Assembly: GCA_020723345.1 (NCBI GenBank)
Contig: DYJA01000026.1
Location: 1 to 64,000 of the forward strand
Source of the DNA: Candidatus Aquidulcis sp.
Lineage (GTDB): Bacteria; Chloroflexota; Anaerolineae; UBA4142
Direction: 5' to 3'
Length of the DNA stretch: 64,000 nt
The notes beneath the pieces were generated by a model. It saw only the letters and a list, made by a program, of their open reading frames with translations, was not told where the DNA came from and ran no database searches. Shown here one piece after another: positions 1 to 64,000 of the stretch (positions are counted from its first letter, which is position 1; the number at the start of each line of letters is the position of its first letter). The position numbers were made by a program, and so were the translations under genes.

Positions 1-1135
1 TCACCGTTCGCAGCGTCGTCCCCATCGGCACTTCGATCAAGCCGGTCACGTTCACGTCGCCGAGCATCGTGTACACTTTGGTGCCCGGACATTTCGCGGT
101 GCCAAGCGTGCGGTACCACGCCGCGCCTTTGCGAATAATCGGCGGCAGGTTCGCGAGCGACTCGACGTTGTTGACGGCAGTCGGGTTGCCCCAAATGCCG
201 AACGTCGTCGGGTACGGCGGGCGGATGCGCGGCTCGCCGCGTTTGCCTTCGAGCGATTCGATCAGCGCGGTCTCTTCGCCGCAAATGTACGCGCCCGCGC
301 CGGAATGAATGTGAATCTCGAACGAAAAATCGCCGCCAAAAATTTTCTCGCCAAGCAGACCAAACGCGTGCGCTTGCACGATCGCCTTCTCCAATCGTTC
401 GCGCGCTTGAACATACTCGCCGCGCAAATAAATGTAGCCCGCGCGCGCGCCAATCGCGTACCCCGAAATCAGCATCCCTTCGATGACCGCGTGCGGATCG
501 CCTTCGATGATCAAGCGGTCTTTGAACGTCCCAGGTTCGGATTCGTCCGCGTTGCACAACACGAATTTTCTCTCGCCGCGCGTTTCTGCGACAATTTTCA
601 ATTTCATTCCAATCGGAAACCCCGCGCCGCCGCGACCCTGCGCGCCCGCGTCAATAATTTCCTGAACGACTTGGGCAGGCGTCATCTCCGTCAACGCTTT
701 GCCAAGCGCGGCGTAGCCGTCGTGCGCGATGTAATCCTCGATGGATTCGGGATTGATGATGCCGGCGCGCGCGAGCACGACGCGCTGCTGCGCGAAGAGC
801 GCGCCTTCGCGCGATGGCACGCGCACGATTGCGCCGGTCAACGGTTTCGTGATGACGCGCAGCGCGTCCACAACGCGTCCCTTGTAAAGATGCTCCGACA
901 CGATCAGCGGCGCGTCGTTCGCGGTGAGCGGTCCGTAGACGACGCCTTCGGGATAGACGATTGCCGCCGGGAGTTGCGCGGGCGGCACGCGCAAATCGCC
1001 CGTGAACGCAACCGCGACTTCATCGGTCAGCGCGTAAAACGCAAGTTCCGCGTCGAACGCGGATTTGATTGCTTCCGCGTTACGCGCGAGTGAAATTGGA
1101 TCGCCGGAAATGAGAATGTGTGAACGATGAGGCAT
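1..1135 (-). CDS. nuoF: NuoF/HydB-like NADH-binding flavoprotein subunit, C-terminus beyond the left edge
   Basis: This is the NADH/FMN-binding subunit of a formate dehydrogenase or hydrogenase type complex. The first 378 codons are in the window. A thioredoxin-like domain (about residues 1-90) precedes the 51-kDa domain, which shows GRGGAGF (168-174), CNADESEPG (194-202) and GAYICGEETAL (281-291). The SLBB and 4Fe-4S parts lie outside. The thioredoxin-like domain has no cysteine, so it cannot bind the [2Fe-2S] cluster of its relatives. Start ATG at 1135 has a GGAGG six bases upstream. The family is certain; the partner complex is not. The nearby fdhD gene favours formate dehydrogenase, whose catalytic gene would lie to the left. 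Confidence 0.93.
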   Translation of the reverse strand, partial: MPHRSHILISGDPISLARNAEAIKSAFDAELAFYALTDEVAVAFTGDLRVPPAQLPAAIVYPEGVVYGPLTANDAPLIVSEHLYKGRVVDALRVITKPLTGAIVRVPSREGALFAQQRVVLARAGIINPESIEDYIAHDGYAALGKALTEMTPAQVVQEIIDAGAQGRGGAGFPIGMKLKIVAETRGERKFVLCNADESEPGTFKDRLIIEGDPHAVIEGMLISGYAIGARAGYIYLRGEYVQARERLEKAIVQAHAFGLLGEKIFGGDFSFEIHIHSGAGAYICGEETALIESLEGKRGEPRIRPPYPTTFGIWGNPTAVNNVESLANLPPIIRKGAAWYRTLGTAKCPGTKVYTMLGDVNVTGLIEVPMGTTLRTV

Positions 1136-1214
1136 GGCGCCTCCAAGTTGGTTGGTCAATTGGTCAATTGGTCGTTAGGTATCTGGTTTTTCCCATTGAC
1201 AGCAAGAATGCCAC

Positions 1215-2447
1215 CTACGGCTTGTAGGGCTTTGACCGAAACAGTCGCCCATCAGCAAGCCCAATATAAAAGCGATTATCTACATACTCTAGAGAAAGCA
1301 CCGTATGCCCATTAGGATGCGTCGAGTCTTGTCCTTCCTGAAAATCAAATCTGAAGACCGGTGTAAAATCCTGTATGCACCGACACGCCAAGGTTCGAGC
1401 GCGCATAACAAATCCATCTCCAGAAGTTCTGCCTAGAAGCACATAAAGTCCATCCTTCGCGGAAACTACGTCGCGGACGGGCCAGTCGAATTGAACCAAC
1501 CAAGGAGTCTGTCCATCGAAGAAATAGAGTCGCGGGCTGTTGTATTGATTGGACCTATAGGCGATCACGCCATACGTGTACGGCACCAAAACCGCGTTGT
1601 CATTGAAAATGACGTTCTTGTAGACATCGTCATAGCGAGCAGGCAGACAGTTTGCTTTGACAAACGTATTGCCCTCAAGCACAAAACACCCCGCCCGCCC
1701 CGTGGTCACGAAGAGTCGCTCCCCGAGGACAAAGAAACTGCCGCGTAATTGCCCTGGTAAGACGAGTGAGTCTTTCCAGGTTCGACCATTGTCCGTAGAC
1801 AACCAGGCAACCATGGCTCCTGATGGCTGCTGGTCGGTTGCCCCCGTTGCGATCAGTGATTGACCAAACAAACCTACATCCCAAACATGTACACCTCTCG
1901 GGATGGTACGCAACTTGATCCACTTGGCGTCCCATCGCTTGGAGTACATATTTCCAAAATCCCAGCTCTCTTTAGCATCGGCGCCGGCCGCGAAAAGGGT
2001 ATCGCCCTGGACGCGGAATTTATCAATTGCCTCATCGTCAAAGATGAAATTGTCGTCATGAACAAAGCGTTCAGACGCCAAGTCGAAGTATATGGCTCGC
2101 ACAGGTCCAGTATTGTTATACAAATCGCCATGAGCCACATACAGCCGGTCGTGCCAAAGCTGCAGGTCATTGATAGTCCAGTGGCTTGGCTTTGGACTGT
2201 ACGAAGCAGGTACGCCCATCAGGTCAAAGCCAAGTACTGGTAATGTCGGCGTTGCCGTCGGCGTCACTGTTGGCACTACTGTTGACGTTGCGGTTGCAGT
2301 CGCCGTTGCCGTTGTTGTCGGTGTCTGCGTTGGTGTCAGGGTATTAGTCGGCAACGGTGAAGGAGTCACTGTTGGCGTTGCTGTAGGTGCAGGTGAGCAC
2401 GCCGCCACGATCCCGAGAATGAGCATCAGAATGATTGTGTTTTTCAT
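1215..2447 (-). CDS. Secreted lipoprotein with Thr/Pro-rich linker and propeller-like body
   Basis: This is a predicted exported lipoprotein of 410 residues with unknown function. A short signal peptide ends in a lipobox with Cys at residue 17. A linker of about 50 residues made nearly only of Thr, Pro, Ala and Val follows, then a globular part with repeated aromatic and Asp/Gly-rich segments such as DNGRTW and SAKDGLYVL, which resemble sialidase/BNR-type or other beta-propeller repeats. The ATG at 2447 was chosen over the upstream codon because AGGAG lies directly before it and it starts the signal peptide. Long Thr/Pro linkers after the lipid anchor are common in Chloroflexota. A substrate cannot be named. 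Confidence 0.8.
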   Translation of the reverse strand: MKNTIILMLILGIVAACSPAPTATPTVTPSPLPTNTLTPTQTPTTTATATATATSTVVPTVTPTATPTLPVLGFDLMGVPASYSPKPSHWTINDLQLWHDRLYVAHGDLYNNTGPVRAIYFDLASERFVHDDNFIFDDEAIDKFRVQGDTLFAAGADAKESWDFGNMYSKRWDAKWIKLRTIPRGVHVWDVGLFGQSLIATGATDQQPSGAMVAWLSTDNGRTWKDSLVLPGQLRGSFFVLGERLFVTTGRAGCFVLEGNTFVKANCLPARYDDVYKNVIFNDNAVLVPYTYGVIAYRSNQYNSPRLYFFDGQTPWLVQFDWPVRDVVSAKDGLYVLLGRTSGDGFVMRARTLACRCIQDFTPVFRFDFQEGQDSTHPNGHTVLSLEYVDNRFYIGLADGRLFRSKPYKP

Positions 2448-2538
2448 AAATCTCCTCAAGAAATTGATCCGTCATTACCGGCGGATGCAATCCGACGCGA
2501 CCCAAGTGCAAACTCGATAGATCGAGTTGGCAATTTGC

Positions 2539-2567
2539 TTGACAATCCACTCGGTTTCTGGTATGCT
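2539..2567 (+). promoter_or_regulatory. Promoter of small structured RNA, copy 1
   Basis: TTGACA at 2539-2544 and TATGCT at 2562-2567 are separated by 17 bp, which is near-consensus for a housekeeping sigma factor. The expected start is about 2574, just before the 5' strand of the RNA closing stem. The same -35 and -10 hexamers with the same spacing recur at 6614-6642 before the second RNA copy, although the spacer sequences differ. Confidence 0.8.
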
Positions 2568-2573
2568 ATAGTT

Positions 2574-2662
2574 ACGATCGGGTGACCCGCCGCCTCCCTA
2601 GCACACCACTAGGGACTAAGCGGGCGTATGAGCGATTACGCTCCCCCGATCATTTTCTTTTG
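2574..2662 (+). ncRNA. Small structured RNA, copy 1 (family not recognised)
   Basis: This is a predicted independent transcript of about 88 nt. P1 closes it: GATCGGG (2576-2582) pairs with CCCGATC (2645-2651). Inside are P2, CCCGC (2586-2590) with GCGGG (2620-2624); P3, CCCTAG (2596-2601) with CTAGGG (2609-2614), closing a CACACCA loop; and P4, GAGCG (2630-2634) with CGCTC (2639-2643). A T-rich run (2653-2661) follows P1 as in an intrinsic terminator. The second copy (6649-6737) differs at 9 of the 76 core positions by hand count. The RNA has its own promoter and no open frame, and its 3' end overlaps the last codons of the convergent gene at 2650. It fits no riboswitch or ribozyme I know. 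Confidence 0.72.
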
Positions 2663-3111
2663 GAAATCGCTCTCAAGAATTCTGCCTCGGTAATTCGCCT
2701 GTTCGCTGTCTGCCGGTGCCGCACAATCTCGACCGCGAGATGATGTGCTGGAGATCGTTTGCCAACATGTCGAAACAAAATACGCGTCGGATCAAAGTGT
2801 GGAGCATCTCGGCGCAGATAAGCGATCAACGTATTCTTGATCTCTATCTCTCTCCCGGTATATTCAACGTCAATGCCAATTTGATCTACCTGATGAATAA
2901 CATTCCTCAGCAGGAAGTAAAGCCCAATCGCAAAGGTATAGATCGCGACAGCAGTGTGTGACTTGCCTTTCGCGCGCAAGCGTTGCATCACCACGCGCTT
3001 GACGTTGGCGGGAATGACAATCGCATACGAAATTCCATCGGCAACTGCCAACACAGTATCGCGTACAAGGTCGTCCATCTTGATGCTTTGATCAACCTCT
3101 GCGTTGGTCAC
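2650..3111 (-). CDS. 153-residue protein paired with structured RNA, copy 1
   Basis: This is an unrecognised protein. The GTG at 3111 was chosen because homology to the paralogue at 6725-7186 begins exactly there and both are then 153 residues; about 103 positions are identical by hand count, without gaps. Conserved blocks include GIS-x-AIVIP (26-34), IDVEYTG (80-86) and FRH-x-GK-x-S-x-AHHLA (113-126). The order of a hydrophobic strand, helix, acidic strand, helix and a basic/His-rich C-terminal block recalls an RNase H-like fold, but this is only a hypothesis. No signal peptide is seen. The last codons and the TGA overlap the 3' end of the convergent RNA. It lies downstream of sdhB in the same direction. 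Confidence 0.75.
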   Translation of the reverse strand: MTNAEVDQSIKMDDLVRDTVLAVADGISYAIVIPANVKRVVMQRLRAKGKSHTAVAIYTFAIGLYFLLRNVIHQVDQIGIDVEYTGREIEIKNTLIAYLRRDAPHFDPTRILFRHVGKRSPAHHLAVEIVRHRQTANRRITEAEFLRAISKRK

Positions 3112-3224
3112 GTTGTTTTGCCTCTCCCTGCTTGATTCTCTCGTCGCCGCGCGACACGCATCACGCCTCACGCTCCGCGCATCGCGCGGCGACTGTCCCA
3201 CTGATTGCCTGATCGCCCGATTAC

Positions 3225-3947
3225 CTAAATCTTCCCCGTGAGTTTCCCCCACATCACTTTCTTCTTCATCTCCTGAATCCCGAACGTGATTGGAATTTTC
3301 TTGGGACACTCTTCCGTGCAGTTGAAAATCGTGTGGCAGCGGAAGACGCCTTCTTCGCTCGCGACGATCTTCAACCGCTCCGCGCCGCCTTCATCGCGCG
3401 AGTCCGCGACGAACCGATACATCTTGGCGAGCGCGGCGGGTCCCAGATATTCCTTGTCCCACCACGCGGTCGAGCAAGACGTGTGACAGCACGCGCACAG
3501 AATGCAATCGATGAACTCGTCAATCCTTTTGCGATCTTCGACGTTCTGGATGCGCTCTTTCCCCGAAGGGGGCGGTTCTTTCAGCGCGATGAGATACGGG
3601 CGCACGCGCTCGTACTTGTCCCAGAACGTCGTCATATCGACGACGAGGTCTTTGAGCACCGGCAAATGCGGCAGCGGTTCGATCAGCACTTCATTGCCGA
3701 GCGTCGCGAGTTGCGTTTCGCACGCGAGCATGTTCTTGCCGTTGATGTGCATCCCGCAACTGCCGCACACCGCGCTGCGGCACGACGCGCGGAACGCGAG
3801 CGACTTGTCCACATTTTCGAGAACGTGGTACAGCGCCATCAGCACCGTCAACCCCGGCGTCAATTCGATCTGATAGTTCTGATATTTCGCCGCCGAGTCG
3901 AGTTCTGGGTCGCGGCGGTAGATGCGAAGGGTTACTGTTTGGCTCAT
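3225..3947 (-). CDS. sdhB: Succinate dehydrogenase/fumarate reductase iron-sulfur subunit
   Basis: This subunit carries electrons from the flavoprotein to the membrane quinone site of complex II. All cluster ligands are present: [2Fe-2S] Cys 56, 61, 64 and 76; [4Fe-4S] Cys 148, 151, 154 and 214; and [3Fe-4S] Cys 158, 204 and 210, a spacing that matches E. coli SdhB closely. The length of 240 residues is normal. It is the last gene of the sdhC-sdhD-sdhA-sdhB operon. A word-repeat array (3112-3224) begins straight after the stop codon. Confidence 0.97.
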   Translation of the reverse strand: MSQTVTLRIYRRDPELDSAAKYQNYQIELTPGLTVLMALYHVLENVDKSLAFRASCRSAVCGSCGMHINGKNMLACETQLATLGNEVLIEPLPHLPVLKDLVVDMTTFWDKYERVRPYLIALKEPPPSGKERIQNVEDRKRIDEFIDCILCACCHTSCSTAWWDKEYLGPAALAKMYRFVADSRDEGGAERLKIVASEEGVFRCHTIFNCTEECPKKIPITFGIQEMKKKVMWGKLTGKI

Positions 3948-3969
3948 TGCGTTGCTCCAGTCAGTCAGT

Positions 3970-4024
3970 ACTCAGTGTGCAGTATTCAGTCAAACTGAAT
4001 ACTGCATACTGAACACTGCACACT
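3970..4024. repeat. Self-complementary short-word array between sdhA and sdhB
   Basis: Variants of the words CAGTATT, CAGTGTT and CAGTGTG are followed after a CAA spacer by their reverse complements, giving a hairpin of about 25 bp per arm. The array starts in the last base of the sdhA stop codon. The same word family forms arrays at 8548-8650 and 14160-14275. Confidence 0.85.
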
Positions 4025-5726
4025 AGTATTTCCGTTCCTCCGGCTGCCACTTGGTAATCGTCACCGGCTTGTAATCGAGACGCGCGCCGTCGGGCGTAAA
4101 GTACGCGAGCGTGTGCTTCATCCAGTTCGCATCGTCGCGCGTTTTGAAATCGAGACGCGAGTGCCCGCCGCGCGATTCCTTGCGCGCGAGTGCGCCCGTC
4201 GCCGTCGCTTCCGCCACGTCCAACATACCACCCAGTTCGATGGTGCGCAGCAAATCGAGATTGAACTTGAGATTCTTCGCGTCGACGCCGATGTTGCGAT
4301 AGCGCTTTCGCAATTCGCGCAATAACGCGACCGCTTCCGTCATCGGTTTTTCGTCACGATAAATGCCGATCTGGTCCGTCATCGCGTCTTGCATCGGATC
4401 GCGCAGCGTGACGAGGCGTTCTTTGCCGGACGATTTCAGCAGCGCGTCGACTTCTGCCGATGTTTTCTTCAGCGCGTCGTTCAGCACCGCTTCTTTGAGC
4501 GCGGACGCTTTGCCTTTGACGAACTTGCCTGCCGCCGCGCCGGCGCGCTGCCCCATCACGACACATTCGAGCAAGCTGTTGCCGCCGAGACGATTCGCGC
4601 CGTGGACGCTGACGCACGCGCACTCGCCCGCCGCGAACACGCCGGGCAAAATCGTCGCGCCGTCTTTGTCGGTGTCGATGCCGCCCATGATGAAATGCAT
4701 GCCGGGTTGAATCGGAATCGGTTTTTCAATTGGATCGAGACCTAGGAAACTGATGCAGATGTCGCGAATGCCGGGCAGGCGTTCCAGAATTTTTTCGCGA
4801 CCCAGGTGGCGCAGATCGAGATAGACGCTGCCGCCGCCGTCGGGCAAGCCGCGCCCTTCGTTGATTTCGGTTTGAATCGAGCGCGAGACGATATCGCGCG
4901 GCGCGAGTTCCATCGCTTTGGCGGCGTAACGCTGCATAAATCGTTCGCCGTCTTTGTTGATGATGTAGCCGCCTTCGCCGCGCGCGCCTTCGGTCATCAA
5001 AATATTCGTGCCGATGATCGTCGTCGGATGGAATTGCACGAATTCCATATCCTTGAGCGGAATGCCGGCGCGATACGCGACCGCGAGACAAAAGCCGGTC
5101 GACTGCATCGCGTTCGACGTGCGCTTGTAGATGCGCCCCGCGCCGCCGGTCGCAAAGATGACCGCGTCCGCCGCGAACGCGCCGATTTCGCCGGTTTGCA
5201 AATTCAGCGCGACGAGTCCGTGATTTTGCGCGCCGTCACTCGCGAGCGAGAGCGCCGCCCACTCGTTGTACACCTTGACGCGCTGCTTGACCGCTTGCTC
5301 GTTGAGCGTGTGCAAAATGTAGAGCCCGGTCTTGTCGGCGGCGTAACACGTGCGCGGATAACCCGCGCCGCCGAACGGTCGCTGCGCGATCTTTCCATCG
5401 AAGGTTCGGCTGAACGGCACGCCCCAGTGCTCGAGTTCGTAAATACGCGTCGGCGCGTCGGTCGTCATCGTTTCCGAGCAATCTTGATCGGCGAGAAAGT
5501 CCGCGCCTTTGACCGTATCGTACGCGTGCTTTGCCGGAGAATCGTCTTTACATTCCGGCATATTCGCGAGCGCGGCGTTGATGCCGCCTTGCGCCGCGCC
5601 GGAGTGCGAACGCACCGGATAGAGCAGCGAGAGCACCGCGGTATCCACACCCAGCATCGCGCACTCGACCGCGGCGCGCAAGCCCGCCAATCCGCCGCCG
5701 ACGATAATGACTTGATGTTTCAGCAT
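4023..5726 (-). CDS. sdhA: Succinate dehydrogenase/fumarate reductase flavoprotein subunit
   Basis: This is the catalytic subunit that oxidises succinate to fumarate (or the reverse) with covalently bound FAD. It has 567 residues. The FAD-binding GGGLAG is at 10-15, the RSHSGAAQGG segment (39-48) holds the His expected to bind FAD, and QFHPTT, TEGARGEGG, HFIMGG and GANRLGGNSLLE are all present. The ATG at 5726 follows a strong GAGGAGG ribosome site; a longer frame extending to 6065 runs through sdhD in another reading frame and is not coding. It is downstream of sdhD with a 14-bp gap. Confidence 0.97.
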   Translation of the reverse strand: MLKHQVIIVGGGLAGLRAAVECAMLGVDTAVLSLLYPVRSHSGAAQGGINAALANMPECKDDSPAKHAYDTVKGADFLADQDCSETMTTDAPTRIYELEHWGVPFSRTFDGKIAQRPFGGAGYPRTCYAADKTGLYILHTLNEQAVKQRVKVYNEWAALSLASDGAQNHGLVALNLQTGEIGAFAADAVIFATGGAGRIYKRTSNAMQSTGFCLAVAYRAGIPLKDMEFVQFHPTTIIGTNILMTEGARGEGGYIINKDGERFMQRYAAKAMELAPRDIVSRSIQTEINEGRGLPDGGGSVYLDLRHLGREKILERLPGIRDICISFLGLDPIEKPIPIQPGMHFIMGGIDTDKDGATILPGVFAAGECACVSVHGANRLGGNSLLECVVMGQRAGAAAGKFVKGKASALKEAVLNDALKKTSAEVDALLKSSGKERLVTLRDPMQDAMTDQIGIYRDEKPMTEAVALLRELRKRYRNIGVDAKNLKFNLDLLRTIELGGMLDVAEATATGALARKESRGGHSRLDFKTRDDANWMKHTLAYFTPDGARLDYKPVTITKWQPEERKY

Positions 5727-5740
5727 AGTTTTTATCCTCC

Positions 5741-6097
5741 TCACTTGACGAAGAACGTCAGCGCGTACGCGCCCCAGAGCAGGAACGCGAGACCGACGAG
5801 CCAGAACAAAATGTTGAACGCGCGGCGTTTGCCGTCGGCTACGACGAAATCGAACAACACGTTGCGAACGCCGTTGAGTCCGTGGAATAACCCGACCGCG
5901 AGCAAGCCGCCGTCGATGATTAGATACAGCAGACTTTTGAACCGCGCCGCGGCGCCGAGAAAATTGATGTTCAAATTTTCGGGCACGTAATGCAGCACGA
6001 ACAGGTGCGCGCCCAGGAAAAAAACCAGCAGAACGGCGGTGATGCGCTGCCAAATCCACGCCCACACGCCTTGGGGTTTGGGTGTAACTTGTGTCAT
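5741..6097 (-). CDS. sdhD: Succinate dehydrogenase membrane anchor subunit (SdhD-like)
   Basis: This is a small membrane protein of 118 residues with three hydrophobic segments (about 14-36, 52-75 and 93-116) that would anchor SdhAB and help form the quinone/haem site. The sequence QRITAVLLVFFLGAHLF in the first segment and HGLNGVRN after the second carry the arginine and histidines typical of these anchors. HGLNG-x-R is shared with the SdhC-like protein upstream, so the two anchors are related. Which is called C or D is by gene order only. Confidence 0.88.
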   Translation of the reverse strand: MTQVTPKPQGVWAWIWQRITAVLLVFFLGAHLFVLHYVPENLNINFLGAAARFKSLLYLIIDGGLLAVGLFHGLNGVRNVLFDFVVADGKRRAFNILFWLVGLAFLLWGAYALTFFVK

Positions 6098-6112
6098 AGG
6101 TGTCTCCCGTGA

Positions 6113-6199
6113 GACGTAATGCGTAATGCGTGATGCGTGAGCGCCCTAAGCGGAACGAAGTGGAGTCGAAGGGTCACGCATCACGCCGCACGCATCACG
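6113..6199. repeat. GTGATGCGTG word array with a CCTTCGACT-type hairpin core
   Basis: Copies of GCGTGATGCGTGA face their reverse complements across a core that contains GAAGTGGAGTCGAAGG. The element fills the sdhC-sdhD gap and supplies the TGA stop of sdhC. The same core appears, read on the other strand, inside the genes at 34494 and 48093. Confidence 0.8.
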
Positions 6200-6566
6200 T
6201 CAGAATGTGCGGCAACGCGATGACGAACGCGATCACGAACGGGATAATCGCGATCACCATCAACGCGATGAAAATTTCTTTTTGCCTTTTCACGCCGCGC
6301 CCGAGATCGAACAGCACGATACGCGCGCCGTTCAGCCCGTGAATCAAAATCGTCGCGAGCAAGCCCAGTTCGAGCAGAATGAAGATCGGCGCTTTGAGAA
6401 ATTTCATCGCCGCGTCAAAACTGCCCGCGCCGCCGACGACGGTCGAAATGACAAGGATGTGCATCAGCAAGTACGCGGCGATGGCAAGCCCGGTGAGCCG
6501 GTGCAGCCAGAACGCCCACATCCCCAATCCGCGACCCGGATAAACTGTGTGCTTGGTTAATGGCAT
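6195..6566 (-). CDS. sdhC: Succinate dehydrogenase cytochrome b556-type subunit (SdhC-like)
   Basis: This is the first gene of the sdh operon and encodes a three-helix membrane anchor of 123 residues. WAFWLHRLTGLAIAAYLLMH (17-36) contains the H-R-x-T-G quinone-side motif and a candidate haem-ligand His, and HGLNGARI lies after the second helix. AAGGAGGAG precedes the ATG at 6566. The 5' region contains the second structured-RNA promoter pointing the other way, so transcription of the RNA and of sdhC diverges from the same interval. Confidence 0.92.
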   Translation of the reverse strand: MPLTKHTVYPGRGLGMWAFWLHRLTGLAIAAYLLMHILVISTVVGGAGSFDAAMKFLKAPIFILLELGLLATILIHGLNGARIVLFDLGRGVKRQKEIFIALMVIAIIPFVIAFVIALPHILT

Positions 6567-6613
6567 GTCTCCTCCTTTGGATCGAATTCAGCACGAATTT
6601 TTTGTAGGGCTTA

Positions 6614-6642
6614 TTGACAATCGCTTCGATTTCTGCTATGCT
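6614..6642 (+). promoter_or_regulatory. Promoter of small structured RNA, copy 2
   Basis: TTGACA at 6614-6619 and TATGCT at 6637-6642 have a 17-bp spacer, identical in hexamers and spacing to copy 1. The expected transcript begins at about 6649, at the P1 stem. It lies about 50 bp upstream of sdhC and points away from it. Confidence 0.8.
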
Positions 6643-6648
6643 GTGACC

Positions 6649-6737
6649 ACGATCGGGTGACCCGCAGCCTCCCCGGCACACCACCGAGGACTAAGCGGGC
6701 GTATGAGCGCCTGCGCTCCCCCGATCATTTTCTTTGG
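6649..6737 (+). ncRNA. Small structured RNA, copy 2 (family not recognised)
   Basis: The architecture matches copy 1. P1 is 6651-6657 with 6720-6726, P2 is 6661-6665 with 6695-6699, P3 is CCCCGG (6671-6676) with CCGAGG (6684-6689) around the unchanged CACACCA loop, and P4 is GAGCG (6705-6709) with CGCTC (6714-6718). Relative to copy 1, two P3 pairs change together (T-A to C-G and A-T to G-C), one P3 pair becomes C-A, three of four P4 loop bases change, and one base changes between P2 and P3. Everything else in the 76-nt core is identical. The 3' end overlaps the last codons of the gene at 6725. Confidence 0.73.
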
Positions 6738-7186
6738 GAGAGCATCCCCAGAAATTCCGCCTCACCAATTCGCTTGTTCGGTAGCCGCCGATGCCGCGCA
6801 ATCTCGATTGCAAGATGGTGTGCCGATGATTTCTTCCCGATGTGCCGAAATATGATCGGCGACGGATCAAAACTCGGATCATCCCTTCGTAGAAGTGCAA
6901 CCACAATGTTCTTAATCGCGCTTTCCCATCCCGTGTACTCTACGTCAATGTACGCTTGATCAATCGCGCGGACGACATTCCTCAACAGCAGGTACAGTCC
7001 CACCGAAAAAGCGTAGATCGTTGCTGCCGTCTGCGATTTGCCTTTTTCTCGAAGATGCCGCATGACAGCACGTTTGACATTGGAAGGAATAACAATCGCA
7101 AATGAAATTCCATTGGCAATCGCCAGCACGGTATCACGCGCGAGATCGTTTATCTTAATGCTCTGATCAACTTCAGCGTTAGTCAC
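6725..7186 (-). CDS. 153-residue protein paired with structured RNA, copy 2
   Basis: This is the paralogue of the protein at 2650-3111, of equal length and alignable end to end. GTG at 7186 is the first codon of the conserved block. Conserved acidic residues sit in IDVEYTGWE (80-88), and a His/Lys-rich block FRHIGKKSSAHHLA spans 113-126. An RNase H-like fold is possible but unproven, and no known family was recognised. It ends tail to tail with the RNA at 6649-6737, in the same geometry as copy 1. Protein copies are far more diverged (about one third of residues) than the RNA cores, so the pair has been kept together for a long time. Confidence 0.75.
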   Translation of the reverse strand: MTNAEVDQSIKINDLARDTVLAIANGISFAIVIPSNVKRAVMRHLREKGKSQTAATIYAFSVGLYLLLRNVVRAIDQAYIDVEYTGWESAIKNIVVALLRRDDPSFDPSPIIFRHIGKKSSAHHLAIEIARHRRLPNKRIGEAEFLGMLSQRK

Positions 7187-7211
7187 GTTGAGTTCACCTA
7201 TACGCGTGAGT

Positions 7212-7619
7212 TCAGTTCTGCACGTTCTCTAGAATTTCTATCGCCTTTTCTGCCGTCACATTTCCGTACACGTCGTCGTCGACCATCATTACCGGACCGA
7301 CCCCGCACACGCCGAGGCAACTCGTCATCTCGAACGTCCACTTGCCATCCGGCGACGTTTGCCCCGGCTCCAATTGCAGCGTCGCGCGAATCGCGTCGTA
7401 CACCGCGCGCCCTCCGGCGACGTGACACGGCGCGTCCTCGCAGAAACGGACGACGTGCTTGCCGCGCGGCGCGACGCTGAACAGCGAATAAAACGTCGCC
7501 GCGCCGAAAACCTTTGCCGCTGGCAATCGCAGTTCGCGCGCGAGGTTTTCCACTTCGGCGCGCGGAATATAGCCCAAGCGTTTGTTGATTTCCGTCAGTC
7601 GCGCAACGATGTCGTCCAT
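7212..7619 (-). CDS. nuoE: NuoE-like [2Fe-2S] thioredoxin-fold subunit
   Basis: This is a thioredoxin-like ferredoxin subunit of 135 residues that works with NuoF-type flavoproteins in NAD-linked formate dehydrogenases and hydrogenases. The four [2Fe-2S] ligands are Cys 60, 65, 101 and 105 (CEDAPC and CLGVC). It is shorter than NuoE of complex I. The protein paralogue at 6725 lies just downstream and the cysteine-free NuoF further down, so this is the more likely partner for the NuoF at the left edge. A second NuoE is at 12828. Confidence 0.93.
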   Translation of the reverse strand: MDDIVARLTEINKRLGYIPRAEVENLARELRLPAAKVFGAATFYSLFSVAPRGKHVVRFCEDAPCHVAGGRAVYDAIRATLQLEPGQTSPDGKWTFEMTSCLGVCGVGPVMMVDDDVYGNVTAEKAIEILENVQN

Positions 7620-7623
7620 TGGT

Positions 7624-7715
7624 CACCTAGTCCGGTAGTCGCGTAGTCACCTAGTCAAATAGTCACGCGGTGGTCTTGACTATCCGACTATGCGACTAAA
7701 CGACTACGCGACTAA
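7624..7715. repeat. GTAGTCGC word array between nuoE and fdhD
   Basis: Words such as GTAGTCGC and CTAGTCA run up to a centre and are then followed by complements such as CGACTACGCGACTA. The array covers the gap and the 3' end of fdhD: the last six codons and TAG stop of fdhD are repeat sequence. Confidence 0.82.
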
Positions 7716-8541
7716 CACCGCAATACACTCTCATTTCCTCCGCGCGCAAGTAGCCGATCAGCGTGATGTTCCACGCGCGCGCCAGTTCCAACGCGAGCGA
7801 CGTCGGCGACGTGCGCGACGCGACGATGGGCACGCGCATCTTCGCCGCCTTGGTCATCATTTCCGACGAAATGCGTCCGGTCGAGAGCAAGATACAATCG
7901 CGCGTCTCGACTCCGCGCAGCAAACAATCGCCGCGAATTTTGTCGAGCGTGTTGTGCCTGCCCACGTCTTCCGCCAACGCGAGAATGTTTTCGCCGTCAG
8001 TCAGCGCGGAGGTGTGGACGCCGCGCGTCGTGCGATACAAAGTCCCCTGCGCGTACAACTCGTTCATCATCGCGAAGAGTTGCGCCGCGCGCACGGTGCG
8101 CTTGGAATCAAGCGGCGTTTGCTGCGACGACAAATCGTCAAAGGTGACGCCGCCGCCGCAACCGCTCGTCAAAACGCGATGCGCGGGCACGCGAAAATCG
8201 TCGCGCGTCAGCCGCACCTCGATCGAGCCGACGCCTTCTTCGCAAACCGCCATCGCGCGCGTTTCGTTCACGCCGAGCGCGGGAATGTACCAATACGCGC
8301 GATTGTCTGCCTCGTTCACGCGCAACGACGCGACTTCGTCCAAGCCCGCAATCAAATTTTCCGACACGAGAAAGCCGAACGCGAGATGATGCAGGTTGCG
8401 CGGCGTCGCCATGAACGTGACGACTTCGACATCATTCACGTACAACACCCACCGGCTTTCGCCGATAACGGCACCCTGCACCATTTCCGCGCTCGATTTC
8501 GTCACGCGGTAGTATCGCGTCGTCACTTTGTCGTCGGACAT
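7696..8541 (-). CDS. fdhD: FdhD-type sulfurtransferase for formate dehydrogenase
   Basis: FdhD moves sulfur from a cysteine desulfurase to the molybdenum or tungsten cofactor of formate dehydrogenase, so its presence implies such an enzyme in this cluster. The protein has 281 residues with EDVGRHNTLDKIRG (191-204) and STGRISSEMMTK (220-231), both diagnostic. The sulfur-carrying loop reads TSGCGGG (126-131 region) with a single Cys128, not the C-x-x-C of the E. coli protein. The last residues (VSRVVV) come from the adjoining repeat array. Confidence 0.93.
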   Translation of the reverse strand: MSDDKVTTRYYRVTKSSAEMVQGAVIGESRWVLYVNDVEVVTFMATPRNLHHLAFGFLVSENLIAGLDEVASLRVNEADNRAYWYIPALGVNETRAMAVCEEGVGSIEVRLTRDDFRVPAHRVLTSGCGGGVTFDDLSSQQTPLDSKRTVRAAQLFAMMNELYAQGTLYRTTRGVHTSALTDGENILALAEDVGRHNTLDKIRGDCLLRGVETRDCILLSTGRISSEMMTKAAKMRVPIVASRTSPTSLALELARAWNITLIGYLRAEEMRVYCGVSRVVV

Positions 8542-8547
8542 CGGAAT

Positions 8548-8650
8548 TCAGTATCCAGTGTTCAGTATGCAGTATTCAGTGTCCAGTCCAACTGAATACT
8601 GAACACTGAATACTGTCCCACTGTCCCACTGTTCACTGTTCACTGTTCAC
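8548..8650. repeat. CAGTATTCAGTGTT word array between fdhD and the nuoF-gltD gene
   Basis: Degenerate seven-base words (CAGTATC, CAGTGTT, CAGTATG) face complements (ACTGAAT, ACTGAAC) across CCAA, followed by a TGTTCAC run. The last codons and stop of the nuoF-gltD fusion gene lie inside this run. Confidence 0.83.
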
Positions 8651-11600
8651 CGGGATCGGTTCCCCCACGCGCTCCAGCCATTCCAGATCGCAACGATAAC
8701 AGCGGCGCGCTTCGTTTTGCGCTTGCGCCTCGTCCAAGCCGACTTCGACTTCGTTGAAACCGGCGAGCCGTTGCTGCAACGGAACGCACGTCACGCCGAC
8801 GCGCCGCGCGTTCGCGTAATCGGTGAGGTTGAAGAGTTGCGCGATATCGTGCCGCTCGGGTTGATAAACGACGCGTTCCAATTTGCCGGTCGTCAGCCAG
8901 TTATCCACCGCAAGCGCGACCTTGTTTCCCTGCGCGACCGCTTCGACGACCGTTGCCGGACCCAACACCGCGTCGCCCGCTGCGAACACGCCGGGCAATT
9001 TCATCTCGAACGCGCTGCCCACTTCGAGCGTCGACTTGCCGGTCATGTCCAGCAGCGCGTCGGCGACGACCGTGACCTGACCGATGGCTGGCACCAGCAC
9101 GTCACATTCCAAATCGAATTCGGAACCTGGGATCGCGACCGGACGCCGCCGCCCACTGCGATCAAAATCGCCGAGGCGTTGCTTCTGCAATCGAACGCCG
9201 GTGACGCGCGCATCGCCAAGCACTTGCACTGGATTCGCCAAGACGTGCAGTTTGATTCCTTCTTCGAGCGCGGCTTCGATTTCCTCCGGCAGCGCGGGCA
9301 TATCGGTTTTCGCGCGGCGATAGACGATCTGCGCTTCGCGCGCGCCCAAACGCAGCGACGAGCGCGCCGCGTCAATCGCGGTGTCGCCGCCGCCGACGAC
9401 GATGACGCGCTTGCCTTTCAACTCCGGCGGTTTGCCAAGCGCGATATCGCGCAACATTTGGATCGCGTGCATCACGCCGGGTTTGTCTTCGCCCGGCGCG
9501 CCGAGTTCGCGGCTTTTGTGCGCGCCAATCGTCAGCACGATCGCTTGGTATCCGTCGTCTTGCAAACTGTGAATCGAAAAATCCTTGCCGAGTTCCTGAT
9601 TGCAGCGAATGTCGACGCCCGCGCGGCGAATGTTATCAATTTCCGCGAAGAGCGGTTCGCGCGGCAAGCGATACGCCGGGATGCCGTACGTCATCATTCC
9701 GCCGGGCTTTGGCATTTTCTCAAAGAGCGTGATCTGGTATCCGCGTTCCGCCAAACGCAACGCCGCGGTCAAACCGGCTGGCCCCGCGCCGACAATCGCG
9801 ACCTTGATATTTTTCCCAGGCGCGGTTTTCGGCGTCCAGGGTTTCGTGTACTGTTTGTCCGCCATAAAACGTTTGATCTGCCGAATCGCAATCGGCTCGT
9901 CCACCAAACCGCGTCGGCAACTTTTTTCGCAAAACGCCGGGCAGACGCGACCGCAGATCAGCGCGAACGGATTCGCGTCGCGATGCGCGCTCAACGCTTC
10001 CGCGTATTGTCCTTGCGCGACGAGCGCGAGATACGCGGGCACATCCACGCCCGCCGGACACGCGTTCGTGCAAGTCGCGCGCGTCAGTTTTTGACATTTA
10101 CCGGCGGGACAGCGCTTTTCGTAAATGTGCGCTTCGTACTCGGCGCGGAAATATTTTAGCGTCGTCAACACCGGATTCGGCGCGCCCTGACCCAGCCCGC
10201 ACAAACTTCCGGCGATGATGAACTTGGAAAGATTTTCGAGTCGTTCGATGTCCTCCGGCTCACCCGCACCCGCGCAGATGCGTTCCAAAATTTCGAGAAT
10301 GCGCCGCGTGCCGATGCGACACGGAACGCACTTGCCGCACGATTCGTCTTGCGTAAACTCCATGAAAAATCGCGCGATGTCCACCATGCACGTCCGTTCA
10401 TCCATCACGACCAAGCCGCCCGAGCCCATAATCGAACCGAGCGCGCCGAGCGGTTCGTAATCGAGCGGCGTGTCAAGATGTTGTTCGGGAATGCAACCGC
10501 CCATCGGTCCGCCGGTTTGCAGCGCTTTGAATTTGCGTCCGCCTTTGATGCCGCCCGCGACGTCGAACACGACGTCGCGCAGCGAAATGCCGAGCGGTAC
10601 TTCGATCAAGCCGGTGCGCTCGACATCGCCCGCGAGCGTGAACGTTTTCGTCCCCTTGCTTTTTTCCGTGCCGATCGTGCGGAGCCATTCCGCGCCGCGC
10701 CGAATGATGTTTGGAATGTTCGCGAGCGTCTCGACGTTGTTGATAATCGTCGGCTTGCCCCACAAACCCGACACCGCCGGGAACGGCGGACGCGGACGCG
10801 GTTCGCCGCGTTTCCCTTCGATGGACGCCATCAGCGCGGTCTCTTCGCCGCAGACGAATGCGCCCGCGCCCATTCGCAATTCGATGTCGAAATCGAAACC
10901 GCTGCCCATAATATCTTTGCCGAGGAAACCGAGTTCGCGCGCCTGCCGAATCGCGATCCGGATCGTTCGCACCGCAACCGGATATTCCGCGCGGCAATAA
11001 ATGTAACCCTGGTGCGCGCCGATAGCGTACCCGGCGATAATCATGCCTTCGAGGACCGCGTGCGGATCGCCTTCGAGCAAGCGGCGATTCATAAACGCGC
11101 CGGGGTCGCCTTCGTCCGCGTTGCAAATCATGTACTTGGCGTCCGATTTTTGATCCGCCGCGAATTCCCATTTTTTGCCAGCCGGAAAACCCGCGCCGCC
11201 GCGCCCGCGCAGACCGGATTTCAGCACCTCGTCAATAACCTGGCGCGGCGTCATTTCCGACATCACCTTGCCGAGCGCGAGATAGCCGTCGTCCGCGATG
11301 TAATCTTCGATGTTCTCCGGATCAATCACGCCGCAGCGCGCCATGATGATCCGCATTTCGCGCGCGGTCGGCGCGCGTAGTTCTTCATCCTTGCGCACTT
11401 CGCCGGTGAATTGATATTTTTGCGCGATGCGTCCCTTGAGCAAATGCTCTTGGACGATTTCGGTGATTGCATCAGGCGTGAGATTCACGTACGTCACGCC
11501 TTCGGGATACACGACAATTTCGGGACCGCTGTGGCAGTGTCCCAGCCGCGACGTTTCCAGGATGCTCACTTCGTCGCGCAAACCGTGCGCGTCCAATTCG

Positions 11601-11695
11601 CGCACGAGCGCGTTTTCGATATTGTGCGCGCCTTTCCCCACACATTCGGGATCGGTGCAAATTAAAATATGGGAACGATAAAATTCGTTGGGCAT
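8633..11695 (-). CDS. Fused NuoF-type flavoprotein and GltD-type NAD(P)H oxidoreductase
   Basis: This 1020-residue protein likely shuttles electrons between NADH, NADPH and ferredoxin-type carriers. Residues 1-90 form a thioredoxin-like domain with Cys 13, 18 and 54 but not the fourth ligand. The FMN/NADH domain has GRGGAGF (164-170) and CGEETAL (282-288). The N3-type [4Fe-4S] ligands are Cys 453, 456, 459 and 499. A GltD-like half begins near 535 with paired cysteines (542, 546, 581, 585, 589, 593), an FAD motif GAGPAG (636-641) and an NADP-type motif GGGDTA (768-773), and ends with FAAGDA. ATG at 11695 lies 2 bp after the next gene's stop. NuoF-GltD fusions occur in anaerobes with flavin-based electron bifurcation; the exact reaction here is inferred. 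Confidence 0.93.
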   Translation of the reverse strand: MPNEFYRSHILICTDPECVGKGAHNIENALVRELDAHGLRDEVSILETSRLGHCHSGPEIVVYPEGVTYVNLTPDAITEIVQEHLLKGRIAQKYQFTGEVRKDEELRAPTAREMRIIMARCGVIDPENIEDYIADDGYLALGKVMSEMTPRQVIDEVLKSGLRGRGGAGFPAGKKWEFAADQKSDAKYMICNADEGDPGAFMNRRLLEGDPHAVLEGMIIAGYAIGAHQGYIYCRAEYPVAVRTIRIAIRQARELGFLGKDIMGSGFDFDIELRMGAGAFVCGEETALMASIEGKRGEPRPRPPFPAVSGLWGKPTIINNVETLANIPNIIRRGAEWLRTIGTEKSKGTKTFTLAGDVERTGLIEVPLGISLRDVVFDVAGGIKGGRKFKALQTGGPMGGCIPEQHLDTPLDYEPLGALGSIMGSGGLVVMDERTCMVDIARFFMEFTQDESCGKCVPCRIGTRRILEILERICAGAGEPEDIERLENLSKFIIAGSLCGLGQGAPNPVLTTLKYFRAEYEAHIYEKRCPAGKCQKLTRATCTNACPAGVDVPAYLALVAQGQYAEALSAHRDANPFALICGRVCPAFCEKSCRRGLVDEPIAIRQIKRFMADKQYTKPWTPKTAPGKNIKVAIVGAGPAGLTAALRLAERGYQITLFEKMPKPGGMMTYGIPAYRLPREPLFAEIDNIRRAGVDIRCNQELGKDFSIHSLQDDGYQAIVLTIGAHKSRELGAPGEDKPGVMHAIQMLRDIALGKPPELKGKRVIVVGGGDTAIDAARSSLRLGAREAQIVYRRAKTDMPALPEEIEAALEEGIKLHVLANPVQVLGDARVTGVRLQKQRLGDFDRSGRRRPVAIPGSEFDLECDVLVPAIGQVTVVADALLDMTGKSTLEVGSAFEMKLPGVFAAGDAVLGPATVVEAVAQGNKVALAVDNWLTTGKLERVVYQPERHDIAQLFNLTDYANARRVGVTCVPLQQRLAGFNEVEVGLDEAQAQNEARRCYRCDLEWLERVGEPIPVNSEQ

Positions 11696-11697
11696 CC

Positions 11698-12063
11698 TTA
11701 CCTCGTAATCATCCACTCTTTGATCGGTTTCCCGCCAACAACATGCTCCGCGACAATCGCGCGCGCGCGTTCCGGCGAGACCTTGCCGTACGTCGCTTTC
11801 GGCGCGTCGCCGACTTGCACGTCCACAATCGGCTCGAACTCGCACAAGCCGATGCAGCCGGTCTGCGTGACGAGCACTCCGTCAATGTGATCTTTCTCAA
11901 TCGCGTCGAGGACGGCCTTCATCGTATCGCGCGCGCCCGCCGCGATGCCGCAGGTGCCCATCGCGACTGTAACGTGCGCGCGCGCCGTCGCGTTGCGAAT
12001 CTCGCGTTTTCGCAACGCTTCCTCTTTGATTTTCTTCAAGTCTTCAAGTGATTTGACAGACAT
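11698..12063 (-). CDS. Thioredoxin-like ferredoxin subunit (HydB N-terminal type)
   Basis: This is a small iron-sulfur subunit of 121 residues that accompanies NuoF-like subunits in bifurcating hydrogenases and formate dehydrogenases. The GTCGIAAGA (36-44) and GCIGLCEFEP (69-78) blocks give Cys 38, 70 and 74; the fourth usual ligand position is Ala. An N-terminal charged helix (1-25) precedes the fold. It is 2 bp from the fusion gene, so translation is probably coupled. Confidence 0.88.
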   Translation of the reverse strand: MSVKSLEDLKKIKEEALRKREIRNATARAHVTVAMGTCGIAAGARDTMKAVLDAIEKDHIDGVLVTQTGCIGLCEFEPIVDVQVGDAPKATYGKVSPERARAIVAEHVVGGKPIKEWMITR

Positions 12064-12116
12064 AGTGTTCTCCCGCTCACGGTGTGCTCTTGCGCGCACA
12101 TACGAACAACTCACTC

Positions 12117-12665
12117 TCAAATTCCGTAAATCTGCGCCAGCGAATCCGCAATCTCTCGCCGCAAGTACTCGATCACGCCCGGCTCGCTGAGCGGCACGTC
12201 GCCTAACTCGGCTTTGATCGGACGCGTGTCGAATTCAAAAATGCGTTCGTTGAAAACATGCCGATACACAAAATCGGCTTGCGGGTTGCCGACGACGAGC
12301 GTGAGAATCGTATTCGGCAAATCGCCGAGCGGCATCCGATTGATGTGACTGTGTTGGAACGTCGCGGTGATCGTCGTGCCATCGCCCGGACGCGAGTCAA
12401 TCTCCAGATCGCCTTTGCACAATTCGGTGGCTTGCTTCAAGAACGGCAGACCCAATCCGACGCGGCGCGTCGTGCGCGTGGTAAAGAATGGATCCGTCGC
12501 GCGCTCGACGGCTTTGGCGTCCATGCCGCGCCCGTTATCGGTCACGCAAATCACCAACTGGTCCGCCGTCGTATCCTCGATCACTTCGATCTTGATAAGC
12601 GTCGCGTCCGCGTTCAGACTGTTCTCGGCAATATCGAGAATGTGCAATGCCAATTCACGGAGCAT
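12117..12665 (-). CDS. HATPase-domain regulatory protein
   Basis: This is a 182-residue GHKL ATPase related to histidine-kinase catalytic domains but without a His-acceptor domain or sensor. The N box ENSLNA (14-19), G1 box DNGRGM (43-48) and G2 box GLGLPF (69-74) are visible. Stand-alone HATPase genes sit beside NuoE/NuoF/hydrogenase genes in many anaerobes and probably act in signalling for the operon; that role is known by association only. A 53-bp gap separates it from the ferredoxin gene. Confidence 0.85.
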   Translation of the reverse strand: MLRELALHILDIAENSLNADATLIKIEVIEDTTADQLVICVTDNGRGMDAKAVERATDPFFTTRTTRRVGLGLPFLKQATELCKGDLEIDSRPGDGTTITATFQHSHINRMPLGDLPNTILTLVVGNPQADFVYRHVFNERIFEFDTRPIKAELGDVPLSEPGVIEYLRREIADSLAQIYGI

Positions 12666-12671
12666 GGCTAA

Positions 12672-12832
12672 AATTCAGAGGGAGCAGAAGGCATAAGAAG
12701 GCATCAGAAGGCACAGATGGCAAAGACGGCGCAGATGGCATCAAGGGCGAGAGGGCGCGCCTTCCTCGCCTTCTCTATCCTCTCTTGCCTTCTTCGCCTT
12801 CTTATCCCTTCTCCCACCTTCTCACACCTATT
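12672..12832. repeat. GAAGGCA word array between nuoE and the HATPase gene
   Basis: AGAAGGCAT, AGACGGCGCAGATGGCAT and similar words run to a GGCGCGCC centre and are followed by GCCTTCTTCGCC-type complements, forming an imperfect hairpin of about 160 bp. It starts next to the stop codon of nuoE (12828). A sister array is at 56105-56250. Confidence 0.85.
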
Positions 12833-13358
12833 CGTATCGGCGCAACACACCGGCAATTTTGTCCGCCGTGTTGCGTCCATGCACGTTGTCGTCGATCAAC
12901 ACCGCGGGCGCTTGCGAACACGCGCCAATGCACCGGCACGGCTCGATCGTGAATTTGCGATCCGGCGTCGTCTCGCCCAGTTTCACGCCGAGGAGTTGCT
13001 GCGCCTTGTCGATCACTTTTTCCGCGCCGCTGACGTAGCACGCGGTCCCCAAGCAGAACGCGACGCGATGCTTGCCGCGCGGCTTCATCGTGAAGAATGA
13101 ATAGAAAGTGACGACGCCGAAAATATCTTTGAGCGGCACGCGCAATTTTTCCGCGATGTAGTTTTGCATCGGCTTGGAAATGTAACCGATTTGCGACTGG
13201 GTTTCGTTGAGAATCACCATCGTCGCGCCGGGCTTTTTGCTATGCTCGGCGATGATCGCGTCGATCTGCGCGCGCTGCGCTTGTACGATAATCGGATCAT
13301 CTTCGGCGGGTTGCAATGCTTCTGCCAGCGGCACCGCGCGTAAATCTTTTGCTCGCAT
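12828..13358 (-). CDS. nuoE: NuoE-like [2Fe-2S] subunit with N-terminal extension
   Basis: This NADH-dehydrogenase/hydrogenase 24-kDa type subunit has 176 residues. Helical N-terminus (20-75) is followed by the thioredoxin-like domain with Cys 102, 107, 143 and 147 (CLGTAC and CIGAC). This full-length form is expected to pair with the NuoF half of the fusion protein. GAGGAG lies upstream; the ATG at 13358 and a GTG directly before it are both possible starts, and the ATG has the better spacing. Confidence 0.93.
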   Translation of the reverse strand: MRAKDLRAVPLAEALQPAEDDPIIVQAQRAQIDAIIAEHSKKPGATMVILNETQSQIGYISKPMQNYIAEKLRVPLKDIFGVVTFYSFFTMKPRGKHRVAFCLGTACYVSGAEKVIDKAQQLLGVKLGETTPDRKFTIEPCRCIGACSQAPAVLIDDNVHGRNTADKIAGVLRRYE

Positions 13359-13371
13359 CACTATCTCCTCA

Positions 13372-13425
13372 AAATCAGAATTGCAAATTGCGAATTACGA
13401 ATTGCGCTTCACGCATCACGTTTCA
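13372..13425. repeat. GAATTGCAAATTGCGAATTACG and ACGCATCACG words
   Basis: This is a short array mixing AATTGCG and ACGCATCACG words. It begins immediately after the PHP gene's TGA (13423-13425) and fills the gap to nuoE. Confidence 0.7.
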
Positions 13426-14157
13426 ATTTCGAATCGTGTACCGCTTGTCTCGCAGCGCGCGCGCGACATTCGCGACGCTGCGCGTTCCCTCAAAATCGAA
13501 TTCCGTCACCGCGCTGCCAATCGCGTCCAGCCAGTGCGCGTCCGAGCCGCGCATCACCGCCAGATGTTCCGGCAAACGAAACTTGGCGCGCGCGTCGCGC
13601 GACGAAATGTTCGCCGAAATTTCCAGCGCGGGCACGGCGAGTCCCGGCGGTACAAAGCCGAGCAACGGAATCAAGCCGTTCTCGATGCGGTCAATGTGTG
13701 CGGGAATCGCGATGCCGTGCAGCGCGTTGACTTCGCGCACCGCCGCTTCCAGCGTGATCGCCGCCGAAATCAGCAATAGGCGTTCTTCGCGCGCCACAAA
13801 ATCACCGGCAGCGTCCACGATGAATTGCTCGCCGAGTTTGTCCGGCGCGTTCGGCAGATTGGGCAGCGCGAGTTCCAGTTCGGCTTGCAGCGCGCGCAGT
13901 TGGCGTACCGTGTCGAACAAACAGAGCACGTGGACTTCTTCGCGCGTCTGCAATTCTATCCCCGCCCACACCTTCAAGCCGGTGTTGCGCGCCGCGTCCA
14001 AGACCGCCTGCGCGTTCGCGCTCGCGTTGTGATCCGTAATCGCGATCAGATCGAGATGCTGTTCCAGCGCGCGCTCGACGATCAGCGGCGGAATCATTTC
14101 CACTTCGGCGCAGGGCGAGAGAACCGTGTGGAGGTGCAGGTCGGCGCGGATCAGCAT
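13423..14157 (-). CDS. PHP-domain metal-dependent phosphoesterase
   Basis: This is a predicted hydrolase of the PHP superfamily with 244 residues. Metal-binding motifs DLHLHT near the N-terminus, ITDHN, and a C-terminal GSDAHW are present. PHP proteins of this short type lie in hydrogenase/NADH-dehydrogenase operons of Firmicutes and Chloroflexota together with DRTGG and HATPase genes, though their substrate is unknown. ATG at 14157 begins the conserved strand; a start four codons upstream is possible, and no clear ribosome site is seen for either. Confidence 0.88.
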   Translation of the reverse strand: MLIRADLHLHTVLSPCAEVEMIPPLIVERALEQHLDLIAITDHNASANAQAVLDAARNTGLKVWAGIELQTREEVHVLCLFDTVRQLRALQAELELALPNLPNAPDKLGEQFIVDAAGDFVAREERLLLISAAITLEAAVREVNALHGIAIPAHIDRIENGLIPLLGFVPPGLAVPALEISANISSRDARAKFRLPEHLAVMRGSDAHWLDAIGSAVTEFDFEGTRSVANVARALRDKRYTIRN

Positions 14158-14159
14158 AG

Positions 14160-14275
14160 GAACAGTCAACAGTCAACAGTTAACAGTTAACAGTGTTCGG
14201 TGTTCAGTGTTCGGTGTTCAGTATTCATTTTCCACTGCTCACTGTTTCCTGTTCACTGTTCACTGTTTACTCTTG
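14160..14275. repeat. AACAGTCAACAGTTAACAGTGTTCGG word array
   Basis: AACAGTC and AACAGTT words pass into GTGTTCGGTGTTCAG, then TTCACTGTTCACTGTTTAC. The TAA stop of the downstream-oriented DRTGG gene (14267) is part of the array. It is the third array with CAGT-type words in the window. Confidence 0.8.
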
Positions 14276-14611
14276 TGCCTGCACACCCAGCCGCGCCAAT
14301 TCGCTGACCACCCAGAACGTCGTGTGCGGCGTCGCGAGCAGCGCGAGGTTTTCCGCGTCCGCTTTGGCTTTCACTTCGTCAGGAATCGGCGCGCCTTCGC
14401 TGACGATCACCGCCGCGAGTTCGAGCAACACCGCGACGGCAAGGACATTGGGATGCGCCTGCAAAGTGACCCAGACATTACCGGCTTTGGCGCGCGCCAT
14501 CACGCACGAAAGCAAATCGGCGCTGTAGCCGCCCGTGATTTCGCGATTCAGCGTTCCCGCCCCGGCGATGACTTGTAGATTCAGCGCGCGCACAATCTCG
14601 TTGACGGTCAT
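14267..14611 (-). CDS. DRTGG-domain protein
   Basis: This is a 114-residue stand-alone DRTGG domain, named after the region next to CBS domains in phosphotransacetylase-like and HPr-kinase-like proteins. TGGYSADLLSCVMARAKAG is the characteristic early segment. These proteins regularly accompany bifurcating hydrogenase genes and are thought to sense a small ligand. It is 3 bp downstream of the CBS-ATPase gene, and a second DRTGG protein is at 15558. Confidence 0.85.
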   Translation of the reverse strand: MTVNEIVRALNLQVIAGAGTLNREITGGYSADLLSCVMARAKAGNVWVTLQAHPNVLAVAVLLELAAVIVSEGAPIPDEVKAKADAENLALLATPHTTFWVVSELARLGVQAQE

Positions 14612-14614
14612 CGG

Positions 14615-15553
14615 CTACCTCTTTTGTCCCGGCGCTTCGCGCGAGTGCAAGCGCAGCGAGATTTCCAGTTTCGTCCCGCGCCCGACTTCGGATTCCAATT
14701 TCATCGTGTCCGCGCACTTGCGAATGTTTTTCAAGCCCATTCCGCCGCCAAAACCCATCGCGCGGATCTCAGGCGGGGTCGTCGTGTAACCGGGTTCTTC
14801 GAGCGCGCGCTTGACATCCGCGATGCCGGGTCCATCGTCCTCGATGGTGAGCGTAACCTGGGATGCGTCCACTTTCGCCGTGATCAGTCCGCCGTGATCG
14901 GCGTGGATGATCAGATTCATTTCCGCTTCGTACGACGCAATCGCCGCGCGGCGGACGATTTGCATATCGGCGCCCAGGCGGGTCAAGGCATGTTTCACTT
15001 TGGACGATGCTTCGCCCCCGTGCGTGAAATCGAGCGGCGGAATTTTATAGCGCAAGATCAAACTCGTGTCGTCGGATTCGACATCGCGAAAGATGTGGCT
15101 GGCGCGATAGCGGCAAATCTCTTCGTCCTGGGTATCCATCTGGATTTCGCGCAGCAAGCCGCGCGTGATGTCGCCCTTCGTCAACATACCGACAAGGTCG
15201 CCCCACGCGTTCAGCACCGGCAAACGTCCCACGCCGGTCTGCTGGAATTTCTGCATTGCCGCATCCACCGAATCCGCTTCTTGCACGGTGATCAGACTCG
15301 TGCTCATCCGTCCGCCGACGAACTCGTGAAACGCGCCGTCTTCGTACGCGCGAAATAGATCTTCGATGCTGATCAAGCCGACGAGATCGCCGTCTTCGTT
15401 CACGACCGGCACGCCGCTGATCCGATTCACGCGCATGATCTCTTTCAGTTCGGTGAGCGGGGCGCCGGGCGTCACGGTGATGACGTTGCGCGACATCACC
15501 TGCCCGACGCGAAAATCCAATTTCTGGACGCGGGTGATTTCTTGATCCGGCAC
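14615..15553 (-). CDS. Two CBS domains fused to a HATPase domain
   Basis: This is a 312-residue regulatory protein. Two CBS motifs (about 18-70 and 80-133), expected to bind adenine nucleotides, precede a GHKL-type ATPase with a G1 box DDGPGI and a glycine-rich GFGGGMGLKNI. An inter-domain segment of about 40 residues separates them. The architecture couples energy-charge or NAD(H) sensing to an anti-sigma or switch-type ATPase; the target is unknown. It lies between two DRTGG genes with gaps of 3 and 4 bp, so the three are one transcription unit. Confidence 0.88.
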   Translation of the reverse strand: MPDQEITRVQKLDFRVGQVMSRNVITVTPGAPLTELKEIMRVNRISGVPVVNEDGDLVGLISIEDLFRAYEDGAFHEFVGGRMSTSLITVQEADSVDAAMQKFQQTGVGRLPVLNAWGDLVGMLTKGDITRGLLREIQMDTQDEEICRYRASHIFRDVESDDTSLILRYKIPPLDFTHGGEASSKVKHALTRLGADMQIVRRAAIASYEAEMNLIIHADHGGLITAKVDASQVTLTIEDDGPGIADVKRALEEPGYTTTPPEIRAMGFGGGMGLKNIRKCADTMKLESEVGRGTKLEISLRLHSREAPGQKR

Positions 15554-15557
15554 GGGG

Positions 15558-15911
15558 TCATTCCACTTTGCGTGCCGGTTGCACCCCGGCGGCGTACAAC
15601 TTGCCGCACGCTTCGAACATACCGAGCCGCGTCACGATCAGCGGGATACCCACTTGGGTCGCCAGACGGATCGCGCTTTCGTCCGGCATCTTGTTCTTGA
15701 CGAACAGCACGCCCGCCGCGTCCACCATCTCGGCGGTGCGGACAACTTGATGATTCGTTATCTCCGTGAGGATCAGAGTGGTGTGGGGTTGGGCGTGAGC
15801 GAGCACATCACTGAGGAGCGCCGTTTCAAAACCGTACTCGACTTCACGCGCGTGGTTGAACTCGTTCAAAACACGACCGTTGAGAATCTCGATTACCTGA
15901 CCAAGCCGCAT
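15558..15911 (-). CDS. DRTGG-domain protein, first gene of the redox cluster
   Basis: This is a 117-residue DRTGG domain (EVEYGFETALLSDVLAHAQP region, 23-42) that starts the minus-strand cluster running to the left edge. GGGGGGAAA lies upstream of the ATG at 15911. It resembles the second DRTGG protein only weakly, so they probably have separate ligands or partner with each other. A candidate promoter lies 70 bp upstream. Confidence 0.85.
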   Translation of the reverse strand: MRLGQVIEILNGRVLNEFNHAREVEYGFETALLSDVLAHAQPHTTLILTEITNHQVVRTAEMVDAAGVLFVKNKMPDESAIRLATQVGIPLIVTRLGMFEACGKLYAAGVQPARKVE

Positions 15912-15978
15912 CGCTGGTTTCCCCCCTCGTTCGTTCGATCAAAAGCGCGCCAAAACGTGACCGAACGATCTTGCGGTC

Positions 15979-16006
15979 ATTGTATTCGATATTGTAAATA
16001 CGGCAA
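15979..16006 (-). promoter_or_regulatory. Candidate promoter of the redox cluster
   Basis: On the minus strand TTGCCG (16006-16001) and TACAAT (15984-15979) are 16 bp apart, giving a leader of about 60 nt before the gene at 15911. It is the only good match in the gap. Confidence 0.5.
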
Positions 16007-16049
16007 GTCTAAATCGAGTCCAAACAGGGTCAAAGTGCGGTGCTGACAG

Positions 16050-16132
16050 TCAATTAGGCAATCAGTCAATCAGGCGATCAGGCGCTTGGTTCCCTGATTG
16101 ACTATTTGCCCAATCGCCCAATTGACTGGTCG
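16050..16132. repeat. CAATCAGT/ATTGACT word array downstream of the radical SAM gene
   Basis: GTCAATTAGGCAATCAGTCAATCAGGCGATCAGG faces CCTGATTGACTATTTGCCCAATCGCCCAATTGACT around a short loop. It lies 10 bp after the radical SAM stop codon and may act as its transcript end. Related words occur at 3190-3220 and 1146-1180. Confidence 0.8.
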
Positions 16133-16142
16133 ACCGATCTGA

Positions 16143-17273
16143 TCAGAATAAAACAAGTTGCCGTGTCGGCACGCGACCATCGAGCAAGACGAACGGCGCG
16201 GCGCGCTTTTCGTCCGCGCCGACGCGCGCGAGTTGTTCGATCGCGCGGAACTTTGTCGTGCGGCGCATCTGCACGATGCGGCGCACCGAAATGGGACCGA
16301 GCCCGGGGACGCGGAGCAATTCTTCCCGGCTCGCGCGATTCAATTCGATGGGGAAAAATTCGGGGTGGTGGATCGCCCAGATCGTTTTGGGATCCGCTTC
16401 GGTCGGCAGATTGCCGCGCCCGTCGAAGATCAATTCGTCGAACGTGAAGCCGTACTGGCGAAAAAGAAAATCGGTTTGGTACAGCCGATTCTCGCGGATG
16501 AGCGGCGTCGGCGCGCGTCCGTCGAGCGGCGTGTTTTCGATGGGCTGGAACGCCGAATAGTAAATGCGCGCGAGCCGCAGATCGCGGTACAGTTGCGCGG
16601 TGCGCGCGGCGATCTCGCGGTCGGTCTCGTCCGCCGCGCCGACGACGAATTGGGTCGTCATCGTCTTGTTCCGCAACTTTGGATCGTTCGCGATCAACTT
16701 GCGCGCGATGCACAGCGGCGCGAGCAATTCTTCCGTGTAGCGCTTCGTGGACGAAAGTTTCGCGAGGTGCTCGGACGACGGCGCTTCGAGGTTGACCGAG
16801 ACGCGGTCGGCGAGTTGGAGCGCGCGTTCAATCGCGGCAGTTTCCGCGCCCGGCATCAATTTCAAATGAAGATAGCCGCGAAACGCGTACTTGTGGCGGA
16901 TGAGATCGGCGGTCGCGATCATGCGCTCCATCGTGCGCGTGCCGCCGCCCGCAACGCCGCTGGAAAGGAAGATCGCTTCGGCGAGATTCGCGCGGTGGAT
17001 TTGATCGAAGGTACGCGCGAGTTCGTCGGGTTGAAACGTCGTGCGCGGTTGTTCGCGCGCGCGACGCGTCGCGCAGTAAAAGCAATCGTTCTCGCACGCG
17101 TTCGTCTGCAAGACCTTCAACATGCGGATCAGTTTGCCATCGGGGCGGACGGCGGGATAAATCCAGCGCCCGATGTCGTCGCGCACGCGCTTTTGTCCTT
17201 CGCCGCACGAACCGCACGCGAGATCGGCTTGTGCGCCGGAGCCGAGCAAATCGAGTTTCTGCGGAATGTCCAT
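16143..17273 (-). CDS. Radical SAM protein of the putative DNA modification/repair family
   Basis: This 376-residue enzyme is predicted to use S-adenosylmethionine radical chemistry in DNA repair or base modification. The radical SAM triad is CENDCFYC (Cys 60, 64, 67); an earlier CGSC (20-23) and a C-terminal helix-hairpin-helix (LLRVPGLGPISVRRIVQ, about 320-336) are typical of the family that is often linked to a uracil-DNA glycosylase-like protein. The usual partner gene is not next to it here. ATG at 17273 has GGTGAGG just upstream, and the promoter contains a LexA box, which supports a DNA-damage role. Confidence 0.9.
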   Translation of the reverse strand: MDIPQKLDLLGSGAQADLACGSCGEGQKRVRDDIGRWIYPAVRPDGKLIRMLKVLQTNACENDCFYCATRRAREQPRTTFQPDELARTFDQIHRANLAEAIFLSSGVAGGGTRTMERMIATADLIRHKYAFRGYLHLKLMPGAETAAIERALQLADRVSVNLEAPSSEHLAKLSSTKRYTEELLAPLCIARKLIANDPKLRNKTMTTQFVVGAADETDREIAARTAQLYRDLRLARIYYSAFQPIENTPLDGRAPTPLIRENRLYQTDFLFRQYGFTFDELIFDGRGNLPTEADPKTIWAIHHPEFFPIELNRASREELLRVPGLGPISVRRIVQMRRTTKFRAIEQLARVGADEKRAAPFVLLDGRVPTRQLVLF

Positions 17274-17289
17274 CGCCTCACCCGACTCT

Positions 17290-17318
17290 ATTATAGCGAA
17301 CAAGTGTTCGGTTGTCAA
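17290..17318 (-). promoter_or_regulatory. Consensus promoter of the radical SAM gene
   Basis: On the minus strand a perfect TTGACA (17318-17313) and a perfect TATAAT (17295-17290) are 17 bp apart. Transcription would start near 17283, leaving a leader of about 10 nt that contains the ribosome site. Such a strong promoter fits a gene that is kept off by a repressor. Confidence 0.88.
17297..17310. promoter_or_regulatory. LexA (SOS) box inside the promoter spacer
   Basis: CGAACAAGTGTTCG matches the Bacillus-type LexA operator CGAAC-N4-GTTCG at every fixed position, with perfect dyad symmetry. It occupies most of the spacer between -35 and -10, so bound LexA would block RNA polymerase. Confidence 0.85.
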
Positions 17319-17364
17319 TCCCGAAAAAATCGTTGCGTTATGAGGACGACCTCTACACCAGACT

Positions 17365-17483
17365 TTATCGGCAATAATTTTGGACACTGATAAACACAGA
17401 TGCACACAGATTGAAAACCTAGAGATCAGTGTTAATCAGTGTTAATCTGTGTCCAAATTCTGGATTGGGTTTATTTCCGATAA
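17365..17483. repeat. Imperfect 119-bp palindrome with ACACAGAT words
   Basis: The left arm TTATCGGCAATAATTTTGGA and right arm TCCAAATTCTGG...TTTCCGATAA enclose ACACTGATAAACACAGAT and its complements. It lies upstream of the SOS promoter and beside the AraC fragment. GATAAACACAGAT-type repeats are a widely scattered class. Confidence 0.7.
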
Positions 17484-17513
17484 TGTCTACCTTATGCGGC
17501 GATGGACCGAAAC

Positions 17514-17726
17514 TCAAGTTGCGGCTTCCCGCAATCGCTCCAGATCGCGAATCGGCGGTACGCCGAAAAGCTTTTTGTACTCCCGGCTAAAGTGCGAGGT
17601 ATCGTTGTAACCCACCCGGTAGCCAGCGCTTGCTGCGTCGAGACCTTCACCGAGCAAGAGCCGCCGGGCTTCTTGGAGGCGCATCTGTTTTTGGAATTGA
17701 AGGGGACTCATCGGGTAGCACCCCAA
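17514..17726 (-). pseudogene. AraC-family regulator, C-terminal HTH remnant
   Basis: Only about 65 residues of an AraC/XylS DNA-binding domain remain: [35 protein letters not shown] and PP. The first helix-turn-helix and the ligand-binding half are missing. The truncation point coincides with the left side of the IS1-like remnant (17714 onward), so IS insertion or a later deletion probably destroyed the gene. It is unlikely to be functional. Confidence 0.75.
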
Positions 17727-17768
17727 GATAGGGTGGAGTGAGGGCGCAGAATGCGGTAGAATTCGGTT

Positions 17769-18660
17769 ATGCTGAACACGAAACTACCGCCCATGCGCCC
17801 CGAACTGATTGTATGTCCGTTTTGTGAATGTCGCAACCGCATCGGTGTTCATAGGTGTGCGTCAAAGTTTTGGGTGGTGGACAGCCGCCTCAACGAATCA
17901 AGAACGAATAAACGAATCTTGCCCCGTGCGAGCCAGCTATTCGTTTATTCGTTGTCAATTCGTTGAGGCGAAGTTTCCGTCATCCAAAAAAATGACGCAC
18001 ACCCGGTGTTCATTCGTATGAACAACGGCGTTACATCTGCCATGCCTGTCACAAGACGTTCGCTGAAACAACCGGGACACCGTTCTATGGTCTCAAATAC
18101 CCGGCTTGGATCGTGACCCTCGTCCTGGCTTTGCTTGCCGCCGGATGTCCACCCCAGGCGATTGTGTTCGCTTTTGGCATTGATGAACGCACCGTCTCCG
18201 AGTGGCAAACCAAGGTGGGACAGCACGCCAAGCAGATTCAGGAACAAGTGGTCTGTCAAGGTCGCGTCGAGTTGGGTCAGGTGCAAGCCGATGAATTGTA
18301 TGTCAAGATGCAAAGCGCCAAGGTGTGGATGGCGACGGCGATGACGGTCTTTTCCCGAGTGTTCCTCTGGGGTGCCATCTCGGCACACCGCGACGAGTCG
18401 TTGATTGAGCAAATTATTCTGCATGTGCGTGTCGCCGCGCAGCTCCATCAGCCGATCCTCTTCGCGGTCGATGGACTGCGAACCTATGTGACGGCGATCT
18501 TGAAAGTGTTTCGGAGTCCGGTTCACACGGGACAACGTGGGCGGCCGCGCCTAGTGGTGTGGGCGGATCTGCACATCGTCCAAGTCGTTAAGCATCGCGT
18601 CGGTCAGCGGTTAGAGTCCATCGAACGGCGTGTCGCGCGGGGATCGACGGAAATCCGAGT
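17769..18660 (+). pseudogene. IS1-like transposase, split by a MITE and truncated at the 3' end
   Basis: If the bases 17853-18013 (the MITE plus one target copy) are removed, one frame reads from ATG 17769 through a zinc ribbon (CPFC, then CHAC followed by HKTFAETTGTPFY), a helix-turn-helix and a DDE-type core with ADELYVK and AVDGLRTY as the first two acidic sites. After about 18660 the similarity stops and the third acidic residue is absent, so the 3' part was lost independently. The zinc-ribbon plus DDE layout fits IS1-like or IS1595-like elements. The left inverted repeat may begin at GGTAGCACC (17714); no matching right end or target duplication was found. Confidence 0.85.
17853..18004. 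mobile_element. 152-bp MITE with terminal inverted repeats and 9-bp target duplication
   Basis: The ends are AGGTGTGCGTCA and TGACGCACACCC, inverted repeats matching at 11 of 12 positions. The flanks carry the direct repeat GGTGTTCAT (17844-17852 and 18005-18013). The interior is a long palindrome built from CAACGAAT, AACGAATAAACGAAT and their complements, with no open frame. Excision together with one target copy restores the transposase frame exactly. The 9-bp duplication and GGTG-type end suggest mobilisation by an IS1-family transposase. Confidence 0.92.
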
Positions 18661-18702
18661 AGTGAGGTCAATGACTACCAAAGCTGGATCGCAATCCGAA
18701 CA

Positions 18703-18744
18703 AAACCGCCCCGAGGGATTCTCACGAAGTCCTTCGGGGCAGTT
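18703..18744 (-). terminator. Hairpin terminator downstream of the zinc-ribbon gene
   Basis: CTGCCCCGAAGGA pairs with TCCCTCGGGGCGG across a short loop, followed on the minus strand by TTTTG. It lies 17 bp after the stop codon of the gene at 18761-18985. Confidence 0.7.
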
Positions 18745-18760
18745 TGCTTGTCAATCAGAT

Positions 18761-18985
18761 TCACTTCGGATTACAATGCTTGCACCTCCGCCGGTACCTC
18801 CCCAACTGCTGCGCGGCATCGTACGCTTTTTGAAACGTCGCGTACGGACCGTACCATCGTCCGTACCGATTGCTCGCGCGCGGATGAATTCCACTGCCAT
18901 CGTTGCAAAACGGACAAGTCGAAAGATGAACGCGCGCTTGATAGCCGGTTACGTGCCAGTCCATGTAGATGTGGTACGTCGCCAT
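18761..18985 (-). CDS. Small zinc-ribbon-like hypothetical protein
   Basis: This 74-residue protein has CPFC (24-27) and CKHC (68-71) that could form one zinc site, with a basic, aromatic middle (RYGRWYGPYATFQKAYDAA). I do not recognise the family. The ATG at 18985 was chosen because AGAGGTGG precedes it and the upstream frame runs through repeat sequence. Its own hairpin terminator follows. Base composition is less GC-extreme than the neighbours, in line with an accessory region next to the IS remnant. Confidence 0.65.
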   Translation of the reverse strand: MATYHIYMDWHVTGYQARVHLSTCPFCNDGSGIHPRASNRYGRWYGPYATFQKAYDAAQQLGRYRRRCKHCNPK

Positions 18986-19042
18986 GCGCCACCTCTTTGG
19001 TTTCGCGCATAGCATAACGCAATTTGTGGAAAAGTCAATCTG

Positions 19043-19113
19043 CTTTTGCCACAGAGGGCACAGGGAACCAGAGGAAAATTCTCTGCGTTCTCTGCGTCTC
19101 TGCGGTCTATTTG
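19043..19113. repeat. CACAGAGG/CTCTGCG word array
   Basis: GCCACAGAGGGCACAGGG faces CTCTGCGTTCTCTGCGTCTCTGCGG around AAAATT. This is a common dispersed palindromic repeat type in environmental bacteria. It lies upstream of the promoter at 19120. Confidence 0.75.
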
Positions 19114-19119
19114 TCCCTC

Positions 19120-19148
19120 TTGACAACCTGGGTTTGGCGTGGTACTCT
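19120..19148 (+). promoter_or_regulatory. Promoter giving a leaderless transcript
   Basis: TTGACA (19120-19125) and TACTCT (19143-19148) have a 17-bp spacer. The expected start falls at 19155-19156, on the A of the ATG, and no ribosome site is present, so the mRNA is probably leaderless. Confidence 0.65.
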
Positions 19149-19155
19149 CTAGCCA

Positions 19156-20001
19156 ATGCCGAACGCCACCGATTTTCTTCTGCACGCGCAAAACGCCGAC
19201 GGCGGTTGGGGGTATCGCGTTGGCGGTATGTCTTGCGTCGAACCGACGGCTGCCGTCCTCCTCGCGCTGACCGATCCGAACGCGCGCGCGCGCGGTCGCG
19301 ATTTCATCCTCTCGTCCCAGAACGCCGATGGCGGCTGGGGCATCGCCGCGCTCGATTCCGAAAGCGGCTGGATGACCGCGTGGGCTGTCCGCGCACTCGC
19401 CGATTTTGCGGACGCGCGCGCTGCGGTCACGCGCGGCGCGCAGTGGCTTGTCGCCGCCGAAGGAATCCGCGTCACCGATCCCGACGCGCGCAAACTTGTC
19501 TTTCAAGTCGACAAAATTGATTCGACATTGCGCGGCTGGGCGTGGCAGCCCGGCGACGCCGCATGGGTGCATCCGACCGCGCTCGCGATCCTCGCGCTCG
19601 TCGCGGCAGGGCAGCGCGAACACGCGCGCGTGCGCGACGGCGTGGAGTACTTGTATGATCGCGCATGTCCCGACGGCGGCTGGAACATCGGCAATCCCTG
19701 GATGCTCGGCAGAAAAATTCCCGCGACGATTCAAGACACCGCCGTCGCGTTGCTCGCTTTGCGCGCGGCAGGAGTCACGAGTGACGAGCGGCGAGTGACG
19801 AAGGCGATTGAATATCTGCGGCGCGCCGTCGCGCAGGCGCGCACACCTGCCGAACTCGCGTGGGGAATTTGCGCGCTGCGCGATTGGCGCGTGGACACCG
19901 GCGATGCGCCGTCGCGCTTGAACGCGTCGCAAAGCGCGGATGGAAGTTGGAATGGAAACCCATTTATCACAGCGGCGGCGATGCTGGCGCTCAAACCGTG
20001 A
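19156..20001 (+). CDS. Prenyltransferase/squalene-oxidase repeat protein
   Basis: This 281-residue protein has alpha/alpha-toroid repeats of the terpene-cyclase and prenyltransferase type: QNADGGWG occurs twice (12-19 and 56-63) and related blocks follow (CPDGGWN, QSADGSWN). Full squalene-hopene cyclases are more than 600 residues and carry a DXDD motif; neither applies here, so this is a short relative with unknown substrate and not a complete cyclase. The TGA stop is supplied by a GTGATGCGTG word array that runs into the next gene. Confidence 0.8.
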   Translation: MPNATDFLLHAQNADGGWGYRVGGMSCVEPTAAVLLALTDPNARARGRDFILSSQNADGGWGIAALDSESGWMTAWAVRALADFADARAAVTRGAQWLVAAEGIRVTDPDARKLVFQVDKIDSTLRGWAWQPGDAAWVHPTALAILALVAAGQREHARVRDGVEYLYDRACPDGGWNIGNPWMLGRKIPATIQDTAVALLALRAAGVTSDERRVTKAIEYLRRAVAQARTPAELAWGICALRDWRVDTGDAPSRLNASQSADGSWNGNPFITAAAMLALKP

Positions 20002-20014
20002 TGCGTGAAGCGTG

Positions 20015-21070
20015 ATGCGTGAGAAAAAATCTCTAATCTCCAATCTCCAATCTCCAATCTCTCGCCGCGCGTTCTTGCGATTGGCGTTGTTGACCGGCAT
20101 CGCGACAGGCGCGGGCGTGATCTACAAAGCCACCGAGGTCGTCGGATTCGAACGGTGGTTCCGCTGGATGGCGCGCGGCAACCGCGCGCGCTTGTTCGCG
20201 CCGAACGCGCGCGTCGCGCTTGCCGCGTGCGCGGCGTACGATGCCGATGTGCTGGCGGCAGCGCGCGCGGTGTGGCAGAACGCGACGATGCCGGATTTGC
20301 GCGGCGCGCGCGTCGTCATCAAACCCAACCTCGTGGATTTCGTCGGCGACTTGCCGTGCTTTACGCATCCGCGCATCGCGCAAGCGATGATCCAACTCGC
20401 GCGCGAATCCGGCGCACGCGAAATTATCGTCGCGGAAGGGACGACGTTCCGCCGCGATCCGCAAGCCATTCTCGACGCGACCGGCTACGCCGCAATGCTC
20501 GCGCACGAACAAATCGCCTTCGTCGATCTCAACTACGACGACTTGGTCGAGATTCCGCTGCGCGGTGGTTACACAAGATTGAAAACGCTGTTCGTCGCGA
20601 AAACGATTCGCGACGCCGATGTTTTGATCTCGCTGCCGAAAATGAAAACGCATCACTGGGCGGATATTTCGGCGAGCGTGAAAAATCTTTTCGGCGTGGT
20701 GCCGGGGATCAAGTACGGCTGGCCCAAAAACACGCTGCACATTCAGGGCATTCCCGCGTTCCTCGCGGAACTCGCGGATTCGTTGCAAACGCGCGCGTGC
20801 GCGGTCGTGGACGGCATCGTCGGCTTGCAGGGCGACGGTCCGCTTTTTGGCAGCGCGGTACCTAGTGGTATAATCGTCGCCGGGACGGATTTGCTTGCCG
20901 TGGACGCGACGTGCGCGCGCTTGATGGGCTTTGATCCCGCGCAAATCGGCTATTTGGATTTTGCGGCATGGGCAGGCATCGGCGCAATTGACGCAGGCAA
21001 GATCGAATTGGCAGGCGAACCGCTCGCGCGTTTTCAGCGGCAGTACGAACGACCGCCGCAAATGGGATGA
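20015..21070 (+). CDS. Tat-exported DUF362 protein
   Basis: This 351-residue protein begins with a twin-arginine signal (SRRAFLRLALL) followed by a hydrophobic stretch, then the DUF362 body (VVIKPNLVD, PKMKTHHW, SVKNLFG). DUF362 proteins are uncharacterised; some carry ferredoxin domains, but none is seen here. Codons 4-14 come from CAATCTCCAATCTCC-type repeat, so the true start could be a little later. GTG and ATG are adjacent at 20012 and 20015. It precedes the glycosyltransferase island by 10 bp. Confidence 0.85.
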   Translation: MREKKSLISNLQSPISRRAFLRLALLTGIATGAGVIYKATEVVGFERWFRWMARGNRARLFAPNARVALAACAAYDADVLAAARAVWQNATMPDLRGARVVIKPNLVDFVGDLPCFTHPRIAQAMIQLARESGAREIIVAEGTTFRRDPQAILDATGYAAMLAHEQIAFVDLNYDDLVEIPLRGGYTRLKTLFVAKTIRDADVLISLPKMKTHHWADISASVKNLFGVVPGIKYGWPKNTLHIQGIPAFLAELADSLQTRACAVVDGIVGLQGDGPLFGSAVPSGIIVAGTDLLAVDATCARLMGFDPAQIGYLDFAAWAGIGAIDAGKIELAGEPLARFQRQYERPPQMG

Positions 21071-21080
21071 ACCGGCAACG

Positions 21081-22595
21081 ATGACTGACCAAGCGACAGA
21101 GCACAAGCGCGTTCTGATTTTCGATGTTGCCATGTTGTTTGCGTTCAGCGTCGTCATGCGCCTACCGTTTATGTACGCGACGGTTGACGACGCGTTCATC
21201 ACATTTCGCTACGCGCGCAATCTGGTCGCAGGTCAGGGCTTTGTCTATAATGTCGGCGAACCGGTGCTCGGCACGACGACGCCGCTGTACACTTTGTGGA
21301 TCACGTTCGCTGGCTTGAGTGGATTCGATCTTGTCATCGCGGGCAAATTCCTCAACATCAGCGCCGATGCCGCGTCGGCAGTTCTGCTCTATGTGTTGGT
21401 GCGCCGGTTAGGATCGCGCGCGCTCGCCGGAGCCGTCGCGATTTTGTTCGCCACGTCGCCGTACAATATTTTCTATGCCGCGACGGGAATGGAAACAGGG
21501 TTGTACACGTTCCTGGTTTTGCTGACTTTGTTTCTCGGCGCGCAAAATGATCTCGCGCGGCGACGCTGGCTTGCGCTCGGTTGCGCGGGAGGTCTGCTCG
21601 TCCTGACGCGCCCCGATGGTTGGTTGGCGGTAGCAGTCGTCGCGATTGTTGGAATGATTCGTGGCGGCAGTCGCACGGATTTGCTCAAAGCGTTGAGCGT
21701 GATCGTCGCGTGCCAAGCCGCGTGGACGATCTTCGCGCTCGGATACTTTGGCTCGCCGATTCCAAACTCGGTGAGCGCGAAAGCGCTTTCGTATCAAGTC
21801 TCCGGCGCGCTCGACTGGGGATTGGATTTTTTCCGAGTGTTTTTCATTCGCGGCGGTTGGCTCGGCGGCGTCATCGTCATTTCACTTTTCCTGATTGGAT
21901 TGCTCGCGACGTTGACGAACAAAACGCGCGCGCGGCTTTTAGTCTTCGCCGGTTGGTTCGCGCTTTATTTGATCGCATTTACGCTCGCGCGCGGCGGACC
22001 GTATGGTTGGTATTATGCGCCGCTGATGCCGGTCTTTTATTTATTCATCTGCCTCGGTGTTTACGCGGGTTACAATCGCGTATGCGCGATTCCTATGATG
22101 GCGCGCGCGTTCCAGACGATTTCTCCGCGCGTGTGGCAGATTGCGGCGATGATCTTGGTGTGCCTTCTTGTGATCGGTTCATTTCTTGGCGTGTCGGTGG
22201 ACGCGCAAGTCGAGTCCGCGTTCGAGCGCGAAATCGGTCGTCCGATTGGCGCTTGGCTGCGCGACCATACTCCGGCGGCGGCGACCGTCGCGCTCGAATC
22301 CATCGGCGCGGTCGGTTGGTATTCGGAGCGGTACATTATCGACGAAGGCGGCTTGGTGTCGAATCGCGTGGTCGCGCTGAATCGCGCCACGCCCGGCGAC
22401 ATCAACATTCTGGGTATCTTGCAAGCGTTCACGCCGGATTACTACGTCGCTTGGAAAACTTGGGAACTGGAAAAACTCGAAGCCGATCCGGTGGCGCGGT
22501 CTTGGCTGTCGAACGATTACGAGGAATTGCGCCGGTACGACGATGGGATCCGAACCTGGGTTTTGTTCCAGCGCCGCGGAGTGACGACGCGATGA
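21081..22595 (+). CDS. GT39-like membrane glycosyltransferase
   Basis: This 504-residue polytopic protein opens the glycosyltransferase island. After the first membrane segment it has VDDAFITFRYARNL, the acidic first-loop signature of ArnT/PMT-type (GT-C) enzymes that use lipid-phosphate sugar donors, and TTPLYTLW. Many hydrophobic segments fill 15-400, and a soluble C-terminal part of about 110 residues follows (DHTPAAATVALESIGAVGW). The ATG at 21081 was chosen over an earlier in-frame codon that overlaps the DUF362 gene. The end overlaps the next gene by ATGA. Confidence 0.85.
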   Translation: MTDQATEHKRVLIFDVAMLFAFSVVMRLPFMYATVDDAFITFRYARNLVAGQGFVYNVGEPVLGTTTPLYTLWITFAGLSGFDLVIAGKFLNISADAASAVLLYVLVRRLGSRALAGAVAILFATSPYNIFYAATGMETGLYTFLVLLTLFLGAQNDLARRRWLALGCAGGLLVLTRPDGWLAVAVVAIVGMIRGGSRTDLLKALSVIVACQAAWTIFALGYFGSPIPNSVSAKALSYQVSGALDWGLDFFRVFFIRGGWLGGVIVISLFLIGLLATLTNKTRARLLVFAGWFALYLIAFTLARGGPYGWYYAPLMPVFYLFICLGVYAGYNRVCAIPMMARAFQTISPRVWQIAAMILVCLLVIGSFLGVSVDAQVESAFEREIGRPIGAWLRDHTPAAATVALESIGAVGWYSERYIIDEGGLVSNRVVALNRATPGDINILGILQAFTPDYYVAWKTWELEKLEADPVARSWLSNDYEELRRYDDGIRTWVLFQRRGVTTR

Positions 22596-23617
22596 TTCGC
22601 TGGCAACCCGTTCCGACGCAGCGCAAGTGGATGCTCGCGCTGTTGATTGTCGTCGGCGTGATCGGCGCGATCGAACTCATTCTGTTTTTGCCGCGCGTGC
22701 TGCAAGCGTGGTACCCGTACGATTATGGCAGATACGTCGCGATGGGCAACGCGTTGCGCGCGGATCCGCATTCGTACGGCGCGCGTCCGATTGATACATG
22801 GTACCCCTTGCCCGCGCAGTTGTGGGTGTTCGTGCCGCTCTCGCTCATGCCGGATTGGTTTCGTCTGATCTGGGTCTTGTTTCCGCTCGCGTACATCTTG
22901 CGCCGACTTGGGGCGGCGGCACTGTTCTTATTTCTTTTTCCGCCGTTGTGGTTCGCCGTGGGCGATGGAATGATTGACCTCTGGCTGATCGTTCCGCTCG
23001 TTTGGATGCTGGAGAATCGGCCTGGGTTCGCCGGGTTAGGCGTTGTGTTGACGTTTGTCAAACCACAGGTCACTTTGCTCGCCGCGCTTTATCTGTTGGC
23101 GCGTTGGATCGTCGCGCGGGATCGAAGAAATCTGCTGGCGTTCGGTGGTGCGTTGATCGTGTTTTGCTTACCGGCATTCATACTCCAACCGGACTGGATC
23201 CTGAAAATGCTCGCCGCGTTGCCGGAGCGCGCCGGCGAAGGAGGCGCGCAAATCCAATTGCTGATCGCGAGTGTGTGGGCGTGGTGGCGCATCGGCGGAT
23301 TGGGTTACTTGATCTTTGGCGCGTTCGCGCTGGCGCTGGCGATACTTTTCTGGCGCGCGTTTCGGCGCGCGCGCGTGCGTGTGGGCGCGGTTCAATTGCT
23401 CAACTTGGCGTTGATGCCGGTGCTGTACGCCGGGAGCGCGGTAACTGTGATTCCGTTGTTCCGCAAACCGCGCGAACTGATCGCGCTTGTCCTCGCCGCG
23501 CTGGGCGCGTACTGGTTGGATCGCGCGCTCGGCGGCTTTGGCGGCGGCTATGCGCTCGTTCCACTCGTCGCGCTTCACTTTCTCTCGCGTGATTCTGCGC
23601 CGGGGGTAACGGGATGA
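22592..23617 (+). CDS. GT87/DUF2029-like membrane glycosyltransferase
   Basis: This 341-residue membrane protein has the DUF2029 pattern: DYGRYVAMGNALRADPHSYG and WYPLPAQLWVFVPLSL near the N-terminus and FVKPQ in the middle. Relatives include mycobacterial alpha-mannosyltransferases that use polyprenyl-phosphate mannose. Its start overlaps the stop of the previous gene (ATGA) and its end overlaps the next in the same way, so it is translationally coupled. Confidence 0.8.
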   Translation: MIRWQPVPTQRKWMLALLIVVGVIGAIELILFLPRVLQAWYPYDYGRYVAMGNALRADPHSYGARPIDTWYPLPAQLWVFVPLSLMPDWFRLIWVLFPLAYILRRLGAAALFLFLFPPLWFAVGDGMIDLWLIVPLVWMLENRPGFAGLGVVLTFVKPQVTLLAALYLLARWIVARDRRNLLAFGGALIVFCLPAFILQPDWILKMLAALPERAGEGGAQIQLLIASVWAWWRIGGLGYLIFGAFALALAILFWRAFRRARVRVGAVQLLNLALMPVLYAGSAVTVIPLFRKPRELIALVLAALGAYWLDRALGGFGGGYALVPLVALHFLSRDSAPGVTG

Positions 23618-25131
23618 ACCGAACTGGCGCGACATGGCGCGATCCTGGATTGATCGTAGCGTTGACGCTGGTTGCGTTCGGCTTGCGCGTGTTCCGATTG
23701 GACGCGTCGGGGCTGGGCTACGACGAGTTGTTCAGTCTCGCGGCGGGCACGCTCGCTTTTCCCGATTGGCTTGTCGCCGTGTTCGAGGATCGCGTGCATC
23801 CGCCGGGCTATTATTTTCTGGGGCAGTTTTGGTACGGAATTGGACGCGCGGAATTTGTCGTTCGGTATCTTTCGGTCATCTTCGGCGTCCTCGCGATTCC
23901 GCTGATCTATCGCGTGGGCAAAACTATCGTCGACCAACGCTTGGGGTTGATCGCCGCCGTGTTGCTGACCCTTTCCCCATTCCATATTTATTACTCGCAA
24001 GAAGCGCGCATGTATTCGCTCGTCGCATTTCTCGCGCTGGGCGCGAATTACTTTTTTCTGCGTCTGCTCGAACGCGGGCAAGCGCGCGACGGGCTCGCCT
24101 ACGCCGTGCTGACGACGTGCGGACTGTACACACATTATCTCTACACGATGGTCGTTCTCGCGCAGATGGTGTTTATGGTGCTTGCGCGCCGAACGTATCG
24201 CGCGGTGTTGCCGCGTTGGTTCGTCGCGCTGATCGGCGCGGGCGCGTTGTTTGCGCCGTGGCTCGGCGCGGTCTTGGCGACGGGCGGGCTGACCCACGCC
24301 GGGATTTCGTGGATTCCGCCCGCGAATCTTGCCGACCTCGCGCTGACGCTTTTCACACAAACGCTCGGCGCGACCAGTTTGATCGACAATCCGATCTTCT
24401 TCTTCGTCCCCGCCGCGTACATTGTGTTCGCGATTGGAGGATGGGCTGTCACTCGCGCCGACTTGTCGGCGCTGCGCGGGCGTGTTGACTTTTTGGCGAT
24501 CTGGTTTCTGCTTCCGCTCGTTTTCGTTTTTCTCGTCTCGCTCGATTTGTCGATTCCCAACAAGCGGTCGGTGTACCACGATCGATTTTTCATCGCGGAA
24601 TTGCCGGGGTTGCTCTTGCTGATCGCGCTCGGCGTGCGCGCGCTCGGGCTGAGGCAAGCGCGCCTGATGACGGCGTTGGCGCTTGTGTTTGGAGCGGCGA
24701 CGATTCTGTCGTTGCAAATCCTTTATTTCGATCCCGCCAACGCGCGCGAGGACTGGCGTGGCAGCGTGGCGTACCTCCGCGCGCAAGCAGACCCTGCGCG
24801 CGACGTCTTGACGATTTACGCGGGAGAAGTTTTGCCCCTCGCGTACTACGAACCCGGCATCGCGCGGCGAATCGTCATGTGGATCCCAACGAATGACGCG
24901 CCAAACGAGTTCAACCAACAGTTTGCCGCGCTCAATCCCGCGCCCGCGCAAATCTGGTTTCTTTTGCCAACGGCAGGCGCAAACAAGCACGGCTTTTTTG
25001 CGCGTTGGGAAGAACAACGCCAGAACGCGCACGCCGATCCGCTCAAGCGCGTGTTGGATCGGCGGTACGTCGTCGAAAGCGAGAAACAATTTCAAGCCGT
25101 GTTCGTCACCCAATATCGAGTGACCAAATGA
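23614..25131 (+). CDS. GT39-like membrane glycosyltransferase
   Basis: This 505-residue GT-C protein has GLGYDELFSLAAG (33-45) as the acidic loop, HPPGYYFLGQFW (61-72) and IYYSQEARMYS, the usual sequence set of the bacterial PMT/ArnT-like family. The C-terminal 100 residues form an extracytoplasmic domain. It is closely similar in layout to the gene at 27289, and both may act on related acceptors. Confidence 0.85.
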   Translation: MNRTGATWRDPGLIVALTLVAFGLRVFRLDASGLGYDELFSLAAGTLAFPDWLVAVFEDRVHPPGYYFLGQFWYGIGRAEFVVRYLSVIFGVLAIPLIYRVGKTIVDQRLGLIAAVLLTLSPFHIYYSQEARMYSLVAFLALGANYFFLRLLERGQARDGLAYAVLTTCGLYTHYLYTMVVLAQMVFMVLARRTYRAVLPRWFVALIGAGALFAPWLGAVLATGGLTHAGISWIPPANLADLALTLFTQTLGATSLIDNPIFFFVPAAYIVFAIGGWAVTRADLSALRGRVDFLAIWFLLPLVFVFLVSLDLSIPNKRSVYHDRFFIAELPGLLLLIALGVRALGLRQARLMTALALVFGAATILSLQILYFDPANAREDWRGSVAYLRAQADPARDVLTIYAGEVLPLAYYEPGIARRIVMWIPTNDAPNEFNQQFAALNPAPAQIWFLLPTAGANKHGFFARWEEQRQNAHADPLKRVLDRRYVVESEKQFQAVFVTQYRVTK

Positions 25132-27176
25132 TGCGATCATTGATTCGATTCGGCGTCATCCTGGGGGTGGTCGCGTGGATTTTCGCCGTCACCTTGGGCT
25201 ATTACGTCGTCCACAAACCATTCAGCGTCCAAAACGCGTTGGCGCTTCTGAACGCAATCGGCGATCTGGCGGTGGCGGGCGCGCTCGTCGCGTTGGGTGT
25301 CGCGCTGGGACGCCGGATGCTGCGCGACTTTCAATTCGATTTGCCGCTCGAAGCGCTGATTTTTCAAGCGAGCGTCGGCATGGGCGTGCTCGCGCTCGTG
25401 ATCTTTGCGCTTGGGCTGATCGTTCTCAATCGTTTCCTGTTTTGGATATTGTTGTTCGCCGCGGCGTTCATCTTGCGCGACGATTTGCGCGCGGCGTGGC
25501 GCGATCTGCGCGCGCTCGCTTTGCCGATTCCTGAGCGCTTTGAACGCGCGCTCGCAGTGTTCATCGCGTTCGCGCTGATCGTGGGTGGAATCGCCGCACT
25601 CATGCCGCCGGTCGCGTGGGATGGACAGGTGCATCATTTGGCGCAAGCCGAGTTGCAGATCGCGGCGGGACGGATCGACGCGCCGCCCGATATTCCGTAC
25701 TTTAATTTTCCCGCGCTCGCGAATATGCTGTACCTTGCGGTCATGTTGCTGAAAGGCGACAGCGCCGTCCAGGTCACCCATTTCAGTTTCTTGCTGCTCT
25801 TGCTGGGCGCGGTGTTCGCGTTCGCGCTGCGCAATTTTTCCGCGCGCGTTGCATGGGTCGCGTGCGCGCTCCTCGTAGGCGTGCCGTCGTTGTTGCTCGT
25901 CGCGACGTGGGCGTATGTCGATCTTGCGCTGACCTTTTACGCGTTCGCGGCGTTCTACGCGTTGAGGTTGGCGTTGGAGAGGAACGATTCGCGCTGGTTC
26001 GCGTTGGCGGGCGCGTGCGCGGGTTTTGCGATCAGCGTCAAGTACACCACGGCGATCGTTCCAGTTGCGCTCGTCCTTTTGATTTTGGTGTCGCGCGGTT
26101 TCGCGCTCAAACCTCTGCTCGCGTTTGCGGCGACGGGCGGAGCGGTTGCCGCGCCATACTATATTCGCGCCTGGATTTTTTCAGGCAATCCCGTTTACCC
26201 TTTTGTTTTCGGCGGGAAATATTGGGATGCGTTCCGCGCGCAATGGTTCAGCCGATTCGGCACCGGACTGATGAATTCTCCGCTGCATCTGATCCTCGCG
26301 CCGTGGAACGCGACGATCAATAGCAGCGAAGGCGCGGCAGGGTTCGAAGCGACGATTGGTCCGCTATTATTGATCTTGTTGCCCTCTTTGATTATTGTCA
26401 GGACGCAACACGCGACACACAACACGCATCATGTTTTGCGCGACCTATTGCTCTTCGCGTTGTGTCTCTATCTTTTTTGGCTTTTCGGCGTTGCAGGGTC
26501 GGCTTTGCTGATTCAGACGCGCCTGTTGTTTCCCGCGTTCCCCGTGTTTGCGCTTTTGGCGGCGGTCGCATTGGATCGGCTCGCGGCGTTCGATCTGCCG
26601 CAGTTTTCGTTGGCGCGCTTTGCGCGGTTGGTGGTGCTCAGCGTGTGTGGGCTGACCGCGCTGAGTTACGCGCTCGGCTTTGCGTCCGACGGCGCGCTGG
26701 GCTATCTCGCGGGCGCTGAATCGCGCGACGCGTATCTGACGCGGCACCTCGGCGGCTATTATGCCGCGCTGAAATTCGTGAACGCGAATCTGCCGAAAGA
26801 GGCGCGCGTGTTGTTTCTTTGGGAACCGCGCAGTTATTATGCGGATCGCGCGGCGCAGCCCGATGCGATTCTGGATGCGTGGGCGCACTTGCATTGGCAA
26901 TACGATGATGCCGACTCAATCGCGGTGGTGTTGCGCGAGCGCGGCTACACGCACGTGTTGTTGAGTCGCGCGGGTTTGGATTTTATGCTGCAAACCGGTA
27001 ACGATCCGATCTCGCCCGAAGACATCCGCGCCTTGGAAGAGTTTGCCTCGCGACACCTGCATTTGGTGTACGGCAAGACGCCGCTGCAAATCACCATACG
27101 CAACGGCAAGCCCGCGGTGCTGAACGCGTCAGAGGAACCGTACGCCGTCTACGAAATCCTGGGTCAGTCGAAATGA
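25128..27176 (+). CDS. Large multi-spanning glycosyltransferase-like protein
   Basis: This 682-residue membrane protein has VAWDGQVHHLAQAEL in the first large loop and SVKYTTAIVP, features of GT39/GT83-like proteins in Chloroflexota, and a C-terminal soluble region (LPKEARVLFLWEPRSYYADRAA). An in-frame repeat-derived insert (TQHATHNTHHVLRD, about 26398-26443) sits between two membrane segments. It starts with ATG at 25128, overlapping the previous stop. Confidence 0.78.
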   Translation: MMRSLIRFGVILGVVAWIFAVTLGYYVVHKPFSVQNALALLNAIGDLAVAGALVALGVALGRRMLRDFQFDLPLEALIFQASVGMGVLALVIFALGLIVLNRFLFWILLFAAAFILRDDLRAAWRDLRALALPIPERFERALAVFIAFALIVGGIAALMPPVAWDGQVHHLAQAELQIAAGRIDAPPDIPYFNFPALANMLYLAVMLLKGDSAVQVTHFSFLLLLLGAVFAFALRNFSARVAWVACALLVGVPSLLLVATWAYVDLALTFYAFAAFYALRLALERNDSRWFALAGACAGFAISVKYTTAIVPVALVLLILVSRGFALKPLLAFAATGGAVAAPYYIRAWIFSGNPVYPFVFGGKYWDAFRAQWFSRFGTGLMNSPLHLILAPWNATINSSEGAAGFEATIGPLLLILLPSLIIVRTQHATHNTHHVLRDLLLFALCLYLFWLFGVAGSALLIQTRLLFPAFPVFALLAAVALDRLAAFDLPQFSLARFARLVVLSVCGLTALSYALGFASDGALGYLAGAESRDAYLTRHLGGYYAALKFVNANLPKEARVLFLWEPRSYYADRAAQPDAILDAWAHLHWQYDDADSIAVVLRERGYTHVLLSRAGLDFMLQTGNDPISPEDIRALEEFASRHLHLVYGKTPLQITIRNGKPAVLNASEEPYAVYEILGQSK

Positions 27177-27180
27177 AAAG

Positions 27181-27288
27181 TCGCGCAAGTGGGTATTGTC
27201 ATTTCGAGGAGGCGACTTTTGCCGACGAGAAATCTCGTTTGCGAGTTCCGAGATTTCTCGCTCGGTTCGAAATGACGGGAGGCGACTT
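27181..27288. repeat. GTCATTTCGAG/GAGAAATCTCG palindromic element
   Basis: GTCATTTCGAGG and GAGAAATCTCG are followed by CGAGATTTCTCG and TTCGAAATGAC, a BIME-like palindrome common in many bacteria. GGAGGCGACTTTTG is repeated at both ends, and the right copy provides the ribosome site and TTG start of the next gene. Confidence 0.8.
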
Positions 27289-28794
27289 TTGACAAGTTGC
27301 CCGGTGTTGCTCGGAATCACTGCGCTCGCGTTCGGCTTGCGCTTGATCGCATTGGACGCGCGACCAATTTGGTACGACGAAGCGTTCGCGGTACTCTATG
27401 CCTCGCGCTCGTTCGGCGAAATGATCTCCGGTACGCTCAGTCCGGTCGGCAGCGCGGCGGCGGATGTCCATCCCTTGTTCTACTATTTTTCGCTTCATCT
27501 CTGGATGGGCGTTGTCGGCGATAGCGCGTTCGCCGCGCGATTTTTCTCGGCGATCTTCGGCGTCGCGACGATTCCGATTGTCTATCGCATTGCGCGCGCG
27601 TTGTTCGAGCAACGCGTGGCGTTGGCGACTGCGCTCGTGATCGCGCTTGCGCCGTTTCACATCGCGTACTCGCAAGAAGCGAGGATGTACGCGCAACTGG
27701 GATTGTGGAGCGCGCTCGCGTTGTGGGCGTTCGTGCGATTCTGGCGAACGTCGCGCCGACGCTGGTGGAGTGTTTTCGTTCTTGCCGGTGCGGGCGCGCT
27801 GTACAGCCACAATCTGGCGTTCGCGATCTTTGCCGCGCTCGGCGCGTGGGTGATCTACGATGCCATCCGTACGCGGACGACGCGGCTGCTGTGCGCAACC
27901 CTGCTCGCCGGAGTTGCGATGCTCGCGCTCTGGCTGCCGTGGCTGATCTTCGTGCCGAGCCAGTTTGGCAAAGTCGCGCACGCGTACTGGGTGCCTCCGC
28001 CGACGGCGCTGACGCTCGTGCAAACGCTCTTGGTGTTCGCGTTCGATTTCGACAATGCCGCGCCGCCGCGCGCCCTGTTGCCGTTTCTGCTCTTCGGCGC
28101 GCTGCTTTTGCCGATTCTCGCCGCGTTCGAATTCGCGCGGCGTGCGCGCAAGATAAATCGATCAGCGCGCGCGGCGTTGCTGTTCGTCGTCACGCTGGCG
28201 TTCGCGCCGATTGTTTTGCTCTTTGCGATTTCGCAGTGGCGTTCCGTGTACATCATTCGCGGCTTGATGCCGGCGTTTCTCTGGTTTGCGCTGTTGGTTG
28301 GCTGGACACTGGCGGGGATGCCGCGTCGAATTGCCAGTGTTGTCGCGCTTGGGCTGGGCGCGTTGGCGATAGCAGTCCTGCCGACGTACTATGCCTATGC
28401 CGATTTTCCACGCGCGCCATTCAAGCAAGTCGTTCAAGAATTGCGCGGACGCGCGCCGCCGACTGACGCGGTCGTCCACGACAACAAACTTTCCTTTTTC
28501 CCGATGCATTATTACGACCGCGCGTTCGCGCAAGCGTTCATTGCCGATCCACCGGGTGCGGGCAGCGACACGCTTGCCCATCCGACGCAGCAGGCGCTCC
28601 AACTCTACGCGACGGATCTCGAAACGGCGACCCTGAACAAATCGCGCGTCTGGTTTCTGATCTTTCAGCGCGCGCTCGACGAGGCGAGAGAGCAGGGACA
28701 CACGCACGCGAATATGGCGTGGATGGAACAGCGCTTTCGTCTCGTTTCACGCGAGCGGTTCAACGATCTGAATGTTTACCTTTTTGAGCGATAA
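27289..28794 (+). CDS. GT39-like membrane glycosyltransferase
   Basis: This GT-C family protein of about 501 residues has WYDEAFAVLYASRSFGE as the acidic loop, DVHPLFYYFSLHLW, and AYSQEARMYAQLG. The start is uncertain: the frame is open through the upstream palindrome to 27196, but TTG at 27289 has GGGAGG six bases upstream, and the first recognisable family sequence begins a few codons later. The end overlaps the next gene by 23 bp. Confidence 0.82.
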   Translation: MTSCPVLLGITALAFGLRLIALDARPIWYDEAFAVLYASRSFGEMISGTLSPVGSAAADVHPLFYYFSLHLWMGVVGDSAFAARFFSAIFGVATIPIVYRIARALFEQRVALATALVIALAPFHIAYSQEARMYAQLGLWSALALWAFVRFWRTSRRRWWSVFVLAGAGALYSHNLAFAIFAALGAWVIYDAIRTRTTRLLCATLLAGVAMLALWLPWLIFVPSQFGKVAHAYWVPPPTALTLVQTLLVFAFDFDNAAPPRALLPFLLFGALLLPILAAFEFARRARKINRSARAALLFVVTLAFAPIVLLFAISQWRSVYIIRGLMPAFLWFALLVGWTLAGMPRRIASVVALGLGALAIAVLPTYYAYADFPRAPFKQVVQELRGRAPPTDAVVHDNKLSFFPMHYYDRAFAQAFIADPPGAGSDTLAHPTQQALQLYATDLETATLNKSRVWFLIFQRALDEAREQGHTHANMAWMEQRFRLVSRERFNDLNVYLFER

Positions 28795-30169
28795 AGCAGT
28801 GCGCTGGAGTTTAGGCGTGTATCTCGTCGCGCGCATCGCGTTGAGCGCGTGGGCGTTCGTCGTCGCGCTGCTATTTCCAGTCGTCCTGCATAATCTCGAT
28901 CTCTTTGGCGCGCCGACGTTGGCGGCTTTCGATCTCGCGTCCGGCGAACGGTCCGCGTACTCGCGCGAGGTCGACGGCGCGGCGCTCGCGTTTCGCGCGG
29001 GCGATTCGGGATTCGTGAACGACGTGCAGACCGGCAGCGCGTGGTCGCTGCGCGATGGGCGCGCCGTGTCGGGCAAGTACGCGGGGCGCGCGTTGTCCGC
29101 ATCGCCTTATTCGGTCGAAGACGTTTTTCCATATCGCGGCGTCACCGCCGAAACGAATGTGTTTTTGTCGACGTGGCAGCGCTTTGACACGAATTGGTAC
29201 TTGAAAATCGCGCAGCGCGGTTACTCTGGCGACGATGGCAGTACGGTCTATTTCCCGTTGTATCCGCTGCTCATTCGCATTGTTGGCGCGCTGGTTGGAA
29301 ATTCGCTATTTGCCGCGCTGTTGATTTCCAATGTGTCGCTCGTCGGCGCGCTGGTGTTCCTGTATCGTCTGAGCGGCGCGCTGTTCGGCGCGGCAAGCGC
29401 GCGGCGCGCGGTTGCGTACTGGCTGCTTTTTCCAACGGCGTTTTTCATGCTCGCAGCGTACACCGAATCGCTCTTTCTCCTGCTCGCGCTCGCCGTGTTC
29501 GATTTCGCGCGCCGCGACAAATGGCTGCTCGCCGCGCTTTTTGGAGCGCTTGCCGCGCTGACGCGGTTGCAAGGCGCGTTGCTCATCGTGCCGCTCGCGT
29601 ATCTTTGGTGGCGACAGAGCAAGGGCGCAGGGGAGCAGGGGAGCGGGGGAAAACCACGCAACACACAACACGCAACACGCAACACGTATCACGCATCACG
29701 CATCGCGCCATTACTTTTGATTCCGCTTGCGACCGCTGCGTTTCTCGCGTTCACCAACCTCTCGCTGCTGTCGAGTTACGTCGGCGAACTGCATGCGCGC
29801 TTTGTTTTGCCCTGGGACAATCTCGCCGCGTCTATCGCGTTGCTGGCAGACGGACGCGCGAGTTTCATTGACGCGTTGAATTTGTTGACGACGCTTGGTT
29901 TTGGCGCGATGATCGTTGCGGTGTGGCGTGCGCTGCCGCGCGAATACGGCTTGTACGCGTTGGCGATGTACCTCGCGCCGCTTTTCCGGATGACGACGAC
30001 GCAGCCGCTCGTCAGCATGGACCGCTACGCGCTCGCGATTTTCCCGGTGTTCATGCTGTGGGGCGCGCGTGGAAAGAACGCGTGGATCAATCGCGCGGTT
30101 GTCTATCTTTCATTTCCGCTGCAATTGTTTTTGAGCGCGCAATTCGTGTTGTGGGGGTGGGTGGGATGA
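28772..30169 (+). CDS. PIG-V-like mannosyltransferase
   Basis: This 465-residue membrane protein resembles eukaryotic GPI mannosyltransferase 2 (PIG-V). WQRFDTNWYLKIAQRGY (about 134-150), VYFPLYPLLIRI and FPTAFFMLAAYTESLFLL are the recognisable blocks. A run coded by GCAGGGGAGCAGGGGAG and CACGCAACACG words (about 29627-29708) adds some 27 polar residues in the loop between two membrane segments. The extra soluble loop of about 80 residues after the first segment is also unusual. Confidence 0.83.
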   Translation: MFTFLSDKAVRWSLGVYLVARIALSAWAFVVALLFPVVLHNLDLFGAPTLAAFDLASGERSAYSREVDGAALAFRAGDSGFVNDVQTGSAWSLRDGRAVSGKYAGRALSASPYSVEDVFPYRGVTAETNVFLSTWQRFDTNWYLKIAQRGYSGDDGSTVYFPLYPLLIRIVGALVGNSLFAALLISNVSLVGALVFLYRLSGALFGAASARRAVAYWLLFPTAFFMLAAYTESLFLLLALAVFDFARRDKWLLAALFGALAALTRLQGALLIVPLAYLWWRQSKGAGEQGSGGKPRNTQHATRNTYHASRIAPLLLIPLATAAFLAFTNLSLLSSYVGELHARFVLPWDNLAASIALLADGRASFIDALNLLTTLGFGAMIVAVWRALPREYGLYALAMYLAPLFRMTTTQPLVSMDRYALAIFPVFMLWGARGKNAWINRAVVYLSFPLQLFLSAQFVLWGWVG

Positions 30170-31887
30170 GTGCGCGACGCGAGTGGTTCGTGGCTATTTT
30201 GATCGCGTTGAGCGTCACGGCGTTGCTCCAGGCGCCGTACGTGCTCGGCTACGTGCTGGCGCGACCTGGGACGGAGTACACCGGCTTGCTGATCAACGTC
30301 GAAGATGGCAGTTATCTGTCGGCAATCAGGCAGGGCATCCACGGTGCCTGGCTTTACTATTTGCCATTCACAACCGAAGAGCACGCGCCCGCGTTTATCG
30401 AAGTGTTCTACCTTGCGCTCGGGCACGCGGCGCGCGTCTTGAATCTTTCTGCGACGATGATGTGGCACGCCGCGCGCGTCGTCGCCGCTTTGATTTTGTT
30501 TGTCGTGTTGTACGGTTTCATCGCGCGCTTTCTCGATTCGCCCGCGTCGCGTCGCATCGCGTATTTTTTGGCGATTCTGAGCGCGGGGTACGATCTGTGG
30601 CGTTTTTCCTTCGACGCGGCAAACGCGTGGGAAGCCATCCCGATTGAGTTGCGCGTGCCCGAAGCGCACATTTTTTACAGCGCGCTGACGTATCCGCATT
30701 TCGCGCTCGGCATCGCGCTGGTGCTGATGACGTTTGCGTTGTTGCTGCGCATGATGAACGACGCGCAAACCCAGTTTGTCATTGCGAGCGAAGCGAAGCA
30801 ATCTCCGAGTCGCTTGGGGATTGGCTCGCGCAAAACGCTCGCAATGTCACAAATCATCCTTGCCATCGGCGCGGGAATCGGGAATCTTTTGATCGGCATG
30901 GTCTACCCATTCTTGATCTACTTGATGATCGCGGTGGTTGGCGTCTACTATCTATTTTCGATCTGGCGTCGACGCGCGATGCTCTGGCGCACGGCGCTCT
31001 TACTTTTCGTCGCGTTCGCGATTCCTGCGCCGCTGTTTCTGTACTATCAGTTTGTTTTGACGACGAATCCCGTCTTCCAGATTTGGAACGCGCAGGCGAC
31101 GACTTTTTCGCCGCATCCGCTGCATTTTGTCTTGGCGTTTTTGCCTTTGCTGATTCTCGCGGCATTCGCGTGGCGTCCGTTCGCGCGCATGGAAGAAGCG
31201 CGCCGACGCGCGTTCGCGTTTCTGTGGCTCTGGATCGGCGCGGTCGCGTTACTCCTCTACGCGCCGATCACGCAGCAGCGCCGTTTCGTCGAAGGCGTTC
31301 AGGCGCCGCTCGCGATTCTCGCCGCGCTCGGCTTGTGCGATGCGGTGTTGCCCTGGCTCGCGCGCACGCGCGTTTTCGTCGCGCTGAGCCAGCGACCGAA
31401 TTACAGCGCCGCCGGTTTGCAGCGGCTGATCGTCGTGTGTCTCATCGCGCTTGCGGGGCTGTCGAGTTTCTACGTCTGGCTCAGCGGCGTCGCGCTGCTT
31501 GGTTTCGTCCAGCCGTACCCGCTCTTTCGCCCGACGCTGGAATTGCAGGCGATGGACTGGCTGTGCGCGCACACGTCGCCGAGTGATGCGGTATTGTCGG
31601 CGTACTGGACGGGCAGTTTCATTCCGGCGCGCGCGGGCAACCGCGTCTTTGTCGGTCAGCGGTACGAGACGATTCGGTTTGAGGACAAGCGCGCGGCGGC
31701 GGAAAAATTTTTCAGCGCGGCGACGGACGACGCATGGCGCGTCGCGCTCTTGCGCGAGTACAGCATCGCGTACGTGTTTTGGGGCAAAGCCGAGCGCGAA
31801 CTTGGCGCATTCGACCCAGACCGCGCGACTTTTCTTGAACGCGCTTTCGCGAACGACCAAGCGCGCGTCTATCGAGTACCCAGGTAG
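30166..31887 (+). CDS. Multi-spanning membrane protein with a VIASEAKQS repeat insert
   Basis: This 573-residue glycosyltransferase-like membrane protein has an acidic NVEDGSYLSAIRQG loop and AHIFYSALTYPHFALG. After a membrane segment near residue 200, the sequence FVIASEAKQSPSRLG appears; this is the translation of the widespread GTCATTGCGAGCGAAGCG palindrome, here in frame (30770-30850). The C-terminal soluble part has TSPSDAVLSAYWTG. ATG at 30166 overlaps the previous stop. Confidence 0.78.
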   Translation: MSARREWFVAILIALSVTALLQAPYVLGYVLARPGTEYTGLLINVEDGSYLSAIRQGIHGAWLYYLPFTTEEHAPAFIEVFYLALGHAARVLNLSATMMWHAARVVAALILFVVLYGFIARFLDSPASRRIAYFLAILSAGYDLWRFSFDAANAWEAIPIELRVPEAHIFYSALTYPHFALGIALVLMTFALLLRMMNDAQTQFVIASEAKQSPSRLGIGSRKTLAMSQIILAIGAGIGNLLIGMVYPFLIYLMIAVVGVYYLFSIWRRRAMLWRTALLLFVAFAIPAPLFLYYQFVLTTNPVFQIWNAQATTFSPHPLHFVLAFLPLLILAAFAWRPFARMEEARRRAFAFLWLWIGAVALLLYAPITQQRRFVEGVQAPLAILAALGLCDAVLPWLARTRVFVALSQRPNYSAAGLQRLIVVCLIALAGLSSFYVWLSGVALLGFVQPYPLFRPTLELQAMDWLCAHTSPSDAVLSAYWTGSFIPARAGNRVFVGQRYETIRFEDKRAAAEKFFSAATDDAWRVALLREYSIAYVFWGKAERELGAFDPDRATFLERAFANDQARVYRVPR

Positions 31888-31921
31888 GACAAAATTTCAA
31901 ATTTGTCCAACGAGGAGGGTA

Positions 31922-32620
31922 ATGAAATTATCTGTGCTCATTCCAGTCTACAATGAAGAAATGACGATCGGCGAATTGATCGAACGCGTCGCGCGGGTGG
32001 ATCTTGGCAATATCGAAATGGAGATCATCGTCGCGAACGACGGCTCGACCGACGCAAGCGCGCAGATCATCGAAGAACATCGCGCGTTGCACGCCGATCT
32101 GATCCGCACGTACTCGATGCCGATCAATTTGGGCAAGGGCGCGGCGATTCGGCTTGGCTTGTATCACGCGCAAGGCGACGTGATCCTGATTCAGGACGCC
32201 GACCTCGAACTCGATCCGAACGAGTACGGCAGTTTGCTCCAACCGATTATCGCGGGCACAACCGACGTCGTCTACGGTTCGCGTTTTCTCAACGCGCGCA
32301 AACGTGGGGTTCCGCTCCTCACAAGACTGGGGAATCGTTTTCTCACGACCTTGACGAATCTCTTGTTCGGCACGCGGTTGACGGATATGGAAACCGCGTA
32401 CAAAGTTTTTCGGCGCGAGTTATTGCGCGGTGTTCGGTTGCGCTGCGTCCATTTCGATTTCGAGCCGGAGATCACGGGACAATTGGCAAAGCGCGGTCAC
32501 CGCATCGTCGAGGTGCCGATTTCGTACAATCCGCGCCGCGCGGACGAAGGCAAAAAGATTTCGTGGGTAGACGGCATCGAAGCGATCTATACGCTGTTGC
32601 GCGTGCGCTGGACGGGATGA
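31922..32620 (+). CDS. GT2 glycosyltransferase, dolichyl-phosphate-mannose synthase type
   Basis: This is a cytoplasmic or membrane-surface enzyme of 232 residues that would make the polyprenyl-phosphate sugar donors used by the GT-C enzymes around it. VLIPVYNEEMTIGELI (5-20), ANDGSTD and QDADLELDP are the donor and metal-binding motifs. GAGGAGGGT precedes the ATG. A small hairpin made of GGACAAATTTG words lies in the 34-bp gap upstream. Confidence 0.93.
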   Translation: MKLSVLIPVYNEEMTIGELIERVARVDLGNIEMEIIVANDGSTDASAQIIEEHRALHADLIRTYSMPINLGKGAAIRLGLYHAQGDVILIQDADLELDPNEYGSLLQPIIAGTTDVVYGSRFLNARKRGVPLLTRLGNRFLTTLTNLLFGTRLTDMETAYKVFRRELLRGVRLRCVHFDFEPEITGQLAKRGHRIVEVPISYNPRRADEGKKISWVDGIEAIYTLLRVRWTG

Positions 32621-32636
32621 TTCGGCGCGAGGATGG

Positions 32637-33776
32637 ATGATGTTGAAAGTTTGGGCGCAAATTCGATTTTGGGTCGGTGTGGGGTTGTGGTCGTCGATCG
32701 GCGTGATCGCGGGAGCGTGGGTCGGAATGCGCTGGCTGACGAGTTGGGATTTTCATCATGGGTTATGGTCGGCGAGTTACTTGCTCGTGCGCGGAATGAA
32801 TCCGTATGGTCTGGGCGCGCCGATGCAGGTTGTGCCTTCTGTCTGGCTGCCCATGATCATCGGATTGTGGTTTCCATTGGGTTGGCTCGATCTCTACGAA
32901 GCAGCAAATATATGGATGCTGGTCAACCTGGCATGCGCGATTCTAGTTGTGGGATTGTGTTGGCGCGCGGCTCGAGCGTCATTGATCGTGCTAACACTTG
33001 CGTTGATCGCCGTTTTCTTGTTTCCGCCACTGTTGGAGCACTTGAAGATGGGACAATTGAGTGTCATGGTGACGTTGTTGTATCTGCTATCGGCGTACCT
33101 CGTCAAACGCAATCTAATTTTGCCGAGCGGAATATTGGTCGCAGTCGCGCTGGCTAAACCGCAGTTATCGATTTTGGCAGTGCCCGGCTTGATGATCGGT
33201 TTTTATCATTTCGGCAGATTCAAAGCCATGATGGGTTTTGCGATGGCGTGTCTCGCGGCGATCCTTTGGTTGACGATTCCACTATGGTTGGCAGATCCAG
33301 GGTGGCTCGCCACGATGGTTGCTATCGCGCAGCAGACGCCGACCTGGTTGCAACCGACTTTGTATCGTATGTTGCAGATTGAACTAGGGCATGGGGGTTT
33401 GGCGATCTGGCTTGGCTGGGCAATCGCTCTCTTTGGAGTGAATGTGCTGGCTTGGACGAAACTCGATCCGCCAATCGCGATGAGCGCGAGTCTCGCGTTA
33501 ACGGTGCTGGCGACGCCGTACTTGTGGAGTTGGGATTTCGTGCTCTTGATTCCAACCGGAGTCTATGTGTTCAGCGCGGTGCGGCGCCACGCGGCGCGCG
33601 CGCTTATCGCGCTCGGGTACGCGGCGGCGTGGGGAGCGATGGTGATGATTCGTTGGACGACGGACAATAGCGATGAGCGTTTCTGGTGGTTGCCTTTTGC
33701 CTTGCTTGCTACGTGGGGGGCAGGTTGCGCCGTTCAATTTCTTCAGGCGCGCGTCCGTCGGTTCGAGGCGGAATGA
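32637..33776 (+). CDS. GT87/DUF2029-like membrane glycosyltransferase
   Basis: This 379-residue protein has WDFHHGLWSASYLLVRGMNPYG at the start of the first large loop, ending in the MNPYG typical of DUF2029, and ALAKPQLSILAVPG in the middle. Compared with its neighbours it has fewer GCGCGC runs and more T-rich codons. Two ATG codons (32637 and 32640) are adjacent. A decayed glycosyltransferase follows directly. Confidence 0.8.
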   Translation: MMLKVWAQIRFWVGVGLWSSIGVIAGAWVGMRWLTSWDFHHGLWSASYLLVRGMNPYGLGAPMQVVPSVWLPMIIGLWFPLGWLDLYEAANIWMLVNLACAILVVGLCWRAARASLIVLTLALIAVFLFPPLLEHLKMGQLSVMVTLLYLLSAYLVKRNLILPSGILVAVALAKPQLSILAVPGLMIGFYHFGRFKAMMGFAMACLAAILWLTIPLWLADPGWLATMVAIAQQTPTWLQPTLYRMLQIELGHGGLAIWLGWAIALFGVNVLAWTKLDPPIAMSASLALTVLATPYLWSWDFVLLIPTGVYVFSAVRRHAARALIALGYAAAWGAMVMIRWTTDNSDERFWWLPFALLATWGAGCAVQFLQARVRRFEAE

Positions 33777-34492
33777 TGTGTATGCGGCGGTTCGCGTCAG
33801 CGCGCGCCAAGCGCATTGGAGCTTTCATTCTGGCAATTTGGTTGTTCTCAAAACGCACGTTCTCGCGACGACGGCGCTCTTATTCGCGATCTATTTCATG
33901 CTGCGGTCGCGCGCCGTTGGCTGGATTTATCCATGGGCGAGCGCTTTATGCGCGGGTATCGCGGCGGCGACGTGGCTCTCGTTTGCTCCGGCGACTTGCT
34001 TGATTTGGCTGTTTTGGATCATCTCCGGCAAATGGAAACCCGGCACGCTTGGGCTACCGGGAATTGCGTGGGTACCTTGGCTCTTTTTCTTGCTTGCTCC
34101 GGAAAATTTTTGTTTGACGTGATTGTTTTTCATATCCACGCGGCGGAGTACCGGCGGCATTCCCAAAGTCGTCTAAACCAGTCCTCGTGGCTCGCACGAT
34201 CATCACGTTCGGTTCGATTTGGGCGTTCGGAATCGTGTTGGCTTTTCAGGCGATCCGAGCTGTTCAGGTTCGCGACGCGATCGCTCGATGGCGGCGCATC
34301 CATTTCGATGTGAAAATGCTGTTGTTTGTTTCGGTGATCGCCGTCGCCGGTCGCGCCGCGTCGAACCGATGCGGGTTCGCAATATTGTCCGGCGGGTTAT
34401 TCGCGCTAGATGCGGCTATCCGGATTTATCAGTGCGCTCCGGGTAACTCGACGCGCTTGCCGCGCGCGTCGACAGTAGGGGAGGGCATGTAG
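33777..34492 (+). pseudogene. Decayed membrane glycosyltransferase fragment
   Basis: Three frames in sequence give one membrane protein: HVLATTALLFAIYFMLRSR to LFFLLAPENF (to about 34110), then LFDVIVFHIHAAEYRRHSQ (to about 34185), then TIITFGSIWAFGIVLAFQA (from 34187). The N-terminal half with the catalytic acidic loop is absent, and at least two frameshifts are needed. This is best explained as the C-terminal remnant of a GT39-type gene. No complete gene is in this interval. Confidence 0.7.
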
Positions 34493-34493
34493 A

Positions 34494-36131
34494 GTGGCTA
34501 CGCTCTTTCGCCGACGACCGTATGTCGCGCTTTTCGTCATTGTCCTGATTTTTCGCGTCGCAACCGCGCTGCCGCTGACGTACGCGGGATACATGGACGC
34601 GTCGTACGCGATGCACGTTGCGGAGAATCTTGCGCGCGGGCGCGGCTTTGTCGAAGAGGTCTTGTGGAATTATCTCGACAACCCCGCGGGCTTGCCGCAT
34701 CCGAGTAATTTGTACTGGATGCCGCTCCCTTCGATTTTGATCGCGCCGTTCTTTGCGTTGTTCGGCGCGTCACTTTGCGTCGCGCAAATTCCGTTTATCG
34801 TGTTGTCGTCCTTGTTGCCCTTGTTCACATTCTATCTCACGCGAAAACTCTTCGCGCGTGACGATTACGCCTGGGCTGCCGCGCTCTTCACCGCGTTCAG
34901 CGGATTCTATACGATCTACTGGGTCAGCCCTGACAACTTTACGCCGTTCGCGCTGACCGCGAGTTTGTGTTTGTTCTTCATCGCGCGCGGTTTGACCAGC
35001 GCGCGCGCGCGCGATTTCTTTTTTGCGGGCATCTTTGCAGGGTTGAGTCATCTTGCGCGCGCCGATGGCGTACTTCTCCTCGCGGTCGCGCCCCTCGCGC
35101 TTTGGATTCACGCAACACGCAACACGCATCCTTCGGCTACGCCGTACTCCGCTCAGGACGCATCACGCATCACGCATCACGTTTTTCTGCCTACCGTCTA
35201 CTGTCTACTCGCATACTTGCTTGTCATGTTTCCCTGGTTCGCGCGCAACTATTTCGCGCTTGGTACGCCGTATCCCAGCGCGGGCACGAAAACGCTCTGG
35301 CTCACCGGTTACGACGAACTGTTTCGCTTCACAGACGATCTCACGTTGCAGCGCTATCTCGACTGGGGCATCGGCAATATCGTCGCGTCGAAATTACGCG
35401 CGGGCGGAATCAATTTGCTCGTCCTTGCATTCGGCGCGCTGCAAATTTTTCTCGCGCCCTTCGCGCTGATCGGCTTGTGGCAGCAACGGCGGCGCGTCGA
35501 ACTCCTTCCGTTTTTCATTTACACGTTGTTGCTCTATCTCGCGCTGACGCTCGCGTTTACTTTTCCGAGCGTGCGCGGGAGTACGCTCCATTCCGCGGCA
35601 GCGCTGTTGCCGTTTCTCGCGGCAGCCGCGCCGCGCGGGATCGACGCGTGCATCGAATGGATCGCGCGGCGGCGGCGAACCTGGGACATCGCGCTCGCGG
35701 CGCGCGTCTTTCGCGCCGGTTTTGTCGCGCTCGCGATTTTTCTCGCGATCTATTTGTACGCGCTCGGCGTGTTTCCCATCGGCAGCGCGTCTGAAATCCC
35801 GCTGTGGAATTTGCGCGATCTCGAGTACGGCGAGATCGCGCGCTGGCTCGATCAAAACGCGCGTCCGGACGATGTCGTGCTGACGGTGGACCCGCCCGCG
35901 TTTTACAACGCGAGCCATCGCCGTTCGATTGTGATCCCGACCGACAGTGTGGACGCGATTTTCCTCGCGGCGAAAAAATATGACGCGCGCTATCTCGTTC
36001 TGCAATTCGATCATCCCGCGCCGCTGAACGATCTGTACCGCGAGCGCGCGACGATTCCCGGCTTGACGCGCGTCGCCGCGTTTCGCGATGGGAATGGCAG
36101 ACCGGTGACGTTGTTCGAGATTGAGCGATAA
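34494..36131 (+). CDS. GT39-like membrane glycosyltransferase with in-frame repeat insert
   Basis: This 545-residue GT-C protein has GYMDASYAMHVAENLARG as its acidic loop and WMPLPSILIAPF. Between two membrane segments the frame passes through a repeat (35108-35190) that gives HATRNTHPSATPYSAQDASR, made of CACGCAACACG words around a CCTTCGGCTACG hairpin core. The C-terminal part (LDQNARPDDVVLTVDPPAF) is extracytoplasmic. GTG at 34494 is the start; GGGGAGGG lies a little upstream. Confidence 0.85.
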   Translation: MATLFRRRPYVALFVIVLIFRVATALPLTYAGYMDASYAMHVAENLARGRGFVEEVLWNYLDNPAGLPHPSNLYWMPLPSILIAPFFALFGASLCVAQIPFIVLSSLLPLFTFYLTRKLFARDDYAWAAALFTAFSGFYTIYWVSPDNFTPFALTASLCLFFIARGLTSARARDFFFAGIFAGLSHLARADGVLLLAVAPLALWIHATRNTHPSATPYSAQDASRITHHVFLPTVYCLLAYLLVMFPWFARNYFALGTPYPSAGTKTLWLTGYDELFRFTDDLTLQRYLDWGIGNIVASKLRAGGINLLVLAFGALQIFLAPFALIGLWQQRRRVELLPFFIYTLLLYLALTLAFTFPSVRGSTLHSAAALLPFLAAAAPRGIDACIEWIARRRRTWDIALAARVFRAGFVALAIFLAIYLYALGVFPIGSASEIPLWNLRDLEYGEIARWLDQNARPDDVVLTVDPPAFYNASHRRSIVIPTDSVDAIFLAAKKYDARYLVLQFDHPAPLNDLYRERATIPGLTRVAAFRDGNGRPVTLFEIER

Positions 36132-36133
36132 CG

Positions 36134-37015
36134 ATGTTCAAAGACCTCGATATCTTTCTGCGCGCGGCGGCGGCGATTCTGCAAGGGAGCGATCCGTACT
36201 CGATTGCCGGTCTCGAAGTTTTCTATCCCTTGCCGTTCTATTTTCTATTTATCCCTCTGGCTTCTTTGCCAGCGCCGGTGGTCTACGCGCTGTGGAGCGC
36301 GCTTTCCGCGAGTGTCTTGATTGCGATTCTGCGTCAACGCGTCGTCTGGGTGGCGCTGTCGATGCCGGTCTTGCTGACGTTTCTGTTGGGGCAAGTGGAC
36401 ATCGTGATGATGGCGCTCTTTGTCGCATTGCGCTCACGCGTTGCCGCCGGGATCGCGCTGACGTTTCTCGTCTTGAAGCCGCAACTTGTTTTGTTGCTCG
36501 CGCCGTGGATGCTGTGGCATTGGTGGCGACGCGCGCGGCGGCAGATCATTTTGTTCGGCGTGACGCTCGGAGCGATTGTGCTTTTATCGTTCGTCGTACA
36601 GCCGGATTGGCTCGCGCGTTTCTTCGCGCGCAGCGGCGAGCGGACGCGCGCGGCGATTTCGTCGTCGGTGTGGGGCTTGCTCGCGTTTCTGCCATCGCCG
36701 TGGTGGCTGATCGCCGGCGTGCTCGCGTCGGGCGGTTTGACCGTGTGGGCGTGGCGAAAAAACGATTTCGATCTGGTCGCGGCGGCGGGATTGTTGATCA
36801 GTCCCTTTATCTTTTCGTACAACACATTACCCCTGCTCGCGCTAGTGCATCAGCCGGTGTTCCTCGTCGGCTACACGGTGATGTCGTGGATCGCGTTTGG
36901 CGTCAGCGCGGCCGCGCTAAACGACTGCGCGTCGGCGTTGCTGACGGTGATCGTGTTGCTCGCGTTGATCCGCCAAAAACGCAGAACACGTTTATCCACC
37001 GAGCGAGTTGACTGA
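36134..37015 (+). CDS. Short DUF2029-like membrane protein
   Basis: This 293-residue protein has DLDIFLRAAAAILQGSDPYS and VLKPQ, the main DUF2029 signatures, but is about 50-100 residues shorter than the copies at 22592 and 32637 because the first membrane segment is missing. The ATG at 36134 follows the previous stop by 2 bp. It may be a minimal or N-terminally trimmed enzyme. Confidence 0.72.
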   Translation: MFKDLDIFLRAAAAILQGSDPYSIAGLEVFYPLPFYFLFIPLASLPAPVVYALWSALSASVLIAILRQRVVWVALSMPVLLTFLLGQVDIVMMALFVALRSRVAAGIALTFLVLKPQLVLLLAPWMLWHWWRRARRQIILFGVTLGAIVLLSFVVQPDWLARFFARSGERTRAAISSSVWGLLAFLPSPWWLIAGVLASGGLTVWAWRKNDFDLVAAAGLLISPFIFSYNTLPLLALVHQPVFLVGYTVMSWIAFGVSAAALNDCASALLTVIVLLALIRQKRRTRLSTERVD

Positions 37016-37089
37016 TATGCCCCACAGAACTATTTACTTGGCATGAGATGAGTGGTAGAATCCAGCAAACGGTCGCATTGGAATTGTGA

Positions 37090-38343
37090 GTGCTTGTGGA
37101 ATCCATTCATCCAATTTCTCTTCCGCGCGCGGCAGCGATCTGGCGGATCGCGCGGTTTATTCTGGCGATTGCCGTCCTGGTCACGCTCGGCGTGAGTCTA
37201 TTTCTCCCCGGCAAAGACTATCGGCATTTTGCATTCCTCGCCGACGCGTTCGCGCATCGGACGTACACGGTCAACCATTTACCGGCGGATTATGCGGACA
37301 AAGTGATCTGGGAAAATCAGACGTATCTTCCGCTCGCGCCGCTGCCGGCGATCTTGTTGTTGCCGCTGACCGCGACCTTCGGTTTCGCGTTCGACGAACT
37401 TTGGTTGGCGTACCTCTTTACCGGCGCAAATGTTTTGGGCGCATGGCTTTTGCTCAAACGTTTGCGCGTCCCGCGCGAATTTCGCTGGACGCTCCTCGCT
37501 TTGTTCTTCTGCGGCACGATTTATCTCGCCGATTGGAGTACGGGACGCAGTTGGTGGCTCGCCCACATTCTCGCGACGACGTTTTTGCTGCTGGCGATCG
37601 ACGAGACGTTGACGCGACGCCGCGCCTGGCTGATCGGCGCGTGGCTGGGCTTGGCGTTTCTGTCGCGCGCGCCGACGATTTTCGCGACGCCGTTTTTCGT
37701 CTGGCTGCTCAAGCCGGCGGATCAATCGTGGCGCGAATGGCGATGGCTGATTTCGACCGGTACGCAACTCGCGCTCGGCTTTGCGCTACCCGCGCTCTTT
37801 TTCTTCGACTATAATTACGCGCGCTTTGGCAGTCCGTTCGAGACGGGCTATCGATACGCGCACCTCGCGACTTTGACGCTCGCGGCGGCGTTGCAGCAGG
37901 GCATGTTCAGTCCGGTGCACCTTGCCAAAAACTTGTACGCGCTCTTGCTTGCCGCGCCGCTCGCGTATCCCAGTTTTCCCGCGCCGGTTCTCCAATTCCC
38001 GTACGTTTTCCCGTCGCCGTGGGGCATGAGCATTTTTCTCACGACGCCCGCGTTCATCTACATCTTCGCCGCGAATTGGCGCGAGCGCATCGTGCGCGCG
38101 GCGTGGCTCGCCGTCGGCCTGGTGTTGCTGCCGCTCGTCTTGTACTACGGCGTTGGCTGGTACCAGTTCGGCTATCGCTACGCGCTCGACTTGTACCCGT
38201 TCCTGTTCGTGCTGACCGCGCTCGGCATCAAGACGATGACGCGCGCGCGCTGGTTGATCGTCGCGAGCATCGCGATCAACGTGTGGGGCGCGTGGTGGCA
38301 GATGCTCGGTTTTCGCGCGCTGCCGCCGGAGTTGTTTCGATGA
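37090..38343 (+). CDS. Multi-spanning glycosyltransferase-like protein
   Basis: This 417-residue membrane protein has GKDYRHFAFLADAFAHRTYTV in its first loop and WSTGRSWWLAHILATTF; it belongs with the GT39-like proteins by layout but lacks a clear DE/DD motif. Start is GTG at 37090; TTTACT and TAGAAT with 17 bp between them (37034-37062) could be a weak promoter in the 74-bp gap. The next gene overlaps by ATGA. Confidence 0.7.
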   Translation: MLVESIHPISLPRAAAIWRIARFILAIAVLVTLGVSLFLPGKDYRHFAFLADAFAHRTYTVNHLPADYADKVIWENQTYLPLAPLPAILLLPLTATFGFAFDELWLAYLFTGANVLGAWLLLKRLRVPREFRWTLLALFFCGTIYLADWSTGRSWWLAHILATTFLLLAIDETLTRRRAWLIGAWLGLAFLSRAPTIFATPFFVWLLKPADQSWREWRWLISTGTQLALGFALPALFFFDYNYARFGSPFETGYRYAHLATLTLAAALQQGMFSPVHLAKNLYALLLAAPLAYPSFPAPVLQFPYVFPSPWGMSIFLTTPAFIYIFAANWRERIVRAAWLAVGLVLLPLVLYYGVGWYQFGYRYALDLYPFLFVLTALGIKTMTRARWLIVASIAINVWGAWWQMLGFRALPPELFR

Positions 38344-39689
38344 TCGTGCTGCCATCGTCGCCCACTCTGCGCACCGCCATCGGCATCGCCGCGCGCGATC
38401 GCGGGTTGTATCTGATCGCGGCGGCGTTCGTCGCGTTGTCGTTGGCGTGGAATTTCGCCGTACCCGTTTTCGAAGCGCCGGACGAATCGGCGCATCTTCA
38501 GTACATTCTGTTCGTGGCAGACCAGGGGCGTTTGCCCGATTTGCACACCGAAGTCCGCCAAGTCGGGATCGAAGGATTTCACCCACCGCTGTACTACGCA
38601 CTGTTGGGCGCGATGGTGCGCGGCAGTGGGATGCCGCATCCGTTTGTCGCTCCGACGCGCAATCCGGCGTTTTCGTTTACGCAAATGGAGAGCGCGCCGA
38701 ATTATTTCTTGCCGGTATCCGACGCGTACGGCTACGTGCATCTTTTGCGATTTTTTTCGACGGCGCTGGGGCTGGTCGTGATCGTATGCGCGTACCTCGC
38801 GGCGTTGGCGCTGGGCGCGCCGCGCGCGTTCGGATGGTTGACTAGCGCGGTGACGGCGTTTTTGCCGCAGTTCACTTTTATTTCCAGCGTTCTCAATAAC
38901 GATAATCTGGCGAACGCCTTTTCGGCAATTGGTTTGGTGTGGCTGTTATATTCGCTCCGTCCGCCCGTGCGACTTTGGCAAATGTTCGTGCTGGGTGGAT
39001 TATGTGGCTTGGTCTTTCTCTCCAAATATAACGCGGCGATTTTCTTGGTGGGTTGCAGCGGGCTGATGATCGTGATGACCCAATCGCGGAACCGCGCGCA
39101 AATGCTGAAGAGCGGCGTCGGATTCGCGGCGGGTGTGATCCTCGTCGCCGGATGGTATCTGCTGTATAATCAATTGCGCTACGGCGATCCGGGCGCGGTT
39201 CGCCTTTCGACGTTGAGTGTTCCCGATAATGTAGCGCCCAAGTCCTTGCTCGATCCGTATCACCTGGGTTACTTGCTGATCTATGTGCCATACCTGGTGC
39301 TCCAATCTTTTCTGGGAGTGTTCGGGTGGATGCGGATTTTTCTGCCGCGACCATTTTATCTTTTCTATGGCGGGTTATGGCTCGCAGCGTTATGGGGTAG
39401 CGCGGCGGCGCTCTTCGACAAACGCTGGGATGTGCTCCGGCGGAGTTTGGTGATCGCGCCGCTGCCGCTGGCGGGCGCGTTGATTTACGCCAATCTGATT
39501 TCGAACATGAATCAAGGTCGTTTCTTTTTTCCCGCGCTCGTTGCGATTTCGCTGGTTTTCATTTTAGGTCTCGCCGAACTGCCGGCGCGGCTGCGTCGTC
39601 CCGCGTTGGCGAGCGCGCCGCTTTTCTTGTTCACGACGAACGTGTATTCGCTCTGGTTGGTGGCAGGGACTTTTCTTCAACATCCGTGA
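38340..39689 (+). CDS. DUF2142-like membrane protein
   Basis: This 449-residue protein has FEAPDESAHLQYILFVADQGRLP, the DUF2142 signature, HPPLYYALLGAMV and NNDNLANAFSAI. DUF2142 proteins are predicted GT-C-type sugar transferases found in surface-polysaccharide clusters. ATG at 38340 overlaps the previous stop. Confidence 0.85.
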   Translation: MIVLPSSPTLRTAIGIAARDRGLYLIAAAFVALSLAWNFAVPVFEAPDESAHLQYILFVADQGRLPDLHTEVRQVGIEGFHPPLYYALLGAMVRGSGMPHPFVAPTRNPAFSFTQMESAPNYFLPVSDAYGYVHLLRFFSTALGLVVIVCAYLAALALGAPRAFGWLTSAVTAFLPQFTFISSVLNNDNLANAFSAIGLVWLLYSLRPPVRLWQMFVLGGLCGLVFLSKYNAAIFLVGCSGLMIVMTQSRNRAQMLKSGVGFAAGVILVAGWYLLYNQLRYGDPGAVRLSTLSVPDNVAPKSLLDPYHLGYLLIYVPYLVLQSFLGVFGWMRIFLPRPFYLFYGGLWLAALWGSAAALFDKRWDVLRRSLVIAPLPLAGALIYANLISNMNQGRFFFPALVAISLVFILGLAELPARLRRPALASAPLFLFTTNVYSLWLVAGTFLQHP

Positions 39690-39708
39690 ATTGTTTAGGG
39701 TGTTTGTT

Positions 39709-40908
39709 ATGTGGTTACTCGAATTTCTTTTTTTCGCGATGACTCTGTTGATCGGCTGGACGCTGTTCGGCTACTTGTTATATCTCTGGTTTGCCGGATT
39801 GTTCCGCGCCAAAAAAATGCTGCGCGTCCCCGCATCGAATTTCCCACGCCTCTCGATCATCGTCCCGTGCTATAACGAAGCGGAGCAAATCATCGCCAAG
39901 TTGGACGATCTGCGCCGCTTGGCGTACCCGCGCGACCGGCTTGAAATTTTTTTCGCCGATGGTAATTCGACCGATGACACAGTCGCGCGATTGACTGCCG
40001 CGATTCAACCGGACGAGGCGTTCCAGGTGATCCGCTGCCCGCGGCGCGGCAAAGTGCATCAACTGAATCACGTCTTGCCGATGGCGCGCGGCGAGATCGT
40101 TATCAACACCGACGTGGACGCGCGTCTCGCGCCGGACGCGCTCGAATGGATCGCCGCGACCTTCGACATCGCGCCGGAGATTTGGGTCGTCGGTGCGTAC
40201 TGTCGCCCGGCGAACGGGTTGGAAATCGAACAGTACTATTGGGATTCGCAAAACAAGGGACGTTTGTTGGAAAGCGACGCGCACACCGCTTCGATTGTGA
40301 TCGCGCAATGTTACGCGTTCCGGCGCGAATTGCTGACGGCGTTTCCGGACGATGTGGTGGCGGACGATATTTACGTCGCGTTTCTCGCGAATACTTTGGG
40401 TTATCGTACGATCTATTCGCGCCACGCCACCGCCGTCGAAACGCGGACACCGCAGGACATTTCGCAATTCCTGCCGCACAAATTTCGCAAGAGCAACGCC
40501 TTTTTGCGCGAGTCGCTGCGCTTTTTGTACCGCTTGCCGGAAATGTCGCCTTTCTGTAAAATGCTATTGACCACGCGCGTCGTCCAGCAATTGCTCTTGC
40601 CGTGGGCGCTGATTTTTTGGATTCTGATCGCCGGAGTGTTGTTGACGCTGTTCCGCTTCGACGTGGTGATCTTCGGCGCGGCTTTTCTCGTCACGCTCTT
40701 GTTGTTGACGAATCGCGTCTTTGCTTGGACGCCGCTGCCGGAGCGTGGTCAGCGGTACTCGCTGAAGACCGTGCTGATCGGTTATGCGCTGACGGTGGCG
40801 ATTCTGCTGACGACCGGCGTGAGTTATCCATTTTTTCAGCAAGGCAGTTCGTACGCGCGCCTGCACGCGACGACCGCGCGCCAACTAGATGGAGTCAAGG
40901 AATCGTGA
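39709..40908 (+). CDS. Membrane GT2 glycosyltransferase
   Basis: This processive-type GT2 enzyme of 399 residues has one N-terminal membrane segment, a catalytic domain with SIIVPCYNEAEQI, FADGNSTDDT, NTDVDARL and a QFLPHKFRKS block in the position of the Q-x-x-R-W motif, then two or three C-terminal membrane segments. It may build or export a polysaccharide backbone. ATG at 39709 with AGGGTG upstream was preferred to the TTG at 39691. Confidence 0.88.
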   Translation: MWLLEFLFFAMTLLIGWTLFGYLLYLWFAGLFRAKKMLRVPASNFPRLSIIVPCYNEAEQIIAKLDDLRRLAYPRDRLEIFFADGNSTDDTVARLTAAIQPDEAFQVIRCPRRGKVHQLNHVLPMARGEIVINTDVDARLAPDALEWIAATFDIAPEIWVVGAYCRPANGLEIEQYYWDSQNKGRLLESDAHTASIVIAQCYAFRRELLTAFPDDVVADDIYVAFLANTLGYRTIYSRHATAVETRTPQDISQFLPHKFRKSNAFLRESLRFLYRLPEMSPFCKMLLTTRVVQQLLLPWALIFWILIAGVLLTLFRFDVVIFGAAFLVTLLLLTNRVFAWTPLPERGQRYSLKTVLIGYALTVAILLTTGVSYPFFQQGSSYARLHATTARQLDGVKES

Positions 40909-41972
40909 GCCGAATTTCCGAATTCGCGCTGAATTTGCGATACGCGTTTCGACCGAACAAGCCGCGCCTCTTTTTTCGATTGACAGGCGCGGTGATCAAG
41001 AGTTACGTGTTCAAGCGACCGCCGCTGCGGTACGTTGATTTCGCGATTGGATTCGCGTGCAACTTGAAATGCGAACATTGTTTTGCGACCGCGTTGCAGC
41101 AACCGGCGCGGCGGCGCATGACGGTGGACGATTACGCGCGCGTCGCGCGCGAATGTATGTCGCTCGGCGCGGTCAATTTTTCTTTTCAAGGCGGCGAGCC
41201 GCTGTTGTTTCACAACTTGGGCGAGATTATCGCGGCGTGCCAGCCATCGCGCAACGTGATTTCCGTGACGACGAACGGCACGTTGTTGACGGAAGAACGC
41301 GTCGCGGAATTGAAACGCTGGGGCGTCGACATTCTGACGATCAGTCTCGACAGCGCGGACGCGGCAGAACACGATCGCTTTCGCGGCGCGGCGGGCGCGT
41401 TTGAAAAGACGATGGCGGGGATCCGGCTCGCGCTTAAACAAGGTTTGCGCGTGACGCTCGGCACCGTCGTGACGCATCAAACGGTACGCAGCGAAGGGAT
41501 CCGCGCGCTCGCGCGTCTCGCGCAAGAATTGCGCGTCGTGCTGTATTTTATTATGCCGGTGCCCGCCGGACGCTGGACGGAGAATCGCGCAATGTTTCTC
41601 ACGCCGGACGATCTCGCGTTCGTCGAAAATTGGACGCGGCAATCGCGTTATCTCCGCACCGATTTTCAGGCGAACCTGGGAAACTATGGCTGCGGCGCGG
41701 TCAAAGAAATTTTGTACTTGACGCCGTACGGCGATGTGTTGGCGTGTCCGTTTTTGCATATCGGACTGGGTAACATTTTCGATGAGCCGGTCGCGGCGAT
41801 TCGCGCGCGCGCGCTGCAAAATCGGTACTTTGCGGTCTATCATCAAAAATGTCTCGCGTCGACGGATGAAGAATTCATTGAGAAATATTTGAGCAAAACA
41901 TTTCAAGCCGACGCGCTGCCCTTGCGCTGGGACTTGGTCTTTCCGCCGAACGGCGCGGAGGCGCGCGAATGA
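40905..41972 (+). CDS. Radical SAM/SPASM-like protein
   Basis: This 355-residue enzyme has ACNLKCEHC (Cys-x3-Cys-x2-Cys) for the SAM cluster, FQGGEPLLF and TTNGTLL, and a C-terminal SPASM-like region with CGAVKEILYLTPYGDVLACPF and LGNIFDEP. It probably modifies a lipid, glycan or peptide in the pathway of this cluster. It starts with GTG overlapping the previous TGA and ends overlapping the epimerase gene, so it forms a coupled trio with the epimerase and the methyltransferase. A hopanoid HpnH-type role was considered but is not supported by specific motifs. Confidence 0.87.
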   Translation: MSRISEFALNLRYAFRPNKPRLFFRLTGAVIKSYVFKRPPLRYVDFAIGFACNLKCEHCFATALQQPARRRMTVDDYARVARECMSLGAVNFSFQGGEPLLFHNLGEIIAACQPSRNVISVTTNGTLLTEERVAELKRWGVDILTISLDSADAAEHDRFRGAAGAFEKTMAGIRLALKQGLRVTLGTVVTHQTVRSEGIRALARLAQELRVVLYFIMPVPAGRWTENRAMFLTPDDLAFVENWTRQSRYLRTDFQANLGNYGCGAVKEILYLTPYGDVLACPFLHIGLGNIFDEPVAAIRARALQNRYFAVYHQKCLASTDEEFIEKYLSKTFQADALPLRWDLVFPPNGAEARE

Positions 41973-42943
41973 AAGCGTTCGTCACCGGCGCGACCGGTTT
42001 CATCGGACGACGCCTCATCGAAAAGTTGCAGCGCGATGGCGTCGAGGTGATCGCGCTTGCGCGAAACGCGCCGCGCGATTTGCCCGGCAGCGTGCGCGTC
42101 GCGCGCGGCGACATTCTGGAACCGGATTCGCTCGGCGATGCGGGCGCGGGCGGTGATCGGCTCTATCATCTCGCCGCGTTGATTACGTTCGATCCGCGCC
42201 GCCGCGCCGAACTCGCGCGCGTGAACGGGCAAGGCACGGCGAATGTGCTGTCCGCCGCGCGGCGGTGGAACGTGGCGCGTACCGTCGTCGTGAGCAGCGC
42301 GTGCACGATGGGATTGGCGTACCAACAAGACCACATTCTGAATGAGGATTCGCCGCTCGCGCCGGAGTTGATCGAAAACAATCCGTACTTGGAAAGCAAA
42401 CTCGCCGCCGAACGCGCGGCGGCGGACGCGTCGCGCGAATGTCACGTTGCCATCGTCAACCCGACGACGGTGTACGGTCCCGGCGATTGGTCGCTCAACT
42501 CCGGCACACTGGTTTTACAGGTCGCGCGCGCGTTCGTGTTGCCGTTGCCGCCCGGCGGCAGTAATGTCGTGGACGTGGACGATGTGGTGGACGGAATTAT
42601 CGCAGCAGGCGAGCGCGGCAAATCGGGACGGCGTTACATTTTGGGCGGCGAGAATTTGTTGTTCGCGCAAATCTTTGCGACAGTCGCGCGCGTCGTGCAG
42701 CGTCGTCCGATTCTGATTCCGCTCCCGGCGTGGATGCGCGCGCCGATGACGCTCGCCGCGCGTATCGCCGGGCGATTGACCGGCAGTCGTTTTCTCACAC
42801 CGCAAATCGTCGGCGATTTATTCGCGTTCAAGTTTTATTCCAGCGCGCGCGCGCAAGGCGAACTGGGTTGGTCGCCGCGCTATGCGTTTCGCGAAAGCGT
42901 GGAACGCGCGTGGGAATTTTATCGACGCGCGCGACTCGTTTGA
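41969..42943 (+). CDS. NAD-dependent epimerase/dehydratase (extended SDR)
   Basis: This 324-residue Rossmann-fold enzyme has TGATGFIGRRL (6-16) for NAD binding, YLESK as the Tyr-x3-Lys catalytic pair and NPTTVYGPGD. It is likely a nucleotide-sugar epimerase or a sterol/hopanoid-type SDR. It overlaps both neighbours. Confidence 0.9.
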   Translation: MKAFVTGATGFIGRRLIEKLQRDGVEVIALARNAPRDLPGSVRVARGDILEPDSLGDAGAGGDRLYHLAALITFDPRRRAELARVNGQGTANVLSAARRWNVARTVVVSSACTMGLAYQQDHILNEDSPLAPELIENNPYLESKLAAERAAADASRECHVAIVNPTTVYGPGDWSLNSGTLVLQVARAFVLPLPPGGSNVVDVDDVVDGIIAAGERGKSGRRYILGGENLLFAQIFATVARVVQRRPILIPLPAWMRAPMTLAARIAGRLTGSRFLTPQIVGDLFAFKFYSSARAQGELGWSPRYAFRESVERAWEFYRRARLV

Positions 42944-43710
42944 TGCTAATGGAACGAAATCGAATTTCCGCGCAAGCGGTGAGAACCGCGAATCGAGAAT
43001 TTTACGACGCAGTCGCCGATCAGTACGAGGAGATCGATGGGCGGCGTTCGCCGGAATTGGAAACGTGGCTGCGCGGCAATCTTTCTGATTTACGCGCGCG
43101 CGCGCCCGGCGGAGCATTGCTCGACATCGGCGCGGGCAGTGGACTCGTGACGCGCTGCGCGGAGGGATTGTTCGCGCGGCGCGTCGGCATCGATCTGTCG
43201 CCGCGAATTCTTGCCGCGCATCGCGCGTGTTTCGATTCCGGCGCGGCAGCGGATGTGGAGCGTCTCCCTTTTCGCGACGCAAATTTCGATGTCGTGACGT
43301 GCTTCGCGGTGCTGCATCACTTGTACGATTTTGCTGGGCTGGTCGCCGAAGTCAAGCGCGTGCTCAAACCCGGCGGAATATTTTATTCCGATCACGATCT
43401 GGATCGTGGCTTTAGCAAGCGATTTCATTTTCCGTTGTCGGTGTACCGCCAATTTCGCAACGCGCGCGCCAAGTATCAGCGCGCGTGCGGCGCGCTCACA
43501 CCCGAGTTGTACGATCTGACGGAGTGGCAGGAACAAGGTGTGGACGCGCGGAATCTCATTCATCTATTCGAGCGCGCCGGGTTCTCAGTTCGCGCGCGTT
43601 TTCATTGGTTTGGCTTGATTCCGACGTTTGATCGGTTTGTGGGCGCGCGTTTTCAGGCGCGTGGTTGGTCGCCGTTGTTGTCTGTTGTCGCGATCAAGGA
43701 CACGTTGTGA
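42943..43710 (+). CDS. Class I SAM-dependent methyltransferase
   Basis: This 255-residue enzyme has LLDIGAGSGLVTR for SAM binding, VGIDLS, and FDVVTCFAVLHHL. The C-terminal part has GVDARNLIHLFERAGFSV. ATG at 42943 overlaps the last base of the epimerase stop; ATG at 42949 is also possible. The acceptor is unknown. Confidence 0.88.
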   Translation: MLMERNRISAQAVRTANREFYDAVADQYEEIDGRRSPELETWLRGNLSDLRARAPGGALLDIGAGSGLVTRCAEGLFARRVGIDLSPRILAAHRACFDSGAAADVERLPFRDANFDVVTCFAVLHHLYDFAGLVAEVKRVLKPGGIFYSDHDLDRGFSKRFHFPLSVYRQFRNARAKYQRACGALTPELYDLTEWQEQGVDARNLIHLFERAGFSVRARFHWFGLIPTFDRFVGARFQARGWSPLLSVVAIKDTL

Positions 43711-45671
43711 ATTACGTTTTGGTCATTGTCCAGGGACTCGTCGGCATCATTTGTTTTACGATGCCCGGTCTCGCGCTCTTGTCGTCGTGGCGTCGACGCC
43801 AGATACCGGCGCTGCCTGGCGCGTTCGTTCTGGCGGCGAGTTTCGTGCTGTCGTCCATTCTGATCGCGGGCTGGGAATTTGCCGCGCTGAATTTTTTCGA
43901 TTCAGCCGCCGCGCGCGCGCTGACTTGGTTATTCGTCGTCGCAATTTTGCTGTATACGATCTTTGGCGGTTGGAAGATCGGGTTGTCCTATTGCGCGCCG
44001 ATCGAGTTGTGGGAACGTCGCGCGTTCGCGCTCATCATAGTCATTGTGATCGGATGGCTCTTGACGATGCCGTTGTCGCCGTATCCGAGTCAGAGTTGGC
44101 TGCAACTGGGTGATCCGCCGAACTATTATCACGTCGCCGCAAATCTGGTCGCGGGCAAGGGCTGGCAGCCGAATTATTTCATCGGCGATTATTTGAATGG
44201 CGCATTATCGTACGTGGCCGCGCAGCCGATCCTCGTTCTCGTCACGACATTTTTCTTTCAGATATTCGGCGTGAATGGGTACTCGTTGTACGTGTACGAC
44301 GCGCTGGCGGGCGGGATTCTGATCTACATGCTAGCGGCGTTTGTTTGCTGGCGACCAAGCGACGAAGCAATTAGCGGCAAGCGAATCTTTTTTTCGACAT
44401 TCGGTTTCGCGTGCTTGCCGAGTTTTTTTATCCTGCTTGGCTTGGGGGTTGTCACCGCGCCGGGCGCGTTGGCGTTTGCGACGTTCACTGTAATTTGGAT
44501 TGCGCGCGGCGCGCCGCGCGGACTGAGATACTTGATTTCTGTGGCGGCGGCGGTTTTCCTTTTGTGGGTGCGACCCGAAGCCGCGCTCTTGGCGATTCTC
44601 TTGATCGTCGGCTGCGGTGTTCTCAATGGGTTCGCGACAGCGCGGCGCAGTCGCGCGGCGCAGGTAATTTGCTTGCTCGGGTTCTTGATCGCGTTGGTTT
44701 TATTTTGGGCGAATCTTCCGATCATCATGGATGCCGTGCCGGCGTCGCTCCAGAGTCTGGGGATCTTTTTCATGCGATTCGATCCCGGCAGTGAACAATT
44801 CGTTCAGATGTACGTTCCATACTGGGAACTGAATCGCAAACTTAGCCAGGTGAATCTTGGCACAGTATCGTTTGATGCGATCAAGAATAGCGCGATTGGG
44901 TTGGAATTGTACGCGCACCCGGCTGCCTTTCTTGGGTTTTTGATTGTGGAATTAGGCAACACGGCGACGGTGCTTGTGCCCGCGCTTAGTTTTCCAGAAG
45001 ATTATGCGCTCTCTCCACTGTTGGCATTGGCGATTCTCGGCGCGCTCGCCGCGCTCGCCTCGATGGACGCGGCACACAGATTGATCGTCGCGGTACTCGT
45101 CGCGTTCTTGTTGTGTCTCCCGCTGCTCAACTTTGGCGCGGGGATCAGGCATTACTTGATGATCTCGCCGGTGCTCGTCGCGCTGGCTTTGCGGTCGGTC
45201 GTCCAAAATTGGCGAAGGCGTGTTCAATATTCCGCGACGCCGGTTCGTCGTCCGACAATTTGGATCGCGGCAGGTTTGATGTGTTTGATTGTCGCGTTGG
45301 ATTTTTCGCGGCTGGTTGCGATTCGGCTGGCGGCGGAGAACCAGAGTTACGCGCCGATCCTGCGCGATATTCAATTGATCACGCCGCCGAACGCGCTGAT
45401 CGCGTCCAGTTATCCGCAGTTGATTACGTGCGTTACCGGTCGCCCGAGCGTGGGGACGACGTGGTTGGCGGAAGATGTCGAACTCGTCGTCAAGAAATAC
45501 GCGCCGGAGTTTATCTTGGTGGACAACGCGCGCGATGGTCCCGCTAACTACACGCTCTTGACAAAAAAGAATGGCTTGACGATCTCAGGGTACGTCCCTG
45601 TGATTCACAACGAGACGCAGCAATACATTTTGTTTCGCGCGATTTCTTCAACGACATCGAGCGCGGATTGA
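43707..45671 (+). CDS. Large multi-spanning membrane protein, glycosyltransferase-like
   Basis: This 654-residue membrane protein has LGDPPNYYHVAANLVAGKGWQPN after about five hydrophobic segments, which resembles the loop of GT39-type enzymes, and a C-terminal soluble segment with PPNALIASSYPQL and LVDNARDGP. GTG at 43707 overlaps the previous TGA. Its codon use is less extreme in GC than that of its neighbours. The enzyme class is inferred from context. Confidence 0.72.
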   Translation: MNYVLVIVQGLVGIICFTMPGLALLSSWRRRQIPALPGAFVLAASFVLSSILIAGWEFAALNFFDSAAARALTWLFVVAILLYTIFGGWKIGLSYCAPIELWERRAFALIIVIVIGWLLTMPLSPYPSQSWLQLGDPPNYYHVAANLVAGKGWQPNYFIGDYLNGALSYVAAQPILVLVTTFFFQIFGVNGYSLYVYDALAGGILIYMLAAFVCWRPSDEAISGKRIFFSTFGFACLPSFFILLGLGVVTAPGALAFATFTVIWIARGAPRGLRYLISVAAAVFLLWVRPEAALLAILLIVGCGVLNGFATARRSRAAQVICLLGFLIALVLFWANLPIIMDAVPASLQSLGIFFMRFDPGSEQFVQMYVPYWELNRKLSQVNLGTVSFDAIKNSAIGLELYAHPAAFLGFLIVELGNTATVLVPALSFPEDYALSPLLALAILGALAALASMDAAHRLIVAVLVAFLLCLPLLNFGAGIRHYLMISPVLVALALRSVVQNWRRRVQYSATPVRRPTIWIAAGLMCLIVALDFSRLVAIRLAAENQSYAPILRDIQLITPPNALIASSYPQLITCVTGRPSVGTTWLAEDVELVVKKYAPEFILVDNARDGPANYTLLTKKNGLTISGYVPVIHNETQQYILFRAISSTTSSAD

Positions 45672-45697
45672 TGATGATAGGATTTGGAGTGTAGGAA

Positions 45698-47095
45698 ATG
45701 AAAATCTTGTTGCTTTCGGCGCCCTACTTGCCCGAATATATGCGAAACGCGCGCTGCGATTTTGTGTCGCTGTCTGCGACGCAGTGGTATCCGATTTTGC
45801 TCGGCTACTGCGGCGCGTATCTCGAAGGGCAAGGGCACGCGGCCAAATTGATCGACGCGCCCGCGCATTATCTCGATCATGACGCGACGCGCCGCATCGT
45901 GCGCGATTATCGTCCCGATTTGCTCGTCCTTTACACCGGCTATATGAGCGAAGAGAATGATCTCGCGTTCGCCGATCCGCTGGTCGAAGAACTGGGTTGC
46001 GCCGCGGTCATCGTCGGTCCGTACGCGTCGATCAACCCGGAGCAAACGCTCGCGCGCGCGCGCGTGATCGACAAACTTGTCGTCGGACAATTCGAGCACC
46101 CGGTCGGCGAATTGGCGGCGCGACGCGCGCCCGGCGAGATCCGCAATCTCTTGATCAAGTCCGAAAATAAAATTGTCGCGAATCCCGCGCGTCCGTATCT
46201 GTCGCGCGCCGAACTTGATGCGATTCCGTTCGTCTCGCGCTTTTTCAAAAATCAAATTGACATTCGCCGCTACAAAACGCCCTCCGAATATTTCCCGTTC
46301 ATGGACATGATGGTCGGGCGTGGCTGTCAATGGGGGATGTGTACGTACTGTCTGTGGGTGCACACGTACGTCAAAGGGATGACGTACCAGACGCGCAGCA
46401 TCGCCAACGTGATTGAAGAATTTCGTTTCATCGTCAAAGAGATGCCGCAGATTCGTTCGGTGATGCTACAAGACGATACGTTCACCGAAGAAATCGCGCG
46501 CGAATTTAGCGAAGCGAAAATCGCGGCGGGGATCAAGTTGCCCTGGTCGTGTTACGCGCGCGCGAACATGAGTTACGACGCGCTTGCGTTGATCAAGCGC
46601 GCAGGTTGCCGCAATTTGCACGTCGGTTACGAATCGGCGGACCCGGAGGTGTTGAAGCGGATCAAAAAGGGATTGTCGGTCGAACGGATGACGAAATTCA
46701 CCGCCGACGCCAAACGCGCGGGCTTGCGAATTCACGGCGATTTCGCGCTCGGTTTTCCGGGCGAAACGCCGGAGCGTGCGCGCAAGACAGTCGAGTGGGC
46801 ATGCCGGATGAACCCGGACACCGCGCAATTCCAATTGATGATTCCATTTCCCGGCACGCCGTTTTACGACGAGATGCGCGCGAACGGTTGGCTGAACGAC
46901 GCGGGTCAACCGGATATGCCGCAATTCACCAACGCGCAGATCCGCGCGATGGCAAAGCGCGCGTATCGCGCGTTCTACTTCAGCCCGCAGTATTTTTGGA
47001 AAAGCGTCCGCCATCCGTACGAACATTTCTTCGGACGCCTCAAGACGATCAGTCGCGCGATTCCGGCGATACTGTGGAAAGAGTGGCAGGTCTGA
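45698..47095 (+). CDS. B12-binding-domain radical SAM protein with a C-x4-C-x2-C motif
   Basis: This 465-residue protein has an N-terminal cobalamin-binding-like Rossmann domain (MKILLLSAPYLPEY onward), then the SAM domain with GRGCQWGMCTYC (about 206-217), in which the first spacing is four residues and not three, and LQDDTFTE and GFPGETPE downstream. Such enzymes often methylate or cyclise unactivated carbons in lipids, hopanoids or natural products. It is the first gene after the large membrane protein, with a 26-bp gap. Confidence 0.85.
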   Translation: MKILLLSAPYLPEYMRNARCDFVSLSATQWYPILLGYCGAYLEGQGHAAKLIDAPAHYLDHDATRRIVRDYRPDLLVLYTGYMSEENDLAFADPLVEELGCAAVIVGPYASINPEQTLARARVIDKLVVGQFEHPVGELAARRAPGEIRNLLIKSENKIVANPARPYLSRAELDAIPFVSRFFKNQIDIRRYKTPSEYFPFMDMMVGRGCQWGMCTYCLWVHTYVKGMTYQTRSIANVIEEFRFIVKEMPQIRSVMLQDDTFTEEIAREFSEAKIAAGIKLPWSCYARANMSYDALALIKRAGCRNLHVGYESADPEVLKRIKKGLSVERMTKFTADAKRAGLRIHGDFALGFPGETPERARKTVEWACRMNPDTAQFQLMIPFPGTPFYDEMRANGWLNDAGQPDMPQFTNAQIRAMAKRAYRAFYFSPQYFWKSVRHPYEHFFGRLKTISRAIPAILWKEWQV

Positions 47096-47109
47096 GGAGG
47101 TAAATCGCG

Positions 47110-48096
47110 ATGAAGCGTTTTGTTGTGCTGACCGGAATTGCGCTGATCATTTTCGGCGCGATGTTCTACGTCGTCGGATCGCTCGCGCGCGATCGCGCGC
47201 TGGCGGATGCTGACCGCGAACTCGTTGTGCGCGCGCAGTTCTTTGCGAACGCGCTCGACCGCGTGTTGCAGCAGCGGATGATGCAAACGTTCACCTACGC
47301 CGCGCTGCCGTCGCTGCGCGGTTTTGCCGCGTCGGAAGAAACGACGCGCGACGCGCGCACGGCGGTCGCGCGCACCGAACTCGCCGCGCTGGCTTCGGCG
47401 GATCCGAATATTCACGCCGCGACGATTGTCGACGCGCGCGGCATCGTCATTATGACCACCGACAATGCGATGTACGCGGATTGGCGCGCGCGTTTCTTCG
47501 TCGGCGAAGCGCTGCGCGGACATTTGTACGCGTCCGCGCCCGCGCGCGAGCCGGATGAGATCGCGCAGTTCTACAGCGCGCCGATTCTCAACAACGCGGG
47601 GGAGATCGCGGGCGCGCTCGTCTTGCGCGTCGACGCGCAGGAAATGTGGAACGCGCTCGACGCGCCGTACGGCGTGATGCTCGTGGACGAGTTCGGCGTC
47701 CGGATCATGGATCGTTCCTTCACGCAACTTTTTACCGCGCTCGCGCCGCTGCCGGTCGACATCGCCGCCAAACCGCTCGCGGAAAAACGGTACGGCGCGG
47801 AGATCGCGCAAATTCGCGCGACGGAATTGAACGACTTGGCGGAGGTCGTCAAGCGCGGCGGCGCGGCGCAAGTGGTGTATCGCGACGCGAAAGGGCGCGC
47901 CGTTCACGCGGCGACGCGGCGCATTGCGACGAATCCCTGGACGGTGATTGCGTTTGAAAGTGAGGACGATATTCTGTTGCCGGTGCGCCAAACGATGTAC
48001 TCACAGATTGGTTTAGCGATTGCCTCCGCGCTGATCACGCTGGCGATGGTCTATATCGCGCAGTCGGCGATTGCTGCGCTTGAGAAAAAACGGTGA
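47110..48096 (+). CDS. Cache-type sensor domain protein without output domain
   Basis: This 328-residue protein has one N-terminal and one C-terminal membrane segment around a periplasmic region of about 260 residues that looks like a Cache/PAS-like sensor (IHAATIVDARGIVIMTTD, FYSAPILNNAGEIAGALVL, VMLVDEFGVRIMD). It ends a few residues after the second segment, so no kinase, HAMP, cyclase or chemoreceptor part follows. GAGGAGG precedes the ATG. It may be truncated, or it may sense for a separate partner. Confidence 0.75.
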   Translation: MKRFVVLTGIALIIFGAMFYVVGSLARDRALADADRELVVRAQFFANALDRVLQQRMMQTFTYAALPSLRGFAASEETTRDARTAVARTELAALASADPNIHAATIVDARGIVIMTTDNAMYADWRARFFVGEALRGHLYASAPAREPDEIAQFYSAPILNNAGEIAGALVLRVDAQEMWNALDAPYGVMLVDEFGVRIMDRSFTQLFTALAPLPVDIAAKPLAEKRYGAEIAQIRATELNDLAEVVKRGGAAQVVYRDAKGRAVHAATRRIATNPWTVIAFESEDDILLPVRQTMYSQIGLAIASALITLAMVYIAQSAIAALEKKR

Positions 48097-49625
48097 AACC
48101 GCGCGCGACGATTTTGCTGCTTGCCGCGTTGTTGAGCGCGGGCGTGTACCTTGTGTTCGCGGTGTGGCGCGGCGTCGTCGGCTTTCCGCTCGATGACGCG
48201 TGGATTCATCAGGTCTACGCGCGTAACCTCGCGACGCGCGGTGAGTTGGCGTTCTTCGCGGGACAACCGAGCGCGGGTTCCACATCGCCGCTCTGGACGA
48301 TCCTGCTTTCCATCGGTTATCTGCTCCATCTCGATTTCCGCGCCTGGACATATTTGCTCGGCAGCGCTTTCCTCGCCGCGAGCGCGCTTTTGATTTCACG
48401 CTTCACGTTTCACGCAACACGCAGCACGCATCCTTCGACTGCGCTGCGCTCCGCTCAGGACGTATCACGCCTTGCGCTTCCCCTGTTCTTTCTCTTCGAA
48501 TGGCACCTCGTCTGGAGCGCGGCAAGTGGAATGGAAATTCCATTATTCATTTTTCTTTCGCTGCTTTTGCTCGAACGCTTGTACGCGCGCGCAAACGCAG
48601 GGATACTGGGATTGCTCGCGGGCTTGCTCACGCTCACGCGTCCCGAAGGCGTCGCGCTGGCTGCGTTGGTAGGCGTCGGATTGCTGGGACAAAAGATCGA
48701 ACCGCCAAGATGCGAAGAACGCAAAGAAAGAAAATTGGATCGTCTTCGCGTCCTTTGCGCCTTCGCGGTTCAATTCGGTATCGGGTTTGGTCTGGTCCTC
48801 GCGCCGTACGTTGTGTTCAACCTCGCGACAAGCGGCACGCTTTTGCCCAACACCTTTTACGCCAAGAGCGCGGAGTACGCGGAAGTGTTTGCGCGCGCGC
48901 CACTCGTCGCGCGCTGGCTCGAATTGTTGTTCACGCCGTTCATTGGCGCGCAGATTTTGTTGATCCCAGGATTGATTTACGGCATAATCGCGCTCGCGCG
49001 TGAACGACAGTGGCGCGCGTTGATCCCGTTTGCGTGGATTTTGCTCTTGCCCGCGCTGTACGCGTGGCGTCTGCCGGTCGCGTACCAACACGGTCGCTAC
49101 GAAATGCCGATCATTCCGTTCATCGTGTTGTACGGCGTTTGGGGTACTAGCGCGCTGCTGACACGCGTGAGGAATTTCGTCGCGCGCGCGACGTGGACGC
49201 TTTCGATTGCCGCGACGCTGCTCGCGTTCTGGCTGATCGGCGCGGCGCAGTACGCCGTCGATGTGGCGATCATCGACGGCGAGATGGTGCAGTCCGCGCG
49301 CTGGATCGCCGCCAACGCGCCCGCCGACGCGGTCGTCGCCGCGCACGACATCGGCGCGCTCGGCTATTTCTACGCGCGACCGTTCATCGATCTCGCGGGG
49401 CTCGTGTCGCCCGAAGTGATTCCGTTCATCCGCGACGAAGATCGCCTGCGCGAATATCTTTTCTCGCGCCAGGCGACCTTCGTGGTGGTGTTCCCCGGTT
49501 GGTATTCCAAGTTCGACGCGGATCCGCGTTTTGTGCGCGCGTATCAAACGGATTGTGCGGCGACGCGCGCGGCGGGGGAGAAGAACATGGTGGTGTACGA
49601 AATTCGCTTGACAGGAGAGAAATAG
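48093..49625 (+). CDS. GT39-like membrane glycosyltransferase with two repeat inserts
   Basis: This 510-residue protein has FPLDDAWIHQVYARNLATRG as its acidic loop and GSTSPLWT. Two in-frame repeats occur: HATRSTHPSTALRSAQDVSR (48400-48475) and EPPRCEERKERKLDRLRV (48703-48780), the second being the translation of a CCGCCAAG...CTTCGCGGTT palindrome. The C-terminal part has HDIGALGYFYARPFIDLAGL. GTG at 48093 overlaps the previous TGA. The 3' end overlaps the hicB promoter. Confidence 0.85.
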   Translation: MKPRATILLLAALLSAGVYLVFAVWRGVVGFPLDDAWIHQVYARNLATRGELAFFAGQPSAGSTSPLWTILLSIGYLLHLDFRAWTYLLGSAFLAASALLISRFTFHATRSTHPSTALRSAQDVSRLALPLFFLFEWHLVWSAASGMEIPLFIFLSLLLLERLYARANAGILGLLAGLLTLTRPEGVALAALVGVGLLGQKIEPPRCEERKERKLDRLRVLCAFAVQFGIGFGLVLAPYVVFNLATSGTLLPNTFYAKSAEYAEVFARAPLVARWLELLFTPFIGAQILLIPGLIYGIIALARERQWRALIPFAWILLLPALYAWRLPVAYQHGRYEMPIIPFIVLYGVWGTSALLTRVRNFVARATWTLSIAATLLAFWLIGAAQYAVDVAIIDGEMVQSARWIAANAPADAVVAAHDIGALGYFYARPFIDLAGLVSPEVIPFIRDEDRLREYLFSRQATFVVVFPGWYSKFDADPRFVRAYQTDCAATRAAGEKNMVVYEIRLTGEK

Positions 49626-49635
49626 GACGTATAAT
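49608..49635 (+). promoter_or_regulatory. Near-perfect promoter of hicB-hicA
   Basis: TTGACA (49608-49613) and TATAAT (49630-49635) are 16 bp apart. The -35 lies inside the last codons of the upstream glycosyltransferase gene. Transcription would start at about 49642 and HicB start codons follow at 49658. Confidence 0.82.
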
Positions 49636-49657
49636 TTGATCTGAGCGAGGTGAGCGC

Positions 49658-49906
49658 ATGATGAACTATCGAATTCGTTTGGTCTTGGAGCCGAATCCAG
49701 GCGGCGTGTTCACAGTGACGAGCCCCGATGTGCCCGGTTTAGTCACAGAAGGGAGCACGGCGTCAGAGATACAGGCGAATGTGCAAGACGCGTTGGAGGC
49801 ATTGTTCGAAGCGTGGGCAGAGTTGGGCAAGCCAATTCCATCGGCTTTACAACCGCTCGTTCTCGATCACGCGCAAACGATCGAGACCTTGGTCACTGCC
49901 GCATGA
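49658..49906 (+). CDS. hicB: HicB-like antitoxin
   Basis: This 82-residue protein has the partial RNase H-like fold of HicB antitoxins: YRIRLVLEPNPGGVFTVTSPDVPG (4-27) and GSTASEIQANVQDALEAL. It has no C-terminal DNA-binding domain, so it belongs to the short class. It overlaps hicA by ATGA. The antitoxin-first order is the reverse of the classical hicA-hicB order but is common in this family. Confidence 0.9.
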   Translation: MMNYRIRLVLEPNPGGVFTVTSPDVPGLVTEGSTASEIQANVQDALEALFEAWAELGKPIPSALQPLVLDHAQTIETLVTAA

Positions 49907-50115
49907 AATATCGCGATGTCGCGAGGCGGTTGCGCGAATTAGGATGTCAAGAATTGGCGCGCGGCAAAGGATCTCATTGCAAGTGGTACAATCCGACGAA
50001 TGGTATGCTGACCAGTGTGCCAGATTGGGGGAGCAAAGACCTGGCGCCAGGAACTGTCCGCGCGGTCATTCGCGAACTTGGAATATCACGTGAAGAATTT
50101 GGATCAATCAAGTAG
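49903..50115 (+). CDS. hicA: HicA-like mRNA interferase toxin
   Basis: This 70-residue protein has the double-stranded-RNA-binding-like fold of HicA with the catalytic His in GKGSHCKWYNP (22-32 region). HicA cleaves mRNA and is neutralised by HicB. The ATG at 49903 overlaps the hicB stop. The fold is complete in length, so the pair may be active. Confidence 0.9.
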   Translation: MKYRDVARRLRELGCQELARGKGSHCKWYNPTNGMLTSVPDWGSKDLAPGTVRAVIRELGISREEFGSIK

Positions 50116-50117
50116 GG

Positions 50118-50200
50118 ATGTTCGACCCTGGCATGACTGTGGCGTGCTTCGCCACAGCCACGTTCCCGCCAGGGCAAGTGTTGAACGCCCCTACGTATTT
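50118..50200. repeat. CCCTGGC palindrome between hicA and fmt
   Basis: GTAGGG...CCCTGGC pairs with GCCAGGG...CCCCTAC around a TGTGGCG/CGCCACA inner hairpin. It lies between two convergent genes and could terminate both transcripts. Confidence 0.75.
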
Positions 50201-51126
50201 TTTAAGACGCTGCCAATAAACTCACGCTGCCCTCGCACGAACTCTTCAATCTTCATCGCGCGTTTCCCCGCCAACTGAATCTCGCGCAAAACCAGAACGC
50301 CGTCGCCGGTGGTGACGGCGATTTCTTTTCCCGATTGAATCACGCGTCCTGGCGCGGCGTCGGTTTTTCTTGGCGATGCTTCCGCGCGTAAAATCTTCAA
50401 CGGCGCACCGTTCCAAAACGTGTACGCCGAGGGCCACGGATTGAACGCGCGCACGCGTCGCGCGATTTCGATGGCGGAGCGCGTCCAATCAATCAGCCCT
50501 TCCTCTTTTTTGATCTGCTTGAACATCGTCGCGCGCGAGTGATCTTGCGGCTGCGGCGCGATTTCTCCGACGAGGATGCGCGGCAGCGTTTCGATCATCA
50601 ATTCCGCCGCGAGGTTCGCGAGTTTCGGCGTGAGCGCGCCGGTCGTATCGTCGTCCGCAATCGTGATCGCGCGCTGCGCGAGAATCGGTCCCGTGTCGAG
50701 TCCTTCGTCCATCTGCATCAGCGTAATGCCGGTCTCCGCATCGCCCGCGAGAATCGCCGCCATAATCGGCGCAGCGCCGCGATGGCGCGGCAAAAGCGAC
50801 GCGTGCGTGTTGACGCAGCCGCGTGGCGGAATCGCCAAAACGTCGCGCGGCAAGATCAAACCGTACGCTGCAACAATGATGAGATCGGGCGCGCGCGCGC
50901 GCAGTTGCGCGATGTGTTCCGGCGCGCGCAATGTCGGTGGTTGAAAGATCGGCAAGCTGCGCGCCAGCGCGAGTTGTTTGATCGGCGAGGGCTGCAGTTG
51001 CTTGCCGCGCCCGGCGGGTTGATCGGCGCGCGTGTACACGCCGACGATTTCATGCGACGTGCGCGTCAGCGCGTCGAGAACCGGTGCCGCGAATTCGGGC
51101 GTGCCCATGAAGACGAGGTGAGACAT
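50191..51126 (-). CDS. fmt: Methionyl-tRNA formyltransferase
   Basis: This enzyme formylates initiator Met-tRNA with 10-formyltetrahydrofolate. The 311-residue length is normal. VNTHASLLPRHRGAAPI (105-121) holds the catalytic Asn106 and His108, DEGLDTGPIL is present, and the C-terminal OB-like domain is complete. The usual neighbours def and priA are not adjacent. A 34-bp palindrome lies 10 bp upstream of the ATG. Confidence 0.97.
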   Translation of the reverse strand: MSHLVFMGTPEFAAPVLDALTRTSHEIVGVYTRADQPAGRGKQLQPSPIKQLALARSLPIFQPPTLRAPEHIAQLRARAPDLIIVAAYGLILPRDVLAIPPRGCVNTHASLLPRHRGAAPIMAAILAGDAETGITLMQMDEGLDTGPILAQRAITIADDDTTGALTPKLANLAAELMIETLPRILVGEIAPQPQDHSRATMFKQIKKEEGLIDWTRSAIEIARRVRAFNPWPSAYTFWNGAPLKILRAEASPRKTDAAPGRVIQSGKEIAVTTGDGVLVLREIQLAGKRAMKIEEFVRGQREFIGSVLKNT

Positions 51127-51136
51127 TTGTCCTCCG

Positions 51137-51170
51137 AGACCTCACAGGTTTCCAGAAACCTGTGAGGTCT
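51137..51170. repeat. 34-bp palindrome, AGACCTCACAGG type
   Basis: AGACCTCACAGGTTTCC is followed directly by its complement with one central mismatch. Palindromes of the same length and layout occur at 52320-52353, 60903-60935 and 62345-62378. Confidence 0.88.
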
Positions 51171-51236
51171 ATTGTAGCACAAAATTCGATTTCCGTTTTC
51201 CTGCAACTGCAAGTATAATGGCGGCGGGAGGGGGAA

Positions 51237-52316
51237 ATGACTTTGAATCCATACAAGGTTCTCGCGGAACGTTTGGACGCGCTGCCAAATGGTTTTCCGC
51301 CGACGGACGACGGCGCGGAATTGCGCTTGCTCGCGAAATTGTTCACGCCCGAAGAAGCCGCGCTTGCCGCGCAATTGCGTTTGACGCGTGAGACGCCCGA
51401 GCAAATCGCCGCGCGCATCGGCGGCGACGCGGACGCGCTGGCAAAGCAACTCAAGGCGATGGCGCGGCGCGGGCTCATCGGCGCGGGACGTGCGGAAGGT
51501 GGCATGGGATACTGCCTGCTGCCGTTCGTCGTCGGCTTTTATGAAATGCAGGGCAGCACGATGGACGCCGAGTTCGCGCGCTTGTTTGACGATTATTATC
51601 GGCAGGCGTTCGCCAAGGCGATGAACGCCGCGCCGCCCGTGCATCGTGTTATTCCCGTGAACAAGACGGTGCAAATGGATGTCGAGGTGCAGCCGTTTGA
51701 GAGCGTCGCGGAAATTGTGAATAGCGCGAAAGCATGGGGCGTGCTGGATTGCATTTGTCGCAAACAAAAAACGCTGGTCGGCGAGCCGTGCCAGCATCCG
51801 GTTCAAATGTGCATGGCGCTGAGCCAAATCCCTGACACGTTTGCGTCCACTCCAACGATTCGCGCGCTGACGCGCGAAGAGGCATTGGCGACTTTACGAC
51901 AGGCGGCGGAAGCGGGCTTGGTTCATCAAGTCAGCAACAACCAACGCGGCTTGTGGTACATTTGCAATTGTTGTACCTGTTCGTGCGCGATTTTGCGCGG
52001 GATGGCTGATCTCGGAATGGCGAACGTGGTCGCGCGTTCCTCCTTCGTCAATCGCGTGGACGACGCGTTGTGCATCGGCTGCGAATTGTGCATCGAGCGA
52101 TGCCAGTTCGACGCGTTGACGATGGACGACCAAATCGCGCGCGTCAACGAGACGCGCTGCGTGGGCTGCGGCGTCTGCGTGCTTGCGTGCGATCAAGACG
52201 CGCTGCATCTCGCGCGGCGTCCCGCGGATCAAGTTTTGCCGCCGCCGGTCACGGAAGCGGACTGGCGCGCGGAACGCGCGGCGGCGCGTGGGATCAGGTT
52301 GGATGCGGTGATGTAA
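51237..52316 (+). CDS. 4Fe-4S iron-sulfur protein with N-terminal winged-helix-like region
   Basis: This 359-residue protein has an N-terminal helical region that looks like a winged helix (30-90), a Cys-rich middle (DCICRKQ, CNCCTCSC) and two ferredoxin motifs at the C-terminus (CIGCELCIERC and CVGCGVCVLAC). It probably moves electrons or senses redox state; similar proteins are annotated only as 4Fe-4S binding proteins. TATAAT at 51214-51219 and GGGAGGGGG before the ATG suggest its own promoter. A bidirectional hairpin follows the stop. Confidence 0.85.
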   Translation: MTLNPYKVLAERLDALPNGFPPTDDGAELRLLAKLFTPEEAALAAQLRLTRETPEQIAARIGGDADALAKQLKAMARRGLIGAGRAEGGMGYCLLPFVVGFYEMQGSTMDAEFARLFDDYYRQAFAKAMNAAPPVHRVIPVNKTVQMDVEVQPFESVAEIVNSAKAWGVLDCICRKQKTLVGEPCQHPVQMCMALSQIPDTFASTPTIRALTREEALATLRQAAEAGLVHQVSNNQRGLWYICNCCTCSCAILRGMADLGMANVVARSSFVNRVDDALCIGCELCIERCQFDALTMDDQIARVNETRCVGCGVCVLACDQDALHLARRPADQVLPPPVTEADWRAERAAARGIRLDAVM

Positions 52317-52319
52317 ACA

Positions 52320-52353
52320 AGACCCGAAGGGTTTCCAAAAACTCTTCGGGTCT
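52320..52353. terminator. 34-bp hairpin between convergent genes
   Basis: AGACCCGAAG...CTTCGGGTCT forms a strong stem in the 39-bp gap between the iron-sulfur protein and GNAT genes. It has the same length and ends as the 51137 palindrome and probably terminates both transcripts. Confidence 0.75.
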
Positions 52354-52355
52354 CT

Positions 52356-52859
52356 TCATTTCTGCGGCAGCCGCACCCGTGCCATCATCAACGTATCCAC
52401 GTATTGCCCGTCGCGGAACGCGTAGCCGATTTGCGTCCCCTCAACTTGAAAGCCGAATTTCTTGTACAATTTGACCGCTGGTTCGTTGTCGGGATACACG
52501 CCAAGTTCGAGACGAAAGAGGTTGAGCCACTTGTCGGCGAGATCGATCGCGGCTTGCATCAGCGCGGTGCCGATGCCTTTGCCTTGCCAATCGTCGCGCA
52601 CCATCATGCCGATCTCGCCGACGTGACGGCGGCGCGGCGCGTTGGGGCGCGTTTGCAACCCAATTTGCCCGACGACTTGTCCGTCTACGCACGCGACGAG
52701 ACTGTAAAACCCCTCCGGCGGTTCCGCGATTTTTTTGCGCCATTGCTCGACGGAAGGGAACGGAATTTGGAGCGTGCCCCAGATCACTTTGGGGTAGGTG
52801 AAAATTTTGGTGATCGCTTCGTAGTCGCTCGGTTCGGCTCGACGGATGGTGAGGTTCAT
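52356..52859 (-). CDS. GNAT-family acetyltransferase
   Basis: This 167-residue protein has VRDDWQGKGIGTALMQAAID as the acetyl-CoA-binding motif A and LGVYPDNEPAVKLYKKFGF as motif B. It resembles the RimJ/L and PhnO-like general GNAT enzymes; the substrate is unknown. Confidence 0.92.
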   Translation of the reverse strand: MNLTIRRAEPSDYEAITKIFTYPKVIWGTLQIPFPSVEQWRKKIAEPPEGFYSLVACVDGQVVGQIGLQTRPNAPRRRHVGEIGMMVRDDWQGKGIGTALMQAAIDLADKWLNLFRLELGVYPDNEPAVKLYKKFGFQVEGTQIGYAFRDGQYVDTLMMARVRLPQK

Positions 52860-52874
52860 GGTTTTCTCCTTGGA

Positions 52875-53534
52875 TTATTCCGCAAACCAAATCTTCCCAA
52901 GCCGCCGCGCTTCGGCTTGACAAAATTTCTTGACCTCCGACCATTGAATTAGCGCAAGCACCGTTGGTTCTTCCTGCTGATCGGCAATGTCAAAGTCAAC
53001 CAAGGCGGTTAGCGTTCGCATCGGGAACGTGCGCGAGTTGGGGTATTTTGCTTCAATGCGCGCGAACAAATCGTCGAGTGGAATGTGCTGCGCAATCGCG
53101 TAGATGTCGTAAAAATCTTTTCGCATTCCGCGTCCAGCGATGGCATCCAATTTCATCAGTCCGATGTCGGCTAAACTCGCGATTTCGACTCCAACGACAG
53201 ACTCGGTTGGCGCGAGGAGCGGATAGCCGTAACTGAAAAAACTTGCCGCGACACCATCCGCTTCGAGAACCAAGCCCAGGGTTGAATCTTGGTGGATGGC
53301 GAGCGTATGGCTTTGCAGCGACAAAACGATTTGATGCCGCAGAGCATCGTTCAGCGTTTCGATATTGGCAAACAGATCGAGGTCTTGCGAAATGCGGTGT
53401 CCCAGACGCAACGCCAATGCCGTGCCACCCGCAAGATAGAACGGATGCAGTATTGCGAGCGCGCCCAAGACCTCTAACAATTTTCTGGTTTGCGGCAAAA
53501 CCGCTTCCCAATGCGGCGATTCTAATTCGCCCAT
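52875..53534 (-). CDS. AbiEii/AbiGii-like nucleotidyltransferase
   Basis: This 219-residue protein has LAGGTALALRLGHRISQDLD, the GGT and R-x-S-x-D-x-D core of the AbiEii toxin family, and KLDAIAGRGMRKDFYDIYAI downstream. AbiEii toxins are paired with an upstream antitoxin and act in abortive infection or as type IV toxins. ATG at 53534 overlaps the 3' end of the upstream gene by 13 bp. Confidence 0.88.
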   Translation of the reverse strand: MGELESPHWEAVLPQTRKLLEVLGALAILHPFYLAGGTALALRLGHRISQDLDLFANIETLNDALRHQIVLSLQSHTLAIHQDSTLGLVLEADGVAASFFSYGYPLLAPTESVVGVEIASLADIGLMKLDAIAGRGMRKDFYDIYAIAQHIPLDDLFARIEAKYPNSRTFPMRTLTALVDFDIADQQEEPTVLALIQWSEVKKFCQAEARRLGKIWFAE

Positions 53535-53821
53535 ATTCTTTCTCCGCGCTGATAATCGGTGAGTTGAAAGTAGCAAATCCAAAATTTAAAACGACGGCGC
53601 GGCAGACAACGCCATCCTGCGCGGCGCACCCAGTCTGCCAGCCGTTGACTGCCATAGCGCGCGAACAGCCAGCGCAATTCCGCGCGGTCGCCCCACGCGA
53701 GCGTCCGTTCGATGATCGTGAATGCGTTACGTTCCGGCTCGAGTTTCTCCAGATCGTACTCTTGGAAAAATGGGCGGAGCGTTGTCGGGATTCCAGTCGT
53801 GGTTGTTTCAAGTGGTGGCAT
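53522..53821 (-). CDS. Probable antitoxin partner of the AbiEii-like protein
   Basis: This 99-residue protein has LRPFFQEYDLEKLEPERNAFTIIERTL and RRFKFWICYF; small proteins of this type precede AbiEii-like genes in many bacteria. Its role as antitoxin is inferred from the overlap and order. ATG at 53821 was chosen over upstream codons because it opens the conserved PPLETT region. Confidence 0.65.
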   Translation of the reverse strand: MPPLETTTTGIPTTLRPFFQEYDLEKLEPERNAFTIIERTLAWGDRAELRWLFARYGSQRLADWVRRAGWRCLPRRRFKFWICYFQLTDYQRGERIWAN

Positions 53822-53934
53822 CAGTTGCCTCGTAAATTCATTATACCGCAGAGCGACGGAAAACAAAAGCGCGCATTTGGTATTTGCCCCGCGTCGTGGT
53901 AAAATCGGCGCACCTTGAAATTATCGGAGTCAGT

Positions 53935-55644
53935 GTGCCTCCCAAACCCAAACGCTGGCAAATTGCGCCGCGCGTCTCGTCGCTCGTCGTCGCGCGTTTC
54001 CCCAATTTGCATCCACTCGTCGTTCAAATCTTGTACAATCGCGGCATCACCGCGCCCGAACAAGCCGAAACGTTCCTCGCGCCCGACGCGCTGATCGGCA
54101 ATCCGTTTCAGATGCGCGGCGTGAACGAAGCAATTGATCGTCTGCGCCGCGCGATTCGCGCGGGTGAAGCGATTGCCGTCTACGGCGATTTCGACGCGGA
54201 CGGCGTGACCGCGACCGCGCTGCTCGTCCAGGTTCTGAAATCGTTAGGCGCGAAAGCCAAGCCGTACATCCCGCATCGTGTTGATGAAGGGTACGGCTTG
54301 AATCTCGAAGCGTTGCAACAACTGAAAGACGAAGGCGCGCGCGTCGTCATCACCGTGGATTGCGGCGTCCGTTCGCTCGACGAGGTCGCGTTCGGCACGC
54401 GGATTGGCTTGGATATGATCGTCACCGATCATCACGCGCCAACCGATGCGTTGCCCGACGCGTTCGCGGTGATCGATCCGAAACAGCCGCAGTGCCAATA
54501 TCCGACGAAAGAATTGTCGGGCGTGGGCGTCGCGTTCAAACTCGCGCAAGCGCTGCTGCGCGTCAACGACCGCGTCCCGCTGAAAAATCAAACTCCCATT
54601 TCCGAAGACGCGCTCCTCGATCTTGTCGCGCTGGGCACCGTCGCCGATCTCGTTCCGCTGACGAACGAAAACCGCGCGCTCGTCAAACGCGGCATCGCGC
54701 GCTTGCGGCAATCGGAGCGACCGGGAATTCAGTCGTTGATCCGTCACGCCGCGATCAAGCCCGAAATGCTCGACACCGGCAATATCGGTTTCACGCTCGC
54801 GCCGCGGCTCAACGCGGCCGGTCGGCTCGAACACGCGTTGATGGCGTACGATTTGCTCACGACGATTTATCCCGACGAAGCGGAGGCGCTCGCGCAAAAA
54901 CTCGAAGCGACGAATCGCGAGCGCCAGCAACTCACGGCGAAACTGACGCTTCAAGCGCGCGATGTTGTCGCCGCGCGCGCGGATGACGAATCGCTGTTGT
55001 TCGTCGTCGATCCCGAATTTCTCGAAGGCATTGTCGGCTTGATCGCGAGTCGGCTCACGGAAGAATTTTATCGTCCCGCGATTGCGGTGCATCGCGGCGA
55101 ATCCGAAAGCCGCGGCTCGGCGCGCAGCATCAGCGAATTCAACATCGTCGCCGCGCTCGACGAGTGCCGCGAGCTGCTCGTGCGGCATGGCGGACACGCG
55201 ATGGCGGCGGGCTTTACCGTTCGCAACGAAAATTTGTCCGCGCTCGAAGCGCGTCTGCGCGCAATCGCGGCGCGCGCGCTCGCGCCATCCGAACTCGCGC
55301 CGACGCTAACCGTGGACGCGGAGGCGTCGTTGAGCGAGATGAACTGGGCGCTGCAAAAATCGCTCGAACAACTCGCGCCGTTCGGCTACGGCAACCGCGA
55401 GCCGATTTTCGTCAGCCGCAACGTCGGCGTGCGCGAGGCGCGACTCGTCGGCAGCGAGCATTTGAAATTGTTGTTGAGCGACGGGCAAATCGTGTGGGAC
55501 GCGATCGCGTTTCGGCAGGGAAGTTGGATTGGCAATTTGCCGCAACGCATTGACGTCGCGTATCAACTCGACGCGCGAACGTGGAATGGCGAGAGGCGGT
55601 TGCAGTTGAATGTGAAAGACATCAAGCCGACGAAGGACGGATAA
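53935..55644 (+). CDS. recJ: Single-stranded-DNA-specific exonuclease RecJ
   Basis: RecJ degrades single-stranded DNA 5' to 3' in mismatch and recombination repair. The 569-residue protein has YGDFDADGVTATALL, TVDCG, VTDHHAP (DHH), and GHAMAAGFTV (DHHA1), followed by the C-terminal OB-like domain. GTG at 53935 with GGAG six bases upstream is preferred to the upstream ATG at 53884, which has no ribosome site. Confidence 0.95.
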   Translation: MPPKPKRWQIAPRVSSLVVARFPNLHPLVVQILYNRGITAPEQAETFLAPDALIGNPFQMRGVNEAIDRLRRAIRAGEAIAVYGDFDADGVTATALLVQVLKSLGAKAKPYIPHRVDEGYGLNLEALQQLKDEGARVVITVDCGVRSLDEVAFGTRIGLDMIVTDHHAPTDALPDAFAVIDPKQPQCQYPTKELSGVGVAFKLAQALLRVNDRVPLKNQTPISEDALLDLVALGTVADLVPLTNENRALVKRGIARLRQSERPGIQSLIRHAAIKPEMLDTGNIGFTLAPRLNAAGRLEHALMAYDLLTTIYPDEAEALAQKLEATNRERQQLTAKLTLQARDVVAARADDESLLFVVDPEFLEGIVGLIASRLTEEFYRPAIAVHRGESESRGSARSISEFNIVAALDECRELLVRHGGHAMAAGFTVRNENLSALEARLRAIAARALAPSELAPTLTVDAEASLSEMNWALQKSLEQLAPFGYGNREPIFVSRNVGVREARLVGSEHLKLLLSDGQIVWDAIAFRQGSWIGNLPQRIDVAYQLDARTWNGERRLQLNVKDIKPTKDG

Positions 55645-55692
55645 TTCGTGCAGGGGGGCAGAGGTGCAGAGGGGCAGGGGAGTCGGAAAAAA

Positions 55693-56139
55693 GTGACAAA
55701 TTCCAGAGAGTACCCCGCGCGTCCCATCCCCGGCGTCGGCGTCATCGTTCGCAAAGACGACGCGATTCTTTTGATTCAGCGCGGCAATCCACCGCGCCGC
55801 GGTGAGTGGGGCATTCCCGGCGGCGCGGTCGAAATCGGCGAGACGTGGCGCGACGCGGCGCGGCGCGAAGTGCGCGAAGAGTGCGGCATCGAAATCGCGG
55901 TGGGTGAAATCGTCGACGCGATTGACGTCATCGTGCATGACGACGCGGGACGCGCGCAGTATCATTTCGCGATTGGCGATTTCGCGGCGACGTACGTCAG
56001 CGGGGAGTTGCGCGCGGCGAGCGATGTGCTGGATGCGCGTTGGGTACTGTTGAGCGAGTTGGACAAGTTTCCGCTGCCGGAAAAAACGCGCGCGGTGATT
56101 GAAAAGGCAGAGGGGAGCAGAAGGCAGAAGAAGGCGTAG
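55693..56139 (+). CDS. Nudix hydrolase
   Basis: This protein of about 148 residues has the full Nudix box, GGAVEIGETWRDAARREVRE followed by ECGI, and so hydrolyses a nucleoside diphosphate linked to another group. PIPGVGVIV is the usual first strand. The frame is open to a GTG at 55648, but the extra residues are encoded by a GCAGAGGGGCAGGGG word repeat, so GTG at 55693 is taken. The last 12 residues and the stop are also repeat sequence. Confidence 0.88.
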   Translation: MTNSREYPARPIPGVGVIVRKDDAILLIQRGNPPRRGEWGIPGGAVEIGETWRDAARREVREECGIEIAVGEIVDAIDVIVHDDAGRAQYHFAIGDFAATYVSGELRAASDVLDARWVLLSELDKFPLPEKTRAVIEKAEGSRRQKKA

Positions 56140-56250
56140 ATGGCATGAGAAGGCGGAGCAGGCGAAGACGGTAGCGAAGGCGCGCCTTCCTATCCTCTTC
56201 GCCGTCTTCGCCCTCTGATGCCTTCTTAATCCTTCTCATCCCTTCTGGTA
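56105..56250. repeat. GAAGGCA word array, second copy
   Basis: GCAGAAGGCAGAAGAAGGCG and GATGGCATGAGAAGGCG run to GGCGCGCC and then CGCCGTCTTCGCC, TGATGCCTTCTT. It shares words and the GGCGCGCC centre with the array at 12672-12832 but is otherwise different in sequence order. Confidence 0.83.
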
Positions 56251-56255
56251 TTGCA

Positions 56256-56633
56256 ATGAGACGCGATTTGTTATTTTCAGGCATCCTCGGTTTGCTCATC
56301 GGCGCGGGCATGTACGCGGGCGCGAGCGCGCTCAGCGCGCACATTCCGATTTTGTTGCCCGGCTTGATCCTGGGCGCAATTGTATTTGCGTTTTTCTTTG
56401 TTCTTGCGCTGATCGAAGTGCCGATGATGGTGTTTGGCTTGCGGCAAATGGCGCGCAGCCCTTCGATGCCGCGTCGATTGCTGGTTGCGGCGTTCGGTTT
56501 CTACGTCGCGTTTGCGTCGGTGTACGCGTCGGCGTGTGTACTGTTGACCGGACAAATCGCGTTTGGGCTTGTGATTGCGGCGATGTGTGTTGTGCGGTTG
56601 GTGAGCGGAATTTGGATCGGTGTCAACGAATGA
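56256..56633 (+). CDS. Small integral membrane protein
   Basis: This 125-residue protein has four hydrophobic segments (about 7-30, 33-57, 75-95 and 98-121). The family is not recognised. It lies directly after a word array, and its TGA stop is part of the next array. Confidence 0.65.
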   Translation: MRRDLLFSGILGLLIGAGMYAGASALSAHIPILLPGLILGAIVFAFFFVLALIEVPMMVFGLRQMARSPSMPRRLLVAAFGFYVAFASVYASACVLLTGQIAFGLVIAAMCVVRLVSGIWIGVNE

Positions 56634-56697
56634 ACAACGAATAAACGAATGTGGTCGCGCGCGATTCGTTTATTCGTTTGAGATTCGTTGAGGCGAG
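56624..56697. repeat. CAACGAAT/ATTCGTT word array sharing words with the MITE
   Basis: CAACGAATGAACAACGAATAAACGAAT faces ATTCGTTTATTCGTTTGAGATTCGTTG. The same words form the interior of the MITE at 17853-18004. The MITE ends (GGTGTGCGTCA) are absent here. Confidence 0.8.
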
Positions 56698-56702
56698 GGT
56701 TG

Positions 56703-56981
56703 ATGTTCACAGAATCGAACGGCGCGGTGACGTTCGCGGTCAAAGTGATTCCGCGCGCGAGCAAAAATCAGATCGCGGGAACCGAAGGGGACGCGATCAA
56801 GATTCGTTTGAACGCGCCGCCGGTCGAGGGCAAGGCGAACGACGCGCTGATCGAATTTCTCGCGGACGCGCTCGGCGTGCGGCGCGCGCAAATCGAGATC
56901 ATCGTGGGGCAAACCGCGCGGCGCAAAATTGTGCGCGTGCGCGGCGTGACTGCGCGCGCGATTGAGGAAACGCTGAAATAA
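56703..56981 (+). CDS. DUF167/YggU-family protein
   Basis: This 92-residue protein has VIPRASKNQIAGTEGDAIKI and LNAPPVEGKANDALIEFLA, diagnostic of the YggU family, whose function is unknown. ATG at 56703 follows GAGGG; the frame could open 5 codons earlier in repeat sequence. Confidence 0.9.
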   Translation: MFTESNGAVTFAVKVIPRASKNQIAGTEGDAIKIRLNAPPVEGKANDALIEFLADALGVRRAQIEIIVGQTARRKIVRVRGVTARAIEETLK

Positions 56982-57065
56982 AAGAACGGAATGCAAACTG
57001 ATTACACTTTTCGGTATCAACGCCTTGGAGTGACCCGCCTTAACCACTTGGCAGTGGAACAAACT

Positions 57066-57725
57066 CTAGATCAGCCCTTCCTTGATCGCAATCGCGACTG
57101 CCTGCGCGCGATTACGCGCGCCCAGCGCTGCCATGAGCTCTTCGATCCGGCGCTTGACCGTGCTTTCGCTCCAATGAATCTCCTGCGCGATTTCTTCGTT
57201 CGTCGCGCCGTCGGCAATGAGCGCGAGCACGCGAATCTCGTCCGGGGATAGGGGGTGTTCGCGGCGGACGTGCGCTTGCGCGAGCACGTGGAATTGTCGC
57301 AGCACCTGGTCGATCAGAGAGGGCGAGAGCAGGCGCTTGCCCGCGTGGACGAGCCGAATGGTTTCGACGACCGTTTCATCCAAACTGTTTTTCAGCAGGT
57401 ACGCGAACGCGCCCACGCGAAACGCTCCGAGGATATATTCGTCGTTATCGTACGCGGTCAGGATGATGATCTTGACTTGCGGCGCGACGCGCAGCAGGCG
57501 CGACGCAATCTCGATCCCATCCGCGCCAAACATTCGAATGTCGAGCAGGATGACGTGCGGAGACAGCGCGCTCACCTTCGAGAGCGCGGAGGTCGCGTCT
57601 TCCGCTTCGCCGACGATCTGAATATCGGGATAGGAACAGAGCAGACTCGTCAAACCGCGCCGCACGATCGGATGATCGTCCACGATCAGAACGCGAATCT
57701 TGGCGTCGCTCGCGTTCTCAGCCAT
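57066..57725 (-). CDS. LuxR/NarL-type response regulator
   Basis: This 219-residue transcription factor has a receiver domain with DDH (16-18) and phospho-acceptor Asp62 (LLDIRM), and a C-terminal LuxR-type helix-turn-helix (LSPDEIRVLALIADGATNEEIA). It overlaps the kinase gene by 8 bp, so the two are a cognate pair. CCACTTGGCAGTGG (57041-57054) beyond the stop could be a weak terminator. Confidence 0.95.
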   Translation of the reverse strand: MAENASDAKIRVLIVDDHPIVRRGLTSLLCSYPDIQIVGEAEDATSALSKVSALSPHVILLDIRMFGADGIEIASRLLRVAPQVKIIILTAYDNDEYILGAFRVGAFAYLLKNSLDETVVETIRLVHAGKRLLSPSLIDQVLRQFHVLAQAHVRREHPLSPDEIRVLALIADGATNEEIAQEIHWSESTVKRRIEELMAALGARNRAQAVAIAIKEGLI

Positions 57726-59277
57726 CGCTCAGTTCTCCCTCCGCGAGGGGCAAACAAAAGACGAGGCGCGTGCCTTGCCCGGGCGCGGAGCGCACCTGCA
57801 TCTTGCCCTTGAGTCCCTTGATGCGCTCCTGCATCCCCAACAAACCCAACCCTTTGCCATCGCCGTTTTTCTTTGGCTGTGCCGAATCGAAACCCTGTCC
57901 GTTGTCTTGCACTGTCACCCAGAGTTGCGTCGAGGTGAAATCCAGGGTCACCGCGCATTTGCTTGCCTGGGAGTGCAACATGACGTTGTGCAGACTCTCT
58001 TCCACGAGCCGAAAAATGGCGATTTCGGTGGCGGAGGGCAAGCGTTGGGGCGTGCCCGTGAATTGCATTTCGCACTGCACGCCGGAGAGTTCTTGGAACG
58101 CGACGATGTATTTGGAAAGCGCGGGCGTCAAGCCCACCGCATCCAGGAGCGGCGGCTGCAGGTCGTAAATCGCGCGGCGCAGTTCGCGTTCCATTTCGTC
58201 CAGGATTCCGCGCAGCGCGTCCATGCGCTCGCTCGCGCGCGGCGGCAGCCCCTCGCCCGCGACCACGCGCGTGGCTTTGAGTTCCAGGCGCGCGCCGGTG
58301 ATCAACTGGATGACGCCGTCGTGCATGTCGCGCGCGATGCGCGCGCGTTCTTCCTCTTGCAGCCGAATCGTCTTGTCCCACAGCGAGCGCAGTTGCTCCG
58401 CCTTGACGGCGATCTCATCTTTCGCGCGCGATAACTCCTGGGTGCGCTCCGCGACCTTGTGCTCGAGGTTCTGACTGAATTGTTTCACCTGGGTGTGCAG
58501 TTCGGCGTTCTTGATCGCGATCGAAGCCAAATCGCCGAATTGACTGAGCAGCCAGATGTCGTCGTCGTCGAAGGTCCTGCCGTCCGGATCGTTCAAGATG
58601 TCTATCCCGCCGATGATCTGGTTCTCCCATTTGAGCGGTACGCCGACGATGTGGTTCTCGGTCGCGCCCGGAAATGCCATCGAGTGACCGGGCCAGTTCC
58701 AATAGTCGTTGATGATCATTGGCTTGCCGGTTTGAATCACCTGACCGATCACGCCTTCGCCCAGATGCAGCGTGACGCCGGTCCAATCGCGCACGGCATT
58801 GTAACTGGCGGCGGTATGGATCAGTCCCTCGCGCGCGTCGTACAGATAGAGCAACCCGGCTTTGGCGCGCAATAACTCCGCGCCGCGACGTAAGAGCGCT
58901 TCCAACAGGGCGGGTGTTTCCAGGCGCGCGATAATATCCAGCGAGGTTTCGTGCAGCGCGATCATGGCTTCATACCGGTGTTTGGTTTCCTGAAACAGCC
59001 GGGCATTTTCCAGATCGCGTCGCGTATTCTCGATGCGCGTTGTCCACGCGAGGATGAGCCAGGCGACGAGCGGGAGGCCGATCGCAAACACGAGGAGGGC
59101 GCGGAGGAGCGCAAGCGAAGAGAGCGGGTGACCCTGAAGCCAAACTTGCTCGACCAGGGTATAACCCAATCCGATCACAGCGATCGACCACGGAATCGCC
59201 CAACGCCAATCGCGGATCCAAATATTTCGCGGCGAAGATGCTCCGGCTAGTTTTCGCACAGACGCTTGCGTTCCCAT
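57718..59277 (-). CDS. GAF-domain sensor histidine kinase (HisKA_3 type)
   Basis: This 519-residue kinase has two membrane segments (about 27-45 and 55-78), a GAF domain (about 115-260), a coiled coil, a HisKA_3 dimerisation motif with His319 (RIARDMHDG) and a C-terminal HATPase domain ending in GLGLLGMQERI. It would phosphorylate the response regulator beside it. The signal is unknown; the linked transporter and CoA ligase suggest an organic nutrient. Confidence 0.94.
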   Translation of the reverse strand: MGTQASVRKLAGASSPRNIWIRDWRWAIPWSIAVIGLGYTLVEQVWLQGHPLSSLALLRALLVFAIGLPLVAWLILAWTTRIENTRRDLENARLFQETKHRYEAMIALHETSLDIIARLETPALLEALLRRGAELLRAKAGLLYLYDAREGLIHTAASYNAVRDWTGVTLHLGEGVIGQVIQTGKPMIINDYWNWPGHSMAFPGATENHIVGVPLKWENQIIGGIDILNDPDGRTFDDDDIWLLSQFGDLASIAIKNAELHTQVKQFSQNLEHKVAERTQELSRAKDEIAVKAEQLRSLWDKTIRLQEEERARIARDMHDGVIQLITGARLELKATRVVAGEGLPPRASERMDALRGILDEMERELRRAIYDLQPPLLDAVGLTPALSKYIVAFQELSGVQCEMQFTGTPQRLPSATEIAIFRLVEESLHNVMLHSQASKCAVTLDFTSTQLWVTVQDNGQGFDSAQPKKNGDGKGLGLLGMQERIKGLKGKMQVRSAPGQGTRLVFCLPLAEGELSDG

Positions 59278-59300
59278 TTGTTCGGCAGTTCTTCGGGGTT

Positions 59301-59330
59301 ATTATAACGCGTTCCGCCCATCAACGTCAA
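59301..59330 (-). promoter_or_regulatory. Promoter of the two-component system
   Basis: On the minus strand TTGACG (59330-59325) and TATAAT (59306-59301) have an 18-bp spacer. It overlaps the stop region of the acyl-CoA synthetase gene, so the kinase can be transcribed independently. Confidence 0.65.
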
Positions 59331-60889
59331 TTCGGCGCGAGCGTCTTGGCTACCGCTTCTCTCAGCCGCGCTTTGTAAATTTTGCCGGTGGGCGTCTGCG
59401 GAAACGCGTCGAAAAACTGCACACAGTCCGGCACTTTGTAATCGGCGAGTTTGCCCCGGCAGAAATCTTGGATCTCGGCTGCGCCGATATGAGCGTCGGG
59501 CTGCGCGCGAATGCACGCGCAAGTTTTTTCGCCCAACACCGAATCGGGCACGCCGACGATCGCGGCTTCCAGAACCCCGGGACACGTGAAAAGCAAATCT
59601 TCGATCTCGCGCGGATAGATGTTGTAGCCGCCGCGAATAATCATATCCTTTTTTCGACCGACAATTCGAATCACGCCGCGCTCGTCCCGGCAGCCGAGGT
59701 CGCCCGTATAAAACCAACCCTCCGCGTCGAAAGCCGCGGCGGTCGCTTCGGGTTGCTTGTAGTATCCTTTCATCAAGCCGTAACTCTTGACGGCGATCTC
59801 GCCCACTTGCCCTTCGGCGACCACGCGCCGCTCGTCGTCCACCAGTTTGATCTGCACCCCCGACATGGCGCGTCCGACAGTTTGGGTCCGCTCGAACAAT
59901 CCGTCCTCGACGCGCGTCGTCGTCAATCCGCCGGACGTTTCGGTCATGCCGTACTGCGGGTGAACCTGGATGTTCAGCGCGATCAGGCGGTGCAGCAATT
60001 CGGCGGGGACGGTTGCGCCGGCAATCAACCCGGTGCGCAATGAAGAAATGTCGTACTTGTCGGCGTTGGCAAGTTCTAGCGCGAAAACGGTTGGCACCGC
60101 GTATTGCGCCGTCACTTTTTCGCGCTCGATGATTTGCAAGACCGGTTCCGCCTTGAAGAGATCGACGAGGATGACTTTGGCGTGATTGAAGAATGCGCTA
60201 TTCATGCAGAAAAGACCAATAATATGCGTAACCGGCACCAAAACCAGAAAGACATCGTCGCGGCTGACTTGAAATGGCTCGTAGGCGATGAGAGTCGTGC
60301 TGACAAAGTTCGCGTGTGTGATCATCGCGCCTTTGGGCTTGCCCGTCGTTCCCGACGTGTACATGAGAAAGGCAAGGTCTTGCGCGGGATCGATGTTCGC
60401 TTCGCGCTGTGGCTTGCCGCTGGCGGACGCGATCAGATCCGCGAAGCAGATTGCGTCTGTGGGAATATCTTTCTGCTCTCCTACCGCGATGACATGCCGC
60501 AATTCCGGCAGTCCGGGGCGCAGTCGTTGGATCATGGGCAGGTAATCGAAATCGTCAAAGTGCGTTGGCAGCAGAATCGCAACCGCGTCTGAATCGCGCA
60601 AGATGTGTGCCAGTTCGATCTCGCGATAGCGCGGATTGACTAGGACGATGACTGCGCCGAGGCGCAGGATCGCAAAATACGCAAAGACGAATTCGAGCCA
60701 GTTCGGCAAATCCAACGCGATCTTATCGCCTTTTCGGATACCAAGGTTGGTCAGCGCTTCCGCGAGGCGGTCTACGTGTTTGCCCAACTGGCGATAGGTC
60801 AGGCGCGCGTCGCCATAAACCAACGCTTCCCGGTCTGGGTTCGTTTCGAGGTTTGCCGCGAGAACGGAACCAATGGTTGTGAATGGCAT
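59327..60889 (-). CDS. Acyl-CoA synthetase (AMP-forming)
   Basis: This 520-residue enzyme activates a carboxylic acid to its CoA thioester by way of an acyl-adenylate. YTSGTTGKPKG (177-187) is the P-loop, YGMTETSGG, WFYTGDLG and GRKKDMIIRGGYNIYP follow, and the C-terminal catalytic Lys sits in PQTPTGKIYK. It is most like medium/long-chain fatty-acid or aryl-CoA ligases. It is downstream of the Liv-type transporter, which may import its substrate. Confidence 0.93.
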   Translation of the reverse strand: MPFTTIGSVLAANLETNPDREALVYGDARLTYRQLGKHVDRLAEALTNLGIRKGDKIALDLPNWLEFVFAYFAILRLGAVIVLVNPRYREIELAHILRDSDAVAILLPTHFDDFDYLPMIQRLRPGLPELRHVIAVGEQKDIPTDAICFADLIASASGKPQREANIDPAQDLAFLMYTSGTTGKPKGAMITHANFVSTTLIAYEPFQVSRDDVFLVLVPVTHIIGLFCMNSAFFNHAKVILVDLFKAEPVLQIIEREKVTAQYAVPTVFALELANADKYDISSLRTGLIAGATVPAELLHRLIALNIQVHPQYGMTETSGGLTTTRVEDGLFERTQTVGRAMSGVQIKLVDDERRVVAEGQVGEIAVKSYGLMKGYYKQPEATAAAFDAEGWFYTGDLGCRDERGVIRIVGRKKDMIIRGGYNIYPREIEDLLFTCPGVLEAAIVGVPDSVLGEKTCACIRAQPDAHIGAAEIQDFCRGKLADYKVPDCVQFFDAFPQTPTGKIYKARLREAVAKTLAPN

Positions 60890-60902
60890 TGAAATCCCGG
60901 AA

Positions 60903-60935
60903 AGACCTCACAGGTCTCCGCGACCTGTGAGGTCT
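60903..60935. repeat. 33-bp palindrome, AGACCTCACAGG type
   Basis: AGACCTCACAGGTC faces GACCTGTGAGGTCT around TCCGC. It lies between the binding-protein gene and the CoA ligase gene on the minus strand, five bases after the stop at 60941. Confidence 0.85.
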
Positions 60936-60940
60936 CATGT

Positions 60941-62317
60941 CTATTCGTGCTTGTACAAGCCGCGCGCGGGATAGAGACCCACGTTGACGATCTTACCCTT
61001 TTGAATCTGATCGACGCGGACCTTGTTCACGCCTTCGATCTTGCCGGGCCCATAGGTGATCGGCGTCGCGCTCAACCCACCCGTGTCGAGATTCTTGATC
61101 TTGTAAAAACCATTTTCCAACACGTCGACGGGTTTCAACTTGTCCGCCGGGGTAGTTTGCATCGCCAGCCGGAGCGCCTCGGTTTGGATCATGGCTTCGA
61201 GCAAGCCGCCAACGTACATGACGTGAGTGACCTTTTTGGTGGGGCGATACTTGGTTTGCAGGTCGTTCAAGAACTTCATGCCTGGGGCAGGGTCGTCAAA
61301 GCCGAGGAAGCCCCCGCCGACGACATACCCTTCCGCCAAGTCCGCGCCCATCGCCGGGAGGAACACCTGGAGGTGGCTGGGCGTACCTGTGCCAAAGGTG
61401 ATCTTGTATCCCCGGTTCGGTCCCATATCCAATCGCACCATTTCCTTGTAGGTTGGCTGCGAACCTGGGTTGATCATCACCCCAAGCGCGAGATCGACCT
61501 TGTTCTCTTTTAGCCACAGAAGTTGAGTCGTGGGTGGCGAGGTTGGGACGAGCGGCACATACTGCGCGCCCACGAACTCGTAGCCGATCTTTTCGAGATA
61601 CGCGCGGAGTTCGGGAATCTCGATGGAATGCCCCATGGCGTTATCGGCGGTGAGATAGGCGACTCGCGGCTTGCGCGTTTCCTTCCAGTTTTCTTTGAAC
61701 CAATCGGCGATGGCGGCGAGGTCATCGGTGTAGATGGGATAATAGGTGAAGATGGTCTTGGGCGGCGACAAGAGATAGGGTCCAGTCGCCATGCTCGTCG
61801 CGCCGACGCGGTCTTCATTCAACTTGTCCATGAGCGCCAACGCGATCGGCGATCCTGAGATCCGGTAGACCAGCATGTTCTTCGCTTTGAGTTCATCGTA
61901 GATGGACAGTGCTTTTTCCGGCTTGAGTTCGTCATCGCGCCATAGCACTTCGACCTTGACATCGGCGGGGAACTTTTCGGTTCGCCACGGCGCGAGCAGT
62001 TTGGTCTCATTCACATACTTGGCATAGTCTTCGAACGCGGCGAGAATCGCGGCGGAATCTTCCGCGTACGCGCCCGTGAGCGATTGGGTGCCGGAGATAT
62101 AGACTACCTTCGGCGCGGAAGTCGGGGGCGGCGGAGGCGTGGCAGTCACAACTTTTTCGACAATCTGCGGCGTGCCGGCGACCACCACCGTCTCTTTGAC
62201 GATTTGGGGTGGGGGTGTGGGCGCGGGTGGTGTGGCGCACGCAACCGCAATCAGTGCGATGATTGCAAGCCCGACGATGACCAGGAACGTGCGGTGGGTG
62301 GTACGTTTCGTGCTCAT
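60941..62317 (-). CDS. Branched-chain amino acid type ABC transporter substrate-binding lipoprotein
   Basis: This 458-residue lipoprotein has a signal peptide with lipobox Cys27, a short Pro/Val/Thr linker, and a type I periplasmic-binding fold (ISGTQSLTGAYAEDSAAI, VEVLWRDDELKPEKAL). It delivers a ligand to LivM/LivH-type permeases; amino acids, amides, urea and aromatic acids are all known ligands for this family. GGAGGAAG precedes the ATG at 62317, so the longer frame was rejected. Confidence 0.9.
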   Translation of the reverse strand: MSTKRTTHRTFLVIVGLAIIALIAVACATPPAPTPPPQIVKETVVVAGTPQIVEKVVTATPPPPPTSAPKVVYISGTQSLTGAYAEDSAAILAAFEDYAKYVNETKLLAPWRTEKFPADVKVEVLWRDDELKPEKALSIYDELKAKNMLVYRISGSPIALALMDKLNEDRVGATSMATGPYLLSPPKTIFTYYPIYTDDLAAIADWFKENWKETRKPRVAYLTADNAMGHSIEIPELRAYLEKIGYEFVGAQYVPLVPTSPPTTQLLWLKENKVDLALGVMINPGSQPTYKEMVRLDMGPNRGYKITFGTGTPSHLQVFLPAMGADLAEGYVVGGGFLGFDDPAPGMKFLNDLQTKYRPTKKVTHVMYVGGLLEAMIQTEALRLAMQTTPADKLKPVDVLENGFYKIKNLDTGGLSATPITYGPGKIEGVNKVRVDQIQKGKIVNVGLYPARGLYKHE

Positions 62318-62344
62318 TCTTCCTCCTTTTTTGCTAGAGCATCC

Positions 62345-62378
62345 AGACCTGTCAGGTTTCCGGAAACCTGACAGGTCT
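62345..62378. repeat. 34-bp perfect palindrome, AGACCTGTCAGG type
   Basis: AGACCTGTCAGGTTTCC is followed by its exact complement. It is the most perfect member of the family and lies between LivM and the binding protein gene. Confidence 0.9.
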
Positions 62379-62472
62379 TCCATCGAGTTCGTCGAAGATT
62401 CACAATGTTCTTCCTCTTTTTGTCTCCAACCGGAGAGTACGACACGAGTGTCTCGAATGCAATCACCTCCCC

Positions 62473-63531
62473 TCAATCCGCATCTTCAAACGAAAAGGGC
62501 CATAGCCGAAAATATGCTTTGATCAGTTCCCAACCGTGCGCCAGCCCTCGCGGCTCAAAAATGAGAAAGACGGCGATGACCAGACCGCGCATAAAAAGCG
62601 CCAAGGCGGCGGCGGCTTGCGGAGCGACCGCGGCGGACAAGATGGGGCCAACGATTGTGACCGCTTCGTCCAAGAGTTTGAGCGAGACTGCTCCAAAAAT
62701 TGCGCCCACGGTACTGCCCATCCCGCCGACGATGAGCATGCCCAAATACCATACCGAATCCATAAAGGGGAACTGGTCTACGCTGGCGAAAGCGAAATAG
62801 TGGACGACCAACGCGCCGGCGACACCGGCATAGACGCATCCGACAAAGAATGCCTGTAATTTGTAACTCCACAAACGAATGCCCATCACCTCGGCGGCGA
62901 GATCGTTATCTCTGATCGCGACGAATGCTCTGCCCGCGCGCGTCCTTACGATGTTCGTCGCAAAAAATGTCGCGAGCAAGGTGATTGCCATGACCAGGTA
63001 AAAGTAACTGGCTTTGGTCTTGAAGACGAAACTGCCGATGGCGGGTTTGGGCACGGGCATCCCATCCGGTCCGCCGGTGATCGTGCGAAATTGGAGCACC
63101 AGCCAAATGATAATAAAGTGCGCGGCGATCGTCGCCATGATGAGGTAAAAGCCCTTGATCTTCAGTGAGGGCAAACCAAAGATCAAACCAGCAACGCCTG
63201 CGGCGAGCGCGGCAACGGGCAGAGCTGCCCAGAACGACCATCCCAGTTTCGCCGTCAAGATCGCCGAAGTGTACCCACCGACCGCCATAAAGCCAACGTG
63301 ACCGATGGAGATCTGTCCGCAATATCCCGTTAGAATATTTAGTCCGTGAACGCTGATGATCGCAATCCCAATGATTGTCAGCACCGTCAGGATTTGATCG
63401 CTCGCAAAGAGCGGCAACACGACAAGCACCACGAGCAAGCCGAGCAGCCACCCCCACTGCTGCCGCGTGCGAATGAATGCCATGTCGAGAGCGTATGCGC
63501 TTTTCAGATTGTGCGCAAGTCGTAGAGTCAT
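62473..63531 (-). CDS. livM: ABC transporter permease LivM
   Basis: This 352-residue inner-membrane protein has LNILTGYCGQISIGHVGFMAVGGY and the cytoplasmic AIRDNDLAAEVMGI loop that contacts the ATPase. About ten hydrophobic segments are present. It is 5 bp downstream of the LivH gene. The ATPase genes livG and livF are not in the window and may lie beyond the right edge. Confidence 0.94.
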   Translation of the reverse strand: MTLRLAHNLKSAYALDMAFIRTRQQWGWLLGLLVVLVVLPLFASDQILTVLTIIGIAIISVHGLNILTGYCGQISIGHVGFMAVGGYTSAILTAKLGWSFWAALPVAALAAGVAGLIFGLPSLKIKGFYLIMATIAAHFIIIWLVLQFRTITGGPDGMPVPKPAIGSFVFKTKASYFYLVMAITLLATFFATNIVRTRAGRAFVAIRDNDLAAEVMGIRLWSYKLQAFFVGCVYAGVAGALVVHYFAFASVDQFPFMDSVWYLGMLIVGGMGSTVGAIFGAVSLKLLDEAVTIVGPILSAAVAPQAAAALALFMRGLVIAVFLIFEPRGLAHGWELIKAYFRLWPFSFEDAD

Positions 63532-63536
63532 TTGTT

Positions 63537-64000
63537 CTAGATCCTCTCTATCCTTGCCAACCCAAACAGACCGTATGGTCTAAAGATCAACACGATGATG
63601 ATCACGATGAAAGGAAAAACATTCGCCAGCCCGCCCCCCGGCAATAATGGATCGAGGTATCCCGCCGCGACATTCTCCAGCACACCCAGAATGATTCCGG
63701 CGACAATCGCGCCGCCGATCGAATTGACGCCACCCAGCAACACCACGGCAAACGCTTTCAAGCCGATTTGCGCGAGCGAAACCATTGCCCCAGAGACCGC
63801 GCCCAAGAGGATCCCGCCGACGACGCCGACGACGCTCGCAATCATCCATGAAACCGAAAAAACCACGGTGGCTTTGATGCCTAGACTTTGCACCACTTTG
63901 AGATCTTCCGCCGTCGCGCGCATTGCCAGCCCAAACTTGGTGTACCGAAAGAAAAGCAGGAGGATCACGATCGTAATGAGAGAAACGATCATGCCGATCA
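63537..64000 (-). CDS. livH: ABC transporter permease LivH, N-terminus beyond the right edge
   Basis: The C-terminal 154 residues of a LivH-type permease are in the window. AMRATAEDLKVVQSLGI is the ATPase-contacting loop, and GGVNSIGGAIVAGIILGVLE and FRPYGLFG close the protein. The start lies to the right of position 64000. Confidence 0.93.
   Translation of the reverse strand, partial: IGMIVSLITIVILLLFFRYTKFGLAMRATAEDLKVVQSLGIKATVVFSVSWMIASVVGVVGGILLGAVSGAMVSLAQIGLKAFAVVLLGGVNSIGGAIVAGIILGVLENVAAGYLDPLLPGGGLANVFPFIVIIIVLIFRPYGLFGLARIERI

Follow-up and report, generated by a model that had tools for sequence, protein, structure and literature searches.

A structured RNA convergent with the gene of a protein modelled as an RNase H fold: a variant of the layout seen at DUF3800 loci

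In type III toxin-antitoxin systems (ToxN/ToxI and kin), a protein that is toxic by itself is neutralised by binding of an RNA, whose gene lies ahead of the toxin gene in one operon and usually consists of tandem repeats; ToxN has a PemK-like fold. A convergent RNA is found in txpA/RatA, a type I pair, and addiction modules in general abound on plasmids and in phages. Guide-bound RNase H folds are represented by Argonaute and TnpB/IscB. Closest to the locus considered here are the DUF3800 (PF12686) proteins, described as having an RNase H fold similar to that of RNase HII (PMC10910872). Rfam holds at least two RNAs associated with them, DUF3800-I and DUF3800-IX, and the portions of the literature available to us state no function for such RNAs.

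We analysed a stretch of 64,000 nucleotides (the window) from Candidatus Aquidulcis sp., in which one and the same cassette occurs twice (Table 1). In both copies, an RNA core of 76 nt and a convergent gene overlap tail to tail: some bases belong both to the stop codon and to the closing stem (its 3' strand), and the U-rich tail ATTTTCTTT runs across the final codons of the gene. Everything that the initial annotation had described here, namely the promoters, their 17-nt spacing, the RNAs, the GTG-initiated genes of 153 codons and the overlap, is confirmed to the base, and its hand counts of the differences between the copies (about 50 of 153 residues and 9 of 76 RNA bases) coincide with the exact ones (50 of 153, corresponding to 67% protein identity, and 9 of 76). 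For copy 1, the frame is open upstream of the GTG at 3111 (an ORF of 219 codons) and the 153-codon start is set by homology. One of the nine RNA differences disrupts a base pair, and in the P3 hairpin two whole pairs are swapped on both sides between copies 1 and 2 (U-A to C-G and A-U to G-C). The proteins of the two copies are separated by dN 0.20 and dS 2.1, and copy 1 is separated from a unit of the same genus by dN 0.055 and dS 0.43. That the layout in the window goes beyond chance follows from homologous units in other genomes, from the dN/dS figures and from promoter-like hexamers (at least 9/12) preceding 52 of the 56 unit RNAs, compared with 8.6% of shuffled sequences. The proposal that RNA and protein were maintained together and that the copies are not recent is likewise borne out, both by the divergence of the window copies and by the pairing of RNA and gene in 51 of 52 cases, to which we now turn.

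Table 1. Coordinates of the two cassettes in the window
Feature	Positions	Strand	Basis
RNA copy 1 promoter: TTGACA 2539-2544, N17, TATGCT 2562-2567	2539..2567	+	sequence; family-wide promoter test
Structured RNA copy 1 core: P1 closing stem, P2-P3 arm, P4 hairpin	2576..2651	+	R1 63.5 bits (copy among R1 training RNAs); fold, covariation
Copy 1 U-rich tail past P1, likely terminator, across last codons of convergent gene	2652..2664	+	sequence
Protein copy 1 (P0001), modelled as RNase H fold; 153 codons, GTG start, TGA stop	2650..3111	-	sequence, dN/dS
RNA copy 2 promoter: TTGACA 6614-6619, N17, TATGCT 6637-6642	6614..6642	+	sequence
Structured RNA copy 2 core	6651..6726	+	R1 69.1 bits (copy among R1 training RNAs)
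Copy 2 U-rich tail past P1	6727..6736	+	sequence
Protein copy 2 (P0002), modelled as RNase H fold; 153 codons, GTG start, TGA stop, AlphaFold pLDDT 95.5	6725..7186	-	sequence, model

Of the 396 genomes of the class, 34 gave a match to the family when searched by protein sequence alone. For 51 of the 52 full-length proteins the RNA is convergent at the gene 3' end, its closing stem ending at most 44 nt inside the gene and at most 25 nt past the stop codon; for the 52nd (L007) it lies on the other side of the gene, and no full-length protein (0/52) is without an RNA nearby. This count, protein first and RNA second, is the independent direction of the pairing. The reverse search with the RNA model R1 gave 69 matches, 51 convergent with a protein gene and 17 without a protein match (one of them at a contig end); the training set of R1 was 49 RNAs located next to genes, and most of the 51 convergent matches belong to it and are thus not independent. 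In neither direction is one partner found mostly without the other, so that neither of these two outcomes, which the initial annotation had named as speaking against its reading, was seen. Of 34 RNA-bearing genomes, 27 also have a protein match and 7 do not. The protein is present with no R1 match in eight genomes, six of which have an RNA by stem search (L025, L029, L030, L031, L032, L056) and two only gene fragments. Seven loci are outside the RNA set owing to a failed stem search, a gene fragment or a duplicate contig (L007, L055, L058, L059, L071, L076, L077), three of which (L007, L059, L077) were later matched by R1, and the RNA alignment A3 omits 9 of 58 RNAs, six of 109-140 nt (L044, L052, L025, L028, L041, L034) together with L030, L031 and L056. 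The stem search covered only the region around the stop codon, and a blind closing-stem test served as a check on that. In Chloroflexota, the test passes 45 of 51 unit 3' ends, 6 of 51 5' flanks and 8.6% of shuffles, and is crude in requiring an uninterrupted stem. Relatives of the family occur in archaea and candidate-phyla bacteria, where such an RNA is often kept; 14 of 28 of these loci pass (5' flanks, 3 of 28; shuffles, 8-11%). At least one of the archaeal passes (L070) comes from a stem other than that of the RNA, and an internal loop in P1 makes several archaeal RNAs fail. Sampling across the wider phylum shows the protein to be concentrated in the class: it was found in 2 of 201 genomes, both of the same class.

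DUF3800 loci were taken into the closing-stem test as a plain negative control, and their 3' ends scored as high as those of the units (11 of 20 at or above 19), which is how the DUF3800-IX layout was found. The initial annotation knew of no described system arranged in this way, a statement that has to be withdrawn, since DUF3800 genes with the Rfam RNA DUF3800-IX (RF02968) share the arrangement, and the window genome has such a locus of its own (L102). In related genomes, gene and RNA are tail to tail in 22 of 30 DUF3800-IX matches, similarly to 51 of 52 in this family, with the RNA 71-113 nt from the end of the DUF3800 domain; the remaining 8 of 30 have no gene, and RNAs without a gene (solo RNAs) are likewise found in this family. 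Moreover, RNase HII/H2 is the best solved structural match for the models of both proteins (Z 13.1 for DUF3800 and 10.2 here). At the level of sequence, however, the two differ: hhalign of the family alignment A1 with 24 DUF3800 sequences gives a probability of 0.7% over 23 columns, and the conserved residues are DQS..K..DxEY..H in this family and DE..E..D..QxAD in DUF3800. Nor do the RNA models show any cross-match, R1 giving nothing at E up to 10 in 30 DUF3800 loci. The family and its RNA are a new variant of an uncharacterised module of RNase H-fold protein and structured RNA, whose tail-to-tail layout already exists in DUF3800. Chance becomes an unlikely cause of the association once a second RNase H-fold family shows this layout with an unrelated RNA of its own, and the two allow a clean comparison, with two RNA designs, one protein fold and one gene arrangement.

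The RNA itself is a three-way junction of about 80 nt with a closing stem, one long arm and one hairpin. P1 and P2 covary: 96.9% and 87.3% of their cells are paired, double-sided changes are seen in 12 of their 13 pairs, and the covariation score of the whole structure is 0.409 versus 0.195 for shuffled data, none of 500 shuffles reaching it. When G-U pairs and A-C mismatches are used as a strand test, P1 favours an RNA of the plus strand (15 to 5), and P2 decides no strand (12 to 13). Rfam at gathering score gave no matches in the window and 20 loci, and a permissive scan of 11 loci returned a tRNA and chance matches of the miRNA, lncRNA and snoRNA types, with no DUF3800 RNA among them. A tRNA identity was also considered and rejected, ARAGORN having found no tRNA in the window. 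The covariation bears on the idea that the convergent RNA controls the gene in cis, by antisense overlap or transcription interference in the type I style of txpA/RatA, where a convergent RNA likewise covers the gene 3' end. Although the tail-to-tail layout, with the RNA 3' end over the last codons, would suit such control, the overlap is short, the covariation of P2 is internal to the RNA and unneeded for antisense pairing, and RNAs persist without the gene. Furthermore, the RNA structure is deeply conserved, and the protein has 153 residues, is basic and is modelled as globular, unlike the small hydrophobic peptides of type I systems. We therefore regard cis control as highly improbable.

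Sequence comparisons place the protein in no described family. The two window proteins match no family in Pfam, nothing in NCBIfam or PADLOC, and in PHROGs only families of unknown function, weakly (E 0.0035 and up). All 52 members taken together produced 17 scattered weak Pfam matches, none to DUF3800 (the best being ThylakoidFormat, E 3e-4, in three members), and the family profile (A1) against PDB sequences gave only DNA polymerase matches at chance level. Nonetheless, the model of the protein shows an RNase H fold, RNase HII being the nearest structure. Structural re-alignment of the P0002 model with RNase HII 1eke_A covers 122 residues at 2.7 A with Z 10.2, and RNase HII, RNase H2 and RNase HIII occupy ranks 1-16 among solved structures (Z 10.2 to 7.8). 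The RNase HII reading rests on this re-alignment and not on Foldseek, which by itself gave no match at E <=0.001 in either PDB (best 0.026) or BFVD (best 0.003). D7, S9, K38 and D81 are present in 52/52 members, as is E or D at 83, and position 123 is H in 46 and D in 6. With respect to RNase HII, whose active site has four acidic residues, the family is smaller, has a partner RNA, lacks a sequence match in Pfam or PDB and has Gln or Leu in place of the second acid of the DE motif, the equivalence of the sites being judged by topology only. Since, in addition, the archaeal alignment has Cys at the D81 position in 4 of its 7 sequences, catalysis is uncertain. The median pI of the family is 9.73. 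The protein is under purifying selection, with dN/dS between 0.07 and 0.28 for those listed pairs whose dS is finite.

Such a fold might suggest an effector whose nuclease is switched on by the RNA, acting as a fixed cofactor or scaffold, for instance in defence against phages, much like the guide-bound RNase H folds of Argonaute or TnpB/IscB. Argonaute chains are indeed among the structural matches, up to nine dissimilar copies occur in one genome, and RNA and protein are co-inherited (Mantel r 0.61 over 43 paired units, the highest of 5000 permutations being 0.18), for which shared ancestry could suffice. However, inspection by eye of 58 aligned and folded RNAs revealed no long variable unpaired segment of the kind expected of a guide, the RNAs being folded end to end, and the absence of PADLOC matches also speaks against this reading. 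On balance, we consider an effector of this kind unlikely.

The solo RNAs invite a different question, namely whether the active part is the RNA, a small trans-acting or structural molecule that serves the cell in its own right, with an optional protein for its processing, protection or removal. Supporting this idea are the 16 usable solo copies, 11 of which have promoter hexamers scoring at least 9/12, and the seven genomes with a solo RNA and no protein match (completeness 98% for G378, 97% for G362 and 93% for G171 and G192). At orthologous loci, solo RNAs stay alike (85 of 86 nt identical between L116 and L129, with a flanking-gene dS of 0.545), and in the four closest unit pairs the RNAs are 97-100% identical at aligned columns, compared with 79-89% for the proteins. 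On the other hand, solo copies are a minority (17/69) and the losses may be recent or independent, most RNA-bearing genomes (27/34) also have a protein match, and a protein nearly absent from the wider phylum (2/201, protein search only) is unlike a housekeeping system. A primary role of the RNA is thus possible, if rather unlikely. A mobile element ending in a structured RNA, with non-autonomous copies reduced to the RNA, comparable to TnpB and its RNA, could also account for solo RNAs, as well as for many copies in varied intergenic places and for tandem arrays (L040, L050). Yet the window copies are old, units occupy matching positions in other species or genera, and no terminal repeats or site duplications were seen by eye in one empty-site comparison. 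In addition, the neighbouring genes of 9 of the 16 solo RNAs resemble those around a gene-bearing locus elsewhere, which points to loss of the gene rather than movement. Mobility of this type thus appears very unlikely.

Our own reading is a tentative one, and we rate it somewhat short of probable: the cassette may be a two-gene ribonucleoprotein module, similar to toxin-antitoxin or addiction systems, in which the RNA binds and restrains a presumed nuclease. A strong promoter would yield a compact RNA of about 80 nt ending in a U-tract terminator, and the convergent gene a small basic protein whose RNase H fold most resembles that of RNase HII; the RNA would bind its own protein and hold it in check, a structured RNA thus serving as an antitoxin that acts on the protein. 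We infer the contact between RNA and protein, the cutting of nucleic acid by the protein and its inhibition by the RNA. With type III systems only this proposed logic, a structured RNA restraining a nuclease protein, would be shared, since the RNA here is a convergent single unit with a separate promoter, and the ToxN-type fold differs from the modelled RNase H fold. In favour of a toxin-antitoxin module we count the 51/52 pairing, the covariation of P1 and P2, the fold, the constraint on the protein, the DUF3800 parallel and the presence or absence of the unit next to sdhC: it is present in the window genome and in G137, there with a broken gene, whereas G039 and G227 have nothing in the nuoE-sdhC gap, and G265 has a type II pair there (a ParE fragment, E 2e-6, and a sub-threshold RelB-like match). 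RNAs without a protein match (17/69), set against no full-length protein without an RNA (0/52), are also the asymmetry expected of an antitoxin and its toxin. Against it we count solo RNAs in genomes with no protein match, unneeded for a pure antitoxin, the replacements in the active site, the weak Foldseek matches and the absence from plasmid, phage and viral scans, though the hosts are uncultured lineages. The family had no match among 72,556 plasmids or 50,697 phage records, and three scans of viral contigs with narrow patterns found no member, two weak pattern matches (R1 21.3 and 16.2 bits) leading to a fetched stretch without one.

The same scheme may apply, by analogy of fold and layout, to DUF3800 proteins and their RNAs. 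It is even conceivable, although we hold this broader view to be doubtful, that RNase H-fold proteins with a private, tail-to-tail structured RNA form a large, old and unrecognised class in bacteria and archaea, of which DUF3800 and this family would be two branches without detectable sequence relation, the RNA inhibiting or switching the nuclease by binding and thus representing a new RNA antitoxin or cofactor. What a structured and apparently non-guiding RNA does for an RNase H-fold protein is a question testable with a cassette of 600 bp. As regards the surroundings of the units, flanking genes lie on the protein strand in 37 of 52 cases upstream and in 35 of 48 assignable cases downstream, a rough estimate based on the longest ORFs.

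The structured RNA and the gene for the small RNase H-fold protein form a conserved unit. A protein-only search detected the protein in 34 of the 396 genomes of the class Anaerolineae, the window genome included, with up to nine matches per genome. Among 52 full-length members, both window proteins included, 51 have an RNA of the same design convergent with the gene 3' end; its closing stem ends anywhere from 44 nt inside the gene to 25 nt past the stop codon, mostly 1-12 nt past it. In the sole exception (locus L007) the RNA lies divergently at the gene 5' side. This stem search was confined to the gene end, and as a complement we ran a blind stem test, which was passed by 45 of 51 3' ends; the pass rate was 6 of 51 among the 5' flanks and 8.6% among shuffled sequences. 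Promoter-like hexamers matching at 9 or more of 12 positions precede 52 of 56 unit RNAs and 8.6% of shuffles, the best spacing being 17 in 38 of the 56. Purifying selection acts on the protein genes (dN 0.055-0.40 and dS 0.43-2.9 in the listed pairs with finite dS), and the RNA changes less than the protein: loci L018 and L019 do not differ in any aligned RNA column, their proteins being at 82% identity and dS at 0.80, and the RNAs of L020 and L033 are 99% identical at a protein-gene dS of 1.7. Two loci, L040 (G039:C105) and L050 (G137:C135), hold three units each in tandem, L050 with one shortened gene.

The initial annotation had described two cassettes in the window, and the positions of both agree exactly with ours, as does the divergence between the copies, namely 9 of 76 RNA bases and 50 of 153 residues. 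A lipoprotein-like gene adjoining copy 1 (1215-2459, minus strand) has no match at the same site in the genus mate G039, which has the unit.

Features of the two cassettes in the window
Feature	Position	Strand	Basis
RNA core, copy 1	2576-2651	+	sequence
RNA core, copy 2	6651-6726	+	sequence
Protein gene, copy 1	2650-3111	-	sequence
Protein gene, copy 2	6725-7186	-	sequence
Promoter TTGACA-N17-TATGCT, copy 1	2539-2567	(+) RNA	sequence
Promoter TTGACA-N17-TATGCT, copy 2	6614-6642	(+) RNA	sequence

The RNA (71-140 nt, median 83, n=58) is closed by a stem, P1 (in the window GAUCGGG/CCCGAUC), and branches at a three-way junction; its other elements are a P2-P3 arm whose loop is often UAACCAC, CACACCAC or UUGACC, a P4 hairpin and a U-tract. 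In a sequence-only alignment of 49 RNAs, 96.9% of P1 cells and 87.3% of P2 cells are paired, and 12 of the 13 P1 and P2 pairs show two-sided changes. Covariation over the whole structure is 0.409, compared with 0.195 in shuffles (none of 500 reaches the observed value) and 0.07-0.20 with slid partners. P3 and P4 align poorly (66% and 62% of cells paired), in part because of differing loop lengths; they are backed by single-sequence folds, in which the design is visible in most RNAs, not all. Between the window copies, two P3 base pairs are swapped on both sides of the stem and one change disrupts a pair. No Rfam family matched at gathering score in the window or in 20 more loci.

The window proteins matched nothing in Pfam, NCBIfam or PADLOC. 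An AlphaFold model built from 52 sequences reached a pLDDT of 95.5. Foldseek alone returned nothing at E <=0.001, the best PDB match being RNase HI at 0.026. Upon structural re-alignment, RNases HII, H2 and HIII filled ranks 1-16 (Z 10.2 to 7.8), led by 1eke_A (Z 10.2, 122 residues, 2.7 A), with Argonaute, UvrC and retroviral integrase ranked lower. D7, S9, K38 and D81 are invariant in all 52 members, residue 83 is E in 47 and D in 5, and residue 123 is H in 46 and D in 6. Judging by the topology of the model, D7, D81 and H/D123 would occupy the metal-holding positions of RNase H.

The same layout surrounds DUF3800 (PF12686). PMC10910872, which cites Weinberg et al. 2017, describes DUF3800 as having a catalytically rearranged RNase H fold and as associated with putative ncRNAs. 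As a control we took the DUF3800 genes found in related genomes, and in the closing-stem test their 3' ends behaved as those of the units do. Rfam finds the DUF3800-IX RNA (RF02968) at 7 of 20 DUF3800 loci and 1 of 12 further loci, including L102 of the window genome. Across 40 related genomes there are 30 DUF3800-IX matches, 26 of them above gathering score; 22 of the 30 (21 of those 26) run convergently to a DUF3800 match, at 71-113 nt from the end of its domain, and the other 8 adjoin none. The model of the window-genome DUF3800 protein (9 sequences, pLDDT 88) is closest to RNase HII/H2 (1uax_A, Z 13.1). Both systems share a convergent RNA at the gene 3' end and an RNase HII-like modelled fold; however, they are distinct: the cassette protein has neither a Pfam match nor a profile relation to DUF3800, and the cassette and DUF3800 RNAs gave no cross-match. 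Given the shared layout without sequence relation, the protein and the RNA of the cassette each represent a new family, in an arrangement that is known but uncharacterised. The excerpts returned by a limited search of openly licensed literature (DUF3800 RNAs and toxins; structured or noncoding RNAs with an RNase H fold, in Anaerolineae and in Patescibacteria) contain no description of the cassette family and no function for such RNA-protein pairs. Another DUF3800 group (L090 in G274, L093 in G207) lies tail to tail with an RNA of about 92 nt that has an 11-bp closing stem, promoter hexamers at 9/12 and no Rfam match. Contig C5 of G039 carries both kinds of unit, the cassette and DUF3800/DUF3800-IX, oriented alike and within 4 kb of each other (2468-6230).

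Outside Chloroflexota, a one-genome-per-species scan found 22 loci, including Woesearchaeota, Nanoarchaeota, Pacearchaeota, a Levybacteria MAG and one Nitrospinia-labelled contig. Matches occur in 7 of 236 genomes of a sampled archaeal phylum (two of them weak) and in 10 of 110 of a sampled candidate-phyla class. By profile comparison, the archaeal proteins are unambiguously related to the cassette family (hhalign 100%, E 6e-50). Many archaeal and candidate-phyla gene 3' ends again carry RNAs whose start resembles GGGUG and whose 3' stem is rich in C, TATA-like boxes precede the archaeal ones, and minimum-energy folds of three of these (L072, L073, L079) reproduce both the P2-P3 arm and the P4 hairpin. 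A strict automated test for an unbroken closing stem was passed by 14 of 28 archaeal and candidate-phyla loci, compared with 3 of 28 5' flanks and 8-11% of shuffles; since only half of the loci show the stem, the case for these RNAs leans partly on by-eye reading. At the Nitrospinia-labelled locus L080, both the relative and its RNA are archaeal-looking (TTTTAAATA box), and the contig may be misbinned.

An RNA model trained on 49 of the cassette RNAs gave 69 matches in 34 of the 396 genomes and the protein profile 68 matches in 35, both being present in 27. Of the RNA matches, 51 are convergent with a complete or fragmentary protein match, one is divergent (L007) and 17 have none; one of the latter is at a contig end, leaving 16 usable solo RNAs. 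In 9 of these 16, the flanking genes resemble a locus of another genome bearing a complete or degraded gene, which indicates gene loss with the RNA retained. These genes may, however, have been lost recently or independently. Between the solo RNAs of L116 and L129, 85 of 86 positions agree at a flanking-gene dS of 0.545, and between those of L130 and L139, 66 of 73 (dS 0.438); a decayed gene remnant is recognisable in L129, which is counted among the 51 convergent matches, and none was found in L116.

It is tempting to speculate that the RNA and its protein assemble into a private RNP, the RNA acting as a restraint on an RNase H-fold nuclease; this is the best-supported reading, though a tentative one. 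It builds on what we observed (conservation, structure, modelled fold, layout and losses), adding that the RNA would bind its partner, that the protein would cleave and that the RNA would inhibit this cleavage. We favour it because of the pairing, the one-sided loss and the presence or absence of the unit beside sdhC, where a relative has a ParE/RelB-like pair: the nuoE-sdhC site, that of copy 2 in the window, holds a type II toxin-antitoxin pair in the genus mate G265 (L225, about 1948-2420), its RelB-like antitoxin sub-threshold and its ParE gene broken. Two observations weaken the reading: some genomes carry solo RNAs but no protein match at all, and in the archaeal alignment Cys replaces D81 in 4 of the 7 members. 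The main rival, in which the RNA itself would do the work and the protein would be dispensable, seems to us somewhat less likely.

The window genome has a third family RNA without a protein gene (L143, contig C120, 1501-1584), at a locus that bears the complete unit in G257. In the window, a short dispersed repeat close to ACTGAATACTGAACACTG forms clusters at 3957-4025, 8549-8615 and 14191-14229 (14 matches with at most 3 mismatches, 0 expected), and L143 holds a stretch similar to it.

Follow-up and report, generated by a model that had tools for sequence, protein, structure and literature searches.

To our knowledge, few radical SAM enzymes act on DNA. The family TIGR03916, which we take to be paired with a TIGR03915/DUF4130 partner as it has been described, was until now called 'putative DNA modification/repair' solely through its gene neighbours. 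LexA-controlled COG1573-COG4277 (UDG - radical SAM) operons have been reported in Bacteroidetes, and the same paper cites (refs 7 and 65) earlier such reports in Verrucomicrobia and Alphaproteobacteria (PMC8565304). Spore photoproduct lyase (SplB, COG1533) is reported to be an SOS gene in several species (PMC8565304), and a gene network linked to SOS groups DUF4130 with genes of the radical SAM and UDG families (PMC3765255). In the literature searched, we found no paper on the radical SAM gene in Chloroflexota, none that mentions TIGR03916 by name and one that mentions COG4277. RegPrecise 3.0 contains a LexA collection and a collection of 5 Chloroflexi genomes.

The gene described here lies on the minus strand of the window, the whole 64,000-nucleotide stretch of Candidatus Aquidulcis sp. 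DNA that was analysed. Its promoter, TTGACAACCGAACACTTGTTCGCTATAAT (17318-17290, minus strand), matches TTGACA-N17-TATAAT with 0 mismatches, just as the preliminary description had claimed, and even when one mismatch is tolerated the window contains no second such site (expected number of sites 0.02). By sequence reading, the -35 element TTGACA occupies 17313..17318 and the -10 element TATAAT 17290..17295 (both minus strand). The 17-bp spacer between them (17296-17312) is filled by the LexA (SOS) box CGAACACTTGTTCG (17297..17310, minus strand), which is conserved in homologues. The box had been called a perfect Bacillus-type SOS box, and the match is indeed exact: CGAACNNNNGTTCG at 17297-17310 is the sole 0-mismatch SOS-box site in the window. 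Read on the minus strand from 17318, the order is TTGACA-ACCGAACACTTGTTCGC-TATAAT (to 17290), followed by AGAGTCGGGTGAGGCG-ATG. This ATG (17271..17273, minus strand) stands 16 nt past the -10 element, which leaves a short leader. Although the mechanical 420-aa ORF opens at a GTG further upstream, we took the ATG at 17273 as the true start, because the homologues begin MDxxxKL at that point. About 230 bp separate the radical SAM stop codon from 15911, where the gene that follows on this strand ends, and the radical SAM transcript is therefore probably a single-gene one. Taken together with the comparisons below, it is very likely that the locus represents a LexA operator in a strong sigma-70-type promoter, placed before an SOS-controlled radical SAM enzyme that probably acts on DNA.

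The gene (16143..17273, minus strand) encodes a 376-aa radical SAM and helix-hairpin-helix (HhH) protein, which family profiles, Pfam and alignment identify as a relative of TIGR03916 / COG4277. TIGR03916, 'putative DNA modification/repair radical SAM protein', was the best family (317.5 bits, E 1.5e-94, profile positions 2-380 of 415). Its strict equivalog cut-off was not reached (317.5 vs 343.5 bits) and is exceeded in only 13/199 genomes of the class. Pfam recognised the domains Radical_SAM and HHH_3. The CxxxCxxC [4Fe-4S] motif (C60, C64 and C67; 17073..17096, minus strand) is invariant in 27 homologues, as are many residues of the C-terminal helix-hairpin-helix DNA-binding motif (HHH_3, residues 309-351; 16221..16349, minus strand), which was located by Pfam and by a sequence search of solved chains. 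The protein thus has the TIGR03916 layout, radical SAM CxxxCxxC plus C-terminal HhH, over its whole length. The AlphaFold model (mean pLDDT 90.2, pTM 0.88) contains a confident radical SAM barrel. Spore photoproduct lyase as an identity finds no support in these tests: no photoproduct-lyase family model of NCBIfam matched at E<=0.001, and no photoproduct lyase was found among the best 50 Foldseek matches listed.

Among the alternatives, the one that survives best accepts the SOS control and proposes that the target of the enzyme is not DNA but RNA, a cofactor or a small molecule produced in the course of recovery. Such a role would fit the comparison by sequence and fold, in which the barrel is placed only generally among radical SAM enzymes: among the Foldseek matches listed there were general relatives only, HydE first (TM ~0.48), then biotin synthase and PFL-AE, with lipoyl synthase also in this group. 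We nevertheless consider it unlikely, because the sequence search of solved chains returned, besides the cluster loop of HydE, the DNA-binding HhH of ComEA and polymerase X as the closest relatives of the C-terminal motif with its invariant residues, and because both the SOS regulation and the pairing with UDG-like genes elsewhere (PMC8565304) point to DNA. Radical SAM relatives of a general kind only, together with the HhH matches, indicate that the protein is a radical SAM enzyme of a distinct kind, has a DNA-binding tail and is, by these tests, no photoproduct lyase. We infer DNA as the substrate from three things: the presence of the HhH motif, the way the gene is regulated, and the family context in other phyla.

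The preliminary description had proposed to find the genome's lexA and its own operator, and had named a missing LexA, or one that recognises another sequence, as evidence against its reading. A profile search found two full-length lexA genes above the curated cut-off, and GAACN4GTTC operators are present on both of them and on recA. LexA1 has an Ala-Gly cleavage site and a Ser/Lys dyad (by inspection), and its promoter carries GAACAGGTGTTC and a second near-box. The lexA2 promoter reads TTGACA-CAGAACAAGTGTTCGGC-TATAAT with the operator between -35 and -10, the same arrangement as in the recA promoter, TTGACTCCGAACACTTGTTCTGTTATAAT. The recA promoter and the window promoter have the 12-mer GAACACTTGTTC in common, and lexA, recA and the radical SAM gene all carry an operator of one and the same type. 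In addition, uvrA carries CGAACAAAAGTTCG just downstream of a -10-like stretch, and genes for a RecA/ImuA-like protein, a Y-family polymerase and a DnaE2-type error-prone polymerase lie downstream of CGAACAGGCGTTCG, with a LuxR-like ORF between. This cluster occupies 24-5463 of its contig (L352, G000:C33), with the LexA-like box at 6076. The lexA, recA, uvrA and ImuA-cluster sites show that the window promoter is of the same type as the SOS promoters of its genome. Both lexA paralogues (L015 and L016, G000:C56 and C67) are complete, the second with a divergent N-terminal (DNA-binding) region, and two lexA genes also stand side by side in several relatives (G048, G059, G024 and G087).

A search for the box before homologues in related genomes had also been suggested, and this comparison came out clearly in favour of LexA control. 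At E<=0.001, the radical SAM family was found in 149/199 genomes of the class (Anaerolineae-like Chloroflexota), 14 of these 149 matches being weak (E above 1e-9), and 107 homologues of the class had usable upstream DNA. Exact GAACN4GTTC occurs within -200..+20 of 66/107 homologues (dinucleotide shuffles: mean 0.35, max 3), while the reversed pattern was found before 0/107, and the exact box in 0/330 in-gene windows and in 0/98 windows at -420..-200. With at least 7/8 bases matching, the box lies inside the -35/-10 spacer of 94/107 homologues (shuffles: mean 0.455, max 3); 68 of these 94 have a spacer of 17, and in three further homologues the box stands just past the -10 element. In about one fifth of the homologues (e.g. 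L048, L045 and L059) the ATG follows TATAAT within 12 nt, and these transcripts would therefore be leaderless or nearly so. When the homologue promoters were aligned on the box, positions 0-3 and 8-11 carried 1.4-2.0 bits each and the flanks almost none. Pairwise identity was 92% in the box, a value inflated by site selection, vs 26% in the flanks. Since the flanking DNA is unrelated, the box has been kept by selection. The class consensus is GAACATTTGTTC, with one half-site change (GCAC or GTGC) tolerated. Around 10/107 homologues, belonging to two families plus L065, L069 and L088, have no box, and up to 1.5 kb upstream of them we found nothing resembling a promoter-linked operator. LexA is nearly universal in the class (189/199 genomes), so LexA control of the gene is not absolute.

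A second alternative accepts the box as real but assigns it to another dyad-binding repressor, or to the diverged second LexA alone, so that it would not serve the ordinary SOS response. The two lexA paralogues, with the N-terminal divergence of LexA2 noted by inspection, would allow for this, yet the same operator precedes lexA in 32/33 upstream regions of the class as well as the genome's recA and uvrA. Moreover, the homologue boxes have the consensus GAAC-A-N2-T-GTTC, which we take to be the Gram-positive LexA motif. We therefore regard this alternative as quite improbable and favour an operator read by LexA in the SOS response. The negative control miaB, another radical SAM gene, had a box in 0/30. 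For recA, a relaxed box was found within -260 of the profile start in 9/30 genomes, a number that may be too low because the box can sit further up, as at -209 in a recA of the same genus and in the genome's own recA.

With 14 sites in the 6.34-Mb genome, against 12 of its reversed control, the bare 14-mer pattern is not enriched and thus proves nothing alone; an identical 14-mer at C67:684 apparently lies within a coding region. The promoter-embedded pattern (TTGA-N5..7-GAACN4GTTC-N0..3-TANNNT), on the other hand, has 2 sites in the 6.34 Mb vs 0 in the control. The probability that a strong promoter contains this palindrome by mere chance is negligible: although the bare 14-mer is no commoner than its reversed control, the box occupies the same place in almost all homologues despite their unrelated flanks and is also found on the genome's own lexA2 and recA promoters, and the comparison across genera and families has already refuted chance. 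The genome has just one further strict LexA-in-spacer promoter (L340, G000:C17:14421); it contains two tandem AGAACCGATGTTC boxes, and its contig ends downstream. Two other sites were noted. One, CGAACGAATGTTCG (L013, G000:C108:2585), overlaps the start codon of mraZ, with which the division cluster begins, and may reflect either chance or SOS control of division. The other, CGAACTAGTGTTCG (L012/L353, G000:C94:19849), is flanked by an hsdR-like type I restriction gene (minus) and by an ORF of 111 aa, which has no Pfam match and is served by a TTGACA/TATAAT promoter of its own.

In 30 relatives, the promoter-embedded pattern gave 38 listed positions, a few of which overlap and stand for a single site, vs 1 control match. 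In the window's own family the radical SAM gene follows most of these sites, and in the sister family an FtsK/SpoIIIE translocase does. At the sister-family loci L326, L328-L331, L343, L346 and L347, the LexA-in-spacer promoter precedes a ~340-376-aa FtsK/SpoIIIE-type DNA translocase (PF01580), likely a second unusual SOS gene of the order.

Beyond the class, the box or a variant of it was found before homologues at named loci in Thermincola, Sporomusaceae-like and other Bacillota MAGs and Dehalococcoidia-like MAGs. In two deltaproteobacterial-labelled MAGs, lexA and the radical SAM gene have a changed operator in common, GTAC/AAAC-N4-GTTCAGTA, which in one of them is exactly GTAC-N4-GTTCAGTAT; operator and target thus seem to have co-varied. 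A Nitrospirae MAG harbours lexA, a small ORF, the radical SAM gene and dinB in one row. When flanks were scanned for DUF4130, DinB and LexA, DUF4130 neighbours were found at Bacillota loci only. Within the class, the TIGR03915 and DUF4130 models matched in 0/199 genomes, while the Caulobacter and Bacteroides positive controls matched. The TIGR03915 model also recognises the Bacillota neighbour, which indicates that its sensitivity is adequate at moderate distance. The repair role that the preliminary description had cited as predicted from gene neighbours still stands as a prediction, but its basis is no longer neighbours only, and the TIGR03915/DUF4130 neighbour that had suggested it is absent from the class.

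Control by LexA through promoter occlusion, with relief after damage, is strongly supported by these comparisons. In an undamaged cell, a LexA dimer on CGAACACTTGTTCG between -35 and -10 would block RNA polymerase. After damage, RecA filaments would trigger self-cleavage of LexA and free the promoter, which would then give a short-leader, probably single-gene transcript for the 376-aa radical SAM enzyme. The enzyme would probably bind DNA via its C-terminal helix-hairpin-helix motif and act on a damaged or wrong base by means of a 5'-deoxyadenosyl radical, in the Anaerolineae-like class without the DUF4130/UDG-like partner found elsewhere. As the SOS switch sits at the same promoter place in almost all relatives of the class, the enzyme probably acts on damaged DNA. 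We infer LexA binding, repression and induction, like the substrate and the reaction; to call the promoter 'direct functional evidence' was too strong, since LexA control here rests on sequence comparison.

More tentatively, direct repair or editing of a DNA base by a stand-alone radical SAM enzyme might be a core SOS function of Anaerolineae. The operator of this enzyme is encountered more regularly than that of recA, and the enzyme would have no need for the glycosylase-type partner by which the system is thought to be defined. Because LexA control is conserved in a lineage without the neighbour, it is the radical SAM protein itself that is linked to DNA damage, and in a one-gene system the substrate can be sought without a partner.

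Compared with known systems, the operator corresponds to the Bacillus subtilis-type LexA operator (CGAAC-N4-GTTCG) in dyad, spacing and position between -35 and -10, with no notable difference. SplB offers an analogy in the way it works, being likewise a radical SAM protein with links to DNA repair and to control by LexA, whereas the protein described here carries an HhH motif and has no photoproduct lyase model match. With TIGR03916 (rSAM_link_UDG) it shares a full-length alignment, the CxxxCxxC motif and the C-terminal HhH, but it falls under the curated cut-off and lacks the TIGR03915 partner. In the COG1573-COG4277 SOS operon, LexA controls a radical SAM gene that, judged by name and domain content, belongs to the same family; in contrast, the gene here is stand-alone, has a Gram-positive-type GAACN4GTTC operator and belongs to a class from which the DUF4130/TIGR03915 partner is absent. 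The LexA link of the COG4277 family is already known in other phyla (PMC8565304). New is its extension to Chloroflexota, as a stand-alone SOS gene without the usual DUF4130/TIGR03915 partner in the 199 genomes searched.
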